A stretch of 64,000 nucleotides of DNA from Asanoa sp. WMMD1127. Its GTDB lineage: Bacteria > Actinomycetota > Actinomycetes > Mycobacteriales > Micromonosporaceae. The notes beneath the pieces are model-generated. The model saw only the letters and a program-made list of their open reading frames with translations. It was not told the origin of the DNA and did no database searches. The stretch covers positions 7,006,001-7,070,000 of the forward strand of contig NZ_JARUBP010000001.1 of assembly GCF_029626225.1 (NCBI RefSeq), written 5' to 3'. A program made the position numbers and the translations under genes. This document shows, in pieces, positions 1-64,000 of the stretch (within the stretch, counting starts at the first letter, position 1; every line of letters begins with the position of its first letter).

Positions 1-333
1 GAGTTTCTTCAGGTCTTCGGTGCCGATGCCCAACTTCCGGGCCTCCTCGATCAGGGGGCGCACGTACTGGGCGGAGAAGTCGAGCCGGCGACGCTCCCGG
101 AGCGTTTCGCGGGCCCCCGTTGCCACGAACATCCCAATTCCCCGGCGTTTGTAGAGAATCCCGTCATCGACCAGGCGGTTGATCCCCTTGGCGGCGGTGG
201 CCGGATTGATCCGGTGGAAAGCCGCCAACTCGTTGGTGGAGGGCACCTGGGTCTCTTCCGCGAGCGTCCCGTCGATGATCGAGTTTTCGATCAGCTCCGC
301 GATCTGGACGAAGATCGGCCGGTCCTCATCCAT
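1..333 (-). CDS. GntR-family (YtrA-type) transcriptional regulator, C-terminus cut by window edge
   Basis: The visible 111 residues form a winged-helix GntR DNA-binding domain. It starts MDEDRPIFVQIAELIENSII, and the recognition segment carries PSTNELAAFHRINPATAAKG and a wing KRRGIGMFV. This N-terminal style belongs to the small YtrA subfamily, which usually sits in front of ABC transporter genes and represses its own operon. Any downstream partner lies outside the window. I chose the ATG at 333 because it gives the family's usual N-terminus. An in-frame ATG at 351 would add six residues but lies inside a palindromic operator-like sequence. No good ribosome-binding site is seen for either start, so a leaderless message is possible. 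The family call is secure; the regulated genes are unknown. Confidence 0.9.
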   Translation of the reverse strand, partial: MDEDRPIFVQIAELIENSIIDGTLAEETQVPSTNELAAFHRINPATAAKGINRLVDDGILYKRRGIGMFVATGARETLRERRRLDFSAQYVRPLIEEARKLGIGTEDLKKL

Positions 334-344
334 CTCGGCTCGTC

Positions 345-368
345 GGTTCATTACTCATGTAACTAACC
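345..368. promoter_or_regulatory. Putative YtrA/GntR autoregulatory operator
   Basis: This 24-bp interrupted palindrome has the form GGTT-N2-TTAC-N4-GTAA-N2-AACC on both strands. It lies immediately upstream of the GntR start and overlaps the alternative start at 351. Its position and symmetry suit self-repression, but this is inference from symmetry only. Confidence 0.5.
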
Positions 369-428
369 ATGCAACCGAAGAACCGCCCACGTCAAGTGGC
401 AGCGGTCACAGATTGCGAGAAAACAAGT

Positions 429-1277
429 TCAGCGAGCCGCGAGTACGCGGCGTCCGCCCAGCTCACGGCGGTCGCGCAGCATGGTGTGGGCGGTCCGGAC
501 GCGGGCCAGCTCGGCCGGGTCGAGGGTCGCGACCACGACGGCCTCGCCCTCGTCGGCGGCCCGGACCACCGGTCGGCCCTCGGGGTCGTAGACCGCCGCG
601 CCGCCGTTGAACGCCCAGTCGCCGGCACCGCCGACCGAGTTGGCGAACACGACGTACATCGTGTTGTCGAGCGCGCGGGCGGCGTAGTAGACGTCCCGCC
701 GGTGCGCCGAACCGACCACGTAGCCGCTGGGCGCCAGGTAGCCGTGCGCGCCGTCGTCGGCCGCGGCCCGGCCGTGCTCGGGGAAGCAGCCGTCGTAACA
801 GATGCCCAGGCCGAGCCGCCAGTCGTCGACCAGGAGCGTGGCGCCCGTGGTGCCGGGCGTGAACAGCGCGTTCTCCTCGGGACCCCAGAGCAGTTGCTTG
901 TCGTACGCCACCAGGGCCGCGCCGGTTCGTTCGACCAGCACGGCCGAGCAGGCGCGCCGGCCGTCGGCGTGGCGCACCGACGCGCCCACGACGACCACCG
1001 TGGACCGCTCGCGCGCCGCGTCGCGCAGGGCGTCGAGGCGGCCGTCGTGGATCTCACCGTCGGCGCCGGCGGGAACGTCCGCGGCCGGATCGGCGTGCAG
1101 CGTCGGCGGGTGGTAGGCGCACAGGAACAGCTCCGGCAGGACCACCACCTGCGCGCCGTCGTCGGCGGCCCGCCGGACGAGGCGGGCGGCGAGGCCAGCG
1201 TTGTGCGCGATGGCACCTGGCGTCGGGGTCGCCTGGACGGCGGCGACCGTCAACGGAGTCGCCGGCAGGGTGTCCAC
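429..1277 (-). CDS. Carbon-nitrogen hydrolase (nitrilase superfamily)
   Basis: This 282-residue protein has the Glu-Lys-Cys catalytic triad of the nitrilase/amidase fold. Glu49 is in VVLPELFLCAY, Lys127 in AYDKQLLWGPEE and Cys160 in GLGICYDGCFPE. Length and motif spacing match single-domain omega-amidase or N-carbamoyl hydrolase types, cytosolic enzymes that hydrolyse non-peptide C-N bonds. The substrate cannot be read from the sequence. It is transcribed divergently from the thioesterase at 1307 with only about 30 bp between the starts, so the two probably share a control region. The fold is certain; the reaction is open. Confidence 0.9.
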   Translation of the reverse strand: MDTLPATPLTVAAVQATPTPGAIAHNAGLAARLVRRAADDGAQVVVLPELFLCAYHPPTLHADPAADVPAGADGEIHDGRLDALRDAARERSTVVVVGASVRHADGRRACSAVLVERTGAALVAYDKQLLWGPEENALFTPGTTGATLLVDDWRLGLGICYDGCFPEHGRAAADDGAHGYLAPSGYVVGSAHRRDVYYAARALDNTMYVVFANSVGGAGDWAFNGGAAVYDPEGRPVVRAADEGEAVVVATLDPAELARVRTAHTMLRDRRELGGRRVLAAR

Positions 1278-1306
1278 GGCGGCATCCTACGGCGAGAATC
1301 GGTCCC

Positions 1307-2101
1307 GTGGACGACGCCTTCTACCGGCCGACCGGTGACCCGTCCGTGTTCGAGTCGACCCCACTCACCCAGGGCCCGTGGGGCGCGGGGCTGCAGCACG
1401 CCGGTCCCCCGTCGGCGCTGCTGGCCCGGGCCATCGAGGCCCTGCCCAGCACTGTGGCCGGCGAGCCGCACCTGGCCCGGCTGACCGTCGAGATCCTGGG
1501 CGCCGTGCCGGTCGCCGAGCTGACGGTGACGGCCGCCGTGGTGCGACCGGGCCGTTCGGTCGAGCTCGTCGAGGCGACCGCCGCCGCCGGCGGCCGGACC
1601 GTGCTGACCGCCCGCGGCTGGCGGATCCGGCGCACGCCGCTCGACCTGCCCCGACCGGCCCAGCCCCGGATTGAGCCGGCGCCGATGCGCCCGTCGGCGG
1701 CGACCCCGTTCGGCGATCCGGCATGGCGGGCGGGCTACCTCGGCGCGGTGGAGTGGCGGTTCATCTCCGGCCATTTCGAGAAGCCCGGGCCCGCGCTGGT
1801 CTGGGCCCGCCCCAAGGTGCCGCTGGTGGCCGGCCAGGCGATGTCGCCGATGCAGCGGCTCGTGGCGCTGGCCGACTCCGGCAACGGGCTGAGCCGGGTG
1901 CTCGACATGGCCACCTGGTGGTTCATCAACACCGACCTCACGCTGCACCTGCACCGGCCGCCGGAGGGCGAGTGGATGTGCGTACGGGCGCGGACGACGC
2001 TGTCCGGCGGCGGCACCGGGGTGGCCACGACGCTGCTCTACGACGAGCACGGCGCGGTGGGGCACGGGGCGCAGGCGCTGCTGGTCGGGCCGCGGACATG
2101 A
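1307..2101 (+). CDS. Acyl-CoA thioesterase family protein (double hotdog)
   Basis: This 264-residue protein starts at GTG. The N-terminal half contains a stretch like GPWGAGLQHAGPPSALLARA, typical of the TesB-like 4HBT_3 family, where it forms the long helix of the first hotdog. The second half carries SPMQRLVALADSGNGLSR and a DLTLHLHRPPEGEW strand of the second hotdog domain. Such proteins hydrolyse acyl-CoA esters in the cytosol. No catalytic residue can be fixed by eye. The gene ends just before a strong palindrome and the AcnR-like regulator, so it may be read together with that gene or lie beside its operator. Confidence 0.85.
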   Translation: MDDAFYRPTGDPSVFESTPLTQGPWGAGLQHAGPPSALLARAIEALPSTVAGEPHLARLTVEILGAVPVAELTVTAAVVRPGRSVELVEATAAAGGRTVLTARGWRIRRTPLDLPRPAQPRIEPAPMRPSAATPFGDPAWRAGYLGAVEWRFISGHFEKPGPALVWARPKVPLVAGQAMSPMQRLVALADSGNGLSRVLDMATWWFINTDLTLHLHRPPEGEWMCVRARTTLSGGGTGVATTLLYDEHGAVGHGAQALLVGPRT

Positions 2102-2110
2102 CGCCGACAC

Positions 2111-2132
2111 GCAAGCCGTACGTACGGATTGC
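2111..2132. promoter_or_regulatory. 22-bp near-perfect palindrome, probable TetR-family operator
   Basis: The core CCGTACGTACGG is a perfect 12-bp palindrome. It is extended on both sides by GCAA and TTGC, so 20 of 22 positions are symmetrical. It lies 31 bp upstream of the start of the AcnR-like regulator and 9 bp after the thioesterase stop. The GTAC steps recall the TAC/GTA half-sites remembered for corynebacterial AcnR. Autoregulation is the simplest reading. Confidence 0.6.
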
Positions 2133-2163
2133 ATGACGGAGGGCCACCTGACACGATCGACGG

Positions 2164-2754
2164 GTGCCGCGCGTGAGCCAGAACCAGCTCGACGCCCGCC
2201 GCCACGAGATCCTGGCGGCGGCGCGGGCCGCGTTCGCCCGTTACGGCTACGAGGGTGCCACGGTTCGGCGGCTGGAAGAGGAAACCGGGCTGTCCCGGGG
2301 CGCCATCTTCCACCATTTCCGTGACAAGGACTCCCTGTTCCTCGCCGTCGCCGAGGACGACGCGGCCGCGATGGTCGCCACGGTGGCCCGCAACGGCCTG
2401 GTCCAGGTGATGCGCGACCTGCTCGCCCAGGCCGCGTCGCCCGACACCACCGGCTGGCTCGGCAGCCAGCTCGAGGTGTCCCGGCGGTTGCGCACCGACC
2501 CCGAGTTCGCCAAGCGCTGGGCGGTGCACTCCGCCGCGATCGCCGAGGCCACCCGCGACCGGCTGGCCCGGCAGCGGGCCGCCGGGGTGCTCCGCGACGA
2601 CGTCGACCTCGACGTGCTGGCCCAGTTCCTCGAGCTGGCCTACGACGGGCTCGTGCTGCACCTGGCGATGGGCCGCCCGGCCGGCGACCTCGGCCCCGTG
2701 CTCGACCTCGTCGAGGAGGCCGTCCGCCAGGCCAGCCGTCCGGTTCGCGACTGA
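2164..2754 (+). CDS. acnR: TetR-family regulator, AcnR-like (aconitase repressor family)
   Basis: This 196-residue protein has an N-terminal TetR helix-turn-helix containing YEGATVRRLEEETGLSRGAI and FHHFRDKDSLFLAVA. The body continues with DAAAMVATVARNGLVQVMR and LEVSRRLRTDPEFAKRW. These stretches match the corynebacterial AcnR pattern closely; AcnR represses aconitase and responds to citrate-type ligands. In relatives the gene usually follows acn, but here the upstream gene is a thioesterase and no aconitase gene is in the window. Start is GTG at 2164. The orthology is judged from memory of the AcnR sequence; the target gene here is inferred. Confidence 0.75.
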   Translation: MPRVSQNQLDARRHEILAAARAAFARYGYEGATVRRLEEETGLSRGAIFHHFRDKDSLFLAVAEDDAAAMVATVARNGLVQVMRDLLAQAASPDTTGWLGSQLEVSRRLRTDPEFAKRWAVHSAAIAEATRDRLARQRAAGVLRDDVDLDVLAQFLELAYDGLVLHLAMGRPAGDLGPVLDLVEEAVRQASRPVRD

Positions 2755-2777
2755 CCCGTCGCGCTCTGGCGCGCCGG

Positions 2778-2792
2778 CTCCACACTGGGCGC
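2778..2792 (+). promoter_or_regulatory. Promoter-like motif shared by two TIGR04222 genes (copy 1)
   Basis: CTCCACACTGGGCGC lies 26 bp before the first TIGR04222 start. Nearly the same 15-mer (CTCCACAATGGGCGC) lies 31 bp before the second TIGR04222 start. CACA(C/A)T could serve as a -10 element. Conservation between two paralogous upstream regions suggests function, or descent from the duplication that made the genes. Confidence 0.4.
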
Positions 2793-2818
2793 GTCCGCGC
2801 GCGAGACGGGAGCCCGCG

Positions 2819-3496
2819 ATGACGCACCTGCGCTACCTCGGTGCGGCGGTGGCCGCGATCGTGCTGACCAAGCTCGTGCGGGTGGTGGTGGGGCAGGGGC
2901 GGCTGACCCGCCCCGGGCCGTCGCATCCGCAGCAGGTGGGCTACCTGCGGGACGGCGTGTCGGCCGCGGTCTACGCGACGTTGGCCGGGCTGCGGCAGGC
3001 GGGCGCGATCGGCGCGGGGCCGGAGACCCGGCTGCACCGGACCGGGCCGCTGCCGGCGGGCGCGACCCCGCTCGACGCGGCCGTCCACCACGCCGCGGCG
3101 GGCGGCCCACGGGTGCGCAACGTCGGCGCCGCCCGGCTCTGGACCGATCGCAGCGACGGCTTGACCTTCCTGGTCGTGGCCAGCCTCGTCTGGATGACGT
3201 TCAGCCTGTTCCGCCCGTTGGGGCGCACCCGGGCGGGTGATCGTCTCCTCGACCGGCTGCGGCGGGAGCACGCCTACCTGGCACCGAGCCAGACGCCGAG
3301 CTACGCGACGTACGGGCCGGCGGGCGCGGCGCTGGCTGTGGCGCTGTTCGGGCTGGCGGCGCTGGTCCACCTGGATCCCGCGTTCGCCACCGAGGCAGAG
3401 CTTCAGGCGCTGGCCCGCAAGCCGGAGGACGGCGGCTCCTGCGGCGGGGGCGGCGGCGGTTGCGGTGGCGGTGACTGCGGCGGCTGCGGTGACTGA
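2819..3496 (+). CDS. TIGR04222-domain membrane protein with Cys/Gly-rich tail (paralogue 1, shortened)
   Basis: This 225-residue membrane protein has hydrophobic segments near residues 5-24, 115-131 and 168-184. A conserved TPSYATYGPAGAALAVALFG stretch precedes the last one. The tail from about residue 206 is almost pure glycine with four cysteines (SCGGGGGGCGGGDCGGCGD). Its two downstream paralogues are about 300 residues. This copy lacks about 45 residues between the first conserved half and the VGAARL segment, including one hydrophobic stretch. It is the first gene of an operon with a DUF692 iron enzyme, so the cysteine tail is a plausible modification substrate. The product is unknown. 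Confidence 0.8.
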   Translation: MTHLRYLGAAVAAIVLTKLVRVVVGQGRLTRPGPSHPQQVGYLRDGVSAAVYATLAGLRQAGAIGAGPETRLHRTGPLPAGATPLDAAVHHAAAGGPRVRNVGAARLWTDRSDGLTFLVVASLVWMTFSLFRPLGRTRAGDRLLDRLRREHAYLAPSQTPSYATYGPAGAALAVALFGLAALVHLDPAFATEAELQALARKPEDGGSCGGGGGGCGGGDCGGCGD

Positions 3497-3558
3497 CGGA
3501 TTTACCCCGCCGTTACCTACGGCGCGATCGAGTGACCTTCCACGCTGTGGCGGGGGCA

Positions 3559-3573
3559 CTCCACAATGGGCGC
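3559..3573 (+). promoter_or_regulatory. Promoter-like motif shared by two TIGR04222 genes (copy 2)
   Basis: CTCCACAATGGGCGC repeats the 15-mer at 2778-2792 with one change. It lies in the 108-bp gap between the first and second TIGR04222 genes, 31 bp before the ATG at 3605. It suggests that the second gene onward can be transcribed independently of the first. Confidence 0.4.
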
Positions 3574-3604
3574 AACGGGCCCTGCGACCTCGGGAGACGA
3601 CACG

Positions 3605-4513
3605 ATGGCAGACACCTGGGGCATCTCCGGCCCCACCTTCCTGGGGATCTACGTGGCGCTGGTGGTCGCCGCCATCGTCGTGACCGCGATCGTCCGCTCC
3701 ATGCTGTCCCGCGGGCCGGACTCCGGCTGGCCGAACCTCGCGCCGGAACAGGTGGCGTTCCTCAACGGCGGGCCGCTGCTGACCACGTACACCACGCTCG
3801 GTGGTCTGCGCCGGGCCGGCGCGATCGGCGCGAACCCCGACCGCACGCTGGTGCCGACCGGCCCGCTGCCGGCCGGTTCGACGCCGCTCGACACGGCCGT
3901 CTACAACGCCGCCGGCAAGCGGCTGCGGACCCGTCAGCTCTCCGGCGACCCCTGGGTGACCAGCGCGCTCGACGACATCCGCACCCGCCTCGAACGGGAC
4001 GGGCTGCTGCTCTCGCGCGGACAGCGGCGGCTGTCCCGGCTGGCGGCGCTCCTGCTGCTGCCGGTGGTCCTGCTGGGCGCGGCGCGGATCTCGGCCGGGC
4101 TCGCCAACGACCGCCCGGTCGGCTTCCTGACACTGCTGGTCATCGTCTCGGTGATCTGGATGCTGATCAGCCTGACCCGGGCGAAGTCGCGCACCAAGGC
4201 GGGCACGCGGGCCCTGGCCGGGCTGCGCACCCAGCACCGGTACCTGGCGCCGGGCGAGGCGCCGAGCTACGCCACCTACGGCGCCGGCACGACGGCGATG
4301 GGCGTCGCGCTGTTCGGCGCGTCGACGCTGTTCCTGCTCGACCCGGCGTTCGCCGAGGAGGCCGAGATCAACCGGCAGGTCGCCGGCGGCTCGGGCGGCG
4401 ACGGCGGCGCGAGCTACAGCGGCGACTCGGGCGGCAGCGGCAGCTCGTGCAGCGGCGGCAGCTCCTGCGGAGGCGGGGGTGGCTGCGGCGGCGGAGGCGG
4501 GTGCGGCGGATGA
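3605..4513 (+). CDS. TIGR04222-domain membrane protein with Cys/Gly-rich tail (paralogue 2)
   Basis: This protein has 302 residues from the ATG at 3605, which follows a GGGAGA ribosome-binding site; an in-frame ATG at 3566 has no such site. The N-terminal segment FLGIYVALVVAAIVVTAIV is hydrophobic, and two further hydrophobic stretches (LLLLPVVLLGA and FLTLLVIVSVIWMLISL) follow. The conserved block APSYATY-type GEAPSYATYGAGTTAMGVALFG sits before the last one. The C-terminal ~45 residues are Gly/Ser-rich with four cysteines, ending CGGGGGCGGGGGCGG. The stop overlaps the next start (ATGA), so translation is coupled. Family and context indicate a membrane-anchored substrate or scaffold for the DUF692 enzyme; this is inference. 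Confidence 0.82.
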   Translation: MADTWGISGPTFLGIYVALVVAAIVVTAIVRSMLSRGPDSGWPNLAPEQVAFLNGGPLLTTYTTLGGLRRAGAIGANPDRTLVPTGPLPAGSTPLDTAVYNAAGKRLRTRQLSGDPWVTSALDDIRTRLERDGLLLSRGQRRLSRLAALLLLPVVLLGAARISAGLANDRPVGFLTLLVIVSVIWMLISLTRAKSRTKAGTRALAGLRTQHRYLAPGEAPSYATYGAGTTAMGVALFGASTLFLLDPAFAEEAEINRQVAGGSGGDGGASYSGDSGGSGSSCSGGSSCGGGGGCGGGGGCGG

Positions 4514-5409
4514 CCCCGTTCGTCGCGCTCTACCTGGCGCTCGGGGCCGCCGCGATCGGCGCCACCGCGGTCGTCCGCTGGTGGATCGCCCGCGGCCCGG
4601 TCGGCGAGCCGCACCACGAACGGATCGGCCCGGAGGAAGCGGCCTACCTCAACGGCGGCCGGCGGCTGGCCACGTACGCCGCCGTCGGGAAGCTGCGCCG
4701 GTGCGGCGCGATCGGCACCCGACCGGACGGCGCCCTCGACCGGACCGGCCCGATGCCCATGGCCTCGACCGCGTTGGACAACGCGCTCTGGACCGCGGCC
4801 GGCCTGCACCGAAGGGTCAGCGACCTGGCCCGCGAGCGGTCGGTGGGCCGCGCGCTCGACGACGTGCGCAGCGGCTTGGAAAGCGCCGGACTGCTGCCTT
4901 CCACCCGGCGGCGCTGGCTGTCCCGGCTGGCCGCGATCCTGGTCCTTCCGGTGCTCGCGCTCGGTGCCGTGCACGTGCTGCGGGCGGCGGAGGCCGACCG
5001 GCCGTTCGCGTGGGTGGTCGCGATCAGTTTCGTGCTGGTCTACTGGCTGGTCTGGAGCCTCAACCGAACGCCGGGGTCCACCCTGGCCGCGCGGCGGACG
5101 CTGGAGGCGCTGCGGTCCCGGCACCATCACCTGGCCCCCGGCCAGGCGCCGAGCTACGCGACCTACGACGCCTCGGCCGCGGCAATGGGTGTCGCGCTGT
5201 TCGGCGCGCCCGCGCTGCGCCAGGTGGCCCCCGAGTTCGCCACCAAGCAGGAGGTCCGGCGGTCGTGGGCCGGGACGTGGCTGTCGACGGGGCCGACCGG
5301 GGCGGTCGGCTTCGGCAGCGCCAGCTGCGGCGGCTACGGCGCCGACTCCGGCGGCGGGAGTTCCGGTGGGGGCGGGGGCTGCGGCGGCGGAGGGGGTGGC
5401 GGGTCGTGA
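4510..5409 (+). CDS. TIGR04222-domain membrane protein with Cys/Gly-rich tail (paralogue 3)
   Basis: This 299-residue paralogue starts at an ATG overlapping the previous stop. It repeats the same plan: an N-terminal membrane helix (VALYLALGAAAIGATAVVRW), the block GPEEAAYLNGGRRLATYAAV, a middle pair of helices, then GQAPSYATYDASAAAMGVAL and a last hydrophobic segment. The tail carries only two cysteines (SASCGGYG and GGGCGGGGGGGS), fewer than its neighbours. Its stop overlaps the GTG of the DUF692 gene by four bases. The three copies are diverged at protein level, so the duplication is old or the copies have specialised. Confidence 0.82.
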   Translation: MTPFVALYLALGAAAIGATAVVRWWIARGPVGEPHHERIGPEEAAYLNGGRRLATYAAVGKLRRCGAIGTRPDGALDRTGPMPMASTALDNALWTAAGLHRRVSDLARERSVGRALDDVRSGLESAGLLPSTRRRWLSRLAAILVLPVLALGAVHVLRAAEADRPFAWVVAISFVLVYWLVWSLNRTPGSTLAARRTLEALRSRHHHLAPGQAPSYATYDASAAAMGVALFGAPALRQVAPEFATKQEVRRSWAGTWLSTGPTGAVGFGSASCGGYGADSGGGSSGGGGGCGGGGGGGS

Positions 5410-6221
5410 CCGACTACGGCGTGGGAATCGGCTGGCGGCCGGAGATCGCCGGATTCGTCGCCGAACTGCCCGGCCTGCGGTTCGTCGAGGTGGTCGCCGA
5501 GTCGGTGCACGACCATGCGCCGGTGCCGCCCGGGCTCGCGGACCTGCGGGCCAGGGGCGTCGCGGTGGTGCCGCACGGGGTCCGGCTGTCGCTCGGCGGG
5601 GCCGAGCCGGTCGAGCCCGCGCGGGTCACCCACCTCGCCACCGTCGCCGAGCGGCTCGACGCGCCGCTGGTCAGCGAGCACATCGCGTTCGTCCGCGCCG
5701 GCGGTGTCGAGGCCGGTCACCTGCTGCCCCTGCCCCGCAGCCGGGAGGCGGTCGACGCGGTCGTGGCCAACGTCGCGCGTACGCGGGCCGAACTGCCCGT
5801 CCCGATCGCCCTCGAGCCGATCGCGGCGATCTTCGACTGGCCCGACGACGAGCTGACCGAGGCGCAGTTCCTCACCGAGATCCTCGAGCGCACCGAGGCG
5901 CTGCTGCTGCTCGACATCGCCAACGTCTACGCGAACGCCCGCAACCGGGGCACCGACCCGCTGGAGCTGCTCGACGCGCTGCCGCTGGACCGGATCGCCT
6001 ACTGCCATGTCGCCGGCGGCGCCGAGGCCGGCGGGATCTACCACGACACGCACACCGACGCCGTGCCCGAGCCGGTGCTGGCGCTGGTGGCGGAGCTGTG
6101 CGCCCGTCGCCGGCCGCCGGCGCTGCTGCTCGAGCGCGACGGCGCGTACCCGGCCGCCGACGCCCTGCGGGCCGAGCTCGACGCGATCGCCAAGGCCTCC
6201 GGCTACCCGGCGGTCACGTGA
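5406..6221 (+). CDS. DUF692-family multinuclear non-haem iron oxidative enzyme (MNIO)
   Basis: This 271-residue TIM-barrel-type protein shows the metal-ligand pattern of the DUF692 family: His57 (VVPHGVR), Glu91-His92 (VSEHIAF), Glu137 (ALEPIAA), Asp170 and Asn173 (LLLDIANVYANARN), His201 (YCHVAGG), His216 and Asp218 (HDTHTDA), and Glu243 (LLERDG). Characterised relatives (MbnB, TglH) use an iron cluster and O2 to remodel cysteines in peptides. Length is normal and no ligand looks missing. Start is GTG in a 4-base overlap with the third Cys-rich gene, and the stop overlaps the next start. The substrates are most likely the cysteine tails encoded upstream; the chemistry cannot be predicted. 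Confidence 0.9.
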   Translation: MTDYGVGIGWRPEIAGFVAELPGLRFVEVVAESVHDHAPVPPGLADLRARGVAVVPHGVRLSLGGAEPVEPARVTHLATVAERLDAPLVSEHIAFVRAGGVEAGHLLPLPRSREAVDAVVANVARTRAELPVPIALEPIAAIFDWPDDELTEAQFLTEILERTEALLLLDIANVYANARNRGTDPLELLDALPLDRIAYCHVAGGAEAGGIYHDTHTDAVPEPVLALVAELCARRRPPALLLERDGAYPAADALRAELDAIAKASGYPAVT

Positions 6222-6631
6222 CCGGCGACCTCGCGGCCCGCCAGGCGGCGCTGGTCGCCACGCTCACCTCCGGCGCGCCCGTACCGCCCGGTTTCGATCC
6301 GCGGCTCGTCGGCGCGGCCCGGGCGGCGCTGCTGCGCAAGCGGGCCGGCGAGGTCGCCAAGGCGTGGCCGATGCTGGCCGCGGCGCACGGCGAGCGGTGG
6401 CGGACCGTGTTCGCGGAGTGGGCGGCCGAACGGCCGACCAACGGCTCGCTGCGGGACGGATGGGACCTGGCGCGGTCGCTCGCCCCGCTGACCGGCGGGG
6501 CCGCCGCGGAGCTGGCGGCGCGGGAGGCGGCCTGGCGCTACGACGGCGCGGGCGCCCCGGTGCCGCGCGGCCGGCTGGCCGGCTTCTGGAAGAGTGGGCG
6601 GCTGTGGACGCGCTTTCGGTCGACGGGCTGA
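6218..6631 (+). CDS. Probable MNIO partner protein (SCO6045/DUF2063-like)
   Basis: This 137-residue protein is read from a GTG overlapping the DUF692 stop. The pattern AALLRKRAGEVAKAWPMLAA, then WRTVFAEWAAERPTNGSLRD, then ELAAREAAWRYDG recalls the helical DUF2063 N-domain and the domain named after Streptomyces SCO6045. In known MNIO systems such a protein (MbnC, TglI, BufC) binds the precursor and presents it to the enzyme. The gene overlaps the ABC ATPase by 28 bases. Similarity is by eye and weak in detail, so the assignment rests partly on position next to DUF692. Confidence 0.65.
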   Translation: MTGDLAARQAALVATLTSGAPVPPGFDPRLVGAARAALLRKRAGEVAKAWPMLAAAHGERWRTVFAEWAAERPTNGSLRDGWDLARSLAPLTGGAAAELAAREAAWRYDGAGAPVPRGRLAGFWKSGRLWTRFRSTG

Positions 6632-7221
6632 CCCGCCGGTTCGGCAATCTCGTCGTCCTCGACGGGGTCAGCTTCACCGTCGAGCCGGGCCAGGTGGGCG
6701 CCGTGCTGGGCGCCAACGGCTCGGGCAAGACGACGCTGCTGCGCTGCGTCATCGGCGCCGACCGGCCCGACGCGGGCGTGGTCACCATCGGCGGGCGGCG
6801 GGTCTACGAGACCGACGCCTGGGCCCGCGCGATCATGGCGGCGGCGCTCGACGACATCGACTTCTTCCCCGACCTGTCGGTGGCCGAGCACCTGACCCTG
6901 CTGGCCTACGCCCACGGTGACGGCGGCGACCCGGTCGACGGCGTGCTCGACGAGCTGGGCCTGACGCCGGCTCGTGACCAGCTGCCGATCACCCTCTCCA
7001 GCGGGCAGCGGCGCCGCCTCGCGCTGGCCTCGTGCCTGGTCCGGCCGCGCCGCGTGCTGATCCTCGACGAGCCCGAGCAGCGGCTCGACGTCGACGGCCG
7101 GGCGTGGCTGACCGACCGGCTCCTGCGGGAGAAGGCGGCCGGCACCGCGGTGCTGATGGCCTCGCACGACGCCGAGCTGGTGGACGCCGTCGCCGACGTG
7201 CGGATCGGCATCGGCGGGTGA
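6604..7221 (+). CDS. ABC transporter ATP-binding protein
   Basis: This 205-residue single nucleotide-binding domain has a Walker A motif (GANGSGKTT), a degenerate signature LSSGQRRRLALAS, Walker B LILDEPE and an H-loop MASHDAE. It starts at a GTG inside the end of the partner gene, and its stop overlaps the following permease start by four bases, so it is translationally coupled to both. It should energise the downstream membrane protein. A role in moving or maturing the modified Cys-rich product across the membrane is inferred from operon position only. Confidence 0.88.
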   Translation: MDALSVDGLTRRFGNLVVLDGVSFTVEPGQVGAVLGANGSGKTTLLRCVIGADRPDAGVVTIGGRRVYETDAWARAIMAAALDDIDFFPDLSVAEHLTLLAYAHGDGGDPVDGVLDELGLTPARDQLPITLSSGQRRRLALASCLVRPRRVLILDEPEQRLDVDGRAWLTDRLLREKAAGTAVLMASHDAELVDAVADVRIGIGG

Positions 7222-8609
7222 CGGCGACCGCCCTGGTCCCGCCGCCGGGCGCGGCGCCGCCACCGGCCGGCGAGCTGAAGGCCCGCCTGCGCCGCGCCCG
7301 CCGCCGGCACCGCGACCACTCGATCGGCGACCTGCTGACCGACCTCTACATGATCGCGTTCCTGATCGCGATCTACGGCTGGGCCGGCGTCGACGCGGTC
7401 AGCGGCTTCCTCCACCGGCAGGTGGCGGCGGCGCCGGCGGACCCGGGCGCGCGCTACTGGATCGGGATCGGCGCCTCGGTGGCGTTGGCCGGGTTCGTCT
7501 GGCAGGGCCTGACCGCGGTCGGGCCGCTCCAGGTGGGTCCGGCGGTGCAGAGCTGGGTGGCGAGCACGCCGCTGTCGCGCCGGGCGCTGCTGGCGCCGCG
7601 GTTCGCGGGGCTGGCCCTGGCGGCGGCCGGCGGCGCGGCGGTCCTGGGCGCGACGGCGGCGGCGATCGGGCGCTCCGGCGACTACGTGTGGGCGGCGGTG
7701 GCCGGGCTCGCCTGGGGTGTGGTGTTCGCCGCCGGGGCCGTGACCGCGCAGGCCGGTCGTCGCCTGCGCTGGCCGGCGCTCGTGCTCGCCGGCGCCGGCG
7801 GGCTGATCGTGCTGGTGGTGGTGCTGCCTCTCGTCGACGTCGCGGCGCCGGGTTTCGCCGTGCTGCCCGCGGTCGCGGTGGCCGGCGTCCTTCCGGCGGT
7901 GGCGCTGCTGGTGCTCGCGGTGCGGGCGCTGCCCCGGATCGACCGGGCCTCGCTGTCGACCGGCGCGCGGTTCGCCTCGGCCGCGTCGTCCGCGGTGCTG
8001 CTGCTCGACCCGTCGATGCTGGCCGCGGTGGTCGAGAACGAGCGCTGGCGCGCCGTCGGCCGGGTCCGCAGCGGCCGGTTCGCGCGCGGCCCGCGCTGGT
8101 GGGTGCTGCTCCAGGCCGACGTCCGCCGGATCGGCCGCAACCGCGCCGCGATCGGCTGGTGGGCGGTGCTCATCCTCGCCGTGTACGCCGTCCAGGTCGC
8201 CCTCCCCGCCGTGGCCGCCTCGGTCCAGGTGATCGCCGCGTACCTGGCGGCCGACCGGTTCGCCGGCGGCCTGCGCGGCATCTCCCGCTCGGCCGGCCTG
8301 CGCCGCGCGCTCGGTGGCAGCGACGCCGGCCTCAAGCTCACGCACCTGCTCGTACCCACCGTCGTCGCGGCCCTGTGGTGGCTCGCGACCCTGCCGGCGG
8401 TCGGCGCGGGACCGCTGTGGCTGCCCCCGCTCCTGGTCGCCGGCGTGGCCGCGACGGTCTACCGCTCGGCGACCCGCGGCCCGATGGTCTACGGCGGCGC
8501 GGTCGCCGAAACCCCGATGGGCGCGGTCCCCGTCGGCCTGATCCGCCAGGTCGTCCGCGGCCCGGACCTGCTCTTCGTGATCGTGGCGATCCAACTGCTG
8601 GTGAGGTGA
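7218..8609 (+). CDS. Multispanning ABC permease-like membrane protein (DUF6297-like)
   Basis: This 463-residue protein begins with a basic cytosolic segment (ELKARLRRARRRHRDHS) followed by about ten hydrophobic stretches, for example LYMIAFLIAIYGWAG, ALVLAGAGGLIVLVVVLPLV and AAIGWWAVLILAVYAVQVAL. There is no ATPase motif, so it pairs with the ATPase encoded just before. It resembles the actinobacterial DUF6297 membrane proteins that accompany such ATPases. GTG start overlaps the ATPase stop by four bases. The transported substrate is unknown. Confidence 0.75.
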   Translation: MTATALVPPPGAAPPPAGELKARLRRARRRHRDHSIGDLLTDLYMIAFLIAIYGWAGVDAVSGFLHRQVAAAPADPGARYWIGIGASVALAGFVWQGLTAVGPLQVGPAVQSWVASTPLSRRALLAPRFAGLALAAAGGAAVLGATAAAIGRSGDYVWAAVAGLAWGVVFAAGAVTAQAGRRLRWPALVLAGAGGLIVLVVVLPLVDVAAPGFAVLPAVAVAGVLPAVALLVLAVRALPRIDRASLSTGARFASAASSAVLLLDPSMLAAVVENERWRAVGRVRSGRFARGPRWWVLLQADVRRIGRNRAAIGWWAVLILAVYAVQVALPAVAASVQVIAAYLAADRFAGGLRGISRSAGLRRALGGSDAGLKLTHLLVPTVVAALWWLATLPAVGAGPLWLPPLLVAGVAATVYRSATRGPMVYGGAVAETPMGAVPVGLIRQVVRGPDLLFVIVAIQLLVR

Positions 8610-8611
8610 CG

Positions 8612-8902
8612 ATGAACCCCGATGAGGTACGCACGGCGGTCGACGAGTTCGCGACGCGGATCGACGCGCTCGGGCCGCCGTCCGGCGCCCCGGTCGCGGT
8701 CGAGGTGGAGCTGAGCCCGGCAGCGGCGAAGGCGCTGGTCGAAGCGCTGCGCTCATGGCACGACCCGCGCGACCAAGGCTCCTGCGCCCAGTGCGGTACG
8801 GGCCGCCTCGACGAGACCTTCACCTGCGTCAGCTGCGGCCAACCGGCGGGCCTCTTCGGCCAACTCGTCCGCGAACGCCTCGCCCGCCACCGCACCGACT
8901 AG
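8612..8902 (+). CDS. Small zinc-ribbon-like protein of the MNIO operon
   Basis: This 96-residue protein starts at an ATG preceded by GAGGTGA, 2 bp after the permease stop. The N-terminal half is acidic and helical. The C-terminal half holds two cysteine pairs (CAQC and CVSC) spaced 15 residues apart, a zinc-ribbon arrangement. It is the last gene of the operon. No family name is recognised. A metal-binding or regulatory accessory role for the operon is possible but unproven. Confidence 0.7.
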   Translation: MNPDEVRTAVDEFATRIDALGPPSGAPVAVEVELSPAAAKALVEALRSWHDPRDQGSCAQCGTGRLDETFTCVSCGQPAGLFGQLVRERLARHRTD

Positions 8903-8909
8903 CGGCCGG

Positions 8910-9317
8910 CTAGCGCCGCGGATCGGTTGGCAGCAGATCGGCGATGTCGTGGTGCAACTTGGCGAGGCCCTGATCGAAGGTCGCGAGGCGACCGCGCCGC
9001 GAACGTGCCTGATAGGCGAGGTAGGCGTCGGTGACCTGGCGATGCCCGATGACACCGCGCATGGGAACCGCTTCGAACGGGATGTCGTCAGGCCAGAACT
9101 CATGACGAGGATGAGCGGTCAGGGACGAGAGCAATCCCGTCGCCGTTACCGCTGTCGCACCGTGTCTCAGCACGAGGCGGATCAAGCCGCCCTGCGTGAT
9201 CGGGCACGTGGCGAAGCCTTCGTCGTTGGCCGCGAACCAGGCTTCCGCCGAGTCGTGGTGCACGTGGTCGGCGGTCAGGAGTGCGATGAGGACGTTGGTG
9301 TCGAGCAGCACCGTCAC
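8910..9317 (-). CDS. PIN-domain ribonuclease toxin, VapC family
   Basis: This 135-residue PIN domain opens with VLLDTNVLIALL (catalytic Asp6). Later acidic residues are Asp97 (VTDAYLAYQA) and Asp115 (LATFDQGLA). The position usually held by a catalytic Glu reads Gln42 in CPITQGGLIRL, a form I recall in other actinobacterial PIN proteins, so it is not evidence of inactivation. It overlaps the antitoxin stop by four bases, the classic coupled arrangement. The product is expected to cleave RNA when freed from its antitoxin. It is convergent with the MNIO operon, ending 8 bp after it. Confidence 0.88.
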   Translation of the reverse strand: MTVLLDTNVLIALLTADHVHHDSAEAWFAANDEGFATCPITQGGLIRLVLRHGATAVTATGLLSSLTAHPRHEFWPDDIPFEAVPMRGVIGHRQVTDAYLAYQARSRRGRLATFDQGLAKLHHDIADLLPTDPRR

Positions 9318-9544
9318 GTGTCCGGGTCCTCCATCGATCGCACGTTCTCACTGGTGATGGGGAAGCCGAGCCGGATAACCGGAAGGCCGGTCACCGGGCT
9401 GCGTGAGACTTCTTGAGCCTCGCCTTGACCCAACCCCCGACGCATCAGGTCGGCGACCGTCTCGCTGAGACTGCGCCGGGTGTCCCGCGCGATGGAGAGC
9501 GCGAGCTGATGTAGGTCATCGGGCAGGTCAATGGTGGTGCGCAT
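9314..9544 (-). CDS. Ribbon-helix-helix antitoxin, VapB-like
   Basis: This 76-residue protein starts MRTTIDLPDDLHQLALSIA, a ribbon-helix-helix DNA-binding N-terminus, followed by SLSETVADLMRRGLG. The C-terminal tail is the likely toxin-binding part. I chose the ATG at 9544 because it gives the canonical RHH start. An extension to 9577 would begin inside the palindromic operator. It is encoded directly upstream of and overlapping the PIN toxin, which it should neutralise and co-repress. Confidence 0.85.
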   Translation of the reverse strand: MRTTIDLPDDLHQLALSIARDTRRSLSETVADLMRRGLGQGEAQEVSRSPVTGLPVIRLGFPITSENVRSMEDPDT

Positions 9545-9562
9545 GCGAGAAGCGTACATCTC

Positions 9563-9576
9563 TGCATCATGATGCA
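9563..9576. promoter_or_regulatory. Perfect 14-bp palindrome, probable vapBC operator
   Basis: TGCATCATGATGCA is perfectly self-complementary and lies 18 bp upstream of the antitoxin start. RHH antitoxins bind such palindromes as tetramers to repress their own operon. Function is inferred from symmetry and location. Confidence 0.65.
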
Positions 9577-9610
9577 CTGATGTTGGATCGCCGTTGCTTG
9601 ATCAAAGTAG

Positions 9611-10156
9611 CTAGCCGGCTGCTTCGCGGAGCTTCGCGAACTCGGCTGTCAGGGCCGGGAGTTGGAAGTGGGCGTTCAGGCCGCTCGGGTTCGGCAGGAT
9701 CCAGAGCTTCGCCGGGCCCGCGTGCTCCGGTTGCGGGCCGACCGTGGCCTTGGGGCGGCCGAAGGCCGTCCGGTAGGCCGTCACGCCCAGGATCGCGATC
9801 CAGTGTGGACGCCAGCGCGTGGCCTTGGCGGCCAGGGCCGCTCCGCCGGCGGTCAGTTCGGCGGGCGTCAGCTCGTCGGCGCGGGCGCTGGCCCGGTCGA
9901 CGATGTTGGTGATGCCCAGGCCCGCGTCCAGAAGGGACAGTTGCTCGGCCGGGTCGAGCTGGCGGTCGGTGAAGCCCGAGCGGTGCAGGGCCGGCCAGAA
10001 CCGGTTGCCCGGGCGGGCGAAATGGTGGCCGGTCGCCGCCGACCAGAGGCCCGGGTTGATGCCGCAGAACAGCACGCGCAGTCCCGGCGCGATGACGTCC
10101 GGGATCGTCCTGTCGGCCGCGGCCGCCAGGTCGGCCTTGGTGGGGCGGGCGTTCAC
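9611..10156 (-). CDS. mug: G/U mismatch-specific DNA glycosylase (Mug family)
   Basis: This 181-residue uracil-DNA glycosylase-fold protein has the Mug active-site motif GINPGLWSAATGHHFARPGN and the second motif LPNPSGLNAHF. It removes uracil or ethenocytosine mispaired with guanine during base-excision repair in the cytosol. Length matches stand-alone bacterial Mug. It overlaps the start-proximal SDR gene by four bases and is probably co-transcribed with it. Confidence 0.92.
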   Translation of the reverse strand: MNARPTKADLAAAADRTIPDVIAPGLRVLFCGINPGLWSAATGHHFARPGNRFWPALHRSGFTDRQLDPAEQLSLLDAGLGITNIVDRASARADELTPAELTAGGAALAAKATRWRPHWIAILGVTAYRTAFGRPKATVGPQPEHAGPAKLWILPNPSGLNAHFQLPALTAEFAKLREAAG

Positions 10157-10914
10157 AGGGCGCGGATCAGCCCGCCGTCGACGGCGATCGCCGAACCGGT
10201 CACATAGGACGCCGCCGGCGACAGCAGGAAGGCCGCCGCCCGGCCGAACTCCGCGGCGTCGCCGATGCGGCGCAGCGGGATGTCGTCGGCCGCGGTCGCG
10301 CTCGGGCGGGTGGGATCGTCGGGGTCGCCGTAGACGGCCCGCGTGCGGTCGGTGAGGAAACGACCCGGGAGCAGGCTCACCACGCGTACGCCGCGCGGGC
10401 CCAGCTCGTCGGCCATGTCCTTGGCGACACCGACCAGGCCCGGGCGGAAGCCGTTGGAGATGCCGAGGTTCGCGATCGGGGTGCGGGCCGACGACGAGAG
10501 CACGAGGCCGATCGCGCCTCCTGGTCGGAGCGCCGCCGCGATCACCCGGGCCGTGCGGACAGCGCCCAGGAAGACCGTCTCGAACGACGTGCGCCAGTCG
10601 GCGTCGGAGGTGCCCAGGGCCGTGCCGGGCGGCGGGCCGCCGACTGAGAGCAGGGCCCCGTCGAGCCGGCCGAACGCCTCTCGAGCGAGGGCCACCAGGC
10701 GGGCGGCGGTGTTCTCCTCGGCCAGGTCGGCCACGAGGCCCTGGACCTTGCCGAGCCCGCCGAGCTCGGCGACCGCCGCGTCGACCTTGTCGGCGTCGCG
10801 GGACGAGACGACCACCCTGGCGCCCTCTTCGACGAGGCAGCGGGCCGTCGCGAAGCCGAGGCCGCGGGTGGCGCCGGTCAGCACGTACACGCGGTCAGCC
10901 AGGCCGAGGTCCAT
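10153..10914 (-). CDS. SDR-family oxidoreductase lacking the usual catalytic tyrosine
   Basis: This 253-residue Rossmann-fold protein has the cofactor motif TGATRGLG and a C-terminal YVTGSAIAVDGGL typical of classical short-chain dehydrogenases. After the catalytic-serine strand (LVLSSSART) the usual Tyr-x3-Lys is replaced by a segment SNGFRPGLVGVAK, so Asn or Phe takes the Tyr position while a Lys remains downstream. I recall this form in a FabG-like subfamily, so the protein may still be active or may bind without classical catalysis. Start at the ATG giving MDLGLADRVYVLTG. It is followed, with a 4-base overlap, by mug. Confidence 0.85.
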   Translation of the reverse strand: MDLGLADRVYVLTGATRGLGFATARCLVEEGARVVVSSRDADKVDAAVAELGGLGKVQGLVADLAEENTAARLVALAREAFGRLDGALLSVGGPPPGTALGTSDADWRTSFETVFLGAVRTARVIAAALRPGGAIGLVLSSSARTPIANLGISNGFRPGLVGVAKDMADELGPRGVRVVSLLPGRFLTDRTRAVYGDPDDPTRPSATAADDIPLRRIGDAAEFGRAAAFLLSPAASYVTGSAIAVDGGLIRAL

Positions 10915-10974
10915 GCCAGGGATCCTGCCGCACGGCCCGGCCCGCCACAAACGCTCAGTCGCCGGCCATCGGGC

Positions 10975-11505
10975 TCAGTCTCCGGAGATTGGGAACAAGA
11001 TGGGGCTGAGCAGGTGCGGCCGGCGGTCCGGCGCGGGCTCGTTGCCGATCCGGGAGACGAGGGCGGCCCGCATCGCCTCGACCAGGTCGGCGCGTTCCTC
11101 GTCGGTGAGCCAGATCGCGTGCTGGCGGAAGCCGACCAGGTCACCGACCGCGTCGGCCTTGCCGGTGGCGAGGTAGCCGTCGAACTCCGCGATCAGCGTC
11201 GCCATCGCGGCCGCGAACGCCTGGCGCAGCTCGTCGGGCGAGGCCGCGGCGACCCGGTCGGCCGGGATCGTGGCCCGGTCCCGGCGGAGCCGGTAGCTGC
11301 GTTCCACGAAGCCGCGTACCCGTTGCTCGTCGGCGACCTCGATGATCCCCGCGTCGGCGAGCACCGCGACATGCCGGTAGACGGTCGCCTTCGACACGTC
11401 CGGCATCCGCTCCACGAGCTGCGCGGTCGTCACCGTGCGGTCGCCGGACAGGGCGTGCACGATCCGCAGCCGCACGGGGTGCACCAGCAACTCGACGGTG
11501 TCCAC
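10975..11505 (-). CDS. ArsR-like winged-helix transcriptional regulator
   Basis: This 176-residue protein begins with VELLVHPVRLRIVHALSG, the start of an ArsR-like winged helix. The recognition part is DVSKATVYRHVAVLADAGII and the wing is VERSYRLRRD. A longer C-terminal domain of about 100 residues follows, typical of the HTH_20-type regulators rather than metal-sensing ArsR, and no cysteine metal site is visible. It is divergent from an alpha/beta hydrolase gene with 52 bp between the starts and probably controls it. Confidence 0.85.
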   Translation of the reverse strand: MDTVELLVHPVRLRIVHALSGDRTVTTAQLVERMPDVSKATVYRHVAVLADAGIIEVADEQRVRGFVERSYRLRRDRATIPADRVAAASPDELRQAFAAAMATLIAEFDGYLATGKADAVGDLVGFRQHAIWLTDEERADLVEAMRAALVSRIGNEPAPDRRPHLLSPILFPISGD

Positions 11506-11522
11506 CCGACGATGGTCTCACA

Positions 11523-11540
11523 TTTGACACTGTTCGCAAA
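11523..11540. promoter_or_regulatory. Candidate operator between winged-helix regulator and hydrolase
   Basis: TTTG-N10-CAAA forms an interrupted inverted repeat in the 52-bp divergent gap. It is the only clear symmetry there and is a candidate binding site for the neighbouring regulator. Short half-sites make this a weak call. Confidence 0.35.
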
Positions 11541-11557
11541 CGTGCGACTATTAGTCC

Positions 11558-12424
11558 ATGACCAACCTCGGGCACCTCCACCCCGTCGGCGACCGCAAGC
11601 TCTGGCTGCACCACGAGCCGGGCGACGCCGCCCCGACGGTGGTCTTCCTCCCCGGCGCGGGCCTGGTCGGGCTCGACTTCCTCGCCGCCCAACGGCGCAC
11701 GCCGTCCGCGGTGCTCTACGACCGGGCCGGCACGGGCTGGAGCTCGTCCGTCCCGCTCCCGCGCAGCGCCGCCGCCGTGGCCGAGGAGCTCCGCGAGCTG
11801 CTGCGGGTGGCGGGCATCGCCGGCCCGGTCATCCTGGCGGGCCACTCGCTGGGCGCGTTCTACGCCCGCCGCTACGCCCAACTGTTCCCGGCCGAGGTCG
11901 CCGGGCTGCTGCTGATCGACCCCGGCCACGAGGACATCTTCGACTTCCTGCCGCCCGAGGCGCGCGAGCTGGACGCCGAGATCAAGCGGCAGACCGGCGA
12001 CCTGCCGGAGTTGACCGACGAGCAACGCCGGATCGCCACCGGCCAGTACGCGCAGCTCTACGCCGAATGGCCGGCCGCCGAGCGGGCGGCGCTGACCGCG
12101 TACCACCTCGACCGGTGGCGCATCGCCGTCGACGAGACCCGCAACTTCGACACGGAGATCTACGCGGAGCTGCGCGCCGGCGGCCCGCTGCCCGACGTAC
12201 CCCTGCTGGTGTTGACCGCCGGCGGCCACAACCCGGTCTGGCAGCACTTCGCCGACGAGGATCTGGTGAGCCGGGCCCACGCGGGCATCGACGCCATGCA
12301 CCGCGCGATGGTCGCGGCCGTGCCGCGCGGCGAGCACCAGGTCGTCCCGGGCGCCGCGCACGGTTACCTGCCGATCCAGCACCCGGCCGCGATCGCCGAC
12401 GCGGTCAGCCGGCTGCGGCCGTGA
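11558..12424 (+). CDS. Alpha/beta hydrolase
   Basis: This 288-residue protein has an alpha/beta-hydrolase fold. The nucleophile elbow is AGHSLGAFYARRYA, the oxyanion-loop strand is VVFLPGAGLVG, and the acid and histidine lie in the C-terminal part (PGAAHGYLPIQHPAA). It is probably cytosolic, as no signal peptide is present. The substrate is not predictable. It is divergent from the winged-helix regulator and its last 20 bp overlap, tail to tail, the XRE-type regulator on the other strand. Confidence 0.88.
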   Translation: MTNLGHLHPVGDRKLWLHHEPGDAAPTVVFLPGAGLVGLDFLAAQRRTPSAVLYDRAGTGWSSSVPLPRSAAAVAEELRELLRVAGIAGPVILAGHSLGAFYARRYAQLFPAEVAGLLLIDPGHEDIFDFLPPEARELDAEIKRQTGDLPELTDEQRRIATGQYAQLYAEWPAAERAALTAYHLDRWRIAVDETRNFDTEIYAELRAGGPLPDVPLLVLTAGGHNPVWQHFADEDLVSRAHAGIDAMHRAMVAAVPRGEHQVVPGAAHGYLPIQHPAAIADAVSRLRP

Positions 12425-13184
12425 GCGCCTCGGTGGTCGCGGCGTCGGCCGGGAAGAACGCCTCGACGGCGAGCCCGGCCACCGTGACGTCCCTCGGGGT
12501 CCCGAACAGCGTCGTCGTGCTGATGAACGACAGGTCGCGATAGCGCAGCGGCACCACGACGCTGGCCGCGCCGCCGGTGGTCGCCGTCCCGCCACCGGGA
12601 TAGCCGGCCAGCTCCTCGTGCAGCGCGTGCAGCACGGGGTCGTTGGTCGTGGCGGCCTGCTGCCGCAACCGATGCAGCAGGTGGGCGCGCCACTCGGGCA
12701 GGTTGGCGATCCCCGGCGCCATGCCGTCGGGATGCAGGCTGAGCCGCAACACGTTGACCGGCGGCGCCAGCAGGTGCGCCGCCGCGCCGTCGGTGAACAA
12801 CCCGACCGCCGCGTTGGCGTCGACGAGGTGCCAGTGCTGGTCGACCAGCGCCGCGGGAAAGGGCCCGTGCCCGTCGAGGATCTGCCGCACCGCCGCCCGC
12901 ACCGGCGCGAGCTCAGGATCACCCAACTCATGCCGGGGGTACGCCGGCGCGTGTCCCCCGGCGAGCAGGATCGTGTTGCGCTCGGCGAGCGGGATGTCCA
13001 ACTCCTCCGCGAGCCGCAGGATCAGCTCGGGGCTCGGCCGCGACCGCCCGGTCTCCACGAAGCTCAGGTGCCGGGTGGAGATCCCCGTCTCGACGGAGAG
13101 GTCGAGCTGACTCATCCGCCGGCTGCGGCGCCAGTCGCGCAGCAGCTCGCCGACCGGTCGCGCGGGCCTGGTCATCGTGGTCAC
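12405..13184 (-). CDS. XRE-family regulator with MmyB-like ligand domain
   Basis: This 259-residue protein has an N-terminal helix-turn-helix (RMSQLDLSVETGISTRHLSF then VETGRSRPSPELILRLAEEL). A long C-terminal domain includes HWHLVDANAA, VNVLRLSLHPDGMAP and VVPLRYRDLSFISTTTLFG, characteristic of the MmyB-like PAS-type ligand-binding domain. Such proteins are actinobacterial regulators of adjacent oxidoreductase or SnoaL genes. It is divergent from an NTF2-like gene, with a perfect palindrome between them. Confidence 0.9.
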   Translation of the reverse strand: MTTMTRPARPVGELLRDWRRSRRMSQLDLSVETGISTRHLSFVETGRSRPSPELILRLAEELDIPLAERNTILLAGGHAPAYPRHELGDPELAPVRAAVRQILDGHGPFPAALVDQHWHLVDANAAVGLFTDGAAAHLLAPPVNVLRLSLHPDGMAPGIANLPEWRAHLLHRLRQQAATTNDPVLHALHEELAGYPGGGTATTGGAASVVVPLRYRDLSFISTTTLFGTPRDVTVAGLAVEAFFPADAATTEALTAAAG

Positions 13185-13219
13185 AGCGTCGACGCTAACG
13201 ACCCGGCGGGGGCCGGACC

Positions 13220-13236
13220 ATTACCTCGGAGGTAAT
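13220..13236. promoter_or_regulatory. Perfect palindrome ATTACCTC-G-GAGGTAAT, probable XRE operator
   Basis: The two 8-bp arms are perfect inverted copies around a single G. The site lies 36 bp from the XRE start and 60 bp from the NTF2-like start, in the shared divergent region, where one dimer could control both. Its A+T-richness stands out locally. Confidence 0.7.
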
Positions 13237-13295
13237 CGACAGTCGTCCGCGGCCGCGGCGATCATCGACCTCACCGATCAACGAGGAGGCTTCCG

Positions 13296-13664
13296 ATGAC
13301 CACGACCTACACCGACCTGGCCGAGCGCTACATCGCCGTCTGGAACCAGACCGACCCGGTCAAGCGCCGCGCCGACATCGAGGCCCTGTGGGCGCCCGGC
13401 GGCCGTTACGTCGACCCGCTGGCGTCGGCGGAGGGCCGCGACGCGATCGACGCGACCATCGCCGCGGTGCAGAACCAGTTCCCGGGCATGGTGTTCACGC
13501 TGTCTGGCCCGATCGACGGCCACCACAACCAGGTGCGCTTCGCGTGGGAGCTCGGCCCGGCGGGCGCCGAGGCCCCGATCGCCGGCTTCGACGTCGCCAC
13601 CACCGACGACAACGGCCAGCTCGACCAGGTGCTCGGCTTCCTGGACCGGGTGCCCACGGCCTGA
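13296..13664 (+). CDS. NTF2-like / SnoaL-fold protein
   Basis: This 122-residue protein starts at ATG after a strong GAGGAGG ribosome-binding site. It has the NTF2-like pattern ERYIAVWNQTDPVKRRADIE then LWAPGGRYVDPLASAEGRDA and VRFAWELGP. Such small cone-shaped proteins act as isomerases, hydrolases or ligand binders. The partner XRE/MmyB regulator is divergent and shares the palindromic control site. The substrate is unknown. Confidence 0.88.
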   Translation: MTTTYTDLAERYIAVWNQTDPVKRRADIEALWAPGGRYVDPLASAEGRDAIDATIAAVQNQFPGMVFTLSGPIDGHHNQVRFAWELGPAGAEAPIAGFDVATTDDNGQLDQVLGFLDRVPTA

Positions 13665-13679
13665 CACGGCCTCGAATTG

Positions 13680-13717
13680 ACGGCCGGCGCGCGCCAACGA
13701 CCGCGGGCGCCGGCCGT
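13680..13717 (+). terminator. Hairpin terminator after the NTF2-like gene
   Basis: An 11-bp perfect stem (ACGGCCGGCGC with GCGCCGGCCGT) encloses a 16-base loop, 15 bp after the NTF2-like stop and before the convergent hydrolase. It lacks a clear T-run, as is usual for high-GC actinobacterial terminators. Confidence 0.6.
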
Positions 13718-13804
13718 CTCCGCCGAGCCGACCTGCCGCACAGCTGTCGCCTGTCGCCGGTTGTCGGTGACGGGCTTCGGCCGGCGGCGGGACGGCGTCG
13801 GCGA

Positions 13805-14551
13805 TCAGGTGAGGTGCCGGGCCAGCCAGCCGGTCACCGCCGCGTCGACCTCGGCCGCATGTGTCACCGGCGTGTGTCCCATACCCGGCACGTGCACCAG
13901 CGACGCCCGCCCGGCCGGCAGCGCCTGCCAGAGCTTCTCCGCCGGTACGCGCAGCCCGGGCTCGTCGTCCTCCTCGCCGACGACGAGCAGCACCGGAGTC
14001 GACAGCTCGTCCGCGCGGGCGACGAAGTCGAACCGCTCGGCCATCGCGGTGCTCGACGCGCTCCACGGGTACGCCATCCCGAACGCCCGCTCGTTCGCCG
14101 TCACCAGCCCGCTGAGCTGGACCACCGGGCTGATCAGGGCCGTCGCGCGGGCGGGCGCGCCGGCGGCGAGCACCTGCTGCGCCACCAGCGCGCCGATCGA
14201 GCCGCCGACCAGGGCGAGCCGGTCGTCGACGGGCAGCCGCGATCGCAGCTCAGCCAGCACGGCCGGGAACTCCTCCGCCGCGAGCCTCACGATCGGCTCG
14301 AAGACGTTGGCCACGACGTCGCTGAAGTCCGGACCGCCAGGCGGCGTGCGATCGCCGGTCAGTGGCAGGCCGAGATAGACCCGCCACGCGTCGAGCCCGG
14401 CGAGCGGCAGCAGCGCCGCCATCCGCGCCGGGTCGGCCGGCTCGTCGAGCAGGTGCCACGCCACCACCAGCGCAGCCGGGCGGGACGGGTCCTGCGGCGC
14501 CAGGACAGTGATCGGGACGCCGGCCGCGGTGTCGTGCTGTACAGGTGTCAT
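13805..14551 (-). CDS. Alpha/beta hydrolase (dienelactone-hydrolase-like)
   Basis: This 248-residue protein has the nucleophile elbow GGSIGALVAQQVL, an acid region (LLVVGEEDDEPGLRVPAEKL) and a C-terminal His in VPGMGHTPVTHAAEVD. Short insertions and overall length suit the dienelactone-hydrolase-like or small esterase group. Start at ATG 14551. It is divergent from the LysR-type regulator at 14640, which probably controls it through the palindrome between them. Confidence 0.85.
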   Translation of the reverse strand: MTPVQHDTAAGVPITVLAPQDPSRPAALVVAWHLLDEPADPARMAALLPLAGLDAWRVYLGLPLTGDRTPPGGPDFSDVVANVFEPIVRLAAEEFPAVLAELRSRLPVDDRLALVGGSIGALVAQQVLAAGAPARATALISPVVQLSGLVTANERAFGMAYPWSASSTAMAERFDFVARADELSTPVLLVVGEEDDEPGLRVPAEKLWQALPAGRASLVHVPGMGHTPVTHAAEVDAAVTGWLARHLT

Positions 14552-14601
14552 GCCGGTAGCACACCGCGCAGGACCGTTCGGTGTCGAACAACTCTGTCCG
14601 G

Positions 14602-14622
14602 CGGTTGGACAACCGACGGTTG
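14602..14622. promoter_or_regulatory. LysR-type operator candidate (CGGTTG palindrome plus extra half-site)
   Basis: CGGTTG-GA-CAACCG at 14602-14615 is a perfect inverted repeat, followed directly by another CGGTTG at 14617-14622. This cluster is about 20-40 bp before the LysR-type start and 50 bp from the hydrolase start. The multiple half-sites fit a LysR tetramer. Confidence 0.5.
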
Positions 14623-14639
14623 TCATGCAAGGTGGGGGC

Positions 14640-15596
14640 GTGGAACTGGACCTGGCGCAGGTGCGCGCGTTCATCGCCGTGGCGCGACAACTGCACTTCG
14701 GCCGGGCGTCGAGCGAGCTGTTCCTGACCCAGCAGGCGCTGTCGAAGCGGATCCAGCGGCTGGAGGCGGCGCTCGGCGAGCAGCTGCTGCTCCGGCAGCA
14801 CCAGCGGGTGCAGCTCACGCCGGCCGGCGAGCGGTTCCTGCCCCACGCGCAGACACTGCTCGACGCCGCACGCGACGCCGTCGACGCCGTCCGGCAGCGC
14901 CCGGCTCCGTTGCGGGTCGACGTGTGGGGTCCGGTGCACCGCCCGCTGCGGCTGGTGCGGCAGTTCGCCGACGAGCAGCCAGGGCTGCTGTTCGAGCTGA
15001 GCATGCGGCGCAGCCTCGCCCGGGCACTGGACGCGCTCGGCCGAGGCGAACTCGACGCCGCGTTCGGCCGCCCGCACGACCTGGGACGGCCCTGGCCGGA
15101 CGGCCTGGCCCGCCGACTGGTTTTCGTGGAGCCGGTGGCCGCCGCCGTGATGGTCGGCCATCCGCTCGCCGACGAGCCCGTGCTCACCGCCCGGCAGCTG
15201 AGTGGAACCGGGCTGTGGCTGCCGTTCGACGAGCAGCCGGCGGAACTGCTGGGTCTGCTGCGGGGCTACGCCGCGCACCTCGGCATCCCGGTGCAGACCA
15301 CCTCGCTCAACCTCGGCGTCGAGCACACCCTCGACGAGCTGCGCCGCCACCCGCATCGGGTCACGCCGGTGGGCGCGGACTGGGCGCTACCCGCGGACAT
15401 CCGGATGATCCCGCTGTCGCCCGTGCCGTACCTGCCCTGGTCGGTGGTGTGGCGGCCGGACAACCGGCATCCGCTGTTGCCGCACCTGCTCAACCGGCTG
15501 GCCGAGCAGGTCGCCGCCGAGCCGGTCGCGATCGACCCGGTCAAGGAGTGGCTGCCGGAACCCGACCTGGCCGACCTGGCTTTGGCCGGCCGCTGA
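14640..15596 (+). CDS. LysR-family transcriptional regulator
   Basis: This 318-residue protein has the LysR N-terminus VELDLAQVRAFIAVARQLHF followed by LTQQALSKRIQRLEAALGEQ and a substrate-binding domain. The GTG at 14640 follows a G-rich ribosome-binding stretch; the in-frame ATG at 14625 has none. It is divergent from the alpha/beta hydrolase gene and convergent with the ABC exporter. The effector is unknown. Confidence 0.9.
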   Translation: MELDLAQVRAFIAVARQLHFGRASSELFLTQQALSKRIQRLEAALGEQLLLRQHQRVQLTPAGERFLPHAQTLLDAARDAVDAVRQRPAPLRVDVWGPVHRPLRLVRQFADEQPGLLFELSMRRSLARALDALGRGELDAAFGRPHDLGRPWPDGLARRLVFVEPVAAAVMVGHPLADEPVLTARQLSGTGLWLPFDEQPAELLGLLRGYAAHLGIPVQTTSLNLGVEHTLDELRRHPHRVTPVGADWALPADIRMIPLSPVPYLPWSVVWRPDNRHPLLPHLLNRLAEQVAAEPVAIDPVKEWLPEPDLADLALAGR

Positions 15597-15598
15597 CG

Positions 15599-15648
15599 CG
15601 CCGCGGCGCCACGTCACCACCCCGGTGGAGCGGGGGCGCCCGCGGCGG
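15599..15648. terminator. Bidirectional terminator between LysR and ABC exporter genes
   Basis: CGCCGCGGCGCC and the near-complement GGCGCCCGCGGCG flank a short loop in the 54-bp gap between two convergent genes. Either orientation could use the hairpin. Confidence 0.5.
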
Positions 15649-15650
15649 CG

Positions 15651-17609
15651 TCAGTCGCGGGCCGTGGCGGTGTCCGGGACCGTGACGATGACCTCCGGGT
15701 CCAGGTCGTCGGCGGTGTAGGGGGTTGGCGAGTCGGCCACCGCGAACTGGGTCCGGTAGAGCTCCGCGTAGAGCCCGTCTCGCGCCACCAGGTCTTCGTG
15801 GCGGCCCTGTTCGACGATGCGGCCGTGGTCGAGGACCAGGATCTGGTCGGCTTCGCGGACGGTGGAGAGACGGTGGGCGATGACCAGCGCCGTGCGGCCC
15901 TCCAGGGCCGTCGACAGCGCGCGTTGGACCGCGGCCTCCGACTCCGAGTCGAGGTGGGCCGTGGCTTCGTCGAGGATGACCACCGACGGGGCCTTGAGGA
16001 GCAGGCGGGCGATGGCGATGCGCTGCTTCTCGCCGCCGGAGAAGCGGTAGCCGCGTTCGCCGACCATGGTTTCCAGGCCGTCGGGGAGGTCGCGGACCAG
16101 GTCGGCGATCTGGGCGCCCGACAGCGCCGCCCAGATCTCGTCGTCGGTGGCGTCCGGTTTCGCGTAGCGCAGGTTCTCGGCGATGGTCTCGTGGAAGAGG
16201 TGGGCGTCCTGGGTGACCACGCCGATCGTGTCGCGCAGCGAGTCGAGGGTCGCGTCGCGGACGTCGACGCCACCGACCAGCACCGCGCCCTCGGTGACGT
16301 CGTAGACCCGGGAGACCAGCATCGACGTCGTCGACTTGCCGGCGCCGGACGGGCCGACCAGGGCGACCATCTGGCCCGGCCGGACCGTGAAGGAGATGCC
16401 GTGCAGCACCGGGTCGGAGACCGTGCGGTCGAGGGTCGCCACGTCTTCGAGGGAGGCCAGCGACACCTCCGCCGCCGACGGGTAGCGGAAGCTCACGTCG
16501 CGGAACTCGACCGAGCCGGCCCCGCGGGCGATGGCGACCGCGGACGGCTTCTCGGTGATCGCCGGAGTCAGGTCGAGCACCTCGAAGACCCGGTCGAACG
16601 AGACCAGCGCCCCCATCACGTCGACCCGGACGTTGGACAGCGCGGTCAGCGGACCGTAGAGCCGGGTCAGCAGCAACGCCAGCGTGACGACCGTGCCGGC
16701 GCTGACCGCCCCGGTCACCGCCAGGTAGCCGCCGAGGCCGTAGGTCAGCGCCTGCGCCAGCGACGCGACCAGCAGCATCGCGACGAAGAAGGTGCGGGAG
16801 AACATGGCCTGCTGGATGCCGATGTCACGCACCCGCTCGGCCCGCTCCCCGAACCGGCGCGCCTCGAGCTCGGGCTTGCCGAACAGCTTGACCAGCATCG
16901 CGCCGGCCACGCCGAAGCGCTCGGTCATGGTGGCGTTCATCTTGGCGTCGAGGTTGTATGACTCCTTGGTGATCGCGGCCAGCTTCCGCCCGACCCGGCG
17001 GGCCGGGATGATGAACAACGGAAGCATGGCCAGCGACAGCAGCGTGATCTGCCAGGAGAGGGTGAACATCACGACCGCGGTGAGCACCAGCTGGATCGTG
17101 TTGCTGAGCACGCCCGAGAGCGTGGAGGTGAACGCGCGCTGCGCGCCGAGCACGTCGTTGTTGAGCCGGCTGACCAGCGCGCCGGTCTGCGTGCGGGTGA
17201 AGAACGCCAGGGGCATCCGTTGGACGTGGTCGTAGACCCGGGTGCGCAGGTTGAGGATGATGCCCTCGCCGATGCGCGCCGAGTACCACCGTTGGGCGAG
17301 CGAGAGCAGCGCGTCGACGACGGCCAGGATCGCGATCAGCACCGCGATGCGGATCACCTCGGCGGCCGCGTCGCCGCCCCCGCCGGTGATCGTGTTGACC
17401 ACTCGGCCGGCCAGGATGGGCGTCGCCACGCCGATGACGGCGCCGAGCACCACGGTGACCAGGAAGACCGACATGTCGAGGCGGTAGGGCCGGGCGAACC
17501 GCATGATCCGCCGCCAGGTCCCGCGGGCGAGCTTGTGGGACGCGATGGACTCACGGTCGCGCTCGGCGCGCAACATGGTCCACGCGTTCATCCCTCCGGG
17601 AGAAGTCAC
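15651..17609 (-). CDS. ABC transporter, fused membrane and ATPase domains (exporter type)
   Basis: This 652-residue half-transporter has an N-terminal six-helix exporter domain (segments such as VFLVTVVLGAVIGVATPILA and TLLSLAMLPLFIIP). A C-terminal ATPase follows with Walker A GPSGAGKST, signature FSGGEKQRIAIARLLL and Walker B VILDEATAHLDS. It should dimerise and export a hydrophobic compound or peptide. I chose the GTG at 17609 because GGAGGT lies six bases upstream. The in-frame ATG at 17591 directly abuts a GGAGGG, too close to serve it. It stands alone, so the substrate is unknown. Confidence 0.92.
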   Translation of the reverse strand: MTSPGGMNAWTMLRAERDRESIASHKLARGTWRRIMRFARPYRLDMSVFLVTVVLGAVIGVATPILAGRVVNTITGGGGDAAAEVIRIAVLIAILAVVDALLSLAQRWYSARIGEGIILNLRTRVYDHVQRMPLAFFTRTQTGALVSRLNNDVLGAQRAFTSTLSGVLSNTIQLVLTAVVMFTLSWQITLLSLAMLPLFIIPARRVGRKLAAITKESYNLDAKMNATMTERFGVAGAMLVKLFGKPELEARRFGERAERVRDIGIQQAMFSRTFFVAMLLVASLAQALTYGLGGYLAVTGAVSAGTVVTLALLLTRLYGPLTALSNVRVDVMGALVSFDRVFEVLDLTPAITEKPSAVAIARGAGSVEFRDVSFRYPSAAEVSLASLEDVATLDRTVSDPVLHGISFTVRPGQMVALVGPSGAGKSTTSMLVSRVYDVTEGAVLVGGVDVRDATLDSLRDTIGVVTQDAHLFHETIAENLRYAKPDATDDEIWAALSGAQIADLVRDLPDGLETMVGERGYRFSGGEKQRIAIARLLLKAPSVVILDEATAHLDSESEAAVQRALSTALEGRTALVIAHRLSTVREADQILVLDHGRIVEQGRHEDLVARDGLYAELYRTQFAVADSPTPYTADDLDPEVIVTVPDTATARD

Positions 17610-17698
17610 CCCGTACCTCCGTGCTGCCGGTCGACGGGGCAAGTCTCCCCGACGGGTACGACAACATTCGGCGTAAACGGGATCTTCCCGAAGGCTCC

Positions 17699-18451
17699 TT
17701 ACTCCCCCAACCCGGCCAGATCGCGCAGCCGGCGCACCTGGGCCGCGCGCTCGGCGGCCAACTGCTCCGGCCACGACCGCCCGGCCGCGCCCGCCAGCAG
17801 CGCCTTGACCTCCACCGCGGCGTCGCGGGGCGCGGCCAGCAGCGCGGCCACCAGGTCGGACACGGCACCATCGAGATCGGCCCGGGGTACGACCACGGTG
17901 GCCAGCCCCAGCCGCAGCGCCTCGTCGGCCCCGATCCGCCGCGCGGTCAGGCAGATCTCCAGCGCGCGGGCATATCCGACCAGCTCCACCAGCCGCTTGG
18001 TGCCGGCCAGGTCGGGCACTAGACCCAAGGTGACCTCGGCCATCGTGAGCTGGGCGTCGTCGGCCAGCACCCGCAGGTCGCAGGCGAGCGCGAGCTGGAA
18101 GCCGGCGCCGATCGCGTGCCCCTGCACCGCGGCCACGGACACGATGTCGGGCCGGTGCAGCCAGGTGAAACCCTCCTGGGCGGGCCGGATCCGGTCGGCG
18201 GCGGCATCGGGAGGCAGCGCGGTGAGCTCGGCGATGAAGGAGGGGCCACCGCCGGAGACGTCGAGACCGGACGAGAACGCCCGGCCCTCGCCCCGCACGA
18301 CGACCACGCGCACGTCGCCGGGCAGGTCACGACCGATGTCACGCAACGCCGACCACATCGCCGGGGTCTGCGCGTTGAGCACGTCGGGCCGGCGCAACGT
18401 CACCGTGGCGACCGGCCCGGCGTGGGTGAGCTCTACGTCGCTGGTGGTCAT
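17699..18451 (-). CDS. Enoyl-CoA hydratase/isomerase family protein
   Basis: This 250-residue crotonase-fold protein contains the oxyanion-hole segments GRAFSSGLDVSGGG and AAVQGHAIGAGFQLALACDL. The conserved region AEVTLGLVPDLAGTKRLVEL retains one catalytic-type Glu (in AEV), while the second position reads Asp. It acts on acyl-CoA in the cytosol, most simply in fatty-acid oxidation. A monocistronic gene by position; no dehydrogenase lies next to it. Confidence 0.9.
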   Translation of the reverse strand: MTTSDVELTHAGPVATVTLRRPDVLNAQTPAMWSALRDIGRDLPGDVRVVVVRGEGRAFSSGLDVSGGGPSFIAELTALPPDAAADRIRPAQEGFTWLHRPDIVSVAAVQGHAIGAGFQLALACDLRVLADDAQLTMAEVTLGLVPDLAGTKRLVELVGYARALEICLTARRIGADEALRLGLATVVVPRADLDGAVSDLVAALLAAPRDAAVEVKALLAGAAGRSWPEQLAAERAAQVRRLRDLAGLGE

Positions 18452-18488
18452 CGGGCCACGAGCGACAGGAAACCGGGAGGGATGGGGG

Positions 18489-18716
18489 TCAGGCCTTCTT
18501 GCGGCGGCGGGCCCCGCCACGCTGGCGGAGCTGAACGCCCGACTCGGTGAGCACCCGGTGGACGAAACCGTAGGACCGGCCGGTCGAGGCCGCGAGCGCG
18601 CGGATGCTCTCACCGGAGGTGTACCGCTTGACCAGGTCCTTGGCCAGCGTCTGCCGCTCGGCCCCGACGATTCGGCGACCCTTCTCAGTGCTGGTGGCTG
18701 TGCCGGTGGCTGCCAT
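18489..18716 (-). CDS. Small conserved actinobacterial helix-turn-helix protein
   Basis: This 75-residue basic protein carries a helix-turn-helix (LAKDLVKRYTSGESIRALAA then STGRSYGFVHRVLTESG) and a very basic tail ending RRRKKA. The sequence EKGRRIVGAERQTLAKDLV is remembered as highly conserved across actinobacteria. It is likely a DNA-binding protein, but no function is established that I can name. It is encoded alone, 37 bp downstream of the enoyl-CoA hydratase start. Confidence 0.85.
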   Translation of the reverse strand: MAATGTATSTEKGRRIVGAERQTLAKDLVKRYTSGESIRALAASTGRSYGFVHRVLTESGVQLRQRGGARRRKKA

Positions 18717-18855
18717 GTTGATTCCTCACGTCCCAGACTGTGCGGTTTCATGCGGTCCCACCTATTAGACCGCCTCGGACGATCATGCGCTAGATATCAA
18801 CTCTTCGCCAACCGACACGCACGGTACTGTCGGCAACCCGATACCGTGATGGCCC

Positions 18856-20169
18856 GTGACGCCTGAGGAGGCCCGAGCCGCCCATCGGGACGAGCGGACC
18901 GACCTCGTCGGCTGGCTCGTCCTGGCGGCCGTGGGAGCGCTCGCGACATGGCTCGCGGTGCGCGGCGGCGCCCGCCTCGGCACCGCCGGAGCGCCGTTCC
19001 TCGGCTCCTACACGTTCGCGATCTCGCTGGCCAGCGTGCTTGCGCCGATGGTCGCCGCGGGGGTCGTCGCGGCGGCGCACCGCGGTTGGTGGGAGCGCAT
19101 GAAATGGCCGCTCGTGCTGCTTTCCGGGTGGCTGGTGGCGGTCCTGTGGACGGTCGGCCTGGCCCTCGTCCAGGGCCGCGACGGGCTCGTCAACCCATTG
19201 ACGATCCCCGATGACTACCTGGCCGACGCCACTCAAGTGGGTGACGATCCTCTTCACTATCTGCGGGCTTACACCACCGAAGGGGGTCTCCCTTCCGTGG
19301 TCGCCCGAGGGCATCCACCGGGGCCGATCCTTCTCCTGTGGGCGTTGATGCGCGTCGGTGTCACGGACCGTGTTGGCCTGAGCCTGCTGCTGACCGCCGT
19401 CGGCGCCGCCGTCGTCCCCCTGGTGCTGTTCGCCGTCCGGGGCGTCTGCGGCGACCTCGCGGCCCGCCGCTACCTGCCGGTCCTGGTCCTCGCCCCGTAC
19501 GCGATCTGGCTGGCCGGCGGGGTCGAGGGCGTGGTCGCGGTGCTCGGGGCGGCGATGATCGCGGCCGGCGTGCACGCCTCCGACGAGCGCCGCACCGGGG
19601 TCCGGGCCGGCATCTGGGCCAGCGTGGCCGGTCTGCTGCTCGGCGTCGCCGCCCTCTTCGCGTACGGCGTGCCCTGGCTGGGCCTGGCCGCGGCGTTCCT
19701 CTACTTCGCCCGGCGCCGGGCGGCGCTGAACCTGTTCACCGGGCTCGGCGCGCTGATCCCGGTGGTGGCCGCCGAGCGGCTCGGCTTCAACTGGGTCGAC
19801 GGGCTGATGGACGCGCGCCACGACTTCGCCGTACGCGTGGAGCCGCACCGTTCGGTCCTCTGGTGGAGCGGGATCAGCCTCGTGGTGCTGCTGCTGGCCG
19901 CCGGTCCGGCGCTCTACGCCTCGCTGCGCAAGTCACGCAACACCCCCGGCTGGCCGTTCCTCGTCGCCGCCGGCATCGCGGTGCTGTTCACCCTGGTCGC
20001 CGGCCTGGCCCGGGGCGGCGCCGAGACCAACTGGCTGCCCTATTTCCCCTGGCTGACGATGGCCGCCATCGCGCCGCGCCACCAGGCCGGCGAGACGGTG
20101 CCGACTCCCCTGCTCCTGGTGGCCGCGGGCGCGATCACGGCGATCGTGATCAAGATGATCCTGGTGTGA
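18856..20169 (+). CDS. Multispanning membrane protein, GT-C glycosyltransferase-like
   Basis: This 437-residue protein has roughly ten membrane segments (for example LVLAAVGALATWLAV, LASVLAPMVAAGVVAAAH and VLLLAAGPALYASL). A long first loop contains DDPLHYLRAYTTEGGLPS and RGHPPGPILLLWALMRVG, like the acidic first loop of GT-C mannosyltransferases that use polyprenyl-phosphate sugars. Start is GTG at 18856, 9 bp after the stop of another frame with no competing gene. The fold is suggested only by topology and loop pattern. Confidence 0.7.
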   Translation: MTPEEARAAHRDERTDLVGWLVLAAVGALATWLAVRGGARLGTAGAPFLGSYTFAISLASVLAPMVAAGVVAAAHRGWWERMKWPLVLLSGWLVAVLWTVGLALVQGRDGLVNPLTIPDDYLADATQVGDDPLHYLRAYTTEGGLPSVVARGHPPGPILLLWALMRVGVTDRVGLSLLLTAVGAAVVPLVLFAVRGVCGDLAARRYLPVLVLAPYAIWLAGGVEGVVAVLGAAMIAAGVHASDERRTGVRAGIWASVAGLLLGVAALFAYGVPWLGLAAAFLYFARRRAALNLFTGLGALIPVVAAERLGFNWVDGLMDARHDFAVRVEPHRSVLWWSGISLVVLLLAAGPALYASLRKSRNTPGWPFLVAAGIAVLFTLVAGLARGGAETNWLPYFPWLTMAAIAPRHQAGETVPTPLLLVAAGAITAIVIKMILV

Positions 20170-20178
20170 GCGTGAGCC

Positions 20179-21783
<1,605 letters not shown>

Positions 21784-21989
21784 CAGGAACGCTCTCTCCG
21801 TGTCGAAGGCTGACTCTGGGCACACGAAAGCGCCGATCGGGCTGTTTCCCGTCGGCGCCGGGGCTGGTCAGTCTTCGCAGAGCAGCACGGGATGAAGTGT
21901 ACCGGTTCCCCCGCCCACCGCCCCACCGGATTAGCTCACAAGATCATCGGGTACATCCCGGCGCGTCCACACGCGTCGATTGGATGGTC

Positions 21990-22901
21990 ATGGAACTCAA
22001 CGAGCGCGCCGACGTCGACACCAGCCAGATCGAGGACCGGCGGGGCGGCGGAGGCGGAGGCCGCGGAGGCGGCTTCCCGATCCCGATCCCGACCAGCGGC
22101 GGCGGCATCGTCGGTCTGATCGCCACGGTGATCGCGCTGCTGGTCGGCGGCGGCTTCGGTGTGAACGCGATCACCGGCGACGAGCAGCAGCCGGCCGACA
22201 ACGGCGCGTTCGAGCAGCGGTGTGACGCGGCCGACAGGCTCAAGCAGCTCGACTGCCGCAACGCCCTGTTCGTCAACTCGATCCAGTCGTGGTGGGCCAA
22301 GCGGCTGCCACAGAGCTTCGGCGAGCAGTACCGCGAGGCCCCGACCGTGTTCTTCGACCAGGCCGTGCAGAGCGGCTGCGGCGCGGCGGACTCCGGCGTC
22401 GGGCCGTTCTACTGCCCGGCCGACCACAAGGTCTACATCGACCTGACGTTCTACCAGGTGCTCGCCCAGCAGCTCGGCGCCAAGGGCGAGTTCGCGCAGC
22501 CCTACGTGCTCGCCCACGAGTACGGGCACCACGTGCAGTCGCTGATCGGCACCGAGGCGCAGATGCGGCGCCAGCAGGAGCGTGACCCCGACAACGCCAA
22601 CGAGCTGTCGGTGAAGCTGGAGCTGCAGGCCGACTGCTACGCCGGCGCGTGGGCGAAGAACGCGACCCAGACCGCGGACGCCGACGGTGACCCGATCTTC
22701 AAGAGCATCACCGACCAGGACATCCAGGAGGGCCTGGACACCGCGGCCGCGATCGGCGACGACACCCTGCAGAAGCGGGCCGGCCAGGAGGTCAACCCGG
22801 ACGGCTTCACGCACGGCACCTCGGCGCAGCGGCAGCAGTGGTTCCGCACCGGTTACGACAGCGGCGACCCGAAGGCCTGCGACACGTTCGGCTCGGCCTA
22901 G
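21990..22901 (+). CDS. YpfJ-type neutral zinc metallopeptidase
   Basis: This 303-residue protein starts MELNERADVDTSQIEDRRG, the family's usual N-terminus. A glycine-rich stretch and one membrane anchor (IVGLIATVIALLVGGGFGV, residues 40-58) follow. The catalytic HEYGH motif is at 176-180, with a downstream LELQADCYAGAWAK segment that supplies the third zinc ligand. Four cysteines sit in the extracytoplasmic domain. The protease domain should lie outside the membrane. The physiological substrate is unknown. Confidence 0.92.
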   Translation: MELNERADVDTSQIEDRRGGGGGGRGGGFPIPIPTSGGGIVGLIATVIALLVGGGFGVNAITGDEQQPADNGAFEQRCDAADRLKQLDCRNALFVNSIQSWWAKRLPQSFGEQYREAPTVFFDQAVQSGCGAADSGVGPFYCPADHKVYIDLTFYQVLAQQLGAKGEFAQPYVLAHEYGHHVQSLIGTEAQMRRQQERDPDNANELSVKLELQADCYAGAWAKNATQTADADGDPIFKSITDQDIQEGLDTAAAIGDDTLQKRAGQEVNPDGFTHGTSAQRQQWFRTGYDSGDPKACDTFGSA

Positions 22902-22904
22902 GGG

Positions 22905-23336
22905 CTAGGCGGCCGCGTCCAGCGGGTTGCCGCAGACGCGCCAGGTCCCCCGGTCGTCGGTGACCCGCATCTCGTACGCCGTGCTGGCGCCGCCCGGGTC
23001 CACCAGGGCGGCGCTCACGGTGGCGTCCTGCGGCCCGGTCGCCACCACGTCGTCGATCCGATAGCTGGAGACCGCGGGCCGCCCGCCGATCCCGGCCACG
23101 AAGTCGTCCCGCTCGACCCGGCCGCGGGTCTCGTTGCAGAGCTGGTCGTAGGCGCCCGCGATGTTGCCCGCGGCCAGCCGGGTCAGGAACGAGTCGGCGG
23201 CCAGCCGGGCGCCCTGCTCGGGCGAGCGGTGCCCGCGGAAGAGGAAGAAGCCGCCGACCACCAGGCCGACGACCACCAGCACGGCCGTCAGCACCCCGAG
23301 CCGGCGCAGCGGCACGCGCGCCTCGTCCGAAACCAT
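22905..23336 (-). CDS. Membrane-anchored small extracytoplasmic protein
   Basis: This 143-residue protein has a single N-terminal anchor (LGVLTAVLVVVGLVVGGFFLF) after a short basic segment. An outer NTF2-like domain follows, with FLTRLAAGNIAGAYDQLCNE and VSAALVDPGGASTAYEMRV. Two cysteines (in QLCNET and RVCGNP) could form a disulfide. The layout resembles the DUF4878-type lipoprotein or anchored domains. It is convergent with the zinc peptidase, 3 bp apart, and 16 bp after the acVLRF1 gene with which it may be co-transcribed. Confidence 0.75.
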   Translation of the reverse strand: MVSDEARVPLRRLGVLTAVLVVVGLVVGGFFLFRGHRSPEQGARLAADSFLTRLAAGNIAGAYDQLCNETRGRVERDDFVAGIGGRPAVSSYRIDDVVATGPQDATVSAALVDPGGASTAYEMRVTDDRGTWRVCGNPLDAAA

Positions 23337-23352
23337 GGCGGGAGGGTACCGC

Positions 23353-24006
23353 CTAGCTTTGCGGGTCGCGCACCAGGATCGATACCGCGCGGGCGGTGGT
23401 GACGGCGTCGACCAGCACGGCGTGGCGCGGGTCGGGCACGTCGAGCAGCCGCTCCGCCCGCAGGGGCAGCAGCGGGGCCAACCGCGGGTCGGTGAGCACC
23501 GCGTCGACCGTCCGGCGGTCGCCGCCGCAGACCAGCGCGGCCAGCGTGCCGGCGGCCGGCAGGATGATCCGGGCCACCAGGTCGGCGGCGTCCCGGGCGG
23601 CGGCCTTGGCCTGGTTGTCGCGGCGCCGGGCGAACCGCTGCTGCGACCAGCCACCGGCCGCGGTCCGGCTCTGCACGTAGGAACTGTCCACCTTGGACGT
23701 GAGCAGCCGTGCGCCCTCGGCCACGCCCACGGCGACCGCGGCCTTGCGGGCCAGCAGCAGCCCGAGCCGGCGCGGCGCCCGGGCGGCCTCGACGAAGTCG
23801 GCCAGGTCGGCGGAGAGCGGCGCGCCGGGCGGCGGGTGCAGCGCGGCCGTCGCGCCGTCGAACGCCGCGAGCAGCAGCCCGTCGTCGGTGGGCCGCTGGG
23901 CGTAGTCGCCGTGCCGCGCCCGGAAGCCGTCGACCCACCGGGTCAGGCGGTCGGGGTCGACGTCGACCCAGCGCCCGCCACCCGCGGCCGGCCGGCTGGT
24001 GGTCAT
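23353..24006 (-). CDS. acVLRF1-type peptidyl-tRNA hydrolase (Vms1/eRF1-like release factor)
   Basis: This 217-residue protein contains the catalytic loop GGWSQQRFARRRDNQAKAA, the hallmark of the Vms1/ANKZF1-like bacterial release factors called acVLRF1. These proteins free peptides from tRNA on split or stalled ribosomes, in ribosome-associated quality control. The remainder (VDVDPDRLTRWVDGFRARHG and VCGGDRRTVDAVLTDPRLAP) fits the same family. Start ATG at 24006. It is divergent from an alkD gene with 33 bp between starts. Confidence 0.85.
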   Translation of the reverse strand: MTTSRPAAGGGRWVDVDPDRLTRWVDGFRARHGDYAQRPTDDGLLLAAFDGATAALHPPPGAPLSADLADFVEAARAPRRLGLLLARKAAVAVGVAEGARLLTSKVDSSYVQSRTAAGGWSQQRFARRRDNQAKAAARDAADLVARIILPAAGTLAALVCGGDRRTVDAVLTDPRLAPLLPLRAERLLDVPDPRHAVLVDAVTTARAVSILVRDPQS

Positions 24007-24039
24007 TCCCGCGACGGTACGGCACGCCACAATGTCCCC

Positions 24040-24705
24040 GTGACCGAGCCGGTGCTTGACCGCCTGACCGCGCTGTTCGAGGCCGACCGCGACCACGCCC
24101 GGGCCGTGGCGATGCGGGCCTACATGCGCGACCAGTTCGCCTTCCTGGGCATCATGTCGCCGCGGCAGCGGGAGCTGGCCCGGCAGGCCACCGCCGGCAC
24201 GCCCCGGCCGACCGAGGCCGACCTGCTCGCGCTGGCCGGCGCCTGCTGGGCCCGGCCCGAGCGGGAGTACCAGTACTTCGCGTGCGCGTACCTCCGGAAG
24301 CATGCCGGGGTGTTGTCGGCGGGCGCCCTGCCGGCGGTGCGCGGCCTGATCACCACGAAGCCGTGGTGGGACACGGTCGACGTGCTGGCCGCCCGGGTGG
24401 TCGGGCCGATGGTCAACCAGCACGCCGCGTTGATCCCGGAGATGGACGCGTGGATCGCCGACGACGACATCTGGGTGATCCGGACGGCGCTGCTGCACCA
24501 GCTCTTCTACAAGGCCGCTACGGACACCGACCGACTGTTCGGCTACTGCGCGCGGCAGGCGGCCCACTCGGACTTCTTCGTCCGCAAGGCGATCGGCTGG
24601 GCGCTGCGGGAGTACGCGAAGACCGACCCCGCCGCGGTGCGGTCGTTCGTCGAGGCGACCCCGCTGTCCGGGCTGTCCCGGCGCGAGGCGCTCAAGAACC
24701 TCTAG
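24040..24705 (+). CDS. DNA alkylation repair protein, AlkD-like
   Basis: This 221-residue helical-repeat protein has the AlkD pattern: MRDQFAFLGIMSPRQRELAR, REYQYFACAYLRKH, WWDTVDVLAARVVGP, DDIWVIRTALLHQL and SDFFVRKAIGWALREYAKTD. AlkD glycosylases remove bulky or cationic alkylated bases without base flipping. GTG start at 24040. It overlaps the HxlR regulator tail to tail by four bases. Confidence 0.92.
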   Translation: MTEPVLDRLTALFEADRDHARAVAMRAYMRDQFAFLGIMSPRQRELARQATAGTPRPTEADLLALAGACWARPEREYQYFACAYLRKHAGVLSAGALPAVRGLITTKPWWDTVDVLAARVVGPMVNQHAALIPEMDAWIADDDIWVIRTALLHQLFYKAATDTDRLFGYCARQAAHSDFFVRKAIGWALREYAKTDPAAVRSFVEATPLSGLSRREALKNL

Positions 24706-25073
24706 CAGGAGGTCGGCGGCTCGGGCAGGTGCTTCTCGGCCCACTCGGCGATCATGTTGAGCGCCGGGAGGAGGCCCTCCCCCGCCTCGGTGAGTGAGTA
24801 GCTCACCGACACCGGCGGCCCCGGGTCGACCTCACGTCTCACCAGGCCCAAGTCGCACAGCTCGGTCAGCCGGTCGGACAGCACCGAGTCGCTCACGCCG
24901 CCGACCAGGCGCGACAGCTCACGGAACCCGGCGGGGCCGGTGCTCAGGCTGCCCACCACGACGCCCGACCAGCGCTTGCCGAGGATGGTGAACGCGCGGG
25001 CCAGCGCGACGTCGCCCCGGGAGCACCGCTCCCGGATCTCCGCGCTGTGACGTACCGCGCTATCGGTCACCAC
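24702..25073 (-). CDS. HxlR-family winged-helix regulator
   Basis: This 123-residue protein has the HxlR layout: a cysteine near the N-terminus (ERCSRGDVALARAFTILGKR), the recognition region FRELSRLVGGVSDSVLSDRL and a wing REVDPGPPVSVSYSLTEAG. HxlR-type regulators often sense electrophiles or oxidants through that cysteine. It is divergent from a FAD-dependent oxidoreductase, across a gap full of GCTAGC-type motifs. Start is one of two adjacent GTG codons. Confidence 0.9.
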   Translation of the reverse strand: MVTDSAVRHSAEIRERCSRGDVALARAFTILGKRWSGVVVGSLSTGPAGFRELSRLVGGVSDSVLSDRLTELCDLGLVRREVDPGPPVSVSYSLTEAGEGLLPALNMIAEWAEKHLPEPPTSC

Positions 25074-25078
25074 GCCAT

Positions 25079-25138
25079 GCTAGCGCGGTAAAGGTCGCTA
25101 GTATTTCCGAAGCAGCTAGCGAAGCAAGGGTCGCTAGC
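25079..25138. promoter_or_regulatory. HxlR operator region with four CGCTAGC/GCTAGCG elements
   Basis: The 86-bp divergent gap holds GCTAGCG at 25079, CGCTAG at 25096, GCTAGCG at 25115 and CGCTAGC at 25132, alternating in orientation. This is dense enough for several HxlR dimers. It covers the likely promoters of both the regulator and the flavoprotein. Confidence 0.6.
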
Positions 25139-25159
25139 CTTTTCACGGAGGTAACACTG

Positions 25160-26260
25160 GTGACAGACACCGAGGTCAAGCGCCCGTCCGTCGTCGTGCT
25201 CGGCGGCGGCTACGGCGGCCTGAAGACCGCCAAGGCGCTCGATGACGTCGCTGAGGTCACGCTCGTCGACCCGTCCGACGCCTTCCTGCACAACGTCGCG
25301 GCCTGGCGCGCGCTCGTCGAGCCGTCCTGGATCGACAAGATCTTCATGCCGCTCAACCGGCTGCTGCACAACGGCCGGTTCGTGCGCGACCGGGCGGTCG
25401 CGGTCGACGGCCACAAGGTCACCCTGGCGTCCGGCGCGGAGCTCGAGCCCGACTATCTGGTGCTGGCGACGGGTTCGGCGTACCCGTTCCCGGCGAAGTC
25501 GGTCGAGCCGGACCAGGGCCGCGCCAAGGCCGCCCTGCAGGACGCCCACACCGCTCTCGGTGCGGCCGACCGGGTGCTGATCGTCGGCGCCGGACCGGCC
25601 GGGCTGGAGCTGGCGGGCGAGATCAAGCACTTCATGCCGGCCAAGGACGTCACGGTCGTCGACGTCAACCCCGACATCCTGCACGGCCCGTTCGACCAGG
25701 AGCTGCGCGACGAGCTCAAGCGCCAGCTGGACAAGATCGGCGTGAAGCTGGTGCTCGGCAGCCCGCTGCGGGCCCTCCCCGACGCCGCGCCCGGGGCGGT
25801 CGCCGCCGTCGCGGTGACCACCGAGGCCGGCGAGGAGATCACCGCCGACATCTGGTTCCGCGCGTTCGGCGTGCGCCCGGCGACCGACTACGTGCGCGGC
25901 GCGCTCGCGGATGCCAAGGACGCCCGCGGCTACCTGACGGTCGACGAGCGGCTCCAGGTGAAGGGCGGCGACGGGGTCTACGCGCTGGGCGACATCACCA
26001 CCGCCGACCGGGACACCGCCGGCGCCGCCGGACGGCAGTCGGAGGTGGTCGCGGCCAACATCCGCGCCGAGATCACCGGCGAGGGCGAGCCACAGGCGTA
26101 TCAGGCCGGCCCGGTCCTGATCGTCGTGCCGCTCGGCCCCGAGGGCGGGGCCAGCCAGCTCCCGGACGGAGTGACCGGCCCCGAGGCGACCTCGTCGATC
26201 AAGGGCGGTTCGATGCTGGTCGAGATGTACTCGACGCACTTCGACGCGCCGGAGCGTTAG
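25160..26260 (+). CDS. FAD/NAD(P)-dependent oxidoreductase (NDH-2/AIF-like)
   Basis: This 366-residue flavoprotein starts at GTG after GGAGGTAA. It has two dinucleotide-binding motifs: VVVLGGGYGGLKTAKAL for FAD and LIVGAGPAGLELAGEI for NAD(P)H. The C-terminal FAD contact is VYALGDITTADRDTAGAAGR. Length and motifs match the FSP1/AIF-like or short type-II NADH dehydrogenase group, which reduce quinones. Divergence from the HxlR regulator suggests induction by quinones or other electrophiles; this is inference. Confidence 0.88.
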   Translation: MTDTEVKRPSVVVLGGGYGGLKTAKALDDVAEVTLVDPSDAFLHNVAAWRALVEPSWIDKIFMPLNRLLHNGRFVRDRAVAVDGHKVTLASGAELEPDYLVLATGSAYPFPAKSVEPDQGRAKAALQDAHTALGAADRVLIVGAGPAGLELAGEIKHFMPAKDVTVVDVNPDILHGPFDQELRDELKRQLDKIGVKLVLGSPLRALPDAAPGAVAAVAVTTEAGEEITADIWFRAFGVRPATDYVRGALADAKDARGYLTVDERLQVKGGDGVYALGDITTADRDTAGAAGRQSEVVAANIRAEITGEGEPQAYQAGPVLIVVPLGPEGGASQLPDGVTGPEATSSIKGGSMLVEMYSTHFDAPER

Positions 26261-26880
26261 GCCACCAGGCCGACGGCCAGCACGATGATCAGCAGGCTGG
26301 ACGCGAGGGCGGTGTAGAGCCGTCCCCGCGGCCCGGTCAGCAGCCGGCCGACCAGGGTGCCGCCCGACGCGATCAGCAGCTGCCAGCTCGCCGAGGCGAG
26401 GAACGCGCCCACCACGAACAGCACCTCGCCGGCCGGCTCGAGCTCGTCGCTGGCCTGCCGCCCGAGCACCAGCGCCGCGAAGTAGACGATGGTCATCGGG
26501 TTGAGCAGGGTCAGCGCGAGGATCCCCCCGTACGCCCGGGCCGGTGTGCCCAGGCCGTCCCTGGTGCGGGCGGCCCGGGCCGGGTCGCGGTGGTGCCGCA
26601 CGGCGGTGACGGCCGTGTGGGCGGCCAGCCCGAGCAGGACGACGACGGCGACCCAGCGCAGCGGGGTGGCGATCGGCGCGATGACGCCGGCGAGGGCCGC
26701 GCCGCCGAGCACCGCGACGGCGGCGTAGAGCCCGTCGGCGGTGGCGACGCCCAGGGCCGCCGCGGCGCCGACCCGGAACGAGGTGCGGGCCGCGAGACCC
26801 ATGATGAGGATGGCGATGGCGCCGACCGGGATCGCGACGCCGTAGCCGGCGACCACGCCGGCGACGAACGCGTCGATCAT
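26257..26880 (-). CDS. LysE-family amino-acid exporter
   Basis: This 207-residue protein has six hydrophobic segments and the LysE-type N-terminus VAGVVAGYGVAIPVGAIAIL. The conserved ALTLLNPMTIVYFAALVLG sits in the middle. It should export a small amino acid or related metabolite across the inner membrane. It overlaps the flavoprotein tail to tail by four bases. No LysG-type regulator is adjacent. Confidence 0.88.
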   Translation of the reverse strand: MIDAFVAGVVAGYGVAIPVGAIAILIMGLAARTSFRVGAAAALGVATADGLYAAVAVLGGAALAGVIAPIATPLRWVAVVVLLGLAAHTAVTAVRHHRDPARAARTRDGLGTPARAYGGILALTLLNPMTIVYFAALVLGRQASDELEPAGEVLFVVGAFLASASWQLLIASGGTLVGRLLTGPRGRLYTALASSLLIIVLAVGLVA

Positions 26881-27038
26881 CGCGGATCGAGGGGGATCGC
26901 CGCCGACGCGGAGCCACGCTGCTGTCGGCGGCCGGCGAGGGCCGTCGCGACAGGAGCCTGGGTCTTCGTCAGTGCGATCACCGGCACATCATGGGGCACG
27001 ACCACCGCCGACCGCACGCGCTTTTCTCCGGGAAGCAA

Positions 27039-27084
27039 GCAACGGTCCGTTCCTAACGCTTTCCGCATAGGAACGGACCGTTGC
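27039..27084 (-). terminator. Strong hairpin after the suf operon
   Basis: A perfect 17-bp stem (27039-27055 with 27068-27084; one arm begins GCAACGGTCC) encloses a 12-base loop. It lies 28 bp beyond the sufT stop on the minus strand. Downstream on that strand the sequence reads TTGCTTGCTTCC. It is the obvious end of the suf transcript. Confidence 0.8.
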
Positions 27085-27112
27085 CAACGCCGCCGGCGGG
27101 CGGCGCGAAGAG

Positions 27113-27469
27113 CTAGACGTTGAAGCCGAGCGAGCGGAGCTGGTCGCGGCCCTCGTCGGTGATCTTGTCGGGGCCCCACGGCGGCAGCCAGACCCAGTTG
27201 ATCCGGAAGTCGCTGACCAGGCCGCCGCCCGGGCCGCTCATCAGGGCCGAGCGGGTCTGGTCCTCGATGACGTCGGTCAGCGGGCAGGCCGCCGAGGTCA
27301 GCGTCATGTCCAGCGTCGCGACGTTCTCGTCGTCGACGTGCACCCCGTAGACCAGGCCCAGGTCGACCACGTTGATGCCGAGCTCGGGGTCGACGACGTC
27401 CTTCATGGCCTCTTCGACCTCGTCGATCGTGGCCTTCGACGGCGTGGGGGTCACTGTCTCTTCACTCAT
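27113..27469 (-). CDS. sufT: Fe-S cluster assembly factor SufT (MIP18/DUF59)
   Basis: This 118-residue DUF59 protein has EEAMKDVVDPELGINVVDLG and VATLDMTLTSAACPLTDVIE, whose CP motif is typical. It helps insert Fe-S clusters into target proteins. It is the last gene of the suf operon; its start overlaps the sufU stop by four bases. A strong terminator follows. ATG at 27469 gives the usual N-terminus. Confidence 0.92.
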   Translation of the reverse strand: MSEETVTPTPSKATIDEVEEAMKDVVDPELGINVVDLGLVYGVHVDDENVATLDMTLTSAACPLTDVIEDQTRSALMSGPGGGLVSDFRINWVWLPPWGPDKITDEGRDQLRSLGFNV

Positions 27470-27924
27470 GCCTTCACCTCGGGTCCCACCGCGACGCCGG
27501 CGCGTACCGCGGCGTCCTTGAACGCCATCCAGGGCAGCAGGGCGCACTTCACGCGCGCCGGATAGCGCGCCACTCCGGAGAACGCCACGCCGTCGCCCAA
27601 CAATTCCTCGTCCGGCTCGATCTGGCCGCGACCCTGCATCAGCTCGACGAACGCGTCGTGCACCTTGAGCGCCTCGCCGATGGGCAGGTCGGCCAGCAGG
27701 TCGTGCAGCACGCTGGCCGAGGCCTGGCTGATGGAGCAGCCCATCCCCTCGTACGAGACGTCCGTGAGCTTGTCGCCGGCCACCGCGACCCGGATCGTCA
27801 CCTCGTCGCCGCAGGTCGGGTTGACGTGGTGCGCCTCGCCGCCGAACGGCTCCCGGAGCCCGCGACCGTGCGGCCGCTTGTAGTGCTCCAGGATGATCTC
27901 CTGGTAGAGCTGGTCGAACTGCAT
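27466..27924 (-). CDS. sufU: Fe-S assembly sulfur-transfer protein SufU
   Basis: This 152-residue protein has the three conserved cysteines of SufU: NPTCGDEV, GMGCSISQA and VKCALLPW, with the zinc-binding Asp in CGD. SufU accepts sulfur from SufS and passes it to SufBCD. It overlaps sufS by one base and sufT by four, so translation is coupled along the operon. Confidence 0.95.
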   Translation of the reverse strand: MQFDQLYQEIILEHYKRPHGRGLREPFGGEAHHVNPTCGDEVTIRVAVAGDKLTDVSYEGMGCSISQASASVLHDLLADLPIGEALKVHDAFVELMQGRGQIEPDEELLGDGVAFSGVARYPARVKCALLPWMAFKDAAVRAGVAVGPEVKA

Positions 27925-29201
27925 CAGCCGAACACCTTTCGGACCCGCTCGAGCCCGCGCACGAGCGCGTCGACCTCTTCGGTCGTCGTGTAGACGTAGA
28001 ACGAGGCGCGGGTGGTGGCCGGGACTCCGTAGCGCACGCAGATCGGCCGCGCGCAGTGGTGCCCGACCCGGACCTCGACGCCCTCGTCGTCGAGCACCTG
28101 GCCCACGTCGTGCGGGTGGATGCCCTCGAGCGCGAACGAGATCGTGCCGCCGCGGCCGGTCATGTCCGTGGGGCCGAAGATCCGCAGGGTGGGCACGGAA
28201 GCGAGCGCCTCGAGGGCGTACGCCGTGATCTCCTGCTCGTGGGTCTGGACCGCGGGCATGCCGATGCCGGACAGGTAGTCGATCGCGGCGCCGAGCCCGA
28301 CCGCCTCGACGATCGGCGGCGTGCCGGCCTCGAACCGGGCCGGGGCCGGCGCGAACGTCGACTTCTCCATCGTCACGGTCTCGATCATCGAGCCGCCGCC
28401 GAGCACCGGTGGCATCGCCTCGAGCAGGTCGGCCCGGCCCCAGAGCACGCCGATGCCGGTCGGGCCCAGCATCTTGTGGCCGGTGAACGCGATGAAGTCG
28501 GCGCCGAGGCCCTGCACGTCGACCGGCAGGTGCGGCACCGACTGCGAGCAGTCGAGCATGACCAGCGCGCCGACCTGGTGGGCCCGGGCGATGATCGCGG
28601 CCGGGTCGTTGATCGTGCCGAGGATGTTGGACATGTGCACGAGCGAGACGAGCTTGGTGCGCTCGTTGACCAGCGACTCGAGCGTGGACTCGTCGAGCCG
28701 GCCCTCGTCGGTGACGCGGAACCAGCGCAGGGTCGCGCCGGTGCGCTCACACAGCAGCTGCCACGGGACGATGTTGGAGTGGTGCTCCATCTCGGAGATC
28801 ACCACCTCGTCGCCGGGCCCGAGGCGGAACCGGGGATCGCTGTCCGGGGTCGCGGAGGCGTTCGAGAAGGCGTACGCGAGGAGGTTGATCGCCTCGGTCG
28901 AGTTCTTGACGAACACCACCTCGGACGCGGCCGGGGCGTTGACGAACCCGGCCACCTTCTCGCGCGCGCCCTCGTAGGCCAGCGTCGCCTCGGTGCCCAG
29001 CGTGTGCACCGAGCGCGACACGTTGCCGTTGTGCCGCTCCTGGTGCTCCCGCATGACGTCGAGCACCTGGCGTGGCTTCTGGGACGTGTTGGCGCTGTCC
29101 AGATAGACCAGCGGGTGGCCGTTGACCTCTCGGCCGAGGATCGGGAAGTCGGCGCGCAGCGCGGCGACGTCGAACGTCGTCGGATTCGCGAGAGTCGTCA
29201 T
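27924..29201 (-). CDS. sufS: Cysteine desulfurase SufS
   Basis: This 425-residue PLP enzyme shows the lysine that binds PLP in FTGHKMLGPTGIGVLWG, a PLP-contact region ISEMEHHSNIVPWQLL and the catalytic cysteine in VGHHCARPICVRYG. It releases sulfur from cysteine as a persulfide for Fe-S cluster building. Length and motifs are normal for group II desulfurases. It is followed by its acceptor sufU. Confidence 0.96.
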   Translation of the reverse strand: MTTLANPTTFDVAALRADFPILGREVNGHPLVYLDSANTSQKPRQVLDVMREHQERHNGNVSRSVHTLGTEATLAYEGAREKVAGFVNAPAASEVVFVKNSTEAINLLAYAFSNASATPDSDPRFRLGPGDEVVISEMEHHSNIVPWQLLCERTGATLRWFRVTDEGRLDESTLESLVNERTKLVSLVHMSNILGTINDPAAIIARAHQVGALVMLDCSQSVPHLPVDVQGLGADFIAFTGHKMLGPTGIGVLWGRADLLEAMPPVLGGGSMIETVTMEKSTFAPAPARFEAGTPPIVEAVGLGAAIDYLSGIGMPAVQTHEQEITAYALEALASVPTLRIFGPTDMTGRGGTISFALEGIHPHDVGQVLDDEGVEVRVGHHCARPICVRYGVPATTRASFYVYTTTEEVDALVRGLERVRKVFG

Positions 29202-29226
29202 GACTGGGCAGCCCTTCGTGCGTTGG

Positions 29227-29993
<767 letters not shown>

Positions 29994-29997
<4 letters not shown>

Positions 29998-30329
29998 GCG
30001 GGCGTTACTCCATTGCTCGGCGTGAGGGCGACGTAGACCTCGCCGTCACGGACTTCGACGGGATAGACGGGTACGGGTTCGGTCGCCGGCAGCCCGGTCG
30101 GCTCGCCGGTGCGCAGGTCGAAACGGGAACCGTGCAGCCAGCACTCCAGCGTGCAACCGTCGACCTCGCCCTCGGAGAGGGCGACCGCGGCGTGCGAGCA
30201 CTCGTCGTAGGCGACGTAGAAGTTGTCGTCCTCGCCGTGCACGACCGCGAGCTCCAGGTCGTCGGCGACGGCCCGGATCGCCGTGCCCTTGGGCACGTCC
30301 TCGACGGAACACAGGCGGATGAAGCTCAC
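29994..30329 (-). CDS. Rieske-type ferredoxin within the suf operon
   Basis: This 111-residue Rieske protein has the cluster-binding pattern CSHAAVALSEG and CTLECWLHGSRFDLRTGE. It is a soluble [2Fe-2S] protein of the kind annotated as a non-haem iron oxygenase ferredoxin subunit. It overlaps sufD and sufC by four bases each, so it is a true operon member. In actinobacterial suf operons it may supply electrons for cluster assembly; that role is inferred. GTG start at 30329. Confidence 0.9.
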
Positions 30330-31492
30330 TGGTCGCCCTTCGCCAGGCGCGCCTCGACGGCGTCGCCGAGCCGGTCGCGCAGGGCCTCGTCCGGGATCTT
30401 CTGGAGCAGCTCCGCGAAGAACCCGCGGACCACGAGCTTGCGCGCCTCGTGCTCCGGGATGCCCCGGGCCATCAGGTAGAACAGCTGCTCGTCGTCGAAC
30501 CGGCCGGTGGCGCTGGCGTGGCCCGCGCCGACGATCTCGCCGGTCTCGATCTCCAGGTTGGGCACGGAGTCGGCCCGGGCGCCGTCGCTGAGCACCAGGT
30601 TCCGGTTGATCTCGTAGGTGTCGGTGCCGGTCGCCTCGACCTGGATCAGCACGTCGCCGACCCAGACGGTGTGCGCGCCGTCGCCCTGCAGCGCGCCGCG
30701 GTAGCCCACGTAGCTGCGGCAGTCGGGGACGTTGTGGTCGACCAGCTGGCGGTGCTCGAGGTGCTGGTCGTCGTCGGCGAAGTAGAGCCCGTAGAGCTCG
30801 GCGTCGCCGCCGCGGGCCGTGTATTCGACGCTCGTGTATTGCCGCACCAGGTCGCCGCCGAGGCTGACCTGCACGTGGACGACCCGCGCGTCGCGGCCGA
30901 GCCGGAACTTGACATGCTGCGCCTGCACGGCGTCGGACGCCCAGTCGGCCACGGTGACCAGCGTGAGCTGGGCGCCGTCGGCCACGTCGACCTCGACGTT
31001 GTCGGCGAGCGTGGTGGAGCCGACCTGCTCGACGATGAGCGTCGCCTTCGCGAACCGACCCACCTCGACGACCGTGTGGGCGTACGCGACACCCGCGCCC
31101 CCACCGACCACCCGCACCCGGGCCGGCTCGGCCGGCTCCGCCTCGGGCGCCACCGCGATCAGCGTCGCGCCGTCGGCGTTGCCGTAGCCGAGCGCGCTGA
31201 CGCGGTCGAACGGCACCAGCACGCGGCCGATCCGCTCGTCGCCCCTGGCCAGCTCCGTCACGGTCACGCCGGCCGGCAGGCCGTCGTGCTCCCAGCGCAG
31301 CGACGTCTCCGCCGCCGGCGTGCCGGTGGCCAGACCGCGCATCCGCTTGAGCGGCGTGAACCGCCACTCCTCCTCGAGACCGGTCAGGGCCGGGAAGTCG
31401 GCGACGTCGGTCGAGCGCAGGGTCTGTGCCTTGGTCTTGGGCACGCTCGACGTCTTGGGCGGGGTGACCGCCACCTCGGTTTCCGTGGGCAT
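30326..31492 (-). CDS. sufD: Fe-S assembly scaffold subunit SufD
   Basis: This 388-residue protein has a beta-helix core typical of SufB/SufD (GDGAHTVWVGDVLIQVEATG and ENVEV-like repeats). Its C-terminus carries HASATGRFDDEQLFYLMARG and IPEHEARKLVVRGFFAELLQ. It partners SufB and SufC in the cytosolic scaffold. The start lies directly against the sufB stop, and the stop overlaps the Rieske gene. Confidence 0.95.
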   Translation of the reverse strand: MPTETEVAVTPPKTSSVPKTKAQTLRSTDVADFPALTGLEEEWRFTPLKRMRGLATGTPAAETSLRWEHDGLPAGVTVTELARGDERIGRVLVPFDRVSALGYGNADGATLIAVAPEAEPAEPARVRVVGGGAGVAYAHTVVEVGRFAKATLIVEQVGSTTLADNVEVDVADGAQLTLVTVADWASDAVQAQHVKFRLGRDARVVHVQVSLGGDLVRQYTSVEYTARGGDAELYGLYFADDDQHLEHRQLVDHNVPDCRSYVGYRGALQGDGAHTVWVGDVLIQVEATGTDTYEINRNLVLSDGARADSVPNLEIETGEIVGAGHASATGRFDDEQLFYLMARGIPEHEARKLVVRGFFAELLQKIPDEALRDRLGDAVEARLAKGDQ

Positions 31493-32926
31493 TTAGCCGA
31501 CGGCCCCTTCCATCTGCAGTTCGATGAGCCGGTTGAGCTCCAGGGCGTATTCCATCGGGAGTTCCTTGGCGATCGGCTCGATGAAGCCGCGGACGATCAT
31601 CGCCATCGCCTCGTCCTCGGTCAGGCCCCGGCTCATCAGGTAGAAGAGCTGGTCCTCGCTGACCTTGGAGACGGTCGCCTCGTGCCCCATCGCCACGTCG
31701 TCCTCGCGGATGTCGACGTAGGGGTACGTGTCGGACCGGGAGATCGTGTCGACCAGGAGCGCGTCGCACTTGACCGTGCTCTTGGAGTGCGACGAGCCCT
31801 CGAGCACCTGCACCAGGCCACGGTAGGAAGTCCGGCCGCCGCCCCGGGCGATCGACTTCGAGACGATCGTGCTGCTGGTGTGCGGCGCGGCGTGCACCAT
31901 CTTGGCGCCGGCGTCCTGGTGCTGGCCCTCGCCGGCCATCGCGACGGAGAGCACCTCGCCCTTGGCGTGCTCGCCCATCATCCAGACGGCCGGGTACTTC
32001 ATGGTGACCTTGGAGCCGATGTTGCCGTCGATCCACTCCATGGTCGCGCCCTCGTGCGCCACGGCGCGCTTGGTGACCAGGTTGTAGACGTTGTTCGACC
32101 AGTTCTGGATGGTCGTGTAACGGCAGCGGGCGTTCTTCTTCACGATGATCTCGACGACCGCGCTGTGCAGCGAGTCCGACGAGTAGATCGGCGCGGTGCA
32201 GCCCTCGACGTAGTGCACGTAGGCGCCCTCGTCGACGATGATCAGCGTCCGCTCGAACTGGCCCATGTTTTCCGTGTTGATCCGGAAGTAGGCCTGCAGC
32301 GGGATCTCCACGTGCACGCCCGGCGGCACGTAGATGAACGACCCGCCGGACCAGACGGACGTGTTGAGCGCGGCGAACTTGTTGTCGCCGACCGGGATGA
32401 CGGAGCCGAAGTATTCCTGGAACAGCTCCGGGTGCTCGCGCAGGCCCGTGTCGGTGTCGAGGAAGATGACGCCCTGCTCCTCGAGGTCCTCACGGATCTT
32501 GTGGTAGACCACCTCGGACTCGTACTGCGCCGCGACGCCCGCGATCAGCCGCTGCTTCTCGGCCTCGGGGATGCCCAGCTTGTCGTAGGTGTTCTTGATG
32601 TCGGCCGGCAGGTCGTCCCAACTTGCCGCCTGCTTCTCGGTCGAGCGCACGAAGTATTTGATGTTGTCGAAGTCGATCCCGCCGAGGTCGGCGCCCCAGT
32701 CGGGCATCGGCTTGCGGCCGAACAGCCGCAGGCCCTTGAGGCGCAGGTCGAGCATCCACTCGGGCTCGTTCTTCTTGGCGGAGATGTCACGCACCACCGC
32801 CTCGCTGAGCCCGCGCTGCGCCGAGGCGCCGGCGGTGTCGGAGTCGGCCCACCCGTACTGGTAGCTGCCCAGGGCGGCGAGGTGCTCCTCCTGGGTGACG
32901 ACGGGCTGGACGATCTGCTCGGTCAT
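31493..32926 (-). CDS. sufB: Fe-S assembly scaffold subunit SufB
   Basis: This 477-residue scaffold protein has [40 protein letters not shown] (with a conserved Cys) and [20 protein letters not shown]. SufB carries the site where the nascent cluster is built with SufD and SufC. It overlaps sufR by four bases, so it is translated from the same message as its regulator. Confidence 0.97.
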
Positions 32927-33654
32927 CTATCTGTCCTCACAGTTGCTGTCGGGTTGCCGTGCTGTGCCGGGATATGTGTCGTGCATACCCCGTCACCGTG
33001 TGCGATGGTGGCGAGTCGCTGGACGTGGGTGCCGACCAGGCGGGAAATGACCGCCGTCTCGGCCTCGCACAGCTCGGGAAACTCGGCCGCCACGTGTGCC
33101 ACCGGGCAGTGGTGCTGACACAGCTGCCCGCCCGTGGCGATCGTGGAAGCGTTGGCAGCGTAGCCCTCGGCGGTCAGCGCGTCGGCGAGCGCCTCCGCCC
33201 GCGCGATCGGGTCGTCGCCGGCGCCCTCCATGGCGTCGCGGCAGCGGCTCTCCAGCGTGGCGACCTGCTCGGCGGCGAACGCGTCGACGGCGCCGCTGCC
33301 ACCGTGGGTGGCGATCCAGCGCAGCGCGGCCGTGGCCATGTTGTCGTAGGTGTGCCGGCCGCAGCGCAGTCGGGCCGCGTCGGTCAGCGTGAACACCTTG
33401 GCCGGGCGGCCCCGGCCCCGGCCGGCCCGCACCGGGCGCTCCCGGGTGACCACGTCGCCCTCGGTGAGCAGGGCGTCGAGGTGCTTGCGGATGGCGGCCG
33501 GGCTCAGGCACAGCGCCTCGCCGAGCTCGGCCGCGGTGGCCGTGCCCCGCTCCAGCAGCAGCCGGAGGACCCGGTCGCGGGTGCGCCGATCCGCGGGGAC
33601 GACCGGGGAACCGGTCGTCTCCACCTGCGGAGGGAGCATCGCCGCGTTTTTCAC
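32923..33654 (-). CDS. sufR: Fe-S-sensing repressor SufR
   Basis: This 243-residue regulator has a winged helix ([20 protein letters not shown] then [16 protein letters not shown]). A C-terminal cysteine cluster reads [14 protein letters not shown] and FPELCEAE, the three-cysteine pattern that binds the sensory cluster. It represses the suf operon when Fe-S supply is adequate. I chose the GTG at 33654, which lies 8 bp from a candidate operator and has no convincing ribosome-binding site, so the message may be leaderless. It is divergent from ctaA. Confidence 0.92.
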
Positions 33655-33661
33655 TACGACA

Positions 33662-33671
33662 ACGTTACGTA
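33662..33671. promoter_or_regulatory. Candidate SufR operator, suf-proximal copy
   Basis: The decamer ACGTTACGTA lies just upstream of the sufR start and is repeated 80 bp away at the ctaA promoter side. The core TACGTAACGT/ACGTTACGTA is nearly palindromic. Assignment to SufR is by position. Confidence 0.5.
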
Positions 33672-33747
33672 TTTCCGCCGGGCGGAGCAAACCGGCACGC
33701 CAGTGATCGACATCACCGCCGCCGTCGCCCCCGGAGTGGGGCTTTCT

Positions 33748-33762
33748 CCTACGTTACGTAGG
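33748..33762. promoter_or_regulatory. Candidate operator, ctaA-proximal copy
   Basis: CCTACGT-T-ACGTAGG is a perfect 15-bp palindrome around one base, containing the same ACGTTACGTA decamer as at 33662. It ends 9 bp before the ctaA GTG start, so a bound protein would block ctaA initiation. Confidence 0.6.
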
Positions 33763-33771
33763 ATCTGCCGC

Positions 33772-34809
33772 GTGATCCCCCTGCTCCGCCGCCTCGCGCT
33801 GGCCAACATCATCGCGAACGTCGCCATCGTGGTCACCGGCGGGGCCGTCCGGCTCACCGGGTCGGGCCTCGGCTGCCCGACGTGGCCGCGGTGCACCGAC
33901 GCGTCGTACACGCCGACTGGCGAGATGGGCATCCACGGCGTCATCGAGTTCGGCAACCGGATGCTCGGCTGGGTGGTCGGCCTGGTCGCCCTCGCGACGC
34001 TGGTGGCGGCCGTCCTGCACTACCGGCGGAGCCGCACCCCCGCGTCCCGCGGCCTCATGCTGATGGCGCTGGGCGTGTTCCTGGGCATCCCGGCGCAGGG
34101 CGTGGTCGGCGGGATCACGGTGCTCACCAACCTCAACCCGTGGGTGGTCGGGCTGCACTTCCTGGCCTCGATGGGCGTGCTGGTCGCCTCGTACGCGCTC
34201 TGGCGGCGCACCATCCACGGCCGGGCCACCCGCACGGTGGTGCCGGGCCCGCTGCGCCAGCTCACGCAGGTGCTGACCCTGGTCTCGCTGGCGGTGATCG
34301 TGCTCGGCGTGATCGTGACCGGCTCGGGCCCGCACGCCGGTGACGTCGACGCCCACCGCACCGGTCTCGACCCGGAGACCATCGCCCAGGTCCACGCCGA
34401 CGTCGTCTTCCTGCTGCTCGGCCTCTCGCTGGCGGTGTGGTTCGCCGCCCGCGCCACCGGCAGCCGCCGCACCGCCCGGGCCGCGCTCGTGCTGGTCGCG
34501 GTCGAGCTGAGCCAGGGCGTGATCGGGTTCGTGCAGTACTTCACCGGCCTGCCGGAGATCCTGGTCGGCCTGCACATGCTCGGCGCCTGCCTGGTCTGGC
34601 TGGCGACGCTCGGCGTGCTGTGGTCAACCCGCGGCGGCGAGCCGGCCGGCGACGGCCCCCGCGAAGCGCTCGGCGGCGCCGTCGTCCGTCCCCAGGAAGA
34701 GCGAGGGCTCGGTGAGCTCAAGCTCGATCAGGACCGGCCTGCCGTCCTCGGCGGGGATCAGGTCGACGCGCGCGTAGAGCAGCCGGTCAACGCCGCCGGG
34801 GATCGCTGA
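33772..34809 (+). CDS. ctaA: Heme A synthase (COX15/CtaA)
   Basis: This protein has 345 residues from GTG 33772. It starts with the family motif ALANIIANVAIVVTGGAVRL followed by TGSGLGCPTWPRCTDAS (the Cys pair region). Conserved histidines lie in GVIEFGNRMLGW, VVGLHFLASMG, QVHADVVFLLLG and VGLHMLGACLVW. It oxidises heme O to heme A in the membrane for cytochrome oxidase. Eight hydrophobic segments are visible. The last ~60 residues are hydrophilic and run 186 bp antisense into the ATP-grasp gene, so the tail may be a by-product of a missing stop. Confidence 0.92.
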   Translation: MIPLLRRLALANIIANVAIVVTGGAVRLTGSGLGCPTWPRCTDASYTPTGEMGIHGVIEFGNRMLGWVVGLVALATLVAAVLHYRRSRTPASRGLMLMALGVFLGIPAQGVVGGITVLTNLNPWVVGLHFLASMGVLVASYALWRRTIHGRATRTVVPGPLRQLTQVLTLVSLAVIVLGVIVTGSGPHAGDVDAHRTGLDPETIAQVHADVVFLLLGLSLAVWFAARATGSRRTARAALVLVAVELSQGVIGFVQYFTGLPEILVGLHMLGACLVWLATLGVLWSTRGGEPAGDGPREALGGAVVRPQEERGLGELKLDQDRPAVLGGDQVDARVEQPVNAAGDR

Positions 34810-35556
34810 CAGCGCCTTCTCCGCCACCGCGAGCTCGGCGGCCGTGGCCACCCGCGGCGTGATCGTCTCTTCGCGGTAGAGCCCCTCGACGCCCTCGTCC
34901 GGCCCGGACAGCAGGGCGCCCTTGGTGGCGGCGTGGCTGAACCGCAGCCCGTCGGGCCCGCGCAGGAACACCAGCGCCGCCTCGCCGGCCGTGTCGACCG
35001 CCGGCAGGTAGGGCTGCACCAGCGCGGTGCGGCCCGCGTCCAGCAGCCGACGCAGGTGGGCGTCGAAGGCGCTGTTCTCCCCCGGGTCGTCGAGCCGGTA
35101 GCGGCCCGCGTCGACGCTGCCGGCGCCGATGGCCGGCTTGATGACGAGATCCGTCGGCAGGCCGTAGTGGAACCACCCCTCCGGCCCCATGACCATCGTG
35201 GGGATCACCGGCACGCCGGCCCGCGCCAGCTCGTCCAGGTAGCTCTTGTCGGTGTTCCACTCGACGACGTCGGCCGGGTTGGCCAGGTTGCCCCGCCCCG
35301 CCGCCCAGGCGACGAACTCCGCCCGGCGCGGCGCGTAGTCCCAGGCCGAGCGGAGCACGACCAGGTCGTAGCCGGCCCAGTCGACCGCCGGATCGTCCCA
35401 GACGGCCGGCTCGGCCGTGACGCCGAGCGCGGCCAGCGGCGCCAGCACGAGCCGGTCGTCCTCCTCGAGGTCAGGAATTTCCGCACAGGTAACGAGAGCG
35501 ACCCGGGATGTCTCCCGGGTCGCCGTCCGCTCATGGGTTGATGTGGTGGTGGTCAA
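34624..35556 (-). CDS. ATP-grasp domain protein (RimK/glutathione-synthetase-like)
   Basis: This 310-residue protein shows the ATP-grasp pattern: VEWNTDKSYLDELARAGVPV, DLVIKPAIGAGSVDAGRYRL, LYARVDLIPAEDGRPVLIEL and ELTEPSLFLG. These enzymes ligate a carboxyl-phosphate to an amine; the substrate is not known. The proposed start is TTG at 35556, the least certain part of the gene, because an 11-bp hairpin sits within the first codons. The family core begins near VALVTCAEIPDLEEDD, about 19 residues in. The last 186 bp overlap the ctaA tail on the other strand. Confidence 0.85.
   Translation of the reverse strand: MTTTTSTHERTATRETSRVALVTCAEIPDLEEDDRLVLAPLAALGVTAEPAVWDDPAVDWAGYDLVVLRSAWDYAPRRAEFVAWAAGRGNLANPADVVEWNTDKSYLDELARAGVPVIPTMVMGPEGWFHYGLPTDLVIKPAIGAGSVDAGRYRLDDPGENSAFDAHLRRLLDAGRTALVQPYLPAVDTAGEAALVFLRGPDGLRFSHAATKGALLSGPDEGVEGLYREETITPRVATAAELAVAEKALSAIPGGVDRLLYARVDLIPAEDGRPVLIELELTEPSLFLGTDDGAAERFAGAVAGRLAAAG
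35498..35523 (-). promoter_or_regulatory. Strong hairpin inside the start region of the ATP-grasp gene
   Basis: GCGACCCGGGA and TCCCGGGTCGC form a perfect 11-bp stem closed by a 4-base loop. It falls at codons 12-20 of the proposed TTG-started reading frame. It could be an attenuator, a translation-control element or a coding coincidence. Confidence 0.4.
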
Positions 35557-35586
35557 GTGATCGCTTTCTCGGTGGGTCGGCGCGGG

Positions 35587-35919
35587 TCAGCGCGACAGCG
35601 TGCGCCGGGCCATCGACCGCCACAGGTCGTTGCTCGGGCGCATCTGGTCCATCAGCTCCCGCTCCCACTCGTTCTCCACGGTGACGCCGGCGTGTAGGCA
35701 CGCCGCACGGGCAACGTCGGTGCCCTCCGCGAACTGGTCCACCCAGACCCCGTCACCCCCGACGAGGACGATCCGGGCGCCGCGCTTGCCGACGTATTCG
35801 ATGACCGCCCTGGCGCCACCGTGGTCGGCGGCGAACGACCGGATCCCGGCCACCAGACCTTCGGGGGTCGTGGCGGTGGGCTGTTCGGTCGTCAGCGTCG
35901 TATCGGAACCATCTGCCAT
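35587..35919 (-). CDS. Hypothetical protein, 110 residues
   Basis: I recognise no family. The sequence has a disordered Thr-rich N-terminus (ATG at 35919 chosen; an in-frame start at 35937 would add six residues). A compact region EYVGKRGARIVLVGGDGVWV then FAEGTDVARAACLHAGVTVE follows, ending in a basic WRSMARRTLSR. It lacks signal and membrane segments. It lies 30 bp upstream of the ATP-grasp start on the same strand and may be co-transcribed with it. Codon use looks like its neighbours. Confidence 0.6.
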   Translation of the reverse strand: MADGSDTTLTTEQPTATTPEGLVAGIRSFAADHGGARAVIEYVGKRGARIVLVGGDGVWVDQFAEGTDVARAACLHAGVTVENEWERELMDQMRPSNDLWRSMARRTLSR

Positions 35920-36052
35920 GCGGGAGAGCGTAAGCACGCGTACCGCATTCCGCGTGCCATCCGATCGTGTTTTGTGATTCCAGTCATCGGGTGAGTTTAA
36001 GAATCAGCAAAGTATTTTAGAGTTACTAAAGACGGACATATGCCGTTAAGTA

Positions 36053-36084
36053 CGGGCGGCATCTCGGACAAGCCGCATCGCCCG
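36053..36084 (-). terminator. Hairpin beyond the ctaB gene
   Basis: CGGGCG (36053-36058) pairs with CGCCCG (36079-36084) about 90 bp downstream of ctaB on the minus strand. An A+T-rich stretch follows in that direction (TACTTAACGGCATATG). This fits a terminator, although the stem is short. Confidence 0.4.
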
Positions 36085-36175
36085 ATCGAGTTCGTGTCGC
36101 AAAGCCGGCATTTTCCGCGTTTCTCGGTCAGAACGCATGTTCCGCACCAGGTCGCTCGGTCCGCGCGAGGGTCGC

Positions 36176-37108
36176 TCAGAGCAGCGCGTCGAGCGCGACC
36201 GCCACCGACACGATCGTCAGGTACGTGATCGACCAGTGGAACAGCCGCATCGGCTTGAGCGGCTCGCCCCGGCGGGACCGGCCCACCAGCCGGTGCGCCT
36301 CGACGATGAACGCCGCGCCGCACACCAGGGCGGTGATGCCGTAGAGCGGGCCCAGGCCGAGCGGCCAGGCCGCCAGCGAGGACGCCACGGTCAGCCAGGT
36401 GAACAGCACGATCTCGCGGTTGACCCGGGTCGCCGAGCGCACGACGGGCAGCATCGGGATGCCGGCCCGCGCGTAGTCGTCCTTGTAGGTGATCGCCAGC
36501 GCGTAGAAGTGCGGCATCTGCCAGAAGAACACGACCGCGAAGAGCGCCCACGCCATCGGCGACAGGCCGCCCGTGACGGCCGCCCAGCCGATCAGCACCG
36601 GCGCCGCGCCGCAGGCGCCGCCCCAGAACGTGTTCTGCGGCGTGGTCCGCTTGAGCCACAGCGTGTAGACGAGGTCGTAGTAGGCGATCGCGGCCGCGGT
36701 GAGCCCGGCCGCCAGCCAGTTGGTGAAGCCGGCCATCAGACCCACCGACACCACGGCCAGCACCAGACCGAACACCAGCACGCTCTGTGGGGACAGGGCG
36801 TGGGTGGGCAGCGGGCGCCGCTTCGTGCGGCGCATCAGCTGGTCGATGTCGCGGTCGATGTAGCAGTTGAGGGCGTTGGCGGCGCCGGCCGCGAGCGTGC
36901 CGCCGATCAGCACCACCACCATCGTGGCGATCGACGGCATCCCGTCGGCGGCGAGGATCATCGCCGGCACGGTGGTGACCAGCAGCAGCTCGATGATCCG
37001 CGGCTTGGTCAGCGCGACGTAGGCGCGGACGACGGCCCGGGGGTCGCGCCGGGCGGGCACCGGGACCGGTCCCGGGACCAGGGTCGGCGACGGACGCTCC
37101 GTGACCAT
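36176..37108 (-). CDS. ctaB: Protoheme IX farnesyltransferase (heme O synthase)
   Basis: This 310-residue multispanning prenyltransferase has the active-site motif [20 protein letters not shown], the N-terminal [20 protein letters not shown] and the second Asp-rich region [14 protein letters not shown]. It adds a farnesyl group to protoheme, giving the heme O used by CtaA. The ATG at 37108 is chosen; a TTG two codons upstream is possible. It is divergent from tkt and separated from ctaA by the ATP-grasp pair, which is unusual only in that insertion. Confidence 0.95.
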
Positions 37109-37362
37109 GCTCAAGGCCGTGTCCTACCTTCCCGCGGGGCTCGTCATCGGACCGCCGCCGGCGGTCAACAGGACGATCGACAGCGTACGCGGCGCGTATC
37201 CGCGCTGATCGGCGACCCGACGCGGTGCGGCGCGAACCACCCGGTGAGTGTCTTCCCGCCCACAACACGCGCCGCAGGGCGAGATCCGGCGGCACGTGTT
37301 TAGCACGGGTCGCTAGGGTCAGACATGAGGGACCGGAATTCACGCCGAGGAGCGCCGACATC

Positions 37363-39498
37363 GTGCCTGCCAGCAACTCAGAGCAAGCCACATTCACCTG
37401 GTCCGAGCTGGACCGTAAGGCGGTCGACACGATCCGCGTCCTCGCGATGGACGCGGTCGAGAAGGCCGGCAACGGTCACCCGGGCACCGCCATGAGCCTC
37501 GCCCCCGCCGCGTACCTGCTGTTCAACCGGGTCATGCGACACGATCCGACCGACCCGCTCTGGCCGGGCCGCGACCGGTTCGTGCTCTCCGCCGGGCACA
37601 GCAGTCTCACTCTCTACATCCAGCTCTACCTGACCGGCTACGGCCTCGGTCTGGAAGACCTGATGTCGCTGCGCCAGTGGGGCTCCCTGACCCCGGGCCA
37701 CCCCGAGCACGGCCACACCAAGGGCGTCGAGACCACCACCGGCCCGCTGGGCCAGGGCATCGGCAACGCGGTCGGCATGGCGATGGCCGCCCGCCGCGAG
37801 AAGGGCCTGTTCGACCCCGAGAGCGACGGCGGCTCGCTCTTCGACCACTTCGTCTACACGATCGTCTCCGACGGCGACATCGAAGAGGGCATCAGCCACG
37901 AGGTCAGCTCGCTCGCCGGGCACCAGCGGCTGGGCAACCTGGTGGCGATCTGGGACGACAACGAGATCTCCATCGAGGACGACACCCGCATCGCGAAGAG
38001 CGAGGACGTCGCGGCCCGCTACGCGGCCTACGGCTGGCACGTGCAGACGGTCGACTGGCGCACCGGGCACGCCGACGAGGGCGACTACCGGGAGGACCCG
38101 GAGGCACTCTGGCGGGCGATCGAGGCGGCGAAGGCCGTCACCGATCGCCCGTCGTTCATCGTGCTCCGCACCATCATCGGTTGGCCGGCGCCCAACAAGC
38201 AGAACACCGGCAAGATCCACGGATCGGCGCTCGGCGCTGACGAGGTCGCCGCGACCAAGAAGGTGCTGGGCTTCGACCCGGCCAAGAGCTTCGCCGTCGA
38301 CGCCGAGGTGATCGAGCACACCCGCGCCGCGATCGCCCGCGGCCAGGCCGAGCACGCCGAGTGGGACAAGGCGTTCGCCGCCTGGTCGACCGACAGCCCC
38401 GAGCGCCGCGCGTTGTTCGACCGGCTGACCGCCCGCGCCCTGCCGGCGGGCTGGACCGACGCGCTGCCCGTCTGGCCGGCCGACCCGAAGGGCGTCGCCA
38501 CCCGGGCCGCCTCCGGCAAGGTCCTCGAGGCGCTCGCGCCGGTGCTGCCCGAGCTGTGGGGCGGCTCGGCCGACCTCGCCGAGAGCAACAACACCACGAT
38601 GAAGGGCGAGCCGTCGTTCGTGCCCGCCGAGCACGCCACCAAGGAGTTCCCGGGCGACGAGTTCGGCCGGACCCTCCACTTCGGCATCCGCGAGCACGGC
38701 ATGGGCGCGATCCTCAACGGCATCGTGCTGCACGGCGCCACCCGCCCGTACGGCGGCACGTTCCTCGTGTTCAGCGACTACATGCGACCGGCGGTGCGGC
38801 TGGCGGCGCTGATGAAGCTGCCCGTCACCTACGTCTGGACGCACGACTCGATCGGCCTCGGCGAGGACGGGCCGACGCACCAGCCGATCGAGCACCTGAC
38901 CGCGCTACGGGCCATCCCGGGCCTCGACGTGGTGCGCCCGGCCGACGCCAACGAGACGGCGTGGGCGTGGCGGATGGCGCTGGAGCACACCGACCGGCCG
39001 ACCGCGCTGGCCCTGACCCGGCAGGCCCTGCCGACCATCGACCGCGAGCGCTACGCGTCGGCGGAGAACGTCGCCCGGGGCGGCTACATCCTCTCCGAGG
39101 CCTCCAACGGCCAGCCCGAGGTGATCCTCATGGGCACCGGCTCCGAGGTGCAGCTCTGCCTGACCGCGCAGGAGCGGCTGGAGGCCGACGGCACGCCGAC
39201 CCGGGTCGTCTCGATGCCGTGCCAGGAGTGGTTCCGGGCGCAGGACGAGGCCTACCAGCAGTCGGTGCTGCCCAAGGCGGTCAAGGCCCGGGTCAGCGTC
39301 GAGGCCGGCATCGCCATGTCGTGGCGCGACCTCGTCGGCGACTCCGGCGAGAGCGTCAGCATCGAGCACTACGGGGCCAGCGCGCCCTACACGGTGCTCT
39401 TCGAGCAGTTCGGCTTCACCGCCGACAACGTCGTCGCGAAGGCGCACGCCTCGCTGGCGAAGGTCGGCGCCATCACCGGTTTCACCACGGGCAACTGA
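37363..39498 (+). CDS. tkt: Transketolase
   Basis: This 711-residue thiamine-diphosphate enzyme carries [40 protein letters not shown], the cofactor region [20 protein letters not shown] and the C-terminal [19 protein letters not shown]. It moves two-carbon units between sugars in the non-oxidative pentose-phosphate pathway. GTG start at 37363, after a GAGGAG about 11 bases upstream. It heads the tkt-tal-pgi-zwf-opcA-pgl run. Confidence 0.97.
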
Positions 39499-39512
39499 GG
39501 GAGCGAAGCATC

Positions 39513-40655
39513 ATGACCGACCGGCTGGCCGAGCTTGCCGCCGCGGGCGTCGCCATTTGGCTCGACGACCTGTCCCGCGTCCGGCTGAGCACCGGCACCC
39601 TGGACCAGTTGCGCCGCGAACAGCACGTCGTGGGCGTGACCACCAACCCGACGATCTTCGCCAAGGCGCTCGCCGACGCGGACGCGTACGACGGTCAGGT
39701 CCGTGACCTGGCCACCCGGGACGTCGCCACGGAAGAGGCCGTCCGCATGCTGACCGCCTACGACGTGCGCTGGGCGTGCGACGTGATGCGGCCGGCGTTC
39801 GACGCCTCGGACGGCGTCGACGGCCGCGTCTCGCTCGAGGTCGACCCGCGGCTCGCCAAGGAGACCGAGAAGACGATCGCCGAGGCCAAGGCCCTCTGGT
39901 GGCTGATCGACCGGCCCAACGCGTTCATCAAGATCCCCGCGACCGAGGAGGGGCTGCCGGCGATCACCGCCGCGCTGGCCGCGGGCATCAGCGTCAACGT
40001 CACGCTGATCTTCTCGCTGGAGCGCTACAGCCAGGTGATGGACGCGTTCCTCGAGGGCATGGAGCAGGCCAAGGCCAACGGCCACGACCTGACCAACCTG
40101 GCCTCCGTCGCGTCGTTCTTCGTGTCCCGGTTCGACACCGAGATCGACAAGCGGCTCGAGAAGATCGGCAGCGACGAGGCCAAGGCGCTGCGGGGCAAGG
40201 GCGCGGTCGCCAACGCCCGGCTGGCGTACGAGCGCTACTCCGAGGTCTTCGCCGGGTCCCGCTGGCAGGCCCTGGCCGACGCGGGCGCCAAGCCGCAGCG
40301 GCCGCTGTGGGCCTCGACGTCGACCAAGAACCCGGACTACCCCGACACCCTCTACGTGCACGACCTGATCGCGCCGGGCGTCGTCAACACCATGCCGGAG
40401 TCGGTGATCCACGCCTGGGCCGACCACGGCGAGACCGAGGCCGACACCGTCACGGGCAACTACGACGACGCCAAGCAGGTGATGGCCGACCTCGCGCGGG
40501 TAGGGATCGACCTCGAGGACGTCTTCGACACGCTCGAGCGCGAGGGCGTCGAGAAGTTCTCGGCGAGCTGGCAGGAGCTGATCGACGGCGTCGACAAGTC
40601 GCTCAAGGCGGCGAAGGCCGGGTCGACCAAGCCCAGCGACGCGGCGAAGGGATAG
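39513..40655 (+). CDS. tal: Transaldolase
   Basis: This 380-residue TIM-barrel aldolase has [18 protein letters not shown], the Schiff-base lysine region [14 protein letters not shown] and [18 protein letters not shown]. It transfers a dihydroxyacetone unit between sugar phosphates. It is the longer actinobacterial form (family 2). It starts 14 bp after tkt, with a GAGG ribosome-binding stretch overlapping the tkt stop, and ends 4 bp before pgi. Confidence 0.96.
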
Positions 40656-40659
40656 CCGG

Positions 40660-42357
40660 GTGAGCACCTACGGATTCGGGTCCGACGGCGTCCAGGACGA
40701 CGACGACGCCGGTCCGGCATTCGCCGACGGGGTGGTGGCCGCGGCCGGCATCGCGGTCTACGGCGCCGGCAGCGCCGACGCGGCGGCCACCCGGGCGTCG
40801 CTGGTCGGCGCCGACGTCCCCGCCAAGCTCGTCGCCAAGGACGCCACGCTGTGGGGTTCCGACGCCGAGGCCGAGGCGAAGATCCGGTTGGGCTGGGTCG
40901 ACACGTTCCGCCGCAGCCGCGAGCTGCTGCCGCGGCTCGCCGAGCTGCGGGCCGAGCTCGCCGACCTCGACCACGTGGTGCTGGCCGGGATGGGCGGCTC
41001 CTCGCTCGCCCCGGAGGTGATCACGCGGACCCTCGACGTCGAGCTGACCGTCCTCGACACGACCGACCCGGCGCAGATCCGGGCGGCGCTGGCCGACCGG
41101 CTGGAGCGCACGCTGGTCGTGGTGTCCAGCAAGTCCGGCGGCACCGTCGAGACCGACAGCCACCGCCGCGCCTACTGGCAGGCCTTCCTCGACGCCGGAA
41201 TGACCGAGGAAGAGGCCGGCCGGCACTTCGTGATCGTCACCGACCCCGGCTCGCCGCTGGAGATGACCGGCCGCGAGATGGGCGCCCAGGTATTCCTGGC
41301 CGACTCCGACGTCGGCGGGCGCTACTCGGCGCTGACCGCGTTCGGCGTGGTGCCCTCGGCGCTGGCCGGCGTCGACGTCGCCGAGCTGCTCGACCAGGCC
41401 GAGGACCTGCTGCCCGCGCTGTCCGAGGAGAGCGGGAACCCGGGCCTCGCGCTGGGCGCCGCGCTCGGCTCGGCCGCCGTCGACGGCCGCGACAAGGTCG
41501 CCCTGGTCTCCGACGGCACCGGCATCGTCGGCCTCGGCGACTGGGCCGAGCAGCTGCTCGCCGAGTCGACCGGCAAGGAGGGCAAGGGCATCCTGCCGGT
41601 GGTCATCGAGACCCCCGACAGCCCCGGCGCGCACGGCGCCGACGTGGTCACCGTGACCGTGGGCGGCGCCCAGCCGCCGGCCGGTGTGCCGGGTGGCGGC
41701 GTGCGGCCCGACCTGGCGGTCAACGGCCCGCTCGGCGCCCAGTTCCTGACCTGGGAGTTCGCCACCGCGATCGCCGGCCGGGTGATCGGCATCGACCCGT
41801 TCAACCAGCCCAACGTCACCGAGTCCAAGAACAACACGACCCGGATCCTGGCCGAAGGGCTGCCCGACGAGTCGCCGGCGTTCACCGAGGGCGACATCGA
41901 GGTCTACGGCGGCTCGGGCGACAGCCTGGCGGCCGTGCTCGGCGCGCTGGTGGGCGGAATCGACCCGCACGGCTACCTCGCGGTGCTGGCCTACCTCGAC
42001 CGGCTCGGCGACGCCCGCGCCGAGGAGGTCCGCGCGCTGCTGGCCACCGCGGCCGGACGGCCCGTCACGTTCGGCTGGGGCCCGCGCTACCTGCACTCGA
42101 CCGGTCAATATCACAAGGGCGGTCCGCAGGTCGGCTCGTTCCTGCAGATCACCGGCGCGGTCGCCGCGGACCTGCCGATCCCGGGCAAGCCCTACGGCTT
42201 CGCCGAGCTCCAGGCCGCCCAGGCGGCCGGTGACCGGAAGGCGATGACCGACCGCGGCCGGCCGGTGGTCCGGTTGCACCTCACCGACCGGGCGGCGGGC
42301 ATCGACCAGCTGCTGCGCGCGTTGGCGAGCCTCCCCGCCAGCAAGGATTCACACTAG
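40660..42357 (+). CDS. pgi: Glucose-6-phosphate isomerase
   Basis: This 565-residue protein contains two SIS-type sugar isomerase halves. It shows LAGMGGSSLAPEVITRTLDV, VVSSKSGGTVETDSHRRAYW, GRYSALTAFGVVPSALAGVD and a C-terminal RYLHSTGQYHKGGPQVGSFL. The sequence resembles the isomerase part of the transaldolase/PGI fusions found in some bacteria, here split from tal by 4 bp. It interconverts glucose-6-phosphate and fructose-6-phosphate. GTG start at 40660. Confidence 0.93.
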   Translation: MSTYGFGSDGVQDDDDAGPAFADGVVAAAGIAVYGAGSADAAATRASLVGADVPAKLVAKDATLWGSDAEAEAKIRLGWVDTFRRSRELLPRLAELRAELADLDHVVLAGMGGSSLAPEVITRTLDVELTVLDTTDPAQIRAALADRLERTLVVVSSKSGGTVETDSHRRAYWQAFLDAGMTEEEAGRHFVIVTDPGSPLEMTGREMGAQVFLADSDVGGRYSALTAFGVVPSALAGVDVAELLDQAEDLLPALSEESGNPGLALGAALGSAAVDGRDKVALVSDGTGIVGLGDWAEQLLAESTGKEGKGILPVVIETPDSPGAHGADVVTVTVGGAQPPAGVPGGGVRPDLAVNGPLGAQFLTWEFATAIAGRVIGIDPFNQPNVTESKNNTTRILAEGLPDESPAFTEGDIEVYGGSGDSLAAVLGALVGGIDPHGYLAVLAYLDRLGDARAEEVRALLATAAGRPVTFGWGPRYLHSTGQYHKGGPQVGSFLQITGAVAADLPIPGKPYGFAELQAAQAAGDRKAMTDRGRPVVRLHLTDRAAGIDQLLRALASLPASKDSH

Positions 42358-42363
42358 GAGGCA

Positions 42364-42529
42364 GTGCCATTACCGAAGCCTGGACCTTCGGTCGGCACGG
42401 AGAACCCGATGGTGGGGGTGCCGCTACCGAAGCCTGGACGTTCGGTCGGCACGGAGAACCCGAGGTGGTGGGAGTGCCATTTCCGATGCCTGGACCTCCG
42501 GTCGGCATGGAGAACCCGAGGTGGTTTGA
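42364..42529 (+). repeat. Three tandem 54-56-bp hairpin repeats between pgi and zwf
   Basis: Units run 42364-42417 (54 bp), 42418-42473 and 42474-42529 (56 bp each); the next base pair begins the zwf GTG. Each unit starts GTGCC and holds a palindrome such as ACCGAAG-CCTGGAC-CTTCGGT, nested inside TGCC...GGCA. It then continues GGAGAACCCGA and, in units 2 and 3, a GAGGTGG five bases before the next GTG. The palindrome is best in unit 1 and decays in unit 3. This looks like a REP-type element or a duplicated translation-start segment. Confidence 0.85.
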
Positions 42530-42533
42530 GTGA
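42474..42533 (+). CDS. Possible 19-residue leader peptide coupled to zwf
   Basis: The third repeat can be read from its GTG as [19 protein letters not shown] and then stops at a TGA that overlaps the zwf GTG by three bases (GTGA). A GAGGTGG sits five bases before this GTG, exactly as for zwf itself. The geometry is that of translational coupling, but a peptide this short cannot be shown to be real from sequence. Confidence 0.3.
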
Positions 42534-44044
42534 ACCCGCTCCGCGATCCGCAAGATCGCCGGTTGCCGAGGATCCCGGAGCCCTGTGCTCTGGTGATCTT
42601 CGGCGTCACCGGCGACCTGTCGCGCAAGAAGCTGTTGCCGGCCATCTACGACCTGGCCAACCGAGGGCTGCTGCCACCGGGCTTCGTCGTGCTCGGCTTC
42701 GCCCGGCGCGACTGGGGCGACGGCGACTTCGAGGACCTCGCGATGAGCGCGGCCAAGAAGGGTGCCCGCACCCCCTGGCGCGAGGAGGTGTGGGCCCGGC
42801 TCGCCGGCAACATCAAGTTCGTGCCGGGCGCGTTCGACGACGACGAGGCGTTCGACCAGCTCGCGTCCACACTGGACGAGCTGCGCGACACGCACGGCAT
42901 CGCCGGCAACGCCGCGTTCTACTTCGCGATCCCGCCACCGGCGTTCCCGATCGTGCTCAAGCAGCTCGCTCGCACCGGCATGGCCGACAACCGCAAGGCC
43001 GGCGGCTGGCGGCGGGTCGTCGTGGAGAAGCCGTTCGGCAACGACCTGTCCTCCGCGATGGCGCTCAACGGCCTGGTCGACGACGTGTTCACCCGCAGCG
43101 ACGTGTTCCGCATCGACCACTACCTGGGCAAGGAGACGGTCCAGAACATCCTGGCTCTCCGGTTCGCCAACAACCTGTTCGAGCCGCTGTGGAACAGCAA
43201 ATATGTCGACTCGGTGCAGATCACGATGGCCGAGGACGTGGGCATCGGCACCCGGGCCGGCTTCTACGACGCGGCCGGCGCGGCCCGCGACGTGCTGCAG
43301 AACCACCTGCTCCAGCTGCTGTCGCTGACCGCGATGGAGGAGCCGACCAGCTTCGACGCCGCCGAGATCAGCACCGAGAAGCTCAAGGTGCTGCGGGCCA
43401 TCACGATCCCGCAGGACATCCGCGGCGAGACGGTCCGGGGGCAGTACCTCCCGGGCTGGGTCGGCGGCGAGCGGGCGGTCGGCTACCTCGAGGAGAAGGA
43501 CGTGCCGTCCGACTCCACCACCGAGACGTACGTCGCGGTCAAGCTCGGCGTGCAGAACCGGCGGTGGGCCGGCGTGCCGTTCTATCTGCGCTGTGGCAAG
43601 CGGCTGCCGCGGCGGGTCACCGAGCTGGCGATCATCTTCAAGAAGGCGCCACACCTGCCCTTCAACCCGTACGACATCGAGATGTTGGGCGCCAACCAGC
43701 TGGTCATCCGGGTGCAGCCGGACGAGGGCGTGGTGCTCAAGTTCGGCTCCAAGGTGCCCGGCACCACGATGGAGGTCCGCGACATCGCGATGGACTTCGA
43801 ATACGGGGCCGCGTTCACCGAGTCCAGCCCGGAGGCCTACGAGCGGCTCGTGCTGGACGTGCTCGTGGGCGACCGCACGCTGTTCCCCGACGCGGCCGAG
43901 GTGGAGCAGAGCTGGCGGGTCATCGACCCGCTGGAGGAGGCCTGGGCCGGCACGTCGCCCGAGCCCTACCGGGCCGGCGAGTGGGGGCCGCACGCGGCCG
44001 ACGAGCTGCTGCGCCGCGACGGCCGGCACTGGAGGCGAGCATGA
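42530..44044 (+). CDS. zwf: Glucose-6-phosphate 1-dehydrogenase
   Basis: This 504-residue enzyme has the NADP-binding start [20 protein letters not shown], the active-site [20 protein letters not shown] and the segment [17 protein letters not shown]. It catalyses the first, NADPH-making step of the oxidative pentose-phosphate pathway. GTG 42530 follows GAGGTGG. Its stop overlaps the opcA start (ATGA). The upstream repeats may control its expression. Confidence 0.97.
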
Positions 44045-45183
44045 TCGGGCTCTGGGACACCACCGGCAACGAGGTGGTCAAGGCGCTGGCCACCGAGCGC
44101 CGGTCGGCCGGCGGCGTGGCCAGCGGGATGGCGCTGACGCTGATCGTGGTCGTCGACGAGAAGCGCGTACGCGAAGCCGAGGCGGCCGCCACCATCGCGT
44201 CGTCGATGCACCCGTGCCGGCTGCTGATCGTGGTGCGGGCCGACGTCGAGCGACCCAGCAACCGGCTCGACGCCGAGGTGGTCGTCGGCGGCCGGCTCGG
44301 CCCGTGCGAGGCCGTCGTGATGCGGATGTACGGCCGGCTCGCGCTGCACGCCGAGTCCGTCGTCATGCCGCTGCTGGTGCCGGACGTCCCGGTCGTCACC
44401 TGGTGGCACGGCGAGCCGCCGGAGAAGATCGCCAACGACTTCCTCGGCGTGGTCGCCGACCGCCGGATCACCGACGTCTCGCAGACCGAGGACCCGGTGG
44501 CCGCCCTGCGCCAGCGGGCCAAGGACTACGCGCCCGGCGACACCGACCTCGCGTGGACCCGGATCACCCCGTGGCGCACGCTGGTCGCCTCGGCGTTCGA
44601 CACGACCGAGGACCACATCGTCGGCGCCACCATCGAGGCGTCCGGGCACGACCCGACGGCCGCGCTGATGGCCGGTTGGCTGGCGGCCCGGCTCGACGTC
44701 AACCCGCGGCTGGAGTCTGACGAGGCGCACCGGATCATGCATTCGATCTCGTTGGTCGCCGCCAACAACGACCAGCTCAAGCTGGTACGCGAGACCGACA
44801 TGGCGACGTTCAGCCGCACCAACCAGCTCGACCGGCAGCTGCCGCTGGTCCGTCGCCCGCTCGGCGAGGAGCTGGCCGAGGAGCTGCGCCGGCTCGACCC
44901 CGACCAGGTCTACGCGGCGGCGCTGAGCGCGATGTCCGGCGAGACCGGTCTCGACAACCGGCCGGCCCACCGGGTGCACGTCTGGAAGGACCCGGTGACC
45001 GCCGGCAACGCGCCCGGCCTCGGCCCCGGGATCGTCGGCGGCGGCCCGCCCACCCAGGCGGAGGACATGCCGCCGCGCACCGGCGACCGGGTCCGCCCGG
45101 CGTCGGCCGGCGCGGGCACGGCCCAGGGCTCGGCGCCCACCACCCCGTCGGGCTCCGGCTCCGGCTCGGGTGCGGCCTCGTGA
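44041..45183 (+). CDS. opcA: Glucose-6-phosphate dehydrogenase assembly protein OpcA
   Basis: This 380-residue protein begins [20 protein letters not shown] and shows [20 protein letters not shown], the conserved OpcA block. OpcA is needed for full Zwf activity in actinobacteria and cyanobacteria. The last ~50 residues are Gly/Ser/Pro-rich and probably disordered. It overlaps zwf upstream and pgl downstream by four bases each, so the three form one coupled unit. Confidence 0.95.
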
Positions 45184-45953
45184 GCGAGACCACCGTCATC
45201 GTCCACTCCGACCCGGACGTGCTGGCCCACGCGGTGGCCGCCCGCCTGGTCGTCACCCTGATCGACGCCCAGGCCGAACGCGGCGCCGCGTCGTGGGTGC
45301 TCACCGGCGGCCGCATCGCCGGGGCGGTCCACCGGGCGGTCCGCGACTTCCCGGCCAGCGACACCGTCGACTGGAACCGGGTCGACTTCTGGTGGGGCGA
45401 CGAGCGGTTCCTGCCCGCCGGCCACCCGGACCGCAACGAGACCCAGGCCCGCGAGCAGCTGCTCGACGCGCTGCGGGTGCCGGCCGAACGGGTGCACGCG
45501 ATGCCCCCGTCGGACGGCCCGGACGGCAACGACCCGGAGGCGGCGGCGGCCCGCTACGCGCAGGAACTGGCCCGCGCGGCGCGCCCGGGGACGGCCCCGC
45601 TCCCCCACTTCGACGTGCTGATGCTCGGCGTCGGCGAGGACGGCCACGTGGCGTCGGTGTTCCCGGAGCACCCGGTGGCCTACGAGACCCGGCCGGTGAG
45701 CGCGGTCCGCGGCAGCCCGAAGCCACCACCGGTCCGCACGACCCTGACCCTGCCGACGATCAACACGGCCGACCAGGTGTGGCTGGTGGCCGCGGGTCCG
45801 GACAAGGCAGGCGCGGTCGGCATGGCCCTGACGGGCGCGGGACCGGTGCAGCTGCCGGCGGCGGGGGTGCACGGCGTCAACCGCACGATCTGGCACCTCG
45901 ACAGCGCCGCCGCGACCCAGGTCCGCCGCACCTTCCGCAGCGTCCGCACCTGA
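45180..45953 (+). CDS. pgl: 6-phosphogluconolactonase
   Basis: This 257-residue protein of the DevB/SOL family has VLTGGRIAGAVHRAVRDF, DFWWGDERFLPAGHPDRNE, LMLGVGEDGHVASVFPEHP and a C-terminal VTLP-type strand region. It hydrolyses 6-phosphogluconolactone, completing the step begun by Zwf. GTG start overlaps the opcA stop. It is the last gene of the run; a hairpin-rich repeat region follows. Confidence 0.95.
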   Translation: MSETTVIVHSDPDVLAHAVAARLVVTLIDAQAERGAASWVLTGGRIAGAVHRAVRDFPASDTVDWNRVDFWWGDERFLPAGHPDRNETQAREQLLDALRVPAERVHAMPPSDGPDGNDPEAAAARYAQELARAARPGTAPLPHFDVLMLGVGEDGHVASVFPEHPVAYETRPVSAVRGSPKPPPVRTTLTLPTINTADQVWLVAAGPDKAGAVGMALTGAGPVQLPAAGVHGVNRTIWHLDSAAATQVRRTFRSVRT

Positions 45954-45991
45954 CGAGCGAACACCGCCCGGCGACCCGACGGCCGCAGGGC

Positions 45992-46155
45992 GGCAGGCGG
46001 GCCTCCGCACTCTGCCGCCTCGCGACCCGCACACGCGGGCAGGCGGGCCGCCCCCGCCGCACGCTGCCGCCTCGCGATCCGCACACGCGGGCAGGCGGGC
46101 CGTCGCCGCCGCCGCACGCTGCCGCCTCGCGACCCGCATCAGGCGGCAGGGGGCT
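45992..46155. repeat. Three imperfect GC-rich tandem repeats after pgl
   Basis: The 343-bp gap between pgl and rbpA (45954-46296) holds no gene. It contains three copies, starting at 45992, 46038 and 46090, of a 46-to-66-bp unit beginning GGCAGGCGGGCC and ending CTGCCGCCTCGCGACCCGCA. At unit junctions CCCGC-ACAC-GCGGG, flanked by CCGCCT and AGGCGG, forms stacked hairpins. The remainder (46156-46296) shows nothing recognisable. Confidence 0.8.
46119..46149 (+). terminator. Hairpin terminator at the end of the pgl repeat region
   Basis: CTGCCGCCT and AGGCGGCAG form a perfect 9-bp stem around a 13-base loop. It is the last of several hairpins after pgl and probably ends the tkt-to-pgl transcript, also shielding the convergent rbpA. 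Confidence 0.5.
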
Positions 46156-46296
46156 CGTTGCGAGGCGGGACGTCAGCGACGCGGATCGGGGCCTGACGCG
46201 GCGTCCCTGAAAGGGCCGCTATCACGCTTTGACCAGTGTCGATCACGGACAGTGATCAATGGGTGCGCGATGGAAGGCGGGACCGGCCCGGGGGGC

Positions 46297-46641
46297 CTAG
46301 TTTTCGCCGCGGCGTTGGCGGAGGTTGGCGAGCGCCTCCGCGAGGATGGCGGCGCCGTCGGCGTCGGTGCGCCGTTCCTTCACGTAGGCCAGGTGCGTCT
46401 TGTAGGGCTCGCTGCGCGGCTTGCCGGGCGGGTTGGTGGCATCGAGGCCCGCGGGCTGTCCGCAGCGCGGGCAGTCCCAGGTCACCGGCGGGGACACCTC
46501 GGCCGCCAGGGAGATCTCGATGGTGTGGTCGTTGGCGCACCAATAGGTCACCGAGCGCCGGGGTGCGGGCTCGCACCGCTCGGTGGGGCGGATCGGGCCG
46601 GAGCCGACCCGGGTGCCTCGGATTGCGCTGCCGCTGGGCAC
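46297..46641 (-). CDS. rbpA: RNA polymerase-binding protein RbpA
   Basis: This 114-residue actinobacterial transcription factor has the N-terminal SAIRGTRVGSGP tail, a zinc-binding core with Cys and His (YWCANDHTIEISLAAE and WDCPRCGQPAG) and a C-terminal sigma-interaction helix KTHLAYVKERRTDADGA. It binds RNA polymerase and the primary sigma factor and raises rifampicin tolerance. GTG at 46641 follows AGGAGCG. It is a single-gene unit. Confidence 0.95.
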   Translation of the reverse strand: MPSGSAIRGTRVGSGPIRPTERCEPAPRRSVTYWCANDHTIEISLAAEVSPPVTWDCPRCGQPAGLDATNPPGKPRSEPYKTHLAYVKERRTDADGAAILAEALANLRQRRGEN

Positions 46642-46726
46642 GGTATGTCGCTCCTGTCGTCGTGCGGGGTCTCGGCCGCGGGGGAAAGCGCGGCGTCGCG
46701 ACGCGGTGAAGCGGGATGGAAAGCAG

Positions 46727-46756
46727 TACGCGGCCCGGACAAGTCCGGACCGCGTA
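46727..46756 (-). terminator. Terminator of the gap-pgk-tpiA-secG unit
   Basis: TACGCGGCCCGGAC and GTCCGGACCGCGTA form a 14-bp stem with one mismatch and a 2-base loop, 31 bp downstream of secG on the minus strand and before the rbpA promoter. Confidence 0.65.
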
Positions 46757-46787
46757 GGAGTTTACGACTGTTTCGCCGCCATGGGGG

Positions 46788-47042
46788 TCAGCTGGTCACC
46801 GCGAGTTTCAGCCAGAGGCCCAGACCCACGATGCACGCGAACCACACGATGCCCACCAGGATGGTGTAGCGGTCGAGGTTTTTCTCCGCCACCGACGAGC
46901 CGGCGAGGTTGGTGCTGACGCCGCCGCCGAACATGCTCGACAGGCCGCCACCCTTGCCGCGGTGCAGCAGGACCAGCATCGTCAGCAGCACGCTCGTGAT
47001 GATCAGCAACACGATCAACGTGTAGGCGAATGCGATCGGCAT
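46788..47042 (-). CDS. secG: Preprotein translocase subunit SecG
   Basis: This 84-residue protein has two membrane helices (YTLIVLLIITSVLLTMLVLL and YTILVGIVWFACIVGLGLWL) and the SecG loop HRGKGGGLSSMFGGG. It is a part of the SecYEG channel. ATG at 47042 gives the standard N-terminus. Position next to tpiA-pgk-gap is the normal actinobacterial arrangement. Confidence 0.95.
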   Translation of the reverse strand: MPIAFAYTLIVLLIITSVLLTMLVLLHRGKGGGLSSMFGGGVSTNLAGSSVAEKNLDRYTILVGIVWFACIVGLGLWLKLAVTS

Positions 47043-47126
47043 GGTGGTGGTCTGTCCTCTCGGGTGGGCGCGACTCAGCAAGGATAGCGGCCGGATCCGC
47101 GCACTGCGGACCCGGCCACCGGTGCC

Positions 47127-47918
47127 TTACTTCTTGATGTGCTCCGGGAACCGGACGATCTGCACGAACTCGTCGGCGTCGATGCTCGCGCCACCGACGA
47201 GCGCGCCGTCGACGTCCGGCTGGGCCATGATCGCGGCCACGTTGTTGGCCTTGACGGAGCCGCCGTACAGGATGCGGGTGGTGTCGGCCGTCTCGGCGTC
47301 GAACCGCTCCGCCAGCCGGGCCCGCAGCACGCCGCAGACCTCCTGGGCGTCGTCGGGCGTCGCCGTCTTGCCGGTGCCGATCGCCCAGACCGGCTCGTAC
47401 GCGATGACGACCTTGCGCACCTGCTCGGCCTTGAGCCCGTCGAGGCCGGCGTCGAGCTGTGCGACGCAGTGCGCCACGTGCTCCCCCGCCTCGCGGACCT
47501 CGAGCCCCTCGCCGATGCAGAAGATCGGCGTGAGCTCGTTGGCCAGCGCCGCCTGCACCTTGGTGTTGACCACCGCGTCGTCCTCGTGGTGGTACTGCCG
47601 GCGCTCCGAGTGGCCGACCACGACGTAGGAGCAGCCGAGCTTGGTCAGCATCGCGGCGGAGATGTCGCCCGTGTAGGCGCCACCCTTGTGCGGCGAGAGG
47701 TCCTGCGCGCCGTACCCGATGAGCAGCTTGTCGCCGTCGACCAGGGTCTGCACGCTGCGCAGGTCGGTGAACGGCGGCAGGACCACCGTCTCGACGTCGC
47801 TGAGCTGCTGCTCGTTGAGGCTGAAGGCCAGCTTCTGCACGAGCGCGATGGCCTCGAGGTGGTTGAGGTTCATCTTCCAGTTGCCGGCCATCAGCGGCCG
47901 GCGGGACTGCGCCGCCAT
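47127..47918 (-). CDS. tpiA: Triosephosphate isomerase
   Basis: This 263-residue TIM barrel has [17 protein letters not shown], the catalytic His in [14 protein letters not shown] and the catalytic Glu in [15 protein letters not shown]. It interconverts glyceraldehyde-3-phosphate and dihydroxyacetone phosphate. Its start overlaps the pgk stop by one base, and secG follows 84 bp later. Confidence 0.97.
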
Positions 47919-49114
47919 CAGTTCTCCAGTGCCGCGATGCCGGGAAGGCGCTTGCCCTCGAGGTATTCCAGCGAGGCGCCCCCGCCGGTGGAGATGTGGC
48001 CGAAGGCGGTCTCGTCGAGGCCGAGGGCGCGGACGGCCGCGGCGGAGTCGCCACCGCCGACCACGGTCAGGCCGTCGACCTTCATGATCGCCTCGGCGAC
48101 GCCCCGGGTGCCGGCCGCGAACGGCGCCAGCTCGAACACGCCCATCGGGCCGTTCCAGAACACGGTGCGGGCGTCGGCGAGCGCGCCGGCGAAGGCCGCC
48201 ACGCTGGCCGGGCCGATGTCGAGCCCGAGCCGGTCGGCCGGGATCGCGTCGGCCGCCACGACCTCGTGGTCGGCGTCGGCCGAGAACTCGGTCGCGGCCA
48301 CCACGTCGGTCGGCAGCAGGATCTTGTCGCCGCCCCGGGCCAGCAGGTCACGGCAGGTGTCGAGCATGTCCTCCTCGAGGAGCGACCTGCCGATCTCGTG
48401 ACCCTGGGCCTTGAGGAAGGTGAAGCACATGCCGCCGCCGACCAGGAGCTTGTCGACCTTGGGCAGCAGCGCCTCGATGACGGCGAGCTTGTCGGAGACC
48501 TTGGCGCCGCCGAGGACGACCGCGTACGGCCGCTCGGGGCTCTCGGTCAGCCTGGCCAGCACCTCGACCTCGCGCAGCACGAGGCCACCGGCGAAATGCG
48601 GCAGCCGGGCCGGCACGTCGAAGACACTGGCGTGCTTGCGGTGCACGGCGCCGAACGCGTCGTCGACGTACGCCTCGGCGAACGCGGCGAGCTGGTCGGC
48701 GAACGCGCCCCGTTCGGCGTCGTCCTTGCTGGTCTCGCCGGCGTTGAAGCGCAGGTTCTCCAGCAGCAGCACCTGACCGTCGCCGAGTGCCTCGACCGCG
48801 GCCCGGGCCGACTCGCCGACGGTGTCCTCGGCGAAGAGCACCGGGTTGCCGAGCAGCTCGCCGAACCGCTCGGCCACCGGGCCGAGCGTGTATTTCGGGT
48901 CGGGCGCGCCCTTGGGGCGACCCAGATGGGACATCACGATCACGGCGGCGCCGGCGTCACGCAGCGCCTCGATGGTCGGGAGGACCGCCCGGATGCGCCC
49001 GTCGTCGGCGATCACTCCGGCCTTGTCCTTCTCGAAGGGGACGTTCAGGTCGGCGCGCACGAGCACGCGCCGACCCGCGACTCCCTCCGCGAGGAGATCG
49101 TCAAGCGTCTTCAT
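47918..49114 (-). CDS. pgk: Phosphoglycerate kinase
   Basis: This 398-residue kinase starts [19 protein letters not shown] and has [53 protein letters not shown] and the nucleotide-binding [13 protein letters not shown]. It makes ATP from 1,3-bisphosphoglycerate. It lies 5 bp after gap and overlaps tpiA by one base. Confidence 0.97.
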
Positions 49115-49119
49115 GATGG

Positions 49120-50190
<1,071 letters not shown>

Positions 50191-50234
50191 TTAGAACCGG
50201 TTGCCGGCCCCGTCGCCGTACCTCACGACCCTAT

Positions 50235-50274
50235 CTGAGGCCACCCTTGACCGGCGCGTCAGGTGGTGCCTCAG
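50235..50274 (-). terminator. Terminator overlapping the whiA stop
   Basis: CTGAGGCCACC and GGTGGTGCCTCAG form a stem of at least eleven pairs with a small bulge and a 16-base loop. Its far arm covers the last whiA codons. It probably ends the uvrC-rapZ-yvcK-whiA transcript. Confidence 0.5.
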
Positions 50275-51251
50275 ACCACCAGCATGTCGGGCGTCACAGC
50301 GGCTTCCGTGTCCGGAATGCCCAGATCGCGGGCCCGCTTGTCGGCCAGCGCCAGCAACCGGCGGATCCGGCCGGCGATCGCGTCCTTGGTCAGCGGCGGG
50401 TCGGCCAGGGCGCCGAGCTCCTCCAGCGAGGCCTGCCGGTGGTCGAGGCGCAGCTTGCCGGCCGAGGTGAGGTGGTTGGGCGCGTCGTCGGCGAGGATCT
50501 CCAACGCCCGGGTGACCCGGGCCGCGGCCGCCACCGCCGCCCGCGCCGAGCGGCGCAGGTTGGCGTCGTCGAAGTTGGCGAGCCGGTTGGCGGTCGCCCG
50601 CACCTCGCGCCGCACCCGGCGCTCCTCCCAGGCCAGCACGCTGCTGTGCGCGCCGATCCGGGTGAGCAGCGCGGAGATCGCGTCGCCGTCCTTGACCACC
50701 ACGCGGTCGACGCCGCGGACCTCGCGGGCCTTGGCGGTGATGCCGATCCGCCGGGCCGCGCCGACCAGCGCCAGCGCCGACTCGGGGCCCGGGCAGGTGA
50801 TCTCCAGGGCGGAGCTGCGGCCGGGCTCGGTCAATGAGCCGTGCGCCATGAACGCGCCCCGCCAGGCGGCGACCGAGCAGCAGACGTTGCCGGAGACCAC
50901 GTGCTGCGGCAGGCCGCGGACCGGCCGGCCGCGGACGTCGAGCAGGCCGGTCTGGCGGGCCAGGATCTCACCGTCCTTGACCACCCGGACGATGTAGTGG
51001 CTGGCCTTGCGCAGCCCGCCGGAGGCGAGCACGTGGATCTCGCTCGGGTAGCCGTAGACCTCGGCGATCTCCCGGCGCAGCCGGCGCGCCACCGCGCCGG
51101 TGTCGAGCTCGGCTTCGACCACCACCCGGCCCGAGACGATGTGCAGGCCACCCGCGAAGCGCAGCAACGCGGCCATCTCGGCCCGCCGACAACACGGCTT
51201 GGGCACGTCGACCCGGCTCAGCTCGTCCTTGACCGCGGCGGTCATCGCCAT
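50271..51251 (-). CDS. whiA: Sporulation regulator WhiA
   Basis: This 326-residue protein has the WhiA N-terminus [20 protein letters not shown], a LAGLIDADG-like middle region and the C-terminal HTH with [20 protein letters not shown] and [20 protein letters not shown]. WhiA controls sporulation septation genes together with WhiB in filamentous actinomycetes and is present in most Gram-positives. It follows yvcK by 58 bp on the same strand. Confidence 0.96.
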
Positions 51252-51309
51252 AACTTTTCGTCACCTCGCGTGCCGGTCTCCGGCCCGAAGCCGGTGGGTT
51301 CTCACGTGC

Positions 51310-52266
51310 TTAACGACTGGCGCCCAGGACAGGCACCAGGGCCGCCCCGAGCGCCGCAGGATCATGCTTCGGGCTCCCGTCCGCAGCGGCCACCGGGGCG
51401 AGCACCAGCCGCGCACCCAGCGATTCTGCCGCACGACGGACGGGTTCGGGGTCACCGACGGCGGCGCCGTCGGCGAGAACCGTGTCAACTTTCAGTTCGG
51501 GGAGGTACCACCGCAGGGCGGCCAGGTGATCAGCAGCCGACAGGCCCCACGTCTCGGGCTCGGCCGCCAGGTTGAGCGTCACCAGCCGCCGGGCCGGGCT
51601 CGCCACGATCGCGGCGGCCAGCTCGGGCACCAGCAGGTGCGGGATCACGCTCGTGTACCAGCTGCCCGGCCCGAAGATCAACCAGTCGGCCGCCTCGACC
51701 GCCGCGACCGCCTCCGGGCAGGCCGGCGGGTCGGCCGGGGTGAGCCGGACGGCCTCCACGTGGCCCGGCGCGACCGCCACGGCGTGCTGCCCGACGACAG
51801 TGAGCAGCGTGTCGGGCCGGCGCGGGTCGGCGCCCCGGACGTCGGCCTCGATGCCGACCGGTTTGACCGCCATCGGCAGGACCCGCCCCGCCGCGTCGAC
51901 CATCCGGGCCGCGTGATCCAAAGCGGACACCGGGTCCCCGAGCTGTTCCATCAGCCCGACGAGTACCAGATTTCCGACAGTGTGGCCGTCGAGCGGGCTG
52001 TGGTCGCGACCGTCGGGCGCGAACCGGTGCTGGAAGAGCTGCGCCGTGCGCCGCGTCTCGGCGCGGTCGGCGGCCAGCGCGGCGATGGCCTGGCGCAGGT
52101 CGCCGGGTGGCAGCGCGGCCCGCTCGGCCCGCAGCCGGCCGCTGGACCCGCCGTCGTCGGCGACCGTCACCACGGCGGTGATGTCGAGGTCCTCGCCGCA
52201 GCCCCGCAGCGCGCGCAGCGAGGCGGACAGACCGTGGCCGCCTCCGAAGGCGACGACCCGCATCAC
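51310..52266 (-). CDS. yvcK: YvcK/CuvA-type gluconeogenesis factor (UDP-GlcNAc-binding)
   Basis: This 318-residue protein opens MRVVAFGGGHGLSASLRALR and has VVTVADDGGSSGRLRAERAA, followed by GNLVLVGLMEQLGDPVSALD and a GPGSWYTSVIPHLLVPELA stretch. The family binds UDP-GlcNAc and is needed for growth on gluconeogenic carbon and for cell-shape control. It overlaps rapZ by four bases and precedes whiA. Confidence 0.93.
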   Translation of the reverse strand: MMRVVAFGGGHGLSASLRALRGCGEDLDITAVVTVADDGGSSGRLRAERAALPPGDLRQAIAALAADRAETRRTAQLFQHRFAPDGRDHSPLDGHTVGNLVLVGLMEQLGDPVSALDHAARMVDAAGRVLPMAVKPVGIEADVRGADPRRPDTLLTVVGQHAVAVAPGHVEAVRLTPADPPACPEAVAAVEAADWLIFGPGSWYTSVIPHLLVPELAAAIVASPARRLVTLNLAAEPETWGLSAADHLAALRWYLPELKVDTVLADGAAVGDPEPVRRAAESLGARLVLAPVAAADGSPKHDPAALGAALVPVLGASR

Positions 52267-53156
52267 TCGCGCCCCAGGTCGCGGTGCTGGGCCGAGGCGG
52301 AGACGCGGGACTCGCGCAGCCGGGTGGCCAGCTCCTCGGCGATGGCGACGCTGCGGTGCTTTCCGCCGGTGCAGCCCACGGCGACGGTCAGGTAGCGCTT
52401 GCCCTCGCGCTCGAAGCCGGGCGCGGTGCCGACGACCAGCCGGGCGTACGTGTCGACGAACGGGACGGCGCCGTGCTGGCCCAGCACGTAGTCGCTGACC
52501 GGCTCGTCGCGGCCCGTCAGGTCGCGCAGCTCGGGGACCCAGAACGGGTTGGGCAGGAAGCGCGCGTCGAGCACGAAGTCGGCGTCGGGCGGCAGGCCGT
52601 ACTTGAAGCCGAAGCTGAGCACCGTGACCTTGAGCCGGCGTGCGTCCTCGCCGCCGAACATCTCCTCGACCCGGCGGCGGAGCTGGTTGACGTTGAGGTG
52701 GCTGGTGTCGATGATCACGTCGGCCTGGTCGCGGGCCTCCTGGAGCAGCTTGCGCTCGGCCTCGATGCCGTCGGCCAGCCGGCCGTCGCCCTGCAGCGGG
52801 TGCGACCGCCGGACGCTCTCGAACCGCCGGATGAGCACGTCGTCGTCGGCGTCGAGGAAGACCACGTGCGGGTGGAAGCCCCGCTCGCGCAGCGCGTGCA
52901 CGGCGCCGGTCAGGTCGGCCGAGAACGCCCGGCTGCGCACGTCGAGCACCATCGCGGTGCGGCGGGCCGGGTCGCCGGCCTTGAAGGCCAGCTCGGCCAT
53001 CTCGAGCATCAGCGTCTGCGGGAGGTTGTCGACGACGTAGAAGCCGACGTTCTCCAGGGCGCGCGCGACCGTGCTGCGGCCGCCACCCGAGACGCCCGTG
53101 ACGATCACGAGCGTGGTGTCGGACCGGTCCAGCTCGTCAGTCTGCCGCTCACCCAC
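52263..53156 (-). CDS. rapZ: RNase adapter/nucleotide-binding protein RapZ (YvcJ)
   Basis: This 297-residue P-loop protein has the motif TGVSGGGRSTVARALE (Arg replacing the usual Lys, as I recall in other actinobacteria). It also has NVGFYVVDNLPQTLM, VIIDTSHLNVNQLRRR, FGFKYGLPPDADFVLDARFL and the C-terminal VAVGCTGGKHRSVAIAEEL. In proteobacteria RapZ steers RNase E to a small RNA; in Gram-positives its role is less clear. GTG 53156 is the likely start, 11 bp after uvrC. Confidence 0.93.
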   Translation of the reverse strand: MGERQTDELDRSDTTLVIVTGVSGGGRSTVARALENVGFYVVDNLPQTLMLEMAELAFKAGDPARRTAMVLDVRSRAFSADLTGAVHALRERGFHPHVVFLDADDDVLIRRFESVRRSHPLQGDGRLADGIEAERKLLQEARDQADVIIDTSHLNVNQLRRRVEEMFGGEDARRLKVTVLSFGFKYGLPPDADFVLDARFLPNPFWVPELRDLTGRDEPVSDYVLGQHGAVPFVDTYARLVVGTAPGFEREGKRYLTVAVGCTGGKHRSVAIAEELATRLRESRVSASAQHRDLGRE

Positions 53157-53167
53157 GACGCGAAATC

Positions 53168-55204
53168 CTAGGCATCGCGGGAAACATCGGACCCATCGCC
53201 CTCTTCCGTCGTCGTCGTGGGCGCTGCGGCCGGGGCCGGCTCCGCTGGAGCCGGCGCCGCTTCCGCCGGGGCCGGTGCCGGCCCTGGCTCCCCACCGAGG
53301 GCCGCCTTGATCGCCTCGGCGGTGCGGCGGCCGACGCCCGGCACGGAGGCGATCTCCTCGACCGAGGCGGCGGTGAGCCGCTTGACCGAGCCGAAGTGCC
53401 GCAACAGCACCTTGCGCCGGATCTCGCCCAGCCCGGGGATCCCGTCGAGCTGCGAGGCGGTCATCCGCTTGGAACGGCGCTGCCGGTGGAACGTGATGGC
53501 GAAGCGGTGCGCCTCGTCGCGTACCCGTTGCAGCAGGTAGAGGCCCTCCGACGTGCGCGGCATGATCACCGGGAACTGGTCGTCGGGGACCCAGACCTCT
53601 TCGAGCCGCTTGGCCAGGCCGCACAGCGCGATGTCGTCGATGCCGAGGTCGCGCAGCACCGTGGCGGCGGCCCGCACCTGTGGCTCGCCGCCGTCGACCA
53701 CGACGAGCTGCGGCGGGTACGCGAACCTGCGCGGCCGACCGGTCGTCGGGTCGATCCCGGGCCGGTCGGGATCGATCTCCATCTCGTCGCCGAGCTCGCC
53801 GGTCTCGGCGCGGGCGTCGAGGTAGCGGGCGAACCGGCGGCGCAGCACCTCGGAGATGGCGGACAGGTCGTCGGTCGCGCCCTTGATGATGAAGCGGCGA
53901 TATTCACTCTTGCGGGCGAGGCCGTCCTCGAAGACGACCATGCTGGCCACCACGTCGCTGCCCTGGATCTGCGAGATGTCGTAGCACTCGATGCGCAGCG
54001 GCGCGGTCTCCATGCCGAGCGCCTCGGCGATCTCCTCGAGGGCCTGGCTGCGGCTGGTCAGGTCGGCCGAGCGCTTCAGCTTGTGCCGGGCCAGCGCCTC
54101 CTGCGCGTTGCGGGCCACCGTCTCCAGCAACGCCTTCTTGTCACCCCGCTGCGGGACCCGCATGGTGACCCGGCTCCCCCGGTGCTGGCCGAGCCAGTCG
54201 GTGAGCGCGTCGACGTCGGTCGGGACGGCCGGCACCAGCAGCTCGCGGGGCACGTCGCTCTCGCCCTGCTCCCCGCCGTAGACCTGCGAGCAGAAGTGGT
54301 GCACCAGGTCGCCGGTGGTCAGGTCCTCGGTCTTCTCCACGACCCAGCCCCGCTGGCCGCGCACCCGGCCGTCGCGCACGTGGAAGACCTGGACCGCCGC
54401 CTCCAGCGGGTCTTCGGCGAAGGCGACCACGTCGGCGTCGGTGCCGTCGCCGAACACGACGGTCTGCTTCTCCATCGCGCGGCGCAGGGCGGCCAGGTCG
54501 TCGCGGAGCCGGGCGGCCCGCTCGAACTCGAGCTGTTCGCTGGCCGCCAGCATCTCCCGCTCGAGCCGGCGGATCAGGGTGTCGGTCTTGCCGGCCATGA
54601 AGTCGACGAAGTCCTCGACGATCTGCCGGTGCTCGGCCGCGCTGACCGAGCCGACGCACGGCGCCGAGCACTTGCCGATGTAGCCGAGGAGGCACGGCCG
54701 GCCGATCTGGCCCGCCCGCTTGAAGACACCTTTGGAGCAGGTGCGCGCCGGGAAGACGCGCAGCAGCAGGTCGAGCGTCTCGCGGATCGCCCAGGCGTGC
54801 GAGTAGGGACCGAAGTAGCGGACGCCCTTGCGCTTGGCCCCGCGCATGACCTGGAGCCGCGGGAACTCCTCGTCGAGGGTCACGGCCAGATAGGGGTACG
54901 ACTTGTCGTCGCGGTAACGGACGTTGAACCGCGGGTCGTACTCCTTGATCCAGGTGTATTCCTGCTGGAGCGCCTCGACCTCGGTGCCGACCGTGATCCA
55001 GTCGACGGAGGCGGCGGTCTGCACCATCTGGCGGGTGCGCTGGTGCAGCCCGAACGGATCGGCGAAATAGGAGTTGAGGCGGCTGCGCAGGCTCTTGGCC
55101 TTGCCGACGTAGATGACCCGGCCGGTCGCGTCGCGGAACCGATAGACACCCGGAAGGTCCGGAATCGAGCCCGGCGGGGGACGGTAGGACGACGGGTCAG
55201 CCAC
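53168..55204 (-). CDS. uvrC: Excinuclease ABC subunit C
   Basis: This 678-residue nuclease has the N-terminal GIY-YIG domain ([20 protein letters not shown]). A UvrB-interacting UVR segment follows ([20 protein letters not shown]), then the RNase-H-like domain with [20 protein letters not shown], and C-terminal helix-hairpin-helix motifs ([20 protein letters not shown] and [19 protein letters not shown]). The last ~40 residues are an extra Ala/Pro-rich tail. It makes both incisions in nucleotide excision repair. GTG start at 55204. Confidence 0.97.
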
Positions 55205-55267
55205 GGCGGCAAGCGTATCGCTCACCTCCGTCAAGATCGGTTGATCTTGGTGGCCGACCCGCCGTCC

Positions 55268-55299
55268 GGGTGGCTGTCGGGGTGGCTGTCGGGGTGGCT
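55268..55299. repeat. Short 12-bp tandem repeat
   Basis: GGGTGGCTGTCG occurs twice in direct succession, followed by a partial third copy GGGTGGCT that touches the stop of the Rieske lipoprotein gene. It lies between that gene and uvrC. It may be polymorphic through slippage; no function is apparent. Confidence 0.8.
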
Positions 55300-55766
55300 C
55301 AGGCCAGGACGATCTCGTCGCCCTTGACGGTGACCTCACGGGACGTGAGCGGCCGGGTCGCCGGTCCGTTGCGCGGCTCGCCGCTGTCCAGCGAGAACTT
55401 GCTGCCGTGACAGCTGCAGTTGATCGTGCCACCGTCGACGCTGGCGATCGGGCAGCCCTGGTGGGTGCAGACCGCCCGGAACCCGTGGAACTGACCCTCG
55501 GTCGGCTGGGTCACCACCATCTCGGTCGCGGGGAACAACGCGCCGCCGCCGACCGGCACGTCGCCCACCTTGCCGATGACCTCGCCACCCCCGCCGGTGT
55601 CGTCACCCGGCTCCTCGGCCGGCTCGGTCGGGTCGGCGTTGGTGCCGCCCGTGCCGGAGCCGCCCGAATCGTCGCTGCCACAGGCAGCCAGCACGGTCAC
55701 GGCCCCCACCGCTCCCACACCGGCCAGCAGCGCGCGCCGGCTCGTCACCGTCTCCTCCGTATTCAT
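55299..55766 (-). CDS. Rieske [2Fe-2S] lipoprotein, Tat-type signal
   Basis: This 155-residue protein begins [20 protein letters not shown] and then AAC, that is a twin-arginine signal followed by a lipobox ending at Cys29. A disordered Gly/Asp/Glu linker comes next. The Rieske domain has Cys100 and His102 (CTHQGC) with Cys117 and His120 (CSCHG), while Cys105 and Cys119 can form the stabilising disulfide. It should sit outside the membrane as a folded, Tat-exported redox protein. The partner is not encoded here. Confidence 0.93.
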
Positions 55767-55946
55767 CCGTTATGCCTCTCCTCGGCCGCACGGTCAGTTG
55801 AAGGTTCAATTCACCGTCAAGTCGTACGGACGGTAGCCGTTCCTGGTTCAGACCGCCCGCACGACCCTCCTCGTGGTGACGGCGCCGGCACGCTGGGCGC
55901 GTCGACGTTCCGACAGTGCAGAGCTGGATGACGTCGGTCAGCTGAC

Positions 55947-56444
55947 CTACGTCACCCGCCGCACCTGCAGGAGAAATCGGTCGACCGCGCGCCGGCTGGT
56001 CAGGTGAACAACCTCCCGACCCCGGGCGGCCGCCAGGACGCGGGGCCGCACGGTGGCCCGGTAGCGGACGACGTAGCGGACGAAGGACCAGTTGACGCGG
56101 TCGAAGACCCCCGCGTCGCGGTGCTGGCCGCCGCGGTGGCGCCACCGCCGCCGCGCGATCCCCCAGAGACAGGTCGCGGCGGGCAGATCCAGAAAGATCA
56201 ACGTGTCGGCGGCCGCGACGCGGATCGGCAACGTCGAGACGTAGTTGCCGTCGATGATCCAACGCTCGCCCCGCACGAGCTCGGCCTGCACAGCGGCGAA
56301 CGCGTCCTGCGGCAACGGTTGCCAGGCCGAGTCGTAGTAGACGGCGTCGAGGTGGATCAGCGGCAGCCCGAGGACAGCGGCCAGCCGACGGGCGAGGACC
56401 GTCTTGCCCGACCCACCACAACCGACGACCACGATGCGCTCCAT
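55947..56444 (-). CDS. P-loop kinase-like protein (FlaR/topology-modulation family)
   Basis: This 165-residue protein starts MERIVVVGCGGSGKTVLARR (Walker A) and has LPLIHLDAVYYDSAWQPLP and a WIIDGNYVSTLPIRVAAADT segment, then IFLDLPAATCLWGIARRRW. This is the pattern of the small adenylate-kinase-like proteins annotated as DNA topology modulation protein FlaR. The true substrate of the family is uncertain. The 180-bp gap upstream of it, 55767-55946, shows nothing recognisable. Confidence 0.8.
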   Translation of the reverse strand: MERIVVVGCGGSGKTVLARRLAAVLGLPLIHLDAVYYDSAWQPLPQDAFAAVQAELVRGERWIIDGNYVSTLPIRVAAADTLIFLDLPAATCLWGIARRRWRHRGGQHRDAGVFDRVNWSFVRYVVRYRATVRPRVLAAARGREVVHLTSRRAVDRFLLQVRRVT

Positions 56445-56523
56445 CGCTGCAGCCAAGCATGGCTTCCCATCGACAACGTGGTGCGGGTGTGCAGGCCGCG
56501 GGAGCGCCAGGAATATCACCCTG

Positions 56524-56904
56524 ATGACGGGTCCCGCGCTCGCCTGGCGCGACGGCTGGGAGATCCACGCTTGGCGCGGCACCGCCGTCGAGCCGCGCAT
56601 CCACGGACGCGGCGCGCAGGTCGGCTGGCTGAGCGAGCGCGCGGAAACCCGCGAGGTCCTCGCGCAGCGGCTGGGCTATGGCTGGCTGCTCCACCAGGCC
56701 GACGTCGGCGAAGCCCGCAGCCGCATCGCCGCCGACGAGCACGGCGAGCTCCGGCGCGTCGCGGAACCGCTAGGCGAGGACTTCGTGCTCCTGAAGGAAC
56801 CGGACGGGTCCGTACGCCGGGTGCCGCCCGACCAGACCGTGCCGCGCGCCGCGGTCGCCTGGAGCCATGGCCTCGGTGGTGGGACGGAGTCCCGGCACCC
56901 GTGA
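56524..56904 (+). pseudogene. C-terminal remnant of a DUF6745-type protein
   Basis: This 126-residue frame begins GPALAWRDGWEIHAWRGTAV and ends VRRVPPDQTVPRAAVAWSHG. Both resemble the C-terminal part of the several-hundred-residue actinobacterial DUF6745 proteins, in which a GPA-WADG-W-GT block and a final VPP-T-REAVAW block are conserved. The N-terminal two thirds are missing and the middle is shortened. It could still be expressed as a small protein from ATG 56524, so pseudogene status is a judgement. No functional prediction is offered. Confidence 0.5.
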
Positions 56905-57278
56905 TCCGGACAGCTCTGTCAGCGGCCACTGTCCCCGGGAGCTCGGTCGTGGTGCTGACGAGCGAACATGCGAAGACATGTAGCTACGTGCTTCCGCATG
57001 TGCGGCGTCGGCAATAGTCCCGAACCGGCCCGGCAGTCGCGGTTAAGGTCCCGCACGAGTCGGGTGTTGGTGTGGCGTCGCCACCCGGCATGATCGACGT
57101 GGGGCGGATCGCTGCCGCTCGTTTCTGTAACGGTGTACCGGAGCTGTGGCCGCGGCGGCGGGCGACGGGGATACGGTCGGGGAGTCTGTCGGTGGCATTG
57201 GGGTGCGGCTGACTGGCCCAGCTCGACGCTGTGCGGCCAGTTGGTGGCCGACACCGAACGGCTTTGGAGGTGGACGCG
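56905..57278. other. 374-bp stretch without a convincing gene; contains a 36-bp imperfect palindrome
   Basis: At 56966-57001 an imperfect palindrome reads ACATGCGAAGACAT, then a central GTAGCTAC, then GTGCTTCCGCATGT. It could be a terminator for the DUF6745 remnant or a protein site. A 134-codon minus-strand frame here has no recognisable features. No tRNA or other RNA gene was seen. Confidence 0.5.
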
Positions 57279-57620
57279 GTGCTGTCGGAGCACGGCTCGC
57301 CCACGACCCGTCGCACTGTGCACGTGGGCTGCTCGGCGATTCGGTGGGTCGACGACGAGCCGCAGCCTGGGTGGGTGGAGGTTTCGATTCTCGATGCTGA
57401 CGGTCGGGACCTGCGCTTTTTCGACAAGCCGCCCATCTTCGACGCCGACGGGGTTCTGACGCGCGAGACGGATTACCCGGTCCCGCTGACAGTGGAGTGC
57501 ACCGTGCTCGCCGAGGACGTCGTGGACGGTCGAACCCTGCTCACCGTGCGGCTGACGGGTTGGGGCGGCGACGACGTCTGCCGGGTGCGCGCCGACCAGG
57601 TGGTGGATCCCGCCCGGTAG
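57279..57620 (+). CDS. Hypothetical protein, 113 residues
   Basis: I recognise no family. The GTG at 57279 follows GGAGGT at 57266-57271 with good spacing. The sequence is rich in beta-strand-like stretches (TRRTVHVGCSAIRWVDDEPQ, PGWVEVSILDADGRDLRFFD and RTLLTVRLTGWGGDDVCRVR) and has no signal or membrane segment. Such small proteins occur singly in actinomycetes; similar ones are often annotated only as hypothetical. Convergent with the RidA gene. Confidence 0.65.
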   Translation: MLSEHGSPTTRRTVHVGCSAIRWVDDEPQPGWVEVSILDADGRDLRFFDKPPIFDADGVLTRETDYPVPLTVECTVLAEDVVDGRTLLTVRLTGWGGDDVCRVRADQVVDPAR

Positions 57621-57637
57621 CGGGATCCCTCCCGACG

Positions 57638-58027
57638 TCAGACGACGGCGACCGCGTCGATCTCGACCAGGATGCCCGGGCCCAGGGCATCGACGACGTG
57701 GACCGTGATGGCCGGCGGTGGGTCCGCCCGGTTCCAGACCTGCTGGAACGCGGCCACGCCCTCGTCGAAGCTCTGGCCCGCGACCGTGGCGATCCGCCAG
57801 TGGACGATGTTGCTCAGGGTCGCGCCCTCGCTCTCGAGGATGGTCGCCAGGTTGCGGAACGCCTGCAGCGACTGCTCGCCGACCGTGGGGCCGACGACCT
57901 TGCCCTCGTTGTCGACGCCGTTCTGGCCGCCGATGTAGATCGTCTTCGTCGGTTGCTCGACCACCACCGCCTGGCTGAACGCCGGGCTGCGGTGCAGTCC
58001 TTCGGGGTTGATGTGCCGTACAGCCAT
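57638..58027 (-). CDS. RidA-family (YjgF) protein
   Basis: This 129-residue protein starts MAVRHINPEGLHRSPAFSQA and has TIYIGGQNGVDNEGKVVG and a C-terminal GPGILVEIDAVAVV. Classic RidA deaminates reactive enamines made by PLP enzymes, using a conserved Arg. Here the RxxV region reads NRADPPPAITVHVV, lacking the standard catalytic Arg, so it may be a non-deaminase subfamily. ATG 58027 follows GGAGGAG. It is divergent from the CGNR regulator. Confidence 0.88.
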   Translation of the reverse strand: MAVRHINPEGLHRSPAFSQAVVVEQPTKTIYIGGQNGVDNEGKVVGPTVGEQSLQAFRNLATILESEGATLSNIVHWRIATVAGQSFDEGVAAFQQVWNRADPPPAITVHVVDALGPGILVEIDAVAVV

Positions 58028-58046
58028 GTTGTCTCCTCCTTCGGAT

Positions 58047-58093
58047 GACACCGGTTATAGCGGTTACACCGTGAAACCCTTTATAGTGGTGTC
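58047..58093. promoter_or_regulatory. Divergent control region of RidA and CGNR genes
   Basis: GACACC at 58047 and GGTGTC at 58088 form distant inverted half-sites; between them CGGTTATAG and CGGTTACAC are direct repeats. The region is only 66 bp long and must contain both promoters. It is a likely binding site for the CGNR protein. Confidence 0.4.
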
Positions 58094-58690
58094 ATGCGAC
58101 TCGGCGCAACCGGAAGGCGGCTCAACGACCCCAAAGGAGGGTCGTTCTGGTTCGACGCGGGCGCCGTGTGCCTCGACTTCGCCCACACCGGCGGCGAAGG
58201 GATCTACGCGGTGTTCGAGAGCCTCCACGAGCCGGCCGACCTGGGCGAATGGCTGGCCGCCCCGCCACTGTCCGTGGTGGTCACGAGCCCGGTCTCGGTC
58301 CGCGAGCTGAGCAGGGCCAAGGCCCTCCGCCAGGCGATCTGGGAGACGGCCCACGCCCGGGCCGCCGATCGCCCGCTCCCGACCGCGGCGATCGACACGA
58401 TCAACCGGGCCGCGGCCGAGCCACCGCTACTACCGAAACTGACGGCCGACGGCACAGCCGCGCGCTGGGCCCCACCAATACGCGCCGGCCAGGCCCTCTC
58501 CACCCTCGCCCGCGAAATGATCGACCTGCTCTCCGGCCCACTCGCCACCCGCATCCGCGAATGCGCGAGCGACAACTGCCCGCTCGTCTTCGTCGACACA
58601 TCCCGACCGGGCTCCCGCCGCTGGTGCGCGATGGAACGCTGCGGCAACCGCCACAAACTCCGCACCCACCGCGCCCGCCAAACCACCTGA
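58094..58690 (+). CDS. CGNR zinc-finger transcriptional regulator
   Basis: This 198-residue protein has the family N-terminal domain (VCLDFAHTGGEG and LSRAKALRQAIWETAHARA). The C-terminal zinc finger reads CASDNCPLVFVDTSRPGSRR then WCAMERCGNRHKLRTHRARQ, with all four cysteines present. CGNR proteins are poorly characterised actinobacterial regulators. It is divergent from the RidA gene. The DNA coding for its zinc-finger tail is repeated directly downstream. Confidence 0.92.
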   Translation: MRLGATGRRLNDPKGGSFWFDAGAVCLDFAHTGGEGIYAVFESLHEPADLGEWLAAPPLSVVVTSPVSVRELSRAKALRQAIWETAHARAADRPLPTAAIDTINRAAAEPPLLPKLTADGTAARWAPPIRAGQALSTLAREMIDLLSGPLATRIRECASDNCPLVFVDTSRPGSRRWCAMERCGNRHKLRTHRARQTT

Positions 58691-58835
58691 CCGCGCCACC
58701 ACCCGCCCTGGTGCGCGATGGAACGCCGCGGCAGCCGCCACAAGCTCCGCACCCACCGCGCCCGCCAAACCACCTGACCGCGCCACCGTCCCACCGCCGG
58801 TAGGAACGCCACGGCAACCGCCACAACTCGGCGGG
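58621..58835 (+). repeat. Duplicated CGNR zinc-finger tail (87-bp period)
   Basis: Bases 58621-58700, which code for the last part of the zinc finger plus the stop, recur at 58708-58787 with four changes, 87 bp on. A further degenerate copy follows from about 58801. In the second copy the key CGN becomes RGS, so it is not a working finger. The gap 58691-59170 otherwise holds only the MaoC fragment. Confidence 0.85.
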
Positions 58836-58946
58836 TGCGCGGGAGAGCGGAGTCTCGGCGACGACGGGACGCTGGCGGGGTTGGGTGGTCGGTGTGCCGG
58901 TAGGTGCGGGATCAGTGGCGGTTGCCGCGGCGTTCCGGACCGGCGC

Positions 58947-59093
58947 CTGGTCGGCCGCGAGAAGATCAGTGAGTTCGCGAAGGCGATCGGCGCCACCGAC
59001 GCCGCCTACCACGACCCGGAGGCGGCCCGCGCCCTCGGCTACGCCGACGTGATCGTGCGACCGACGTTCCCGACCGTGGTCTCGTTCGCGTCC
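58947..59093 (+). pseudogene. Fragment of a MaoC-like/FAS1-type dehydratase N-domain
   Basis: The frame reads LVGREKISEFAKAIGATDAA then YHDPEAARALGYADVIVRPT and FPTVVSFAS, about 49 codons matching the start of the HadA-type hydratase N-terminal domain. There is no start codon at the proper place and the sequence turns unrelated after FAS. It is a decayed or truncated gene. No intact copy is visible in the window. Confidence 0.7.
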
Positions 59094-59170
59094 ACGCGCG
59101 GTCTGGCGGCCGTGGTGCGTGGACCACCACCATGCACAGTCATTGAGCAACGGGTCCGTAGGCTCGACCG

Positions 59171-60085
59171 GTGCCGACCCACCGCCGGATCGCTGCCGCC
59201 CTGCTTGTGCTTGCCCTCGCCGGCTGCTCGGCCACCTCCCCGAGCCCGGGCCTTGACCCCGAACCGCACGGAAGCACCCCCGCCAGCACGACACCCGCCG
59301 TTTCGCGGCAGCCGGATTTCGGCGCGCTCGAGAAGGAGTTCGACGCCCGTCTGGGCGTCTACGCGATCGACACCGGCACAGGCCGGGCGATCGCGTACCG
59401 CGCCGACGAGCGGTTCGCCTACGCATCGACGTTCAAGGCGCTCGCCGCCGGCGCAGTGCTCGCCGCCACCACCACGGCCGAGCTGGACGAGCGGATCCGT
59501 TACACACGCGCGGACCTCGTGGCCCACTCCCCCGTCACCGAACGCCGCACCCGAACCGGCATGACGTTGCGCGCGCTTGCCGACGCCGCCGTCCGCTACA
59601 GCGACAACACCGCGGCCAACCTCCTGCTCGACCGTCTCGGCGGTCCCGCCGGTTTCGAACGCGCCCTGCGCGCCCTCGGCGACCGCGTCACCGACCCGGA
59701 ACGCACCGAGACCGCCCTCAACGAGGCGGCCCCAGGTGACCGGCGCGACACGGGCACACCCAGGGCCCTGGCCAGCGACCTCCGGCAGTACACGCTCGGC
59801 CCGGCACTGTCGCAAGAGGACCGTGACCAGCTGACAAGCTGGCTCAAGGCCAACACGACCGGCGACACCCTCATCCGCGCCGGCGTCCCGCGAGGGTGGC
59901 AGGTCGGCGACAAGACCGGCGGGGGCGGCTACGGCACCCGCAACGACATCGCCGTCGTCTGGCCTCCCGACAGCGGCCCGATCGTGCTCGCCGTCCTTTC
60001 CAGCCGCGCCACCGAGGACGCGGCCTACGACGACAGGCTCATCGCCCGCGCGACCACGCTCGCGATCGACGCCCTACGTGGCTGA
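59171..60085 (+). CDS. Class A beta-lactamase, lipoprotein-type signal
   Basis: This 304-residue serine beta-lactamase has a lipobox (LVLALAGC, Cys19), the active-site motif at residues 86-89 (STFK), the SDN loop ([10 protein letters not shown]), the omega-loop Glu in [13 protein letters not shown] and the KTG triad ([14 protein letters not shown]). All catalytic motifs are intact, so activity against penicillins is likely. It should be anchored outside the membrane. GTG start at 59171. No regulator of the BlaR or AmpR type lies next to it. It overlaps the SRPBCC gene tail to tail by 12 bases. Confidence 0.94.
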
Positions 60086-60478
60086 CGACAAGGTCCGCCG
60101 AAGCACCTCGATGCCGCGGTCCATCAGCCGGCCCACCGGCACGGCGGCCGCGTGCGGCAGCACGTCCGCGATCCAGACGAACCGCGACCCACCGCCCGGC
60201 GCGGCGAACACCTGCGCCGAAGCGTTGTGATGGGTCAGGCCGAGCCCGCTCTCGGTCACCGTCCACACGAGACGCCGCGCCGCCGCGTCGCTGTCGACCA
60301 GCACCTCCCGGGCCACCGCCCCGTTGAAGAACGTCACGACCCGGTCCGGCCCGTCGAGCCGGCAGGCCACCACGAACCCGGGCACCAACCGCTCGTGCAC
60401 GGCGCCGAAGTCGGCCAGCGCCGCCCAGACCTCGTCGACGGGCGCCGCGATCAGGACCTCTCTGCGTACGGATGCCAT
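60074..60478 (-). CDS. SRPBCC (START-like) family protein
   Basis: This 134-residue helix-grip protein begins [20 protein letters not shown] and has [40 protein letters not shown] and FVWIADVLP. These cavity proteins bind hydrophobic ligands and act as carriers, cyclases or, often, unknown. It is convergent with the beta-lactamase gene and is probably not functionally linked to it. Confidence 0.88.
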
Positions 60479-60533
60479 TCGTCAAGCCTGCCGACCACCG
60501 CGGCCGGCAGGCTTGACGATTCTTGCGGCCCGG

Positions 60534-61850
60534 TCATCTCGACGCGATCTCGTCACCGGTGACGAACGCGCGGCGCGGGTCCTGCACCGAGGCCAGTGAC
60601 ACGATGTCGCGGCCGAACACGACCGCGGTCAGCCAGACCGCCAGCACCCGGATCTTGCGCTCCCAGCTCGGCACCGCCAGCACGTGGTAGCCGCGATGCA
60701 TCAGCCACGCCGGCAGTCCCTTGATCACGATGCGCCGGTACTGGAAGATCCCGCGACCCAGGCCCAGCGTCGCGACCGTACCCAGGCTGTGGTGCAGGTA
60801 GGGCTTGACCTTGCCGCCCCGGATGCTGGCCACGATGTTGGCCGCCAGCAGTTTGCCCTGCCGGACCGCGTGCTGGGCGTTCGGCACGGTCGCGGCGCCC
60901 GGCACGGCCAGGTCCGGCACGGCCGCGTCGTCGCCGGCGCCCCAGGCGTCGGGCACCGGTTCGGCATCGGTGCCCACCCGCAGGTCGGCCCGCACCATCA
61001 GCCGCCCCTGGGCGTCGATCGGCAGGTCGGTGTGGCTGCGCACCATCGGGTTGGCGGCGTTGCCGACCGTCCAGACGATCAGGTCGGAGTCGAACTCCTC
61101 GCCGTTGGAGAGCACCACGTGGCCGTCGACCGCCGACATCAGCTGGGCGTTGAGGTGCACCCGGGCGCCGCGCTTCTCCAGCGACCGCACGACCCACCGG
61201 CCCGGCTCGTCGGTGACCTCCGGCAGGATCCGGTCGCGCGCCTCCACCAGGTGGAAGCGCAGATCGGCCGGAGCGATCTCGGGGTACGCGCGGGTCAGCG
61301 CCGTCGCCAGCGACAGCAGCTCGCCGAACCCCTCGACGCCGGAGAACCCGCCGCCCACGAACGTCGCGGTCAACAGCCGGTCACGGAGCGCCCCGGGTGG
61401 CAGCGTCGACGCCCGGTCGAAGTTGGTCAGCAGCCGGTCGCGGATCGCCACGGCCTCCTCGACGTGCTTCATCCCGATCGCCTGCTCGGCCACGCCGGGA
61501 ATGGCCAGCTTGCGGGTCACCGCGCCGGCCGTGACGGCGATGATGTCGTACGCCAGGTCGAACTCGGGGCCTTCGGTCGGCCGCACCGTGACCGTCTTGC
61601 GCGCGTGGTCGACCGCCACGACCGACCCCGAGATGATCTTCGTGCGGCGCAGGTGCCGGCGCTGCGACACGGCGGCGTGCCGGGCCTCGACGGATCCGGC
61701 GAGCACCTCGGGGAGGAACGGCTGGTAGGTCATGTAGGGCCGGGGGTCGACCAGCACGACCCGCGCCTCGTCGCGCCGGAGCTTCTTCTCCAGCTTCCAG
61801 GCCGTGTAGAAGCCGGCGTAGCCGCCGCCGACCACCAGAATGGTACGCAC
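60534..61850 (-). CDS. Type II NADH dehydrogenase-like flavoprotein
   Basis: This 438-residue FAD enzyme starts at GTG 61850 after AGGAGGT. It has the FAD motif TILVVGGGYAGFYTAWKLEK, a second nucleotide motif TATFVGGGFSGVEGFGELLS and VPDAWGAGDDAAVPD near the C-terminus, followed by a membrane-associating segment (RVLAVWLTAVVFGRDIV). It should pass electrons from NADH to quinone without pumping protons. A second, shorter relative is encoded at 25160. Confidence 0.92.
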   Translation of the reverse strand: MRTILVVGGGYAGFYTAWKLEKKLRRDEARVVLVDPRPYMTYQPFLPEVLAGSVEARHAAVSQRRHLRRTKIISGSVVAVDHARKTVTVRPTEGPEFDLAYDIIAVTAGAVTRKLAIPGVAEQAIGMKHVEEAVAIRDRLLTNFDRASTLPPGALRDRLLTATFVGGGFSGVEGFGELLSLATALTRAYPEIAPADLRFHLVEARDRILPEVTDEPGRWVVRSLEKRGARVHLNAQLMSAVDGHVVLSNGEEFDSDLIVWTVGNAANPMVRSHTDLPIDAQGRLMVRADLRVGTDAEPVPDAWGAGDDAAVPDLAVPGAATVPNAQHAVRQGKLLAANIVASIRGGKVKPYLHHSLGTVATLGLGRGIFQYRRIVIKGLPAWLMHRGYHVLAVPSWERKIRVLAVWLTAVVFGRDIVSLASVQDPRRAFVTGDEIASR

Positions 61851-61982
61851 GCGGACCTCCTTGTCGTCACCAGCTGAGACCGGGCAGCCCACCGTTGTGT
61901 GACACGGCCCCGAGATGCGCAGGACATCGATCGTCGATAATGTATGGAGCGTTGTCGTCGATCTTCCCACGAAGGAGCATCG

Positions 61983-62288
61983 GTGCGTACCGTGATCGCC
62001 GTCGCCGCCGGGAGCGTGCTCGCGCTCGCCGCCGCGGCCCCCGCCCATGCCGACCCGGTGGTGCCCAGGCACGCCGTCAACGTCTGCCAGTCCGCGAGCT
62101 TCTACGCCAACTACGACTCGGCCGGCGGCCCCGTCGGCCTCAAGCGGGTTCTCGCCTACGGGAACAAGGTCGGCCACACGCCCGGCGCACACCCCGTCTA
62201 CAACGGCTGGGCGGCCACCTTCGACTTCGGGCCCAACGACTGGGGCTACCTGCGGATCGAGTGCATCGGGGGCTACGACTCATGGTGA
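61983..62288 (+). CDS. Small secreted protein, 101 residues
   Basis: The protein has a Sec signal (VRTVIAVAAGSVLALAAAAP then AHA-D cleavage) and a ~75-residue mature part with two cysteines (VNVCQSASFY and RIECIGGYDSW). No family is recognised; the WAATFDFGPNDWGYLRIEC pattern recalls the SH3-like fold of the next gene. GTG 61983 follows GAAGGAG. It overlaps the next gene by seven bases. Both probably act at the cell surface. Confidence 0.75.
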   Translation: MRTVIAVAAGSVLALAAAAPAHADPVVPRHAVNVCQSASFYANYDSAGGPVGLKRVLAYGNKVGHTPGAHPVYNGWAATFDFGPNDWGYLRIECIGGYDSW

Positions 62289-62560
62289 GGAGACTCGGCG
62301 CCGTGGTCCTCGCCGCGGCGGCCGCGGTCGCGTTGACCGCCGCGCCGGCCCGGGCCGACAACGGCACGATCGGCGTGCGGGAGACCGTCTGCGCCCAGGA
62401 CCTGTTCGTCCGCACCACGCCCAACGGCGCCTGGATGGGCACCCTCTACCAGGGGCAGACCTTCCTGGTAGAGGGGCCACGCAGCGGCGGCTACGTCTAC
62501 GGCTTCGCCTACGGCCACATCAACCGCCGCGGTTGGGTGCAGGACGGCTGGTTCTGCTAG
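62282..62560 (+). CDS. Small secreted SH3-like protein, 92 residues
   Basis: The sequence begins with a Sec signal (LGAVVLAAAAAVALTAAPAR-A). The mature domain has TVCAQDLFVRTTPNGAWMG then LYQGQTFLVEGPRSGGYVYG and ends in WFC, the pattern of bacterial SH3 domains, with two cysteines. It overlaps the previous secreted-protein gene and ends 4 bases into the convergent EEP gene. Cell-wall binding is plausible. Confidence 0.75.
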   Translation: MVRRLGAVVLAAAAAVALTAAPARADNGTIGVRETVCAQDLFVRTTPNGAWMGTLYQGQTFLVEGPRSGGYVYGFAYGHINRRGWVQDGWFC

Positions 62561-63432
62561 GAGTCCATCGAGAAGGTGGCGACGACGCCGTTGTGGTCGG
62601 AGTTCGTCCCCGTCACGATGTCGTAGCCGGTCATCCACATGACCTGGTACGCCGGCAGCCGCTTCCAGAAGTAGACGTAGTCGATGTGCCGGTTGCCGTG
62701 CGTCCCGGCGCCCTTCTCGCCGTAGAGGTTGTAGGTGGAGCGCAGGTTCGGCAGCTCGTTGGCCTCGAAGACCTGCCACGGGAACTTCGCATAGCCGTAC
62801 GCCCGGTCCGCGCTGAAGTCGATGTTGAGGTCACCGCTGACGATCACCTGACCCTCGGCCTGCTTGGCCACCGCCAAATCCTTGATGGCCTGGAACTGCT
62901 GCTCGGCACACCGGGTGCGCGGCAGGTCCTGCGGCCGGCCGTTGTCCTCGATGCTGGCGTTGGCGTGCGCGTTGATCTGGATGACGTTGCGCCCACTCGC
63001 CTTGTGCCGGTACTTGACCCAGTTGTTGTAACGGGCCGGCGGCACCTCACCGGGGCCGTTGGTGTCGCACACGAAGTCGGAGCCCTGGTCGAGCACGTCG
63101 AACGTGCTCTTGCGGGCGATCAGCGCCTCACCGGCCTGGTTGGTGCCGCCCGGCGCGTACCACCACCACCCGTTGGCAGCCGCCCAGCTCTCCAGCGCCG
63201 CTTTGCGGTTGCCGACCTCGTTGAGCCCGACCAGGTCCGCCTTCGACGCGACCAGGTTGAGGTCCTGGAGAAACTGGGCCTGTGTGAGTCCATAGTAGAT
63301 GTTGAGCGTGGCGGCCTTGAACGTCACCGTGGCCGCCGCGGCCGGCGCCGCGGGCAACAGACCGGCCACCACCGCGACCACGCCGGCGCAGGCGGCCGCC
63401 GCCCGCGCCGTCCATCGGGTCGATTGCGTCAT
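62557..63432 (-). CDS. Secreted endonuclease/exonuclease/phosphatase-family protein
   Basis: This 291-residue protein has a Sec signal (WTARAAAACAGVVAVVAGLL then PAAPAAA) and the EEP-fold motifs: FKAATLNIYYGLTQ, VGLNEVGNRKAALES, VSGDLNIDFSADR, GNRHIDYVYFWK and SDHNGVVATF. The fold covers nucleases, sphingomyelinases and phosphatases; the Asp-Asn and Ser-Asp-His metal motifs are present. It should act outside the cell. ATG at 63432 gives the best signal peptide. Confidence 0.9.
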   Translation of the reverse strand: MTQSTRWTARAAAACAGVVAVVAGLLPAAPAAAATVTFKAATLNIYYGLTQAQFLQDLNLVASKADLVGLNEVGNRKAALESWAAANGWWWYAPGGTNQAGEALIARKSTFDVLDQGSDFVCDTNGPGEVPPARYNNWVKYRHKASGRNVIQINAHANASIEDNGRPQDLPRTRCAEQQFQAIKDLAVAKQAEGQVIVSGDLNIDFSADRAYGYAKFPWQVFEANELPNLRSTYNLYGEKGAGTHGNRHIDYVYFWKRLPAYQVMWMTGYDIVTGTNSDHNGVVATFSMDS

Positions 63433-63518
63433 GGAGATCCCTTCGTCCGACAACGCGATCATGTCTATCGACCAGGATCGACGGATCGACCAACGATCGG
63501 CAACCGGGAGCCGACGGG

Positions 63519-64000
63519 TCAGTGGCGGAAGAGGCGGACGCCGGTGCGGGTGAGGGTGATGCCGTGTGCGGCCGCGCGGGCGGCGACCTCGGCGGCGCGG
63601 ACGGAGTCGCCCGGCTCCGCGATGTGCCGCACGCCGTGCCGGGCCGCCTCGTCGACGTTGTCCGCGAACGGCAGCGCGCCGTCCGACACGAACGCGACGC
63701 CGTCCAGCCCGCGCAGCCAGTCGGCCCGCTCCACCGCGGACAGCGCGGCCGTGGCCCGGATCTGGCGCGCGACCACCTCCTGGACCCGCCCGCCCTCGGC
63801 CAACCCGGACAGGGCGGGATGGCGCCGCAGCCACCAGGTGTCGACCTTGGCGCCGGCCAGCCGCGTGCAGTCGACCCGGGACTGCTGGCCCGCGCCGACG
63901 CCCAGGGCCATGCCACCGCGGACGTACGCGACCGAGTTCGACTGGGTGTGCCGGGCGATGACGAGCCCGAGCCGCAGGTCCTCGACGGCGGCGTCCGGCA
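63519..64000 (-). CDS. AICAR formyltransferase-type (PurH C-domain) protein, N-terminus beyond window
   Basis: The visible 160 residues include ARHTQSNSVAYVRGGMALGV and GAGQQSRVDCTRLAGAKVDT, the core of the phosphoribosylaminoimidazolecarboxamide formyltransferase domain, and end GITLTRTGVRLFRH. Such stand-alone formyltransferase proteins of about 390 residues exist next to the full PurH in actinobacteria. It should add a formyl group in purine synthesis. The 5' part lies past the right edge, so fusion to a cyclohydrolase domain cannot be excluded. Confidence 0.85.
   Translation of the reverse strand, partial: PDAAVEDLRLGLVIARHTQSNSVAYVRGGMALGVGAGQQSRVDCTRLAGAKVDTWWLRRHPALSGLAEGGRVQEVVARQIRATAALSAVERADWLRGLDGVAFVSDGALPFADNVDEAARHGVRHIAEPGDSVRAAEVAARAAAHGITLTRTGVRLFRH

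Follow-up and report, generated by a model that had tools for sequence, protein, structure and literature searches.

The substrates of most characterized MNIO (DUF692) enzymes, which are iron oxygenases, are small peptides, and the soil-bacterium locus described here raises the question of what such an enzyme acts on when it is encoded next to TIGR04222 membrane proteins with C-terminal Gly/Cys tails. In the window (the whole 64-kb stretch of DNA that was analyzed), the ORF list and reading of the sequence give eight (+)-strand genes spanning positions 2819 to 8902. Three code for TIGR04222 proteins: gene A (2819..3496; 225 aa, shortened, with four Cys residues in its Gly/Cys tail; TIGR04222 HMM, 1.6e-24), gene B (3605..4513; 302 aa, tail end CGGGGGCGGGGGCGG; 4.7e-47), and gene C (4510..5409; 299 aa, with a sparser tail that has two Cys residues in a Gly/Ser context; 2.5e-34). 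They are followed by the genes for the MNIO enzyme (5406..6221; 271 aa; PF05114, 6.5e-79), its PME-type 2-like partner (6218..6631; 137 aa, five helices, no family match), an ABC ATPase (6604..7221), a DUF6297 permease (7218..8609; 463 aa; DUF6297, 5.7e-59), and a 96-aa protein with two CxxC pairs (8612..8902; no match at the family cutoff). Genes A and B are separated by 108 bp; the B/C, C/MNIO, MNIO/partner, and ABC/permease junctions are 4-bp overlaps, the partner/ABC junction is a 28-bp overlap, and the permease and CxxC genes are 2 bp apart, or overlap by 4 bp if the alternative GTG start at 8606 is used. These coordinates agree with the gene joints listed from 3605 on in an earlier note on this DNA. 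Copies of the motif CTCCACAMTGGGCGC precede gene A (2778..2792, +) and gene B (3559..3573, +); two matches in the window are at chance level, and the support for this motif comes from relatives. No Rfam family, riboswitches included, was detected at the gathering score and no tRNA was found in the 64-kb window, nor was any sigma-70-type promoter or terminator found in positions 2400 to 9400.

The products of genes A, B, and C score 86.8, 160.5, and 118.9 bits, respectively, against the TIGR04222 cutoff of 43 bits. Gene A is a shortened copy, with a 45-residue gap relative to B in BLASTP and an HMM match that is interrupted from position 113 to position 163. A. iriomotensis (L195) has, at the equivalent site, a 45-aa ORF that, by eye, resembles the end of the gene A tail. 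The AF2 model of protein B has a mean pLDDT of 86.7, with residues 263 to 302 below 50, and no PDB match at E <= 0.001 was present among the 41 matches listed; residues 47 to 85 have a winged-helix look, judging from predicted secondary structure. Three transmembrane (TM) segments, TM1 to TM3, are clear (41, 38, and 41 of the 41 aligned TIGR04222 proteins reach a KD value of at least 1.6), and the fourth is weak, being found in 10 of the 41 and broken in the AF2 model. The very end of the tail is strongly kept, with a CGG terminus in 34 of the 41 aligned rows.

The MNIO enzyme matches PF05114 with 265.3 bits (gathering score, 25). Residues H57, H92, E137, D170, N173, H201, H213, D214, H216, and E243 are identical in all 20 aligned sequences (the window enzyme and 19 others), and the nine ligand-type positions that were checked are kept in 96 to 98 of the 98 MNIO domains from the sampled class genomes. 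These His, Asp, Glu, and Asn residues are of the metal-ligand type, and their invariance among the aligned relatives supports the earlier description of a DUF692 enzyme with a full ligand set. The NCBIfam scores decrease from BufB (179.7 bits) through HvfB (152.6), ApyH (108.3), and ChrH (60.1) to MbnB (26.2), and the BufB and HvfB maturases are the nearest characterized MNIO models among the matches; both scores are far below the respective equivalog cutoffs (310 and 360 bits), which leaves room for a different chemistry.

The partner gene lies directly 3' of the MNIO gene, and its product is helical and free of the DUF2063 signature, the features by which PME-type 2 partners are recognized; no RRE was seen in its structure model. 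When the model was examined for a fold related to NGO1945, TglI, or MbnC, the top Foldseek match was MbnC (E-value of 1.5, probability of 0.38, TM-score of 0.40), which is too weak to prove kinship. Homology to DUF2063 was not significant by profile, as hhalign comparison with three DUF2063 partners gave a probability of 0.5%, equal to the negative control; a single protein of the 34 aligned partners matches DUF2063, and that weakly (E-value of 0.018). In 71 of 76 loci, the partner is either fused to the MNIO (37 loci) or encoded by the next or second gene (34 loci). Reading the frames at the other five loci revealed it in four, shortened in two of them, and the fifth locus is truncated where its contig stops. 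At 75 of 75 assessable loci, the partner is thus encoded after the MNIO or fused to it, and it is present in 80 of 80 members of the named set, which bears out the assignment of the short helical gene as the MNIO partner.

The earlier note proposed that the tails are the substrates, and a survey of listed TIGR04222 genes in 393 genomes of the class bears on this. TIGR04222 genes are located within 5 kb, and always on the same strand (72/72), of 72 of the 113 MNIO places (a count that leaves out one listed MNIO fragment of G177), which indicates a nonrandom association of the two families. Of the 70 TIGR04222 genes with Cys-containing tails, 61 are within 8 kb of an MNIO gene, 8 others come from genomes with an MNIO, and the remaining one (in G067) is next to an MNIO start that is cut off by the contig end. 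Such genes are accordingly confined to MNIO-bearing genomes (64/64, one of them by virtue of this truncated MNIO). Cys-less Gly/Ser tails are MNIO adjacent in 1 of 21 cases, and in 0 of 20 once gene C of the window, which the tail metric had filed as Cys-less, is corrected to tailed. In these counts, the Gly/Cys tails track the MNIO. Fisher tests gave P values of 2.8e-12 (adjacency) and 8.2e-14 (genomes), which are overstated because related genomes were counted as independent. The tree-corrected test (145 of 149 genes, with gene C counted as tailed and the G067 gene as adjacent) had six supported independent pairs, of which, on average, 3.3 agreed and 0.2 disagreed (P of ∼0.25). After correction for relatedness, the link between the tail and the MNIO is not significant; the tree-based test is the fair one and is underpowered.

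Similar tails are found beside MNIOs on two other kinds of carriers: proteins of 83 to 119 aa with one hydrophobic segment (seven loci, plus an eighth, L145, whose start is ambiguous) and proteins of 452 to 462 aa that have no TM segments (two loci). Among weak homologs of the latter that are encoded away from MNIOs, all three with a visible C terminus (L294, L297, and L299) lack the Cys tail; for two others (L296 and L300), the fetched sequence stops before the C terminus. Because the tail recurs on other carriers, it is the tail, rather than the TIGR04222 domain, that looks like the substrate. Membrane tethering, part of the product proposed earlier, does not hold as a rule, since one carrier has no TM segment. 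A plausible, if still tentative, generalization is that the Gly/Cys tail acts as a portable tag whatever its carrier. In this view, a C-terminal [G/S]C[G/S] segment, grafted in evolution onto TIGR04222, single-TM, and TM-less ∼450-aa proteins, would be modified in the cytosol by the MNIO and its RRE-less, often fused partner, and the finished tail may stay on the cytosolic side instead of outside the cell, where the published view places it.

The earlier note named no characterized product for the TIGR04222 branch, but this branch is not uncharted: the association of TIGR04222 proteins, MNIOs, and PME-type 2 partners was published in 2025 by Antoine et al. (PMC12452194), with TIGR04222 proteins as putative substrates and the product unknown. 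The example partner given there comes from Micromonospora matsumotoense and has 158 aa; the window partner is 62% identical over 126 columns to the 158-aa partner from the M. matsumotoense locus (L230). The clusters in that report have the same three core families in the same order; the window differs in the extra ABC, DUF6297, and CxxC genes and in having three tandem putative substrates. Many clusters appear partnerless in that account, whereas the partner was found here at every assessable locus, in half of them fused, and the tails are considered likely periplasmic there, whereas only TM1 to TM3 are clear here. The co-occurrence of the Cys tail with the MNIO, the near-universal partner, and the tail on other carriers go beyond the part of the report available.

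Taken whole, the locus is probably best explained by a core of one or more TIGR04222 proteins, the MNIO, and the partner, with the tail Cys residues, likely targets of the MNIO, modified by the MNIO-partner pair. In this scheme, a cytosolic complex of the two would oxidize Cys residues in a [G/S]-C-[G/S] context along the disordered C-terminal tail that a larger protein carries. The products would most likely be 5-thiooxazole-type heterocycles, like those made by the related BufB and HvfB. HvfB makes copper-binding 5-thiooxazoles and requires its partner (PMC13419390), and several closely spaced modified residues could likewise bind copper or other soft metal ions. Bufferin systems (BufB/BufC) similarly combine an MNIO with a partner and several Cys residues in a repeating context, but their precursors have Sec signal peptides and their partners are DUF2063-RRE proteins (PMC12452194); no match to DUF2282 or DUF2063 was found among the eight window products. 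The oxazolin system (HvfA/HvfB/HvfC) shares the repeated Cys next to Gly, although its precursor is small and secreted, while window-type tails are borne by larger proteins, either membrane bound or soluble. Methanobactin synthesis (MbnB/MbnC) is more distant, with 26 bits between the window MNIO and MbnB and a substrate here that is not a small leader-core peptide. The Gly/Ser/Cys-rich core of the microcin B17 precursor, whose azoles are made by a different enzyme set, gives a chance-level PDB match (E-value of 1.4), a resemblance only.

It is distinctly unlikely that the tail serves as a low-complexity segment for structure or adhesion and is merely coinherited with an MNIO that modifies another target, such as the first-TM Cys of Streptomyces-type proteins. 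This reading draws on the nonsignificant tree-corrected test and on the 18 of 74 MNIO-TIGR04222 loci without a Cys-tailed TIGR04222 gene (17 in one genus, f19/g26), none of which has another Gly/Cys-tailed ORF on the MNIO strand (0/18), but it does not account for the absence of Cys-less Gly/Ser tails next to MNIOs or for the recurrence of the tail on two unrelated carriers. Untailed TIGR04222 genes are found beside the MNIO at L256 and, together with a tailed one, at the congener locus L200; L282 and L283 have an MNIO and a partner with no TIGR04222 gene upstream. In genomes of the Streptomyces group with an untailed MNIO locus, a single tail Cys was seen on another TIGR04222 paralog in five of six cases; where the tail is present, such a paralog was seen in one of four genomes, a comparison chosen by eye and too small to use. 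Somewhat unlikely, too, is a different MNIO chemistry on the tail (oxazolone-thioamide formation, TglH-like C-beta excision, or cross-linking) with a nonmetal role (for instance, in redox sensing or in attachment to the envelope). The scores under the BufB and HvfB cutoffs and the conserved CGG terminus are consistent with it, and by eye, no metal-handling gene was recognized among the 28 recurring neighbor families listed; nevertheless, BufB and HvfB are the nearest of the matching characterized models. The metal-binding role suggested earlier accordingly finds no visible support in the gene neighborhood and rests on the analogy with bufferins and oxazolin.

The remaining alternative, that all eight genes act together and the modified product is moved or cleared by the ABC-DUF6297 transporter, appears rather unlikely. 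The ABC-DUF6297-CxxC module is on the MNIO contig in all six Asanoa genomes, no more than 1.5 kb from the MNIO in five of them, and the 28-bp partner/ABC overlap is kept in L192, L194, and L195; the ABC-DUF6297 pair of G252 and that of G194 adjoin small Cys-rich peptides that, by eye, resemble RiPP precursors. In the other 53 genomes of the class sample with a DUF6297 match, however, no MNIO lies within 5 kb of this gene (by eye), and two Micromonospora-type loci (L018 and L037) keep the same flanks without the module. Treating the eight genes as one conserved system was therefore rejected outside the genus, and the module is a genus-level addition outside the core. The eight-gene operon of the earlier note stands as eight same-strand genes, an arrangement that, in the class sample, holds only at the genus level. 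Its zinc-ribbon protein does have two CxxC pairs, but the zinc-ribbon matches are weak (E-values of 0.15 to 0.35) and below the cutoff; among the fetched loci, homologs of this protein occur only at those of five congeners.

The MNIO-TIGR04222 pairing is already in print (PMC12452194), and the tail on unrelated carriers is the point added here; if true, the analysis would amend the two statements of that report on partnerless clusters and periplasmic tails. The natural MNIO-partner fusions, akin to the artificial HvfB-HvfC fusion (PMC13419390), are single-chain enzymes and should ease biochemistry, as that construct did. If the tail is indeed shared by unrelated proteins as a substrate, MNIOs would also modify proteins via a transplantable tag, and such a tag would provide a ready genetic handle.

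All eight genes that the earlier note had assigned to a single operon at window positions 2819-8902 were found as open reading frames on one (forward) strand, and the sequence confirmed the junctions that it described. In profile searches, three of the products (genes A, B, and C, with A being a shortened copy) belong to the TIGR04222 family, the MNIO (DUF692) enzyme matches PF05114 at 6.5e-79, and the 137-aa partner has no family assignment; the remaining genes encode an ABC ATPase, a permease of the DUF6297 family, and a protein of 96 aa that contains two CxxC pairs. The fourth TIGR04222 gene of this 7.97-Mb genome (G000:C1:5805212-5805823) lies far from the MNIO and encodes a tail without Cys residues. 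TIGR04222 membrane proteins with Cys-interspersed C-terminal Ser/Gly regions are listed as putative MNIO substrates by Antoine et al. 2025 (PMC12452194), where PME-type 2 partners are said to go with TIGR04222-MNIO clusters of unknown product and role and where a group of small proteins is named “adjamnio.” The window locus is a new member of a class that is already described yet uncharacterized; a literature search, judged mostly from titles and the first lines of abstracts, found no biochemistry on it.

Of the 393 sampled genomes of the same class, 146 gave TIGR04222 matches, in 114 of them above the cut-off, and 98 encode an MNIO. The gene counts cover the best 150 TIGR04222 matches, which come from 116 of the 146 genomes; removal of one split hit left 149 genes. 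Among these listed matches, 70 genes encode Cys tails, i.e., Gly/Ser-rich C-terminal segments with interspersed Cys; 61 of them are within 8 kb of an MNIO gene and 8 are elsewhere in an MNIO-encoding genome, while the last one is in a genome with no listed MNIO, where a contig end beside the gene cuts off the MNIO start. Gly/Ser tails without Cys were assigned to 21 listed genes (1 MNIO-adjacent, 8 elsewhere in MNIO genomes, and 12 in MNIO-less genomes), the sole adjacent one being the misfiled window gene C, which actually has two such Cys residues. The 58 listed genes with no low-complexity tail are divided into 25, 11, and 22, respectively. By genome (n = 116 with listed TIGR04222 genes), tail and MNIO co-occur in 63, MNIO without tail is seen in 20, and neither in 32; the single tail-only genome is the contig-end case. 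After removal of relatedness, the link between Cys tails and MNIO genes still has the same direction but is not significant. Counting against the tail as substrate, 18 of the 74 loci with both MNIO and TIGR04222 genes have no Cys-tailed TIGR04222 gene, and no other tailed reading frame was found on the MNIO strand at any of these 18. Gly or Ser flanks 291 of the 308 Cys residues with listed contexts on both sides in the 71 tails taken from the class sample, and Cys spacing is mostly 3-10, with a mode of 6; CGG is the terminus in 34 of the 41 aligned proteins.

Gly/Cys tails are also found outside TIGR04222. Of the 43 MNIO loci at which no TIGR04222 gene had been called, 13 have a same-strand reading frame with such a tail; dropping 3 loci that do contain one by HMM search leaves 10 other carriers, and a Pfam search on five of these gave no matches. 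Seven are 83-119 aa long and encoded downstream of the MNIO, two (genomes G245 and G293) have 452-462 aa and no hydrophobic segment at KD 1.5, and the tenth (locus L145, start unclear) is less certain. Each of the eight small carriers has a single hydrophobic segment, preceded by 0-1 Lys/Arg residues and followed by 4-7 in the seven with clear starts, so that the positive-inside rule puts the predicted location of their tails on the cytosolic side. Weak homologs of the carrier lacking a transmembrane segment that are encoded away from MNIO genes have no Cys tail in all 3 cases with a visible end (L294, L297, and L299; those at L296 and L300 run beyond the fetched stretch). The homolog adjoining the fused MNIO of genome G095 has a lone SCG at its end, and the second copy in G245 has a sparser tail.

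The partner is a regular feature of these loci. At 76 loci with both MNIO and TIGR04222 genes, it is fused to the MNIO C terminus in 37, encoded by the next gene in 33, and by the second gene in 1; at four of the other five it was seen in downstream frames (two shortened), and a contig end cuts the fifth. It follows the MNIO in 80 of 80 loci of the named set, which consists of the nearest relatives of the query. Its predicted structure, a bundle of five helices, is confident (pLDDT 90.4) and has a weak best fold match to MbnC; no RRE was seen in the model.

The ABC-DUF6297-CxxC module is far more restricted. DUF6297 is encoded in 54 of the 393 genomes and, compared by eye, within 5 kb of an MNIO gene only in that of the window, followed by genome G111 (7.7 kb, opposite strands). 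In the genus of the window, the two share a contig in 6 of 6 genomes, five of them at no more than 1.5 kb; in A. iriomotensis (L195-L196), ∼11 kb of other DNA interrupts the ABC gene of the operon. At two Micromonospora-type loci (L018 and L037), TIGR04222, MNIO, and partner genes lie between what are, by eye, the same flanking genes, and the module is absent. Among the papers searched, none uses the term DUF6297. Elsewhere (L205 in G252 and L206 in G194), ABC-DUF6297 pairs adjoin, by eye, small RiPP-precursor-like peptides with Cys-rich ends.

The motif TCCACANTGR is found upstream of genes A and B (window positions 2778-2792 and 3559-3573). Two matches inside the window alone are at chance level; upstream of TIGR04222 genes it occurs in 17 of 76 named relatives versus 0.28 expected, at −97 to −128 relative to the domain start (with an extra copy at −169 in L212), and is a probable promoter or operator.

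Other MNIO loci have different contents. Three genomes of the genus carry a second MNIO cluster (L193, L197, and L199) that encodes, by eye, a 65-70-aa peptide containing a TCNC.GSC motif, the MNIO, and a 276-290-aa product of the next gene, together with a large protein resembling glycosyltransferases and a LanB-like one of 1000 aa. At L157, L161, and L168, MNIO genes with true DUF2063 partners (Pfam) are, by eye, preceded by those for 184-223-aa proteins with 8-10 Cys residues and HVCMG/HVCHGD motifs and followed by those for ferritin-like proteins of 414-442 aa.

Taken as a whole, the Gly/Cys tail is probably the MNIO substrate; thiooxazole-type chemistry on it has about an even chance of being correct, and metal binding by the product is a somewhat more doubtful proposition. 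The reading of the tail as portable is, as far as the literature searches show, the new part.
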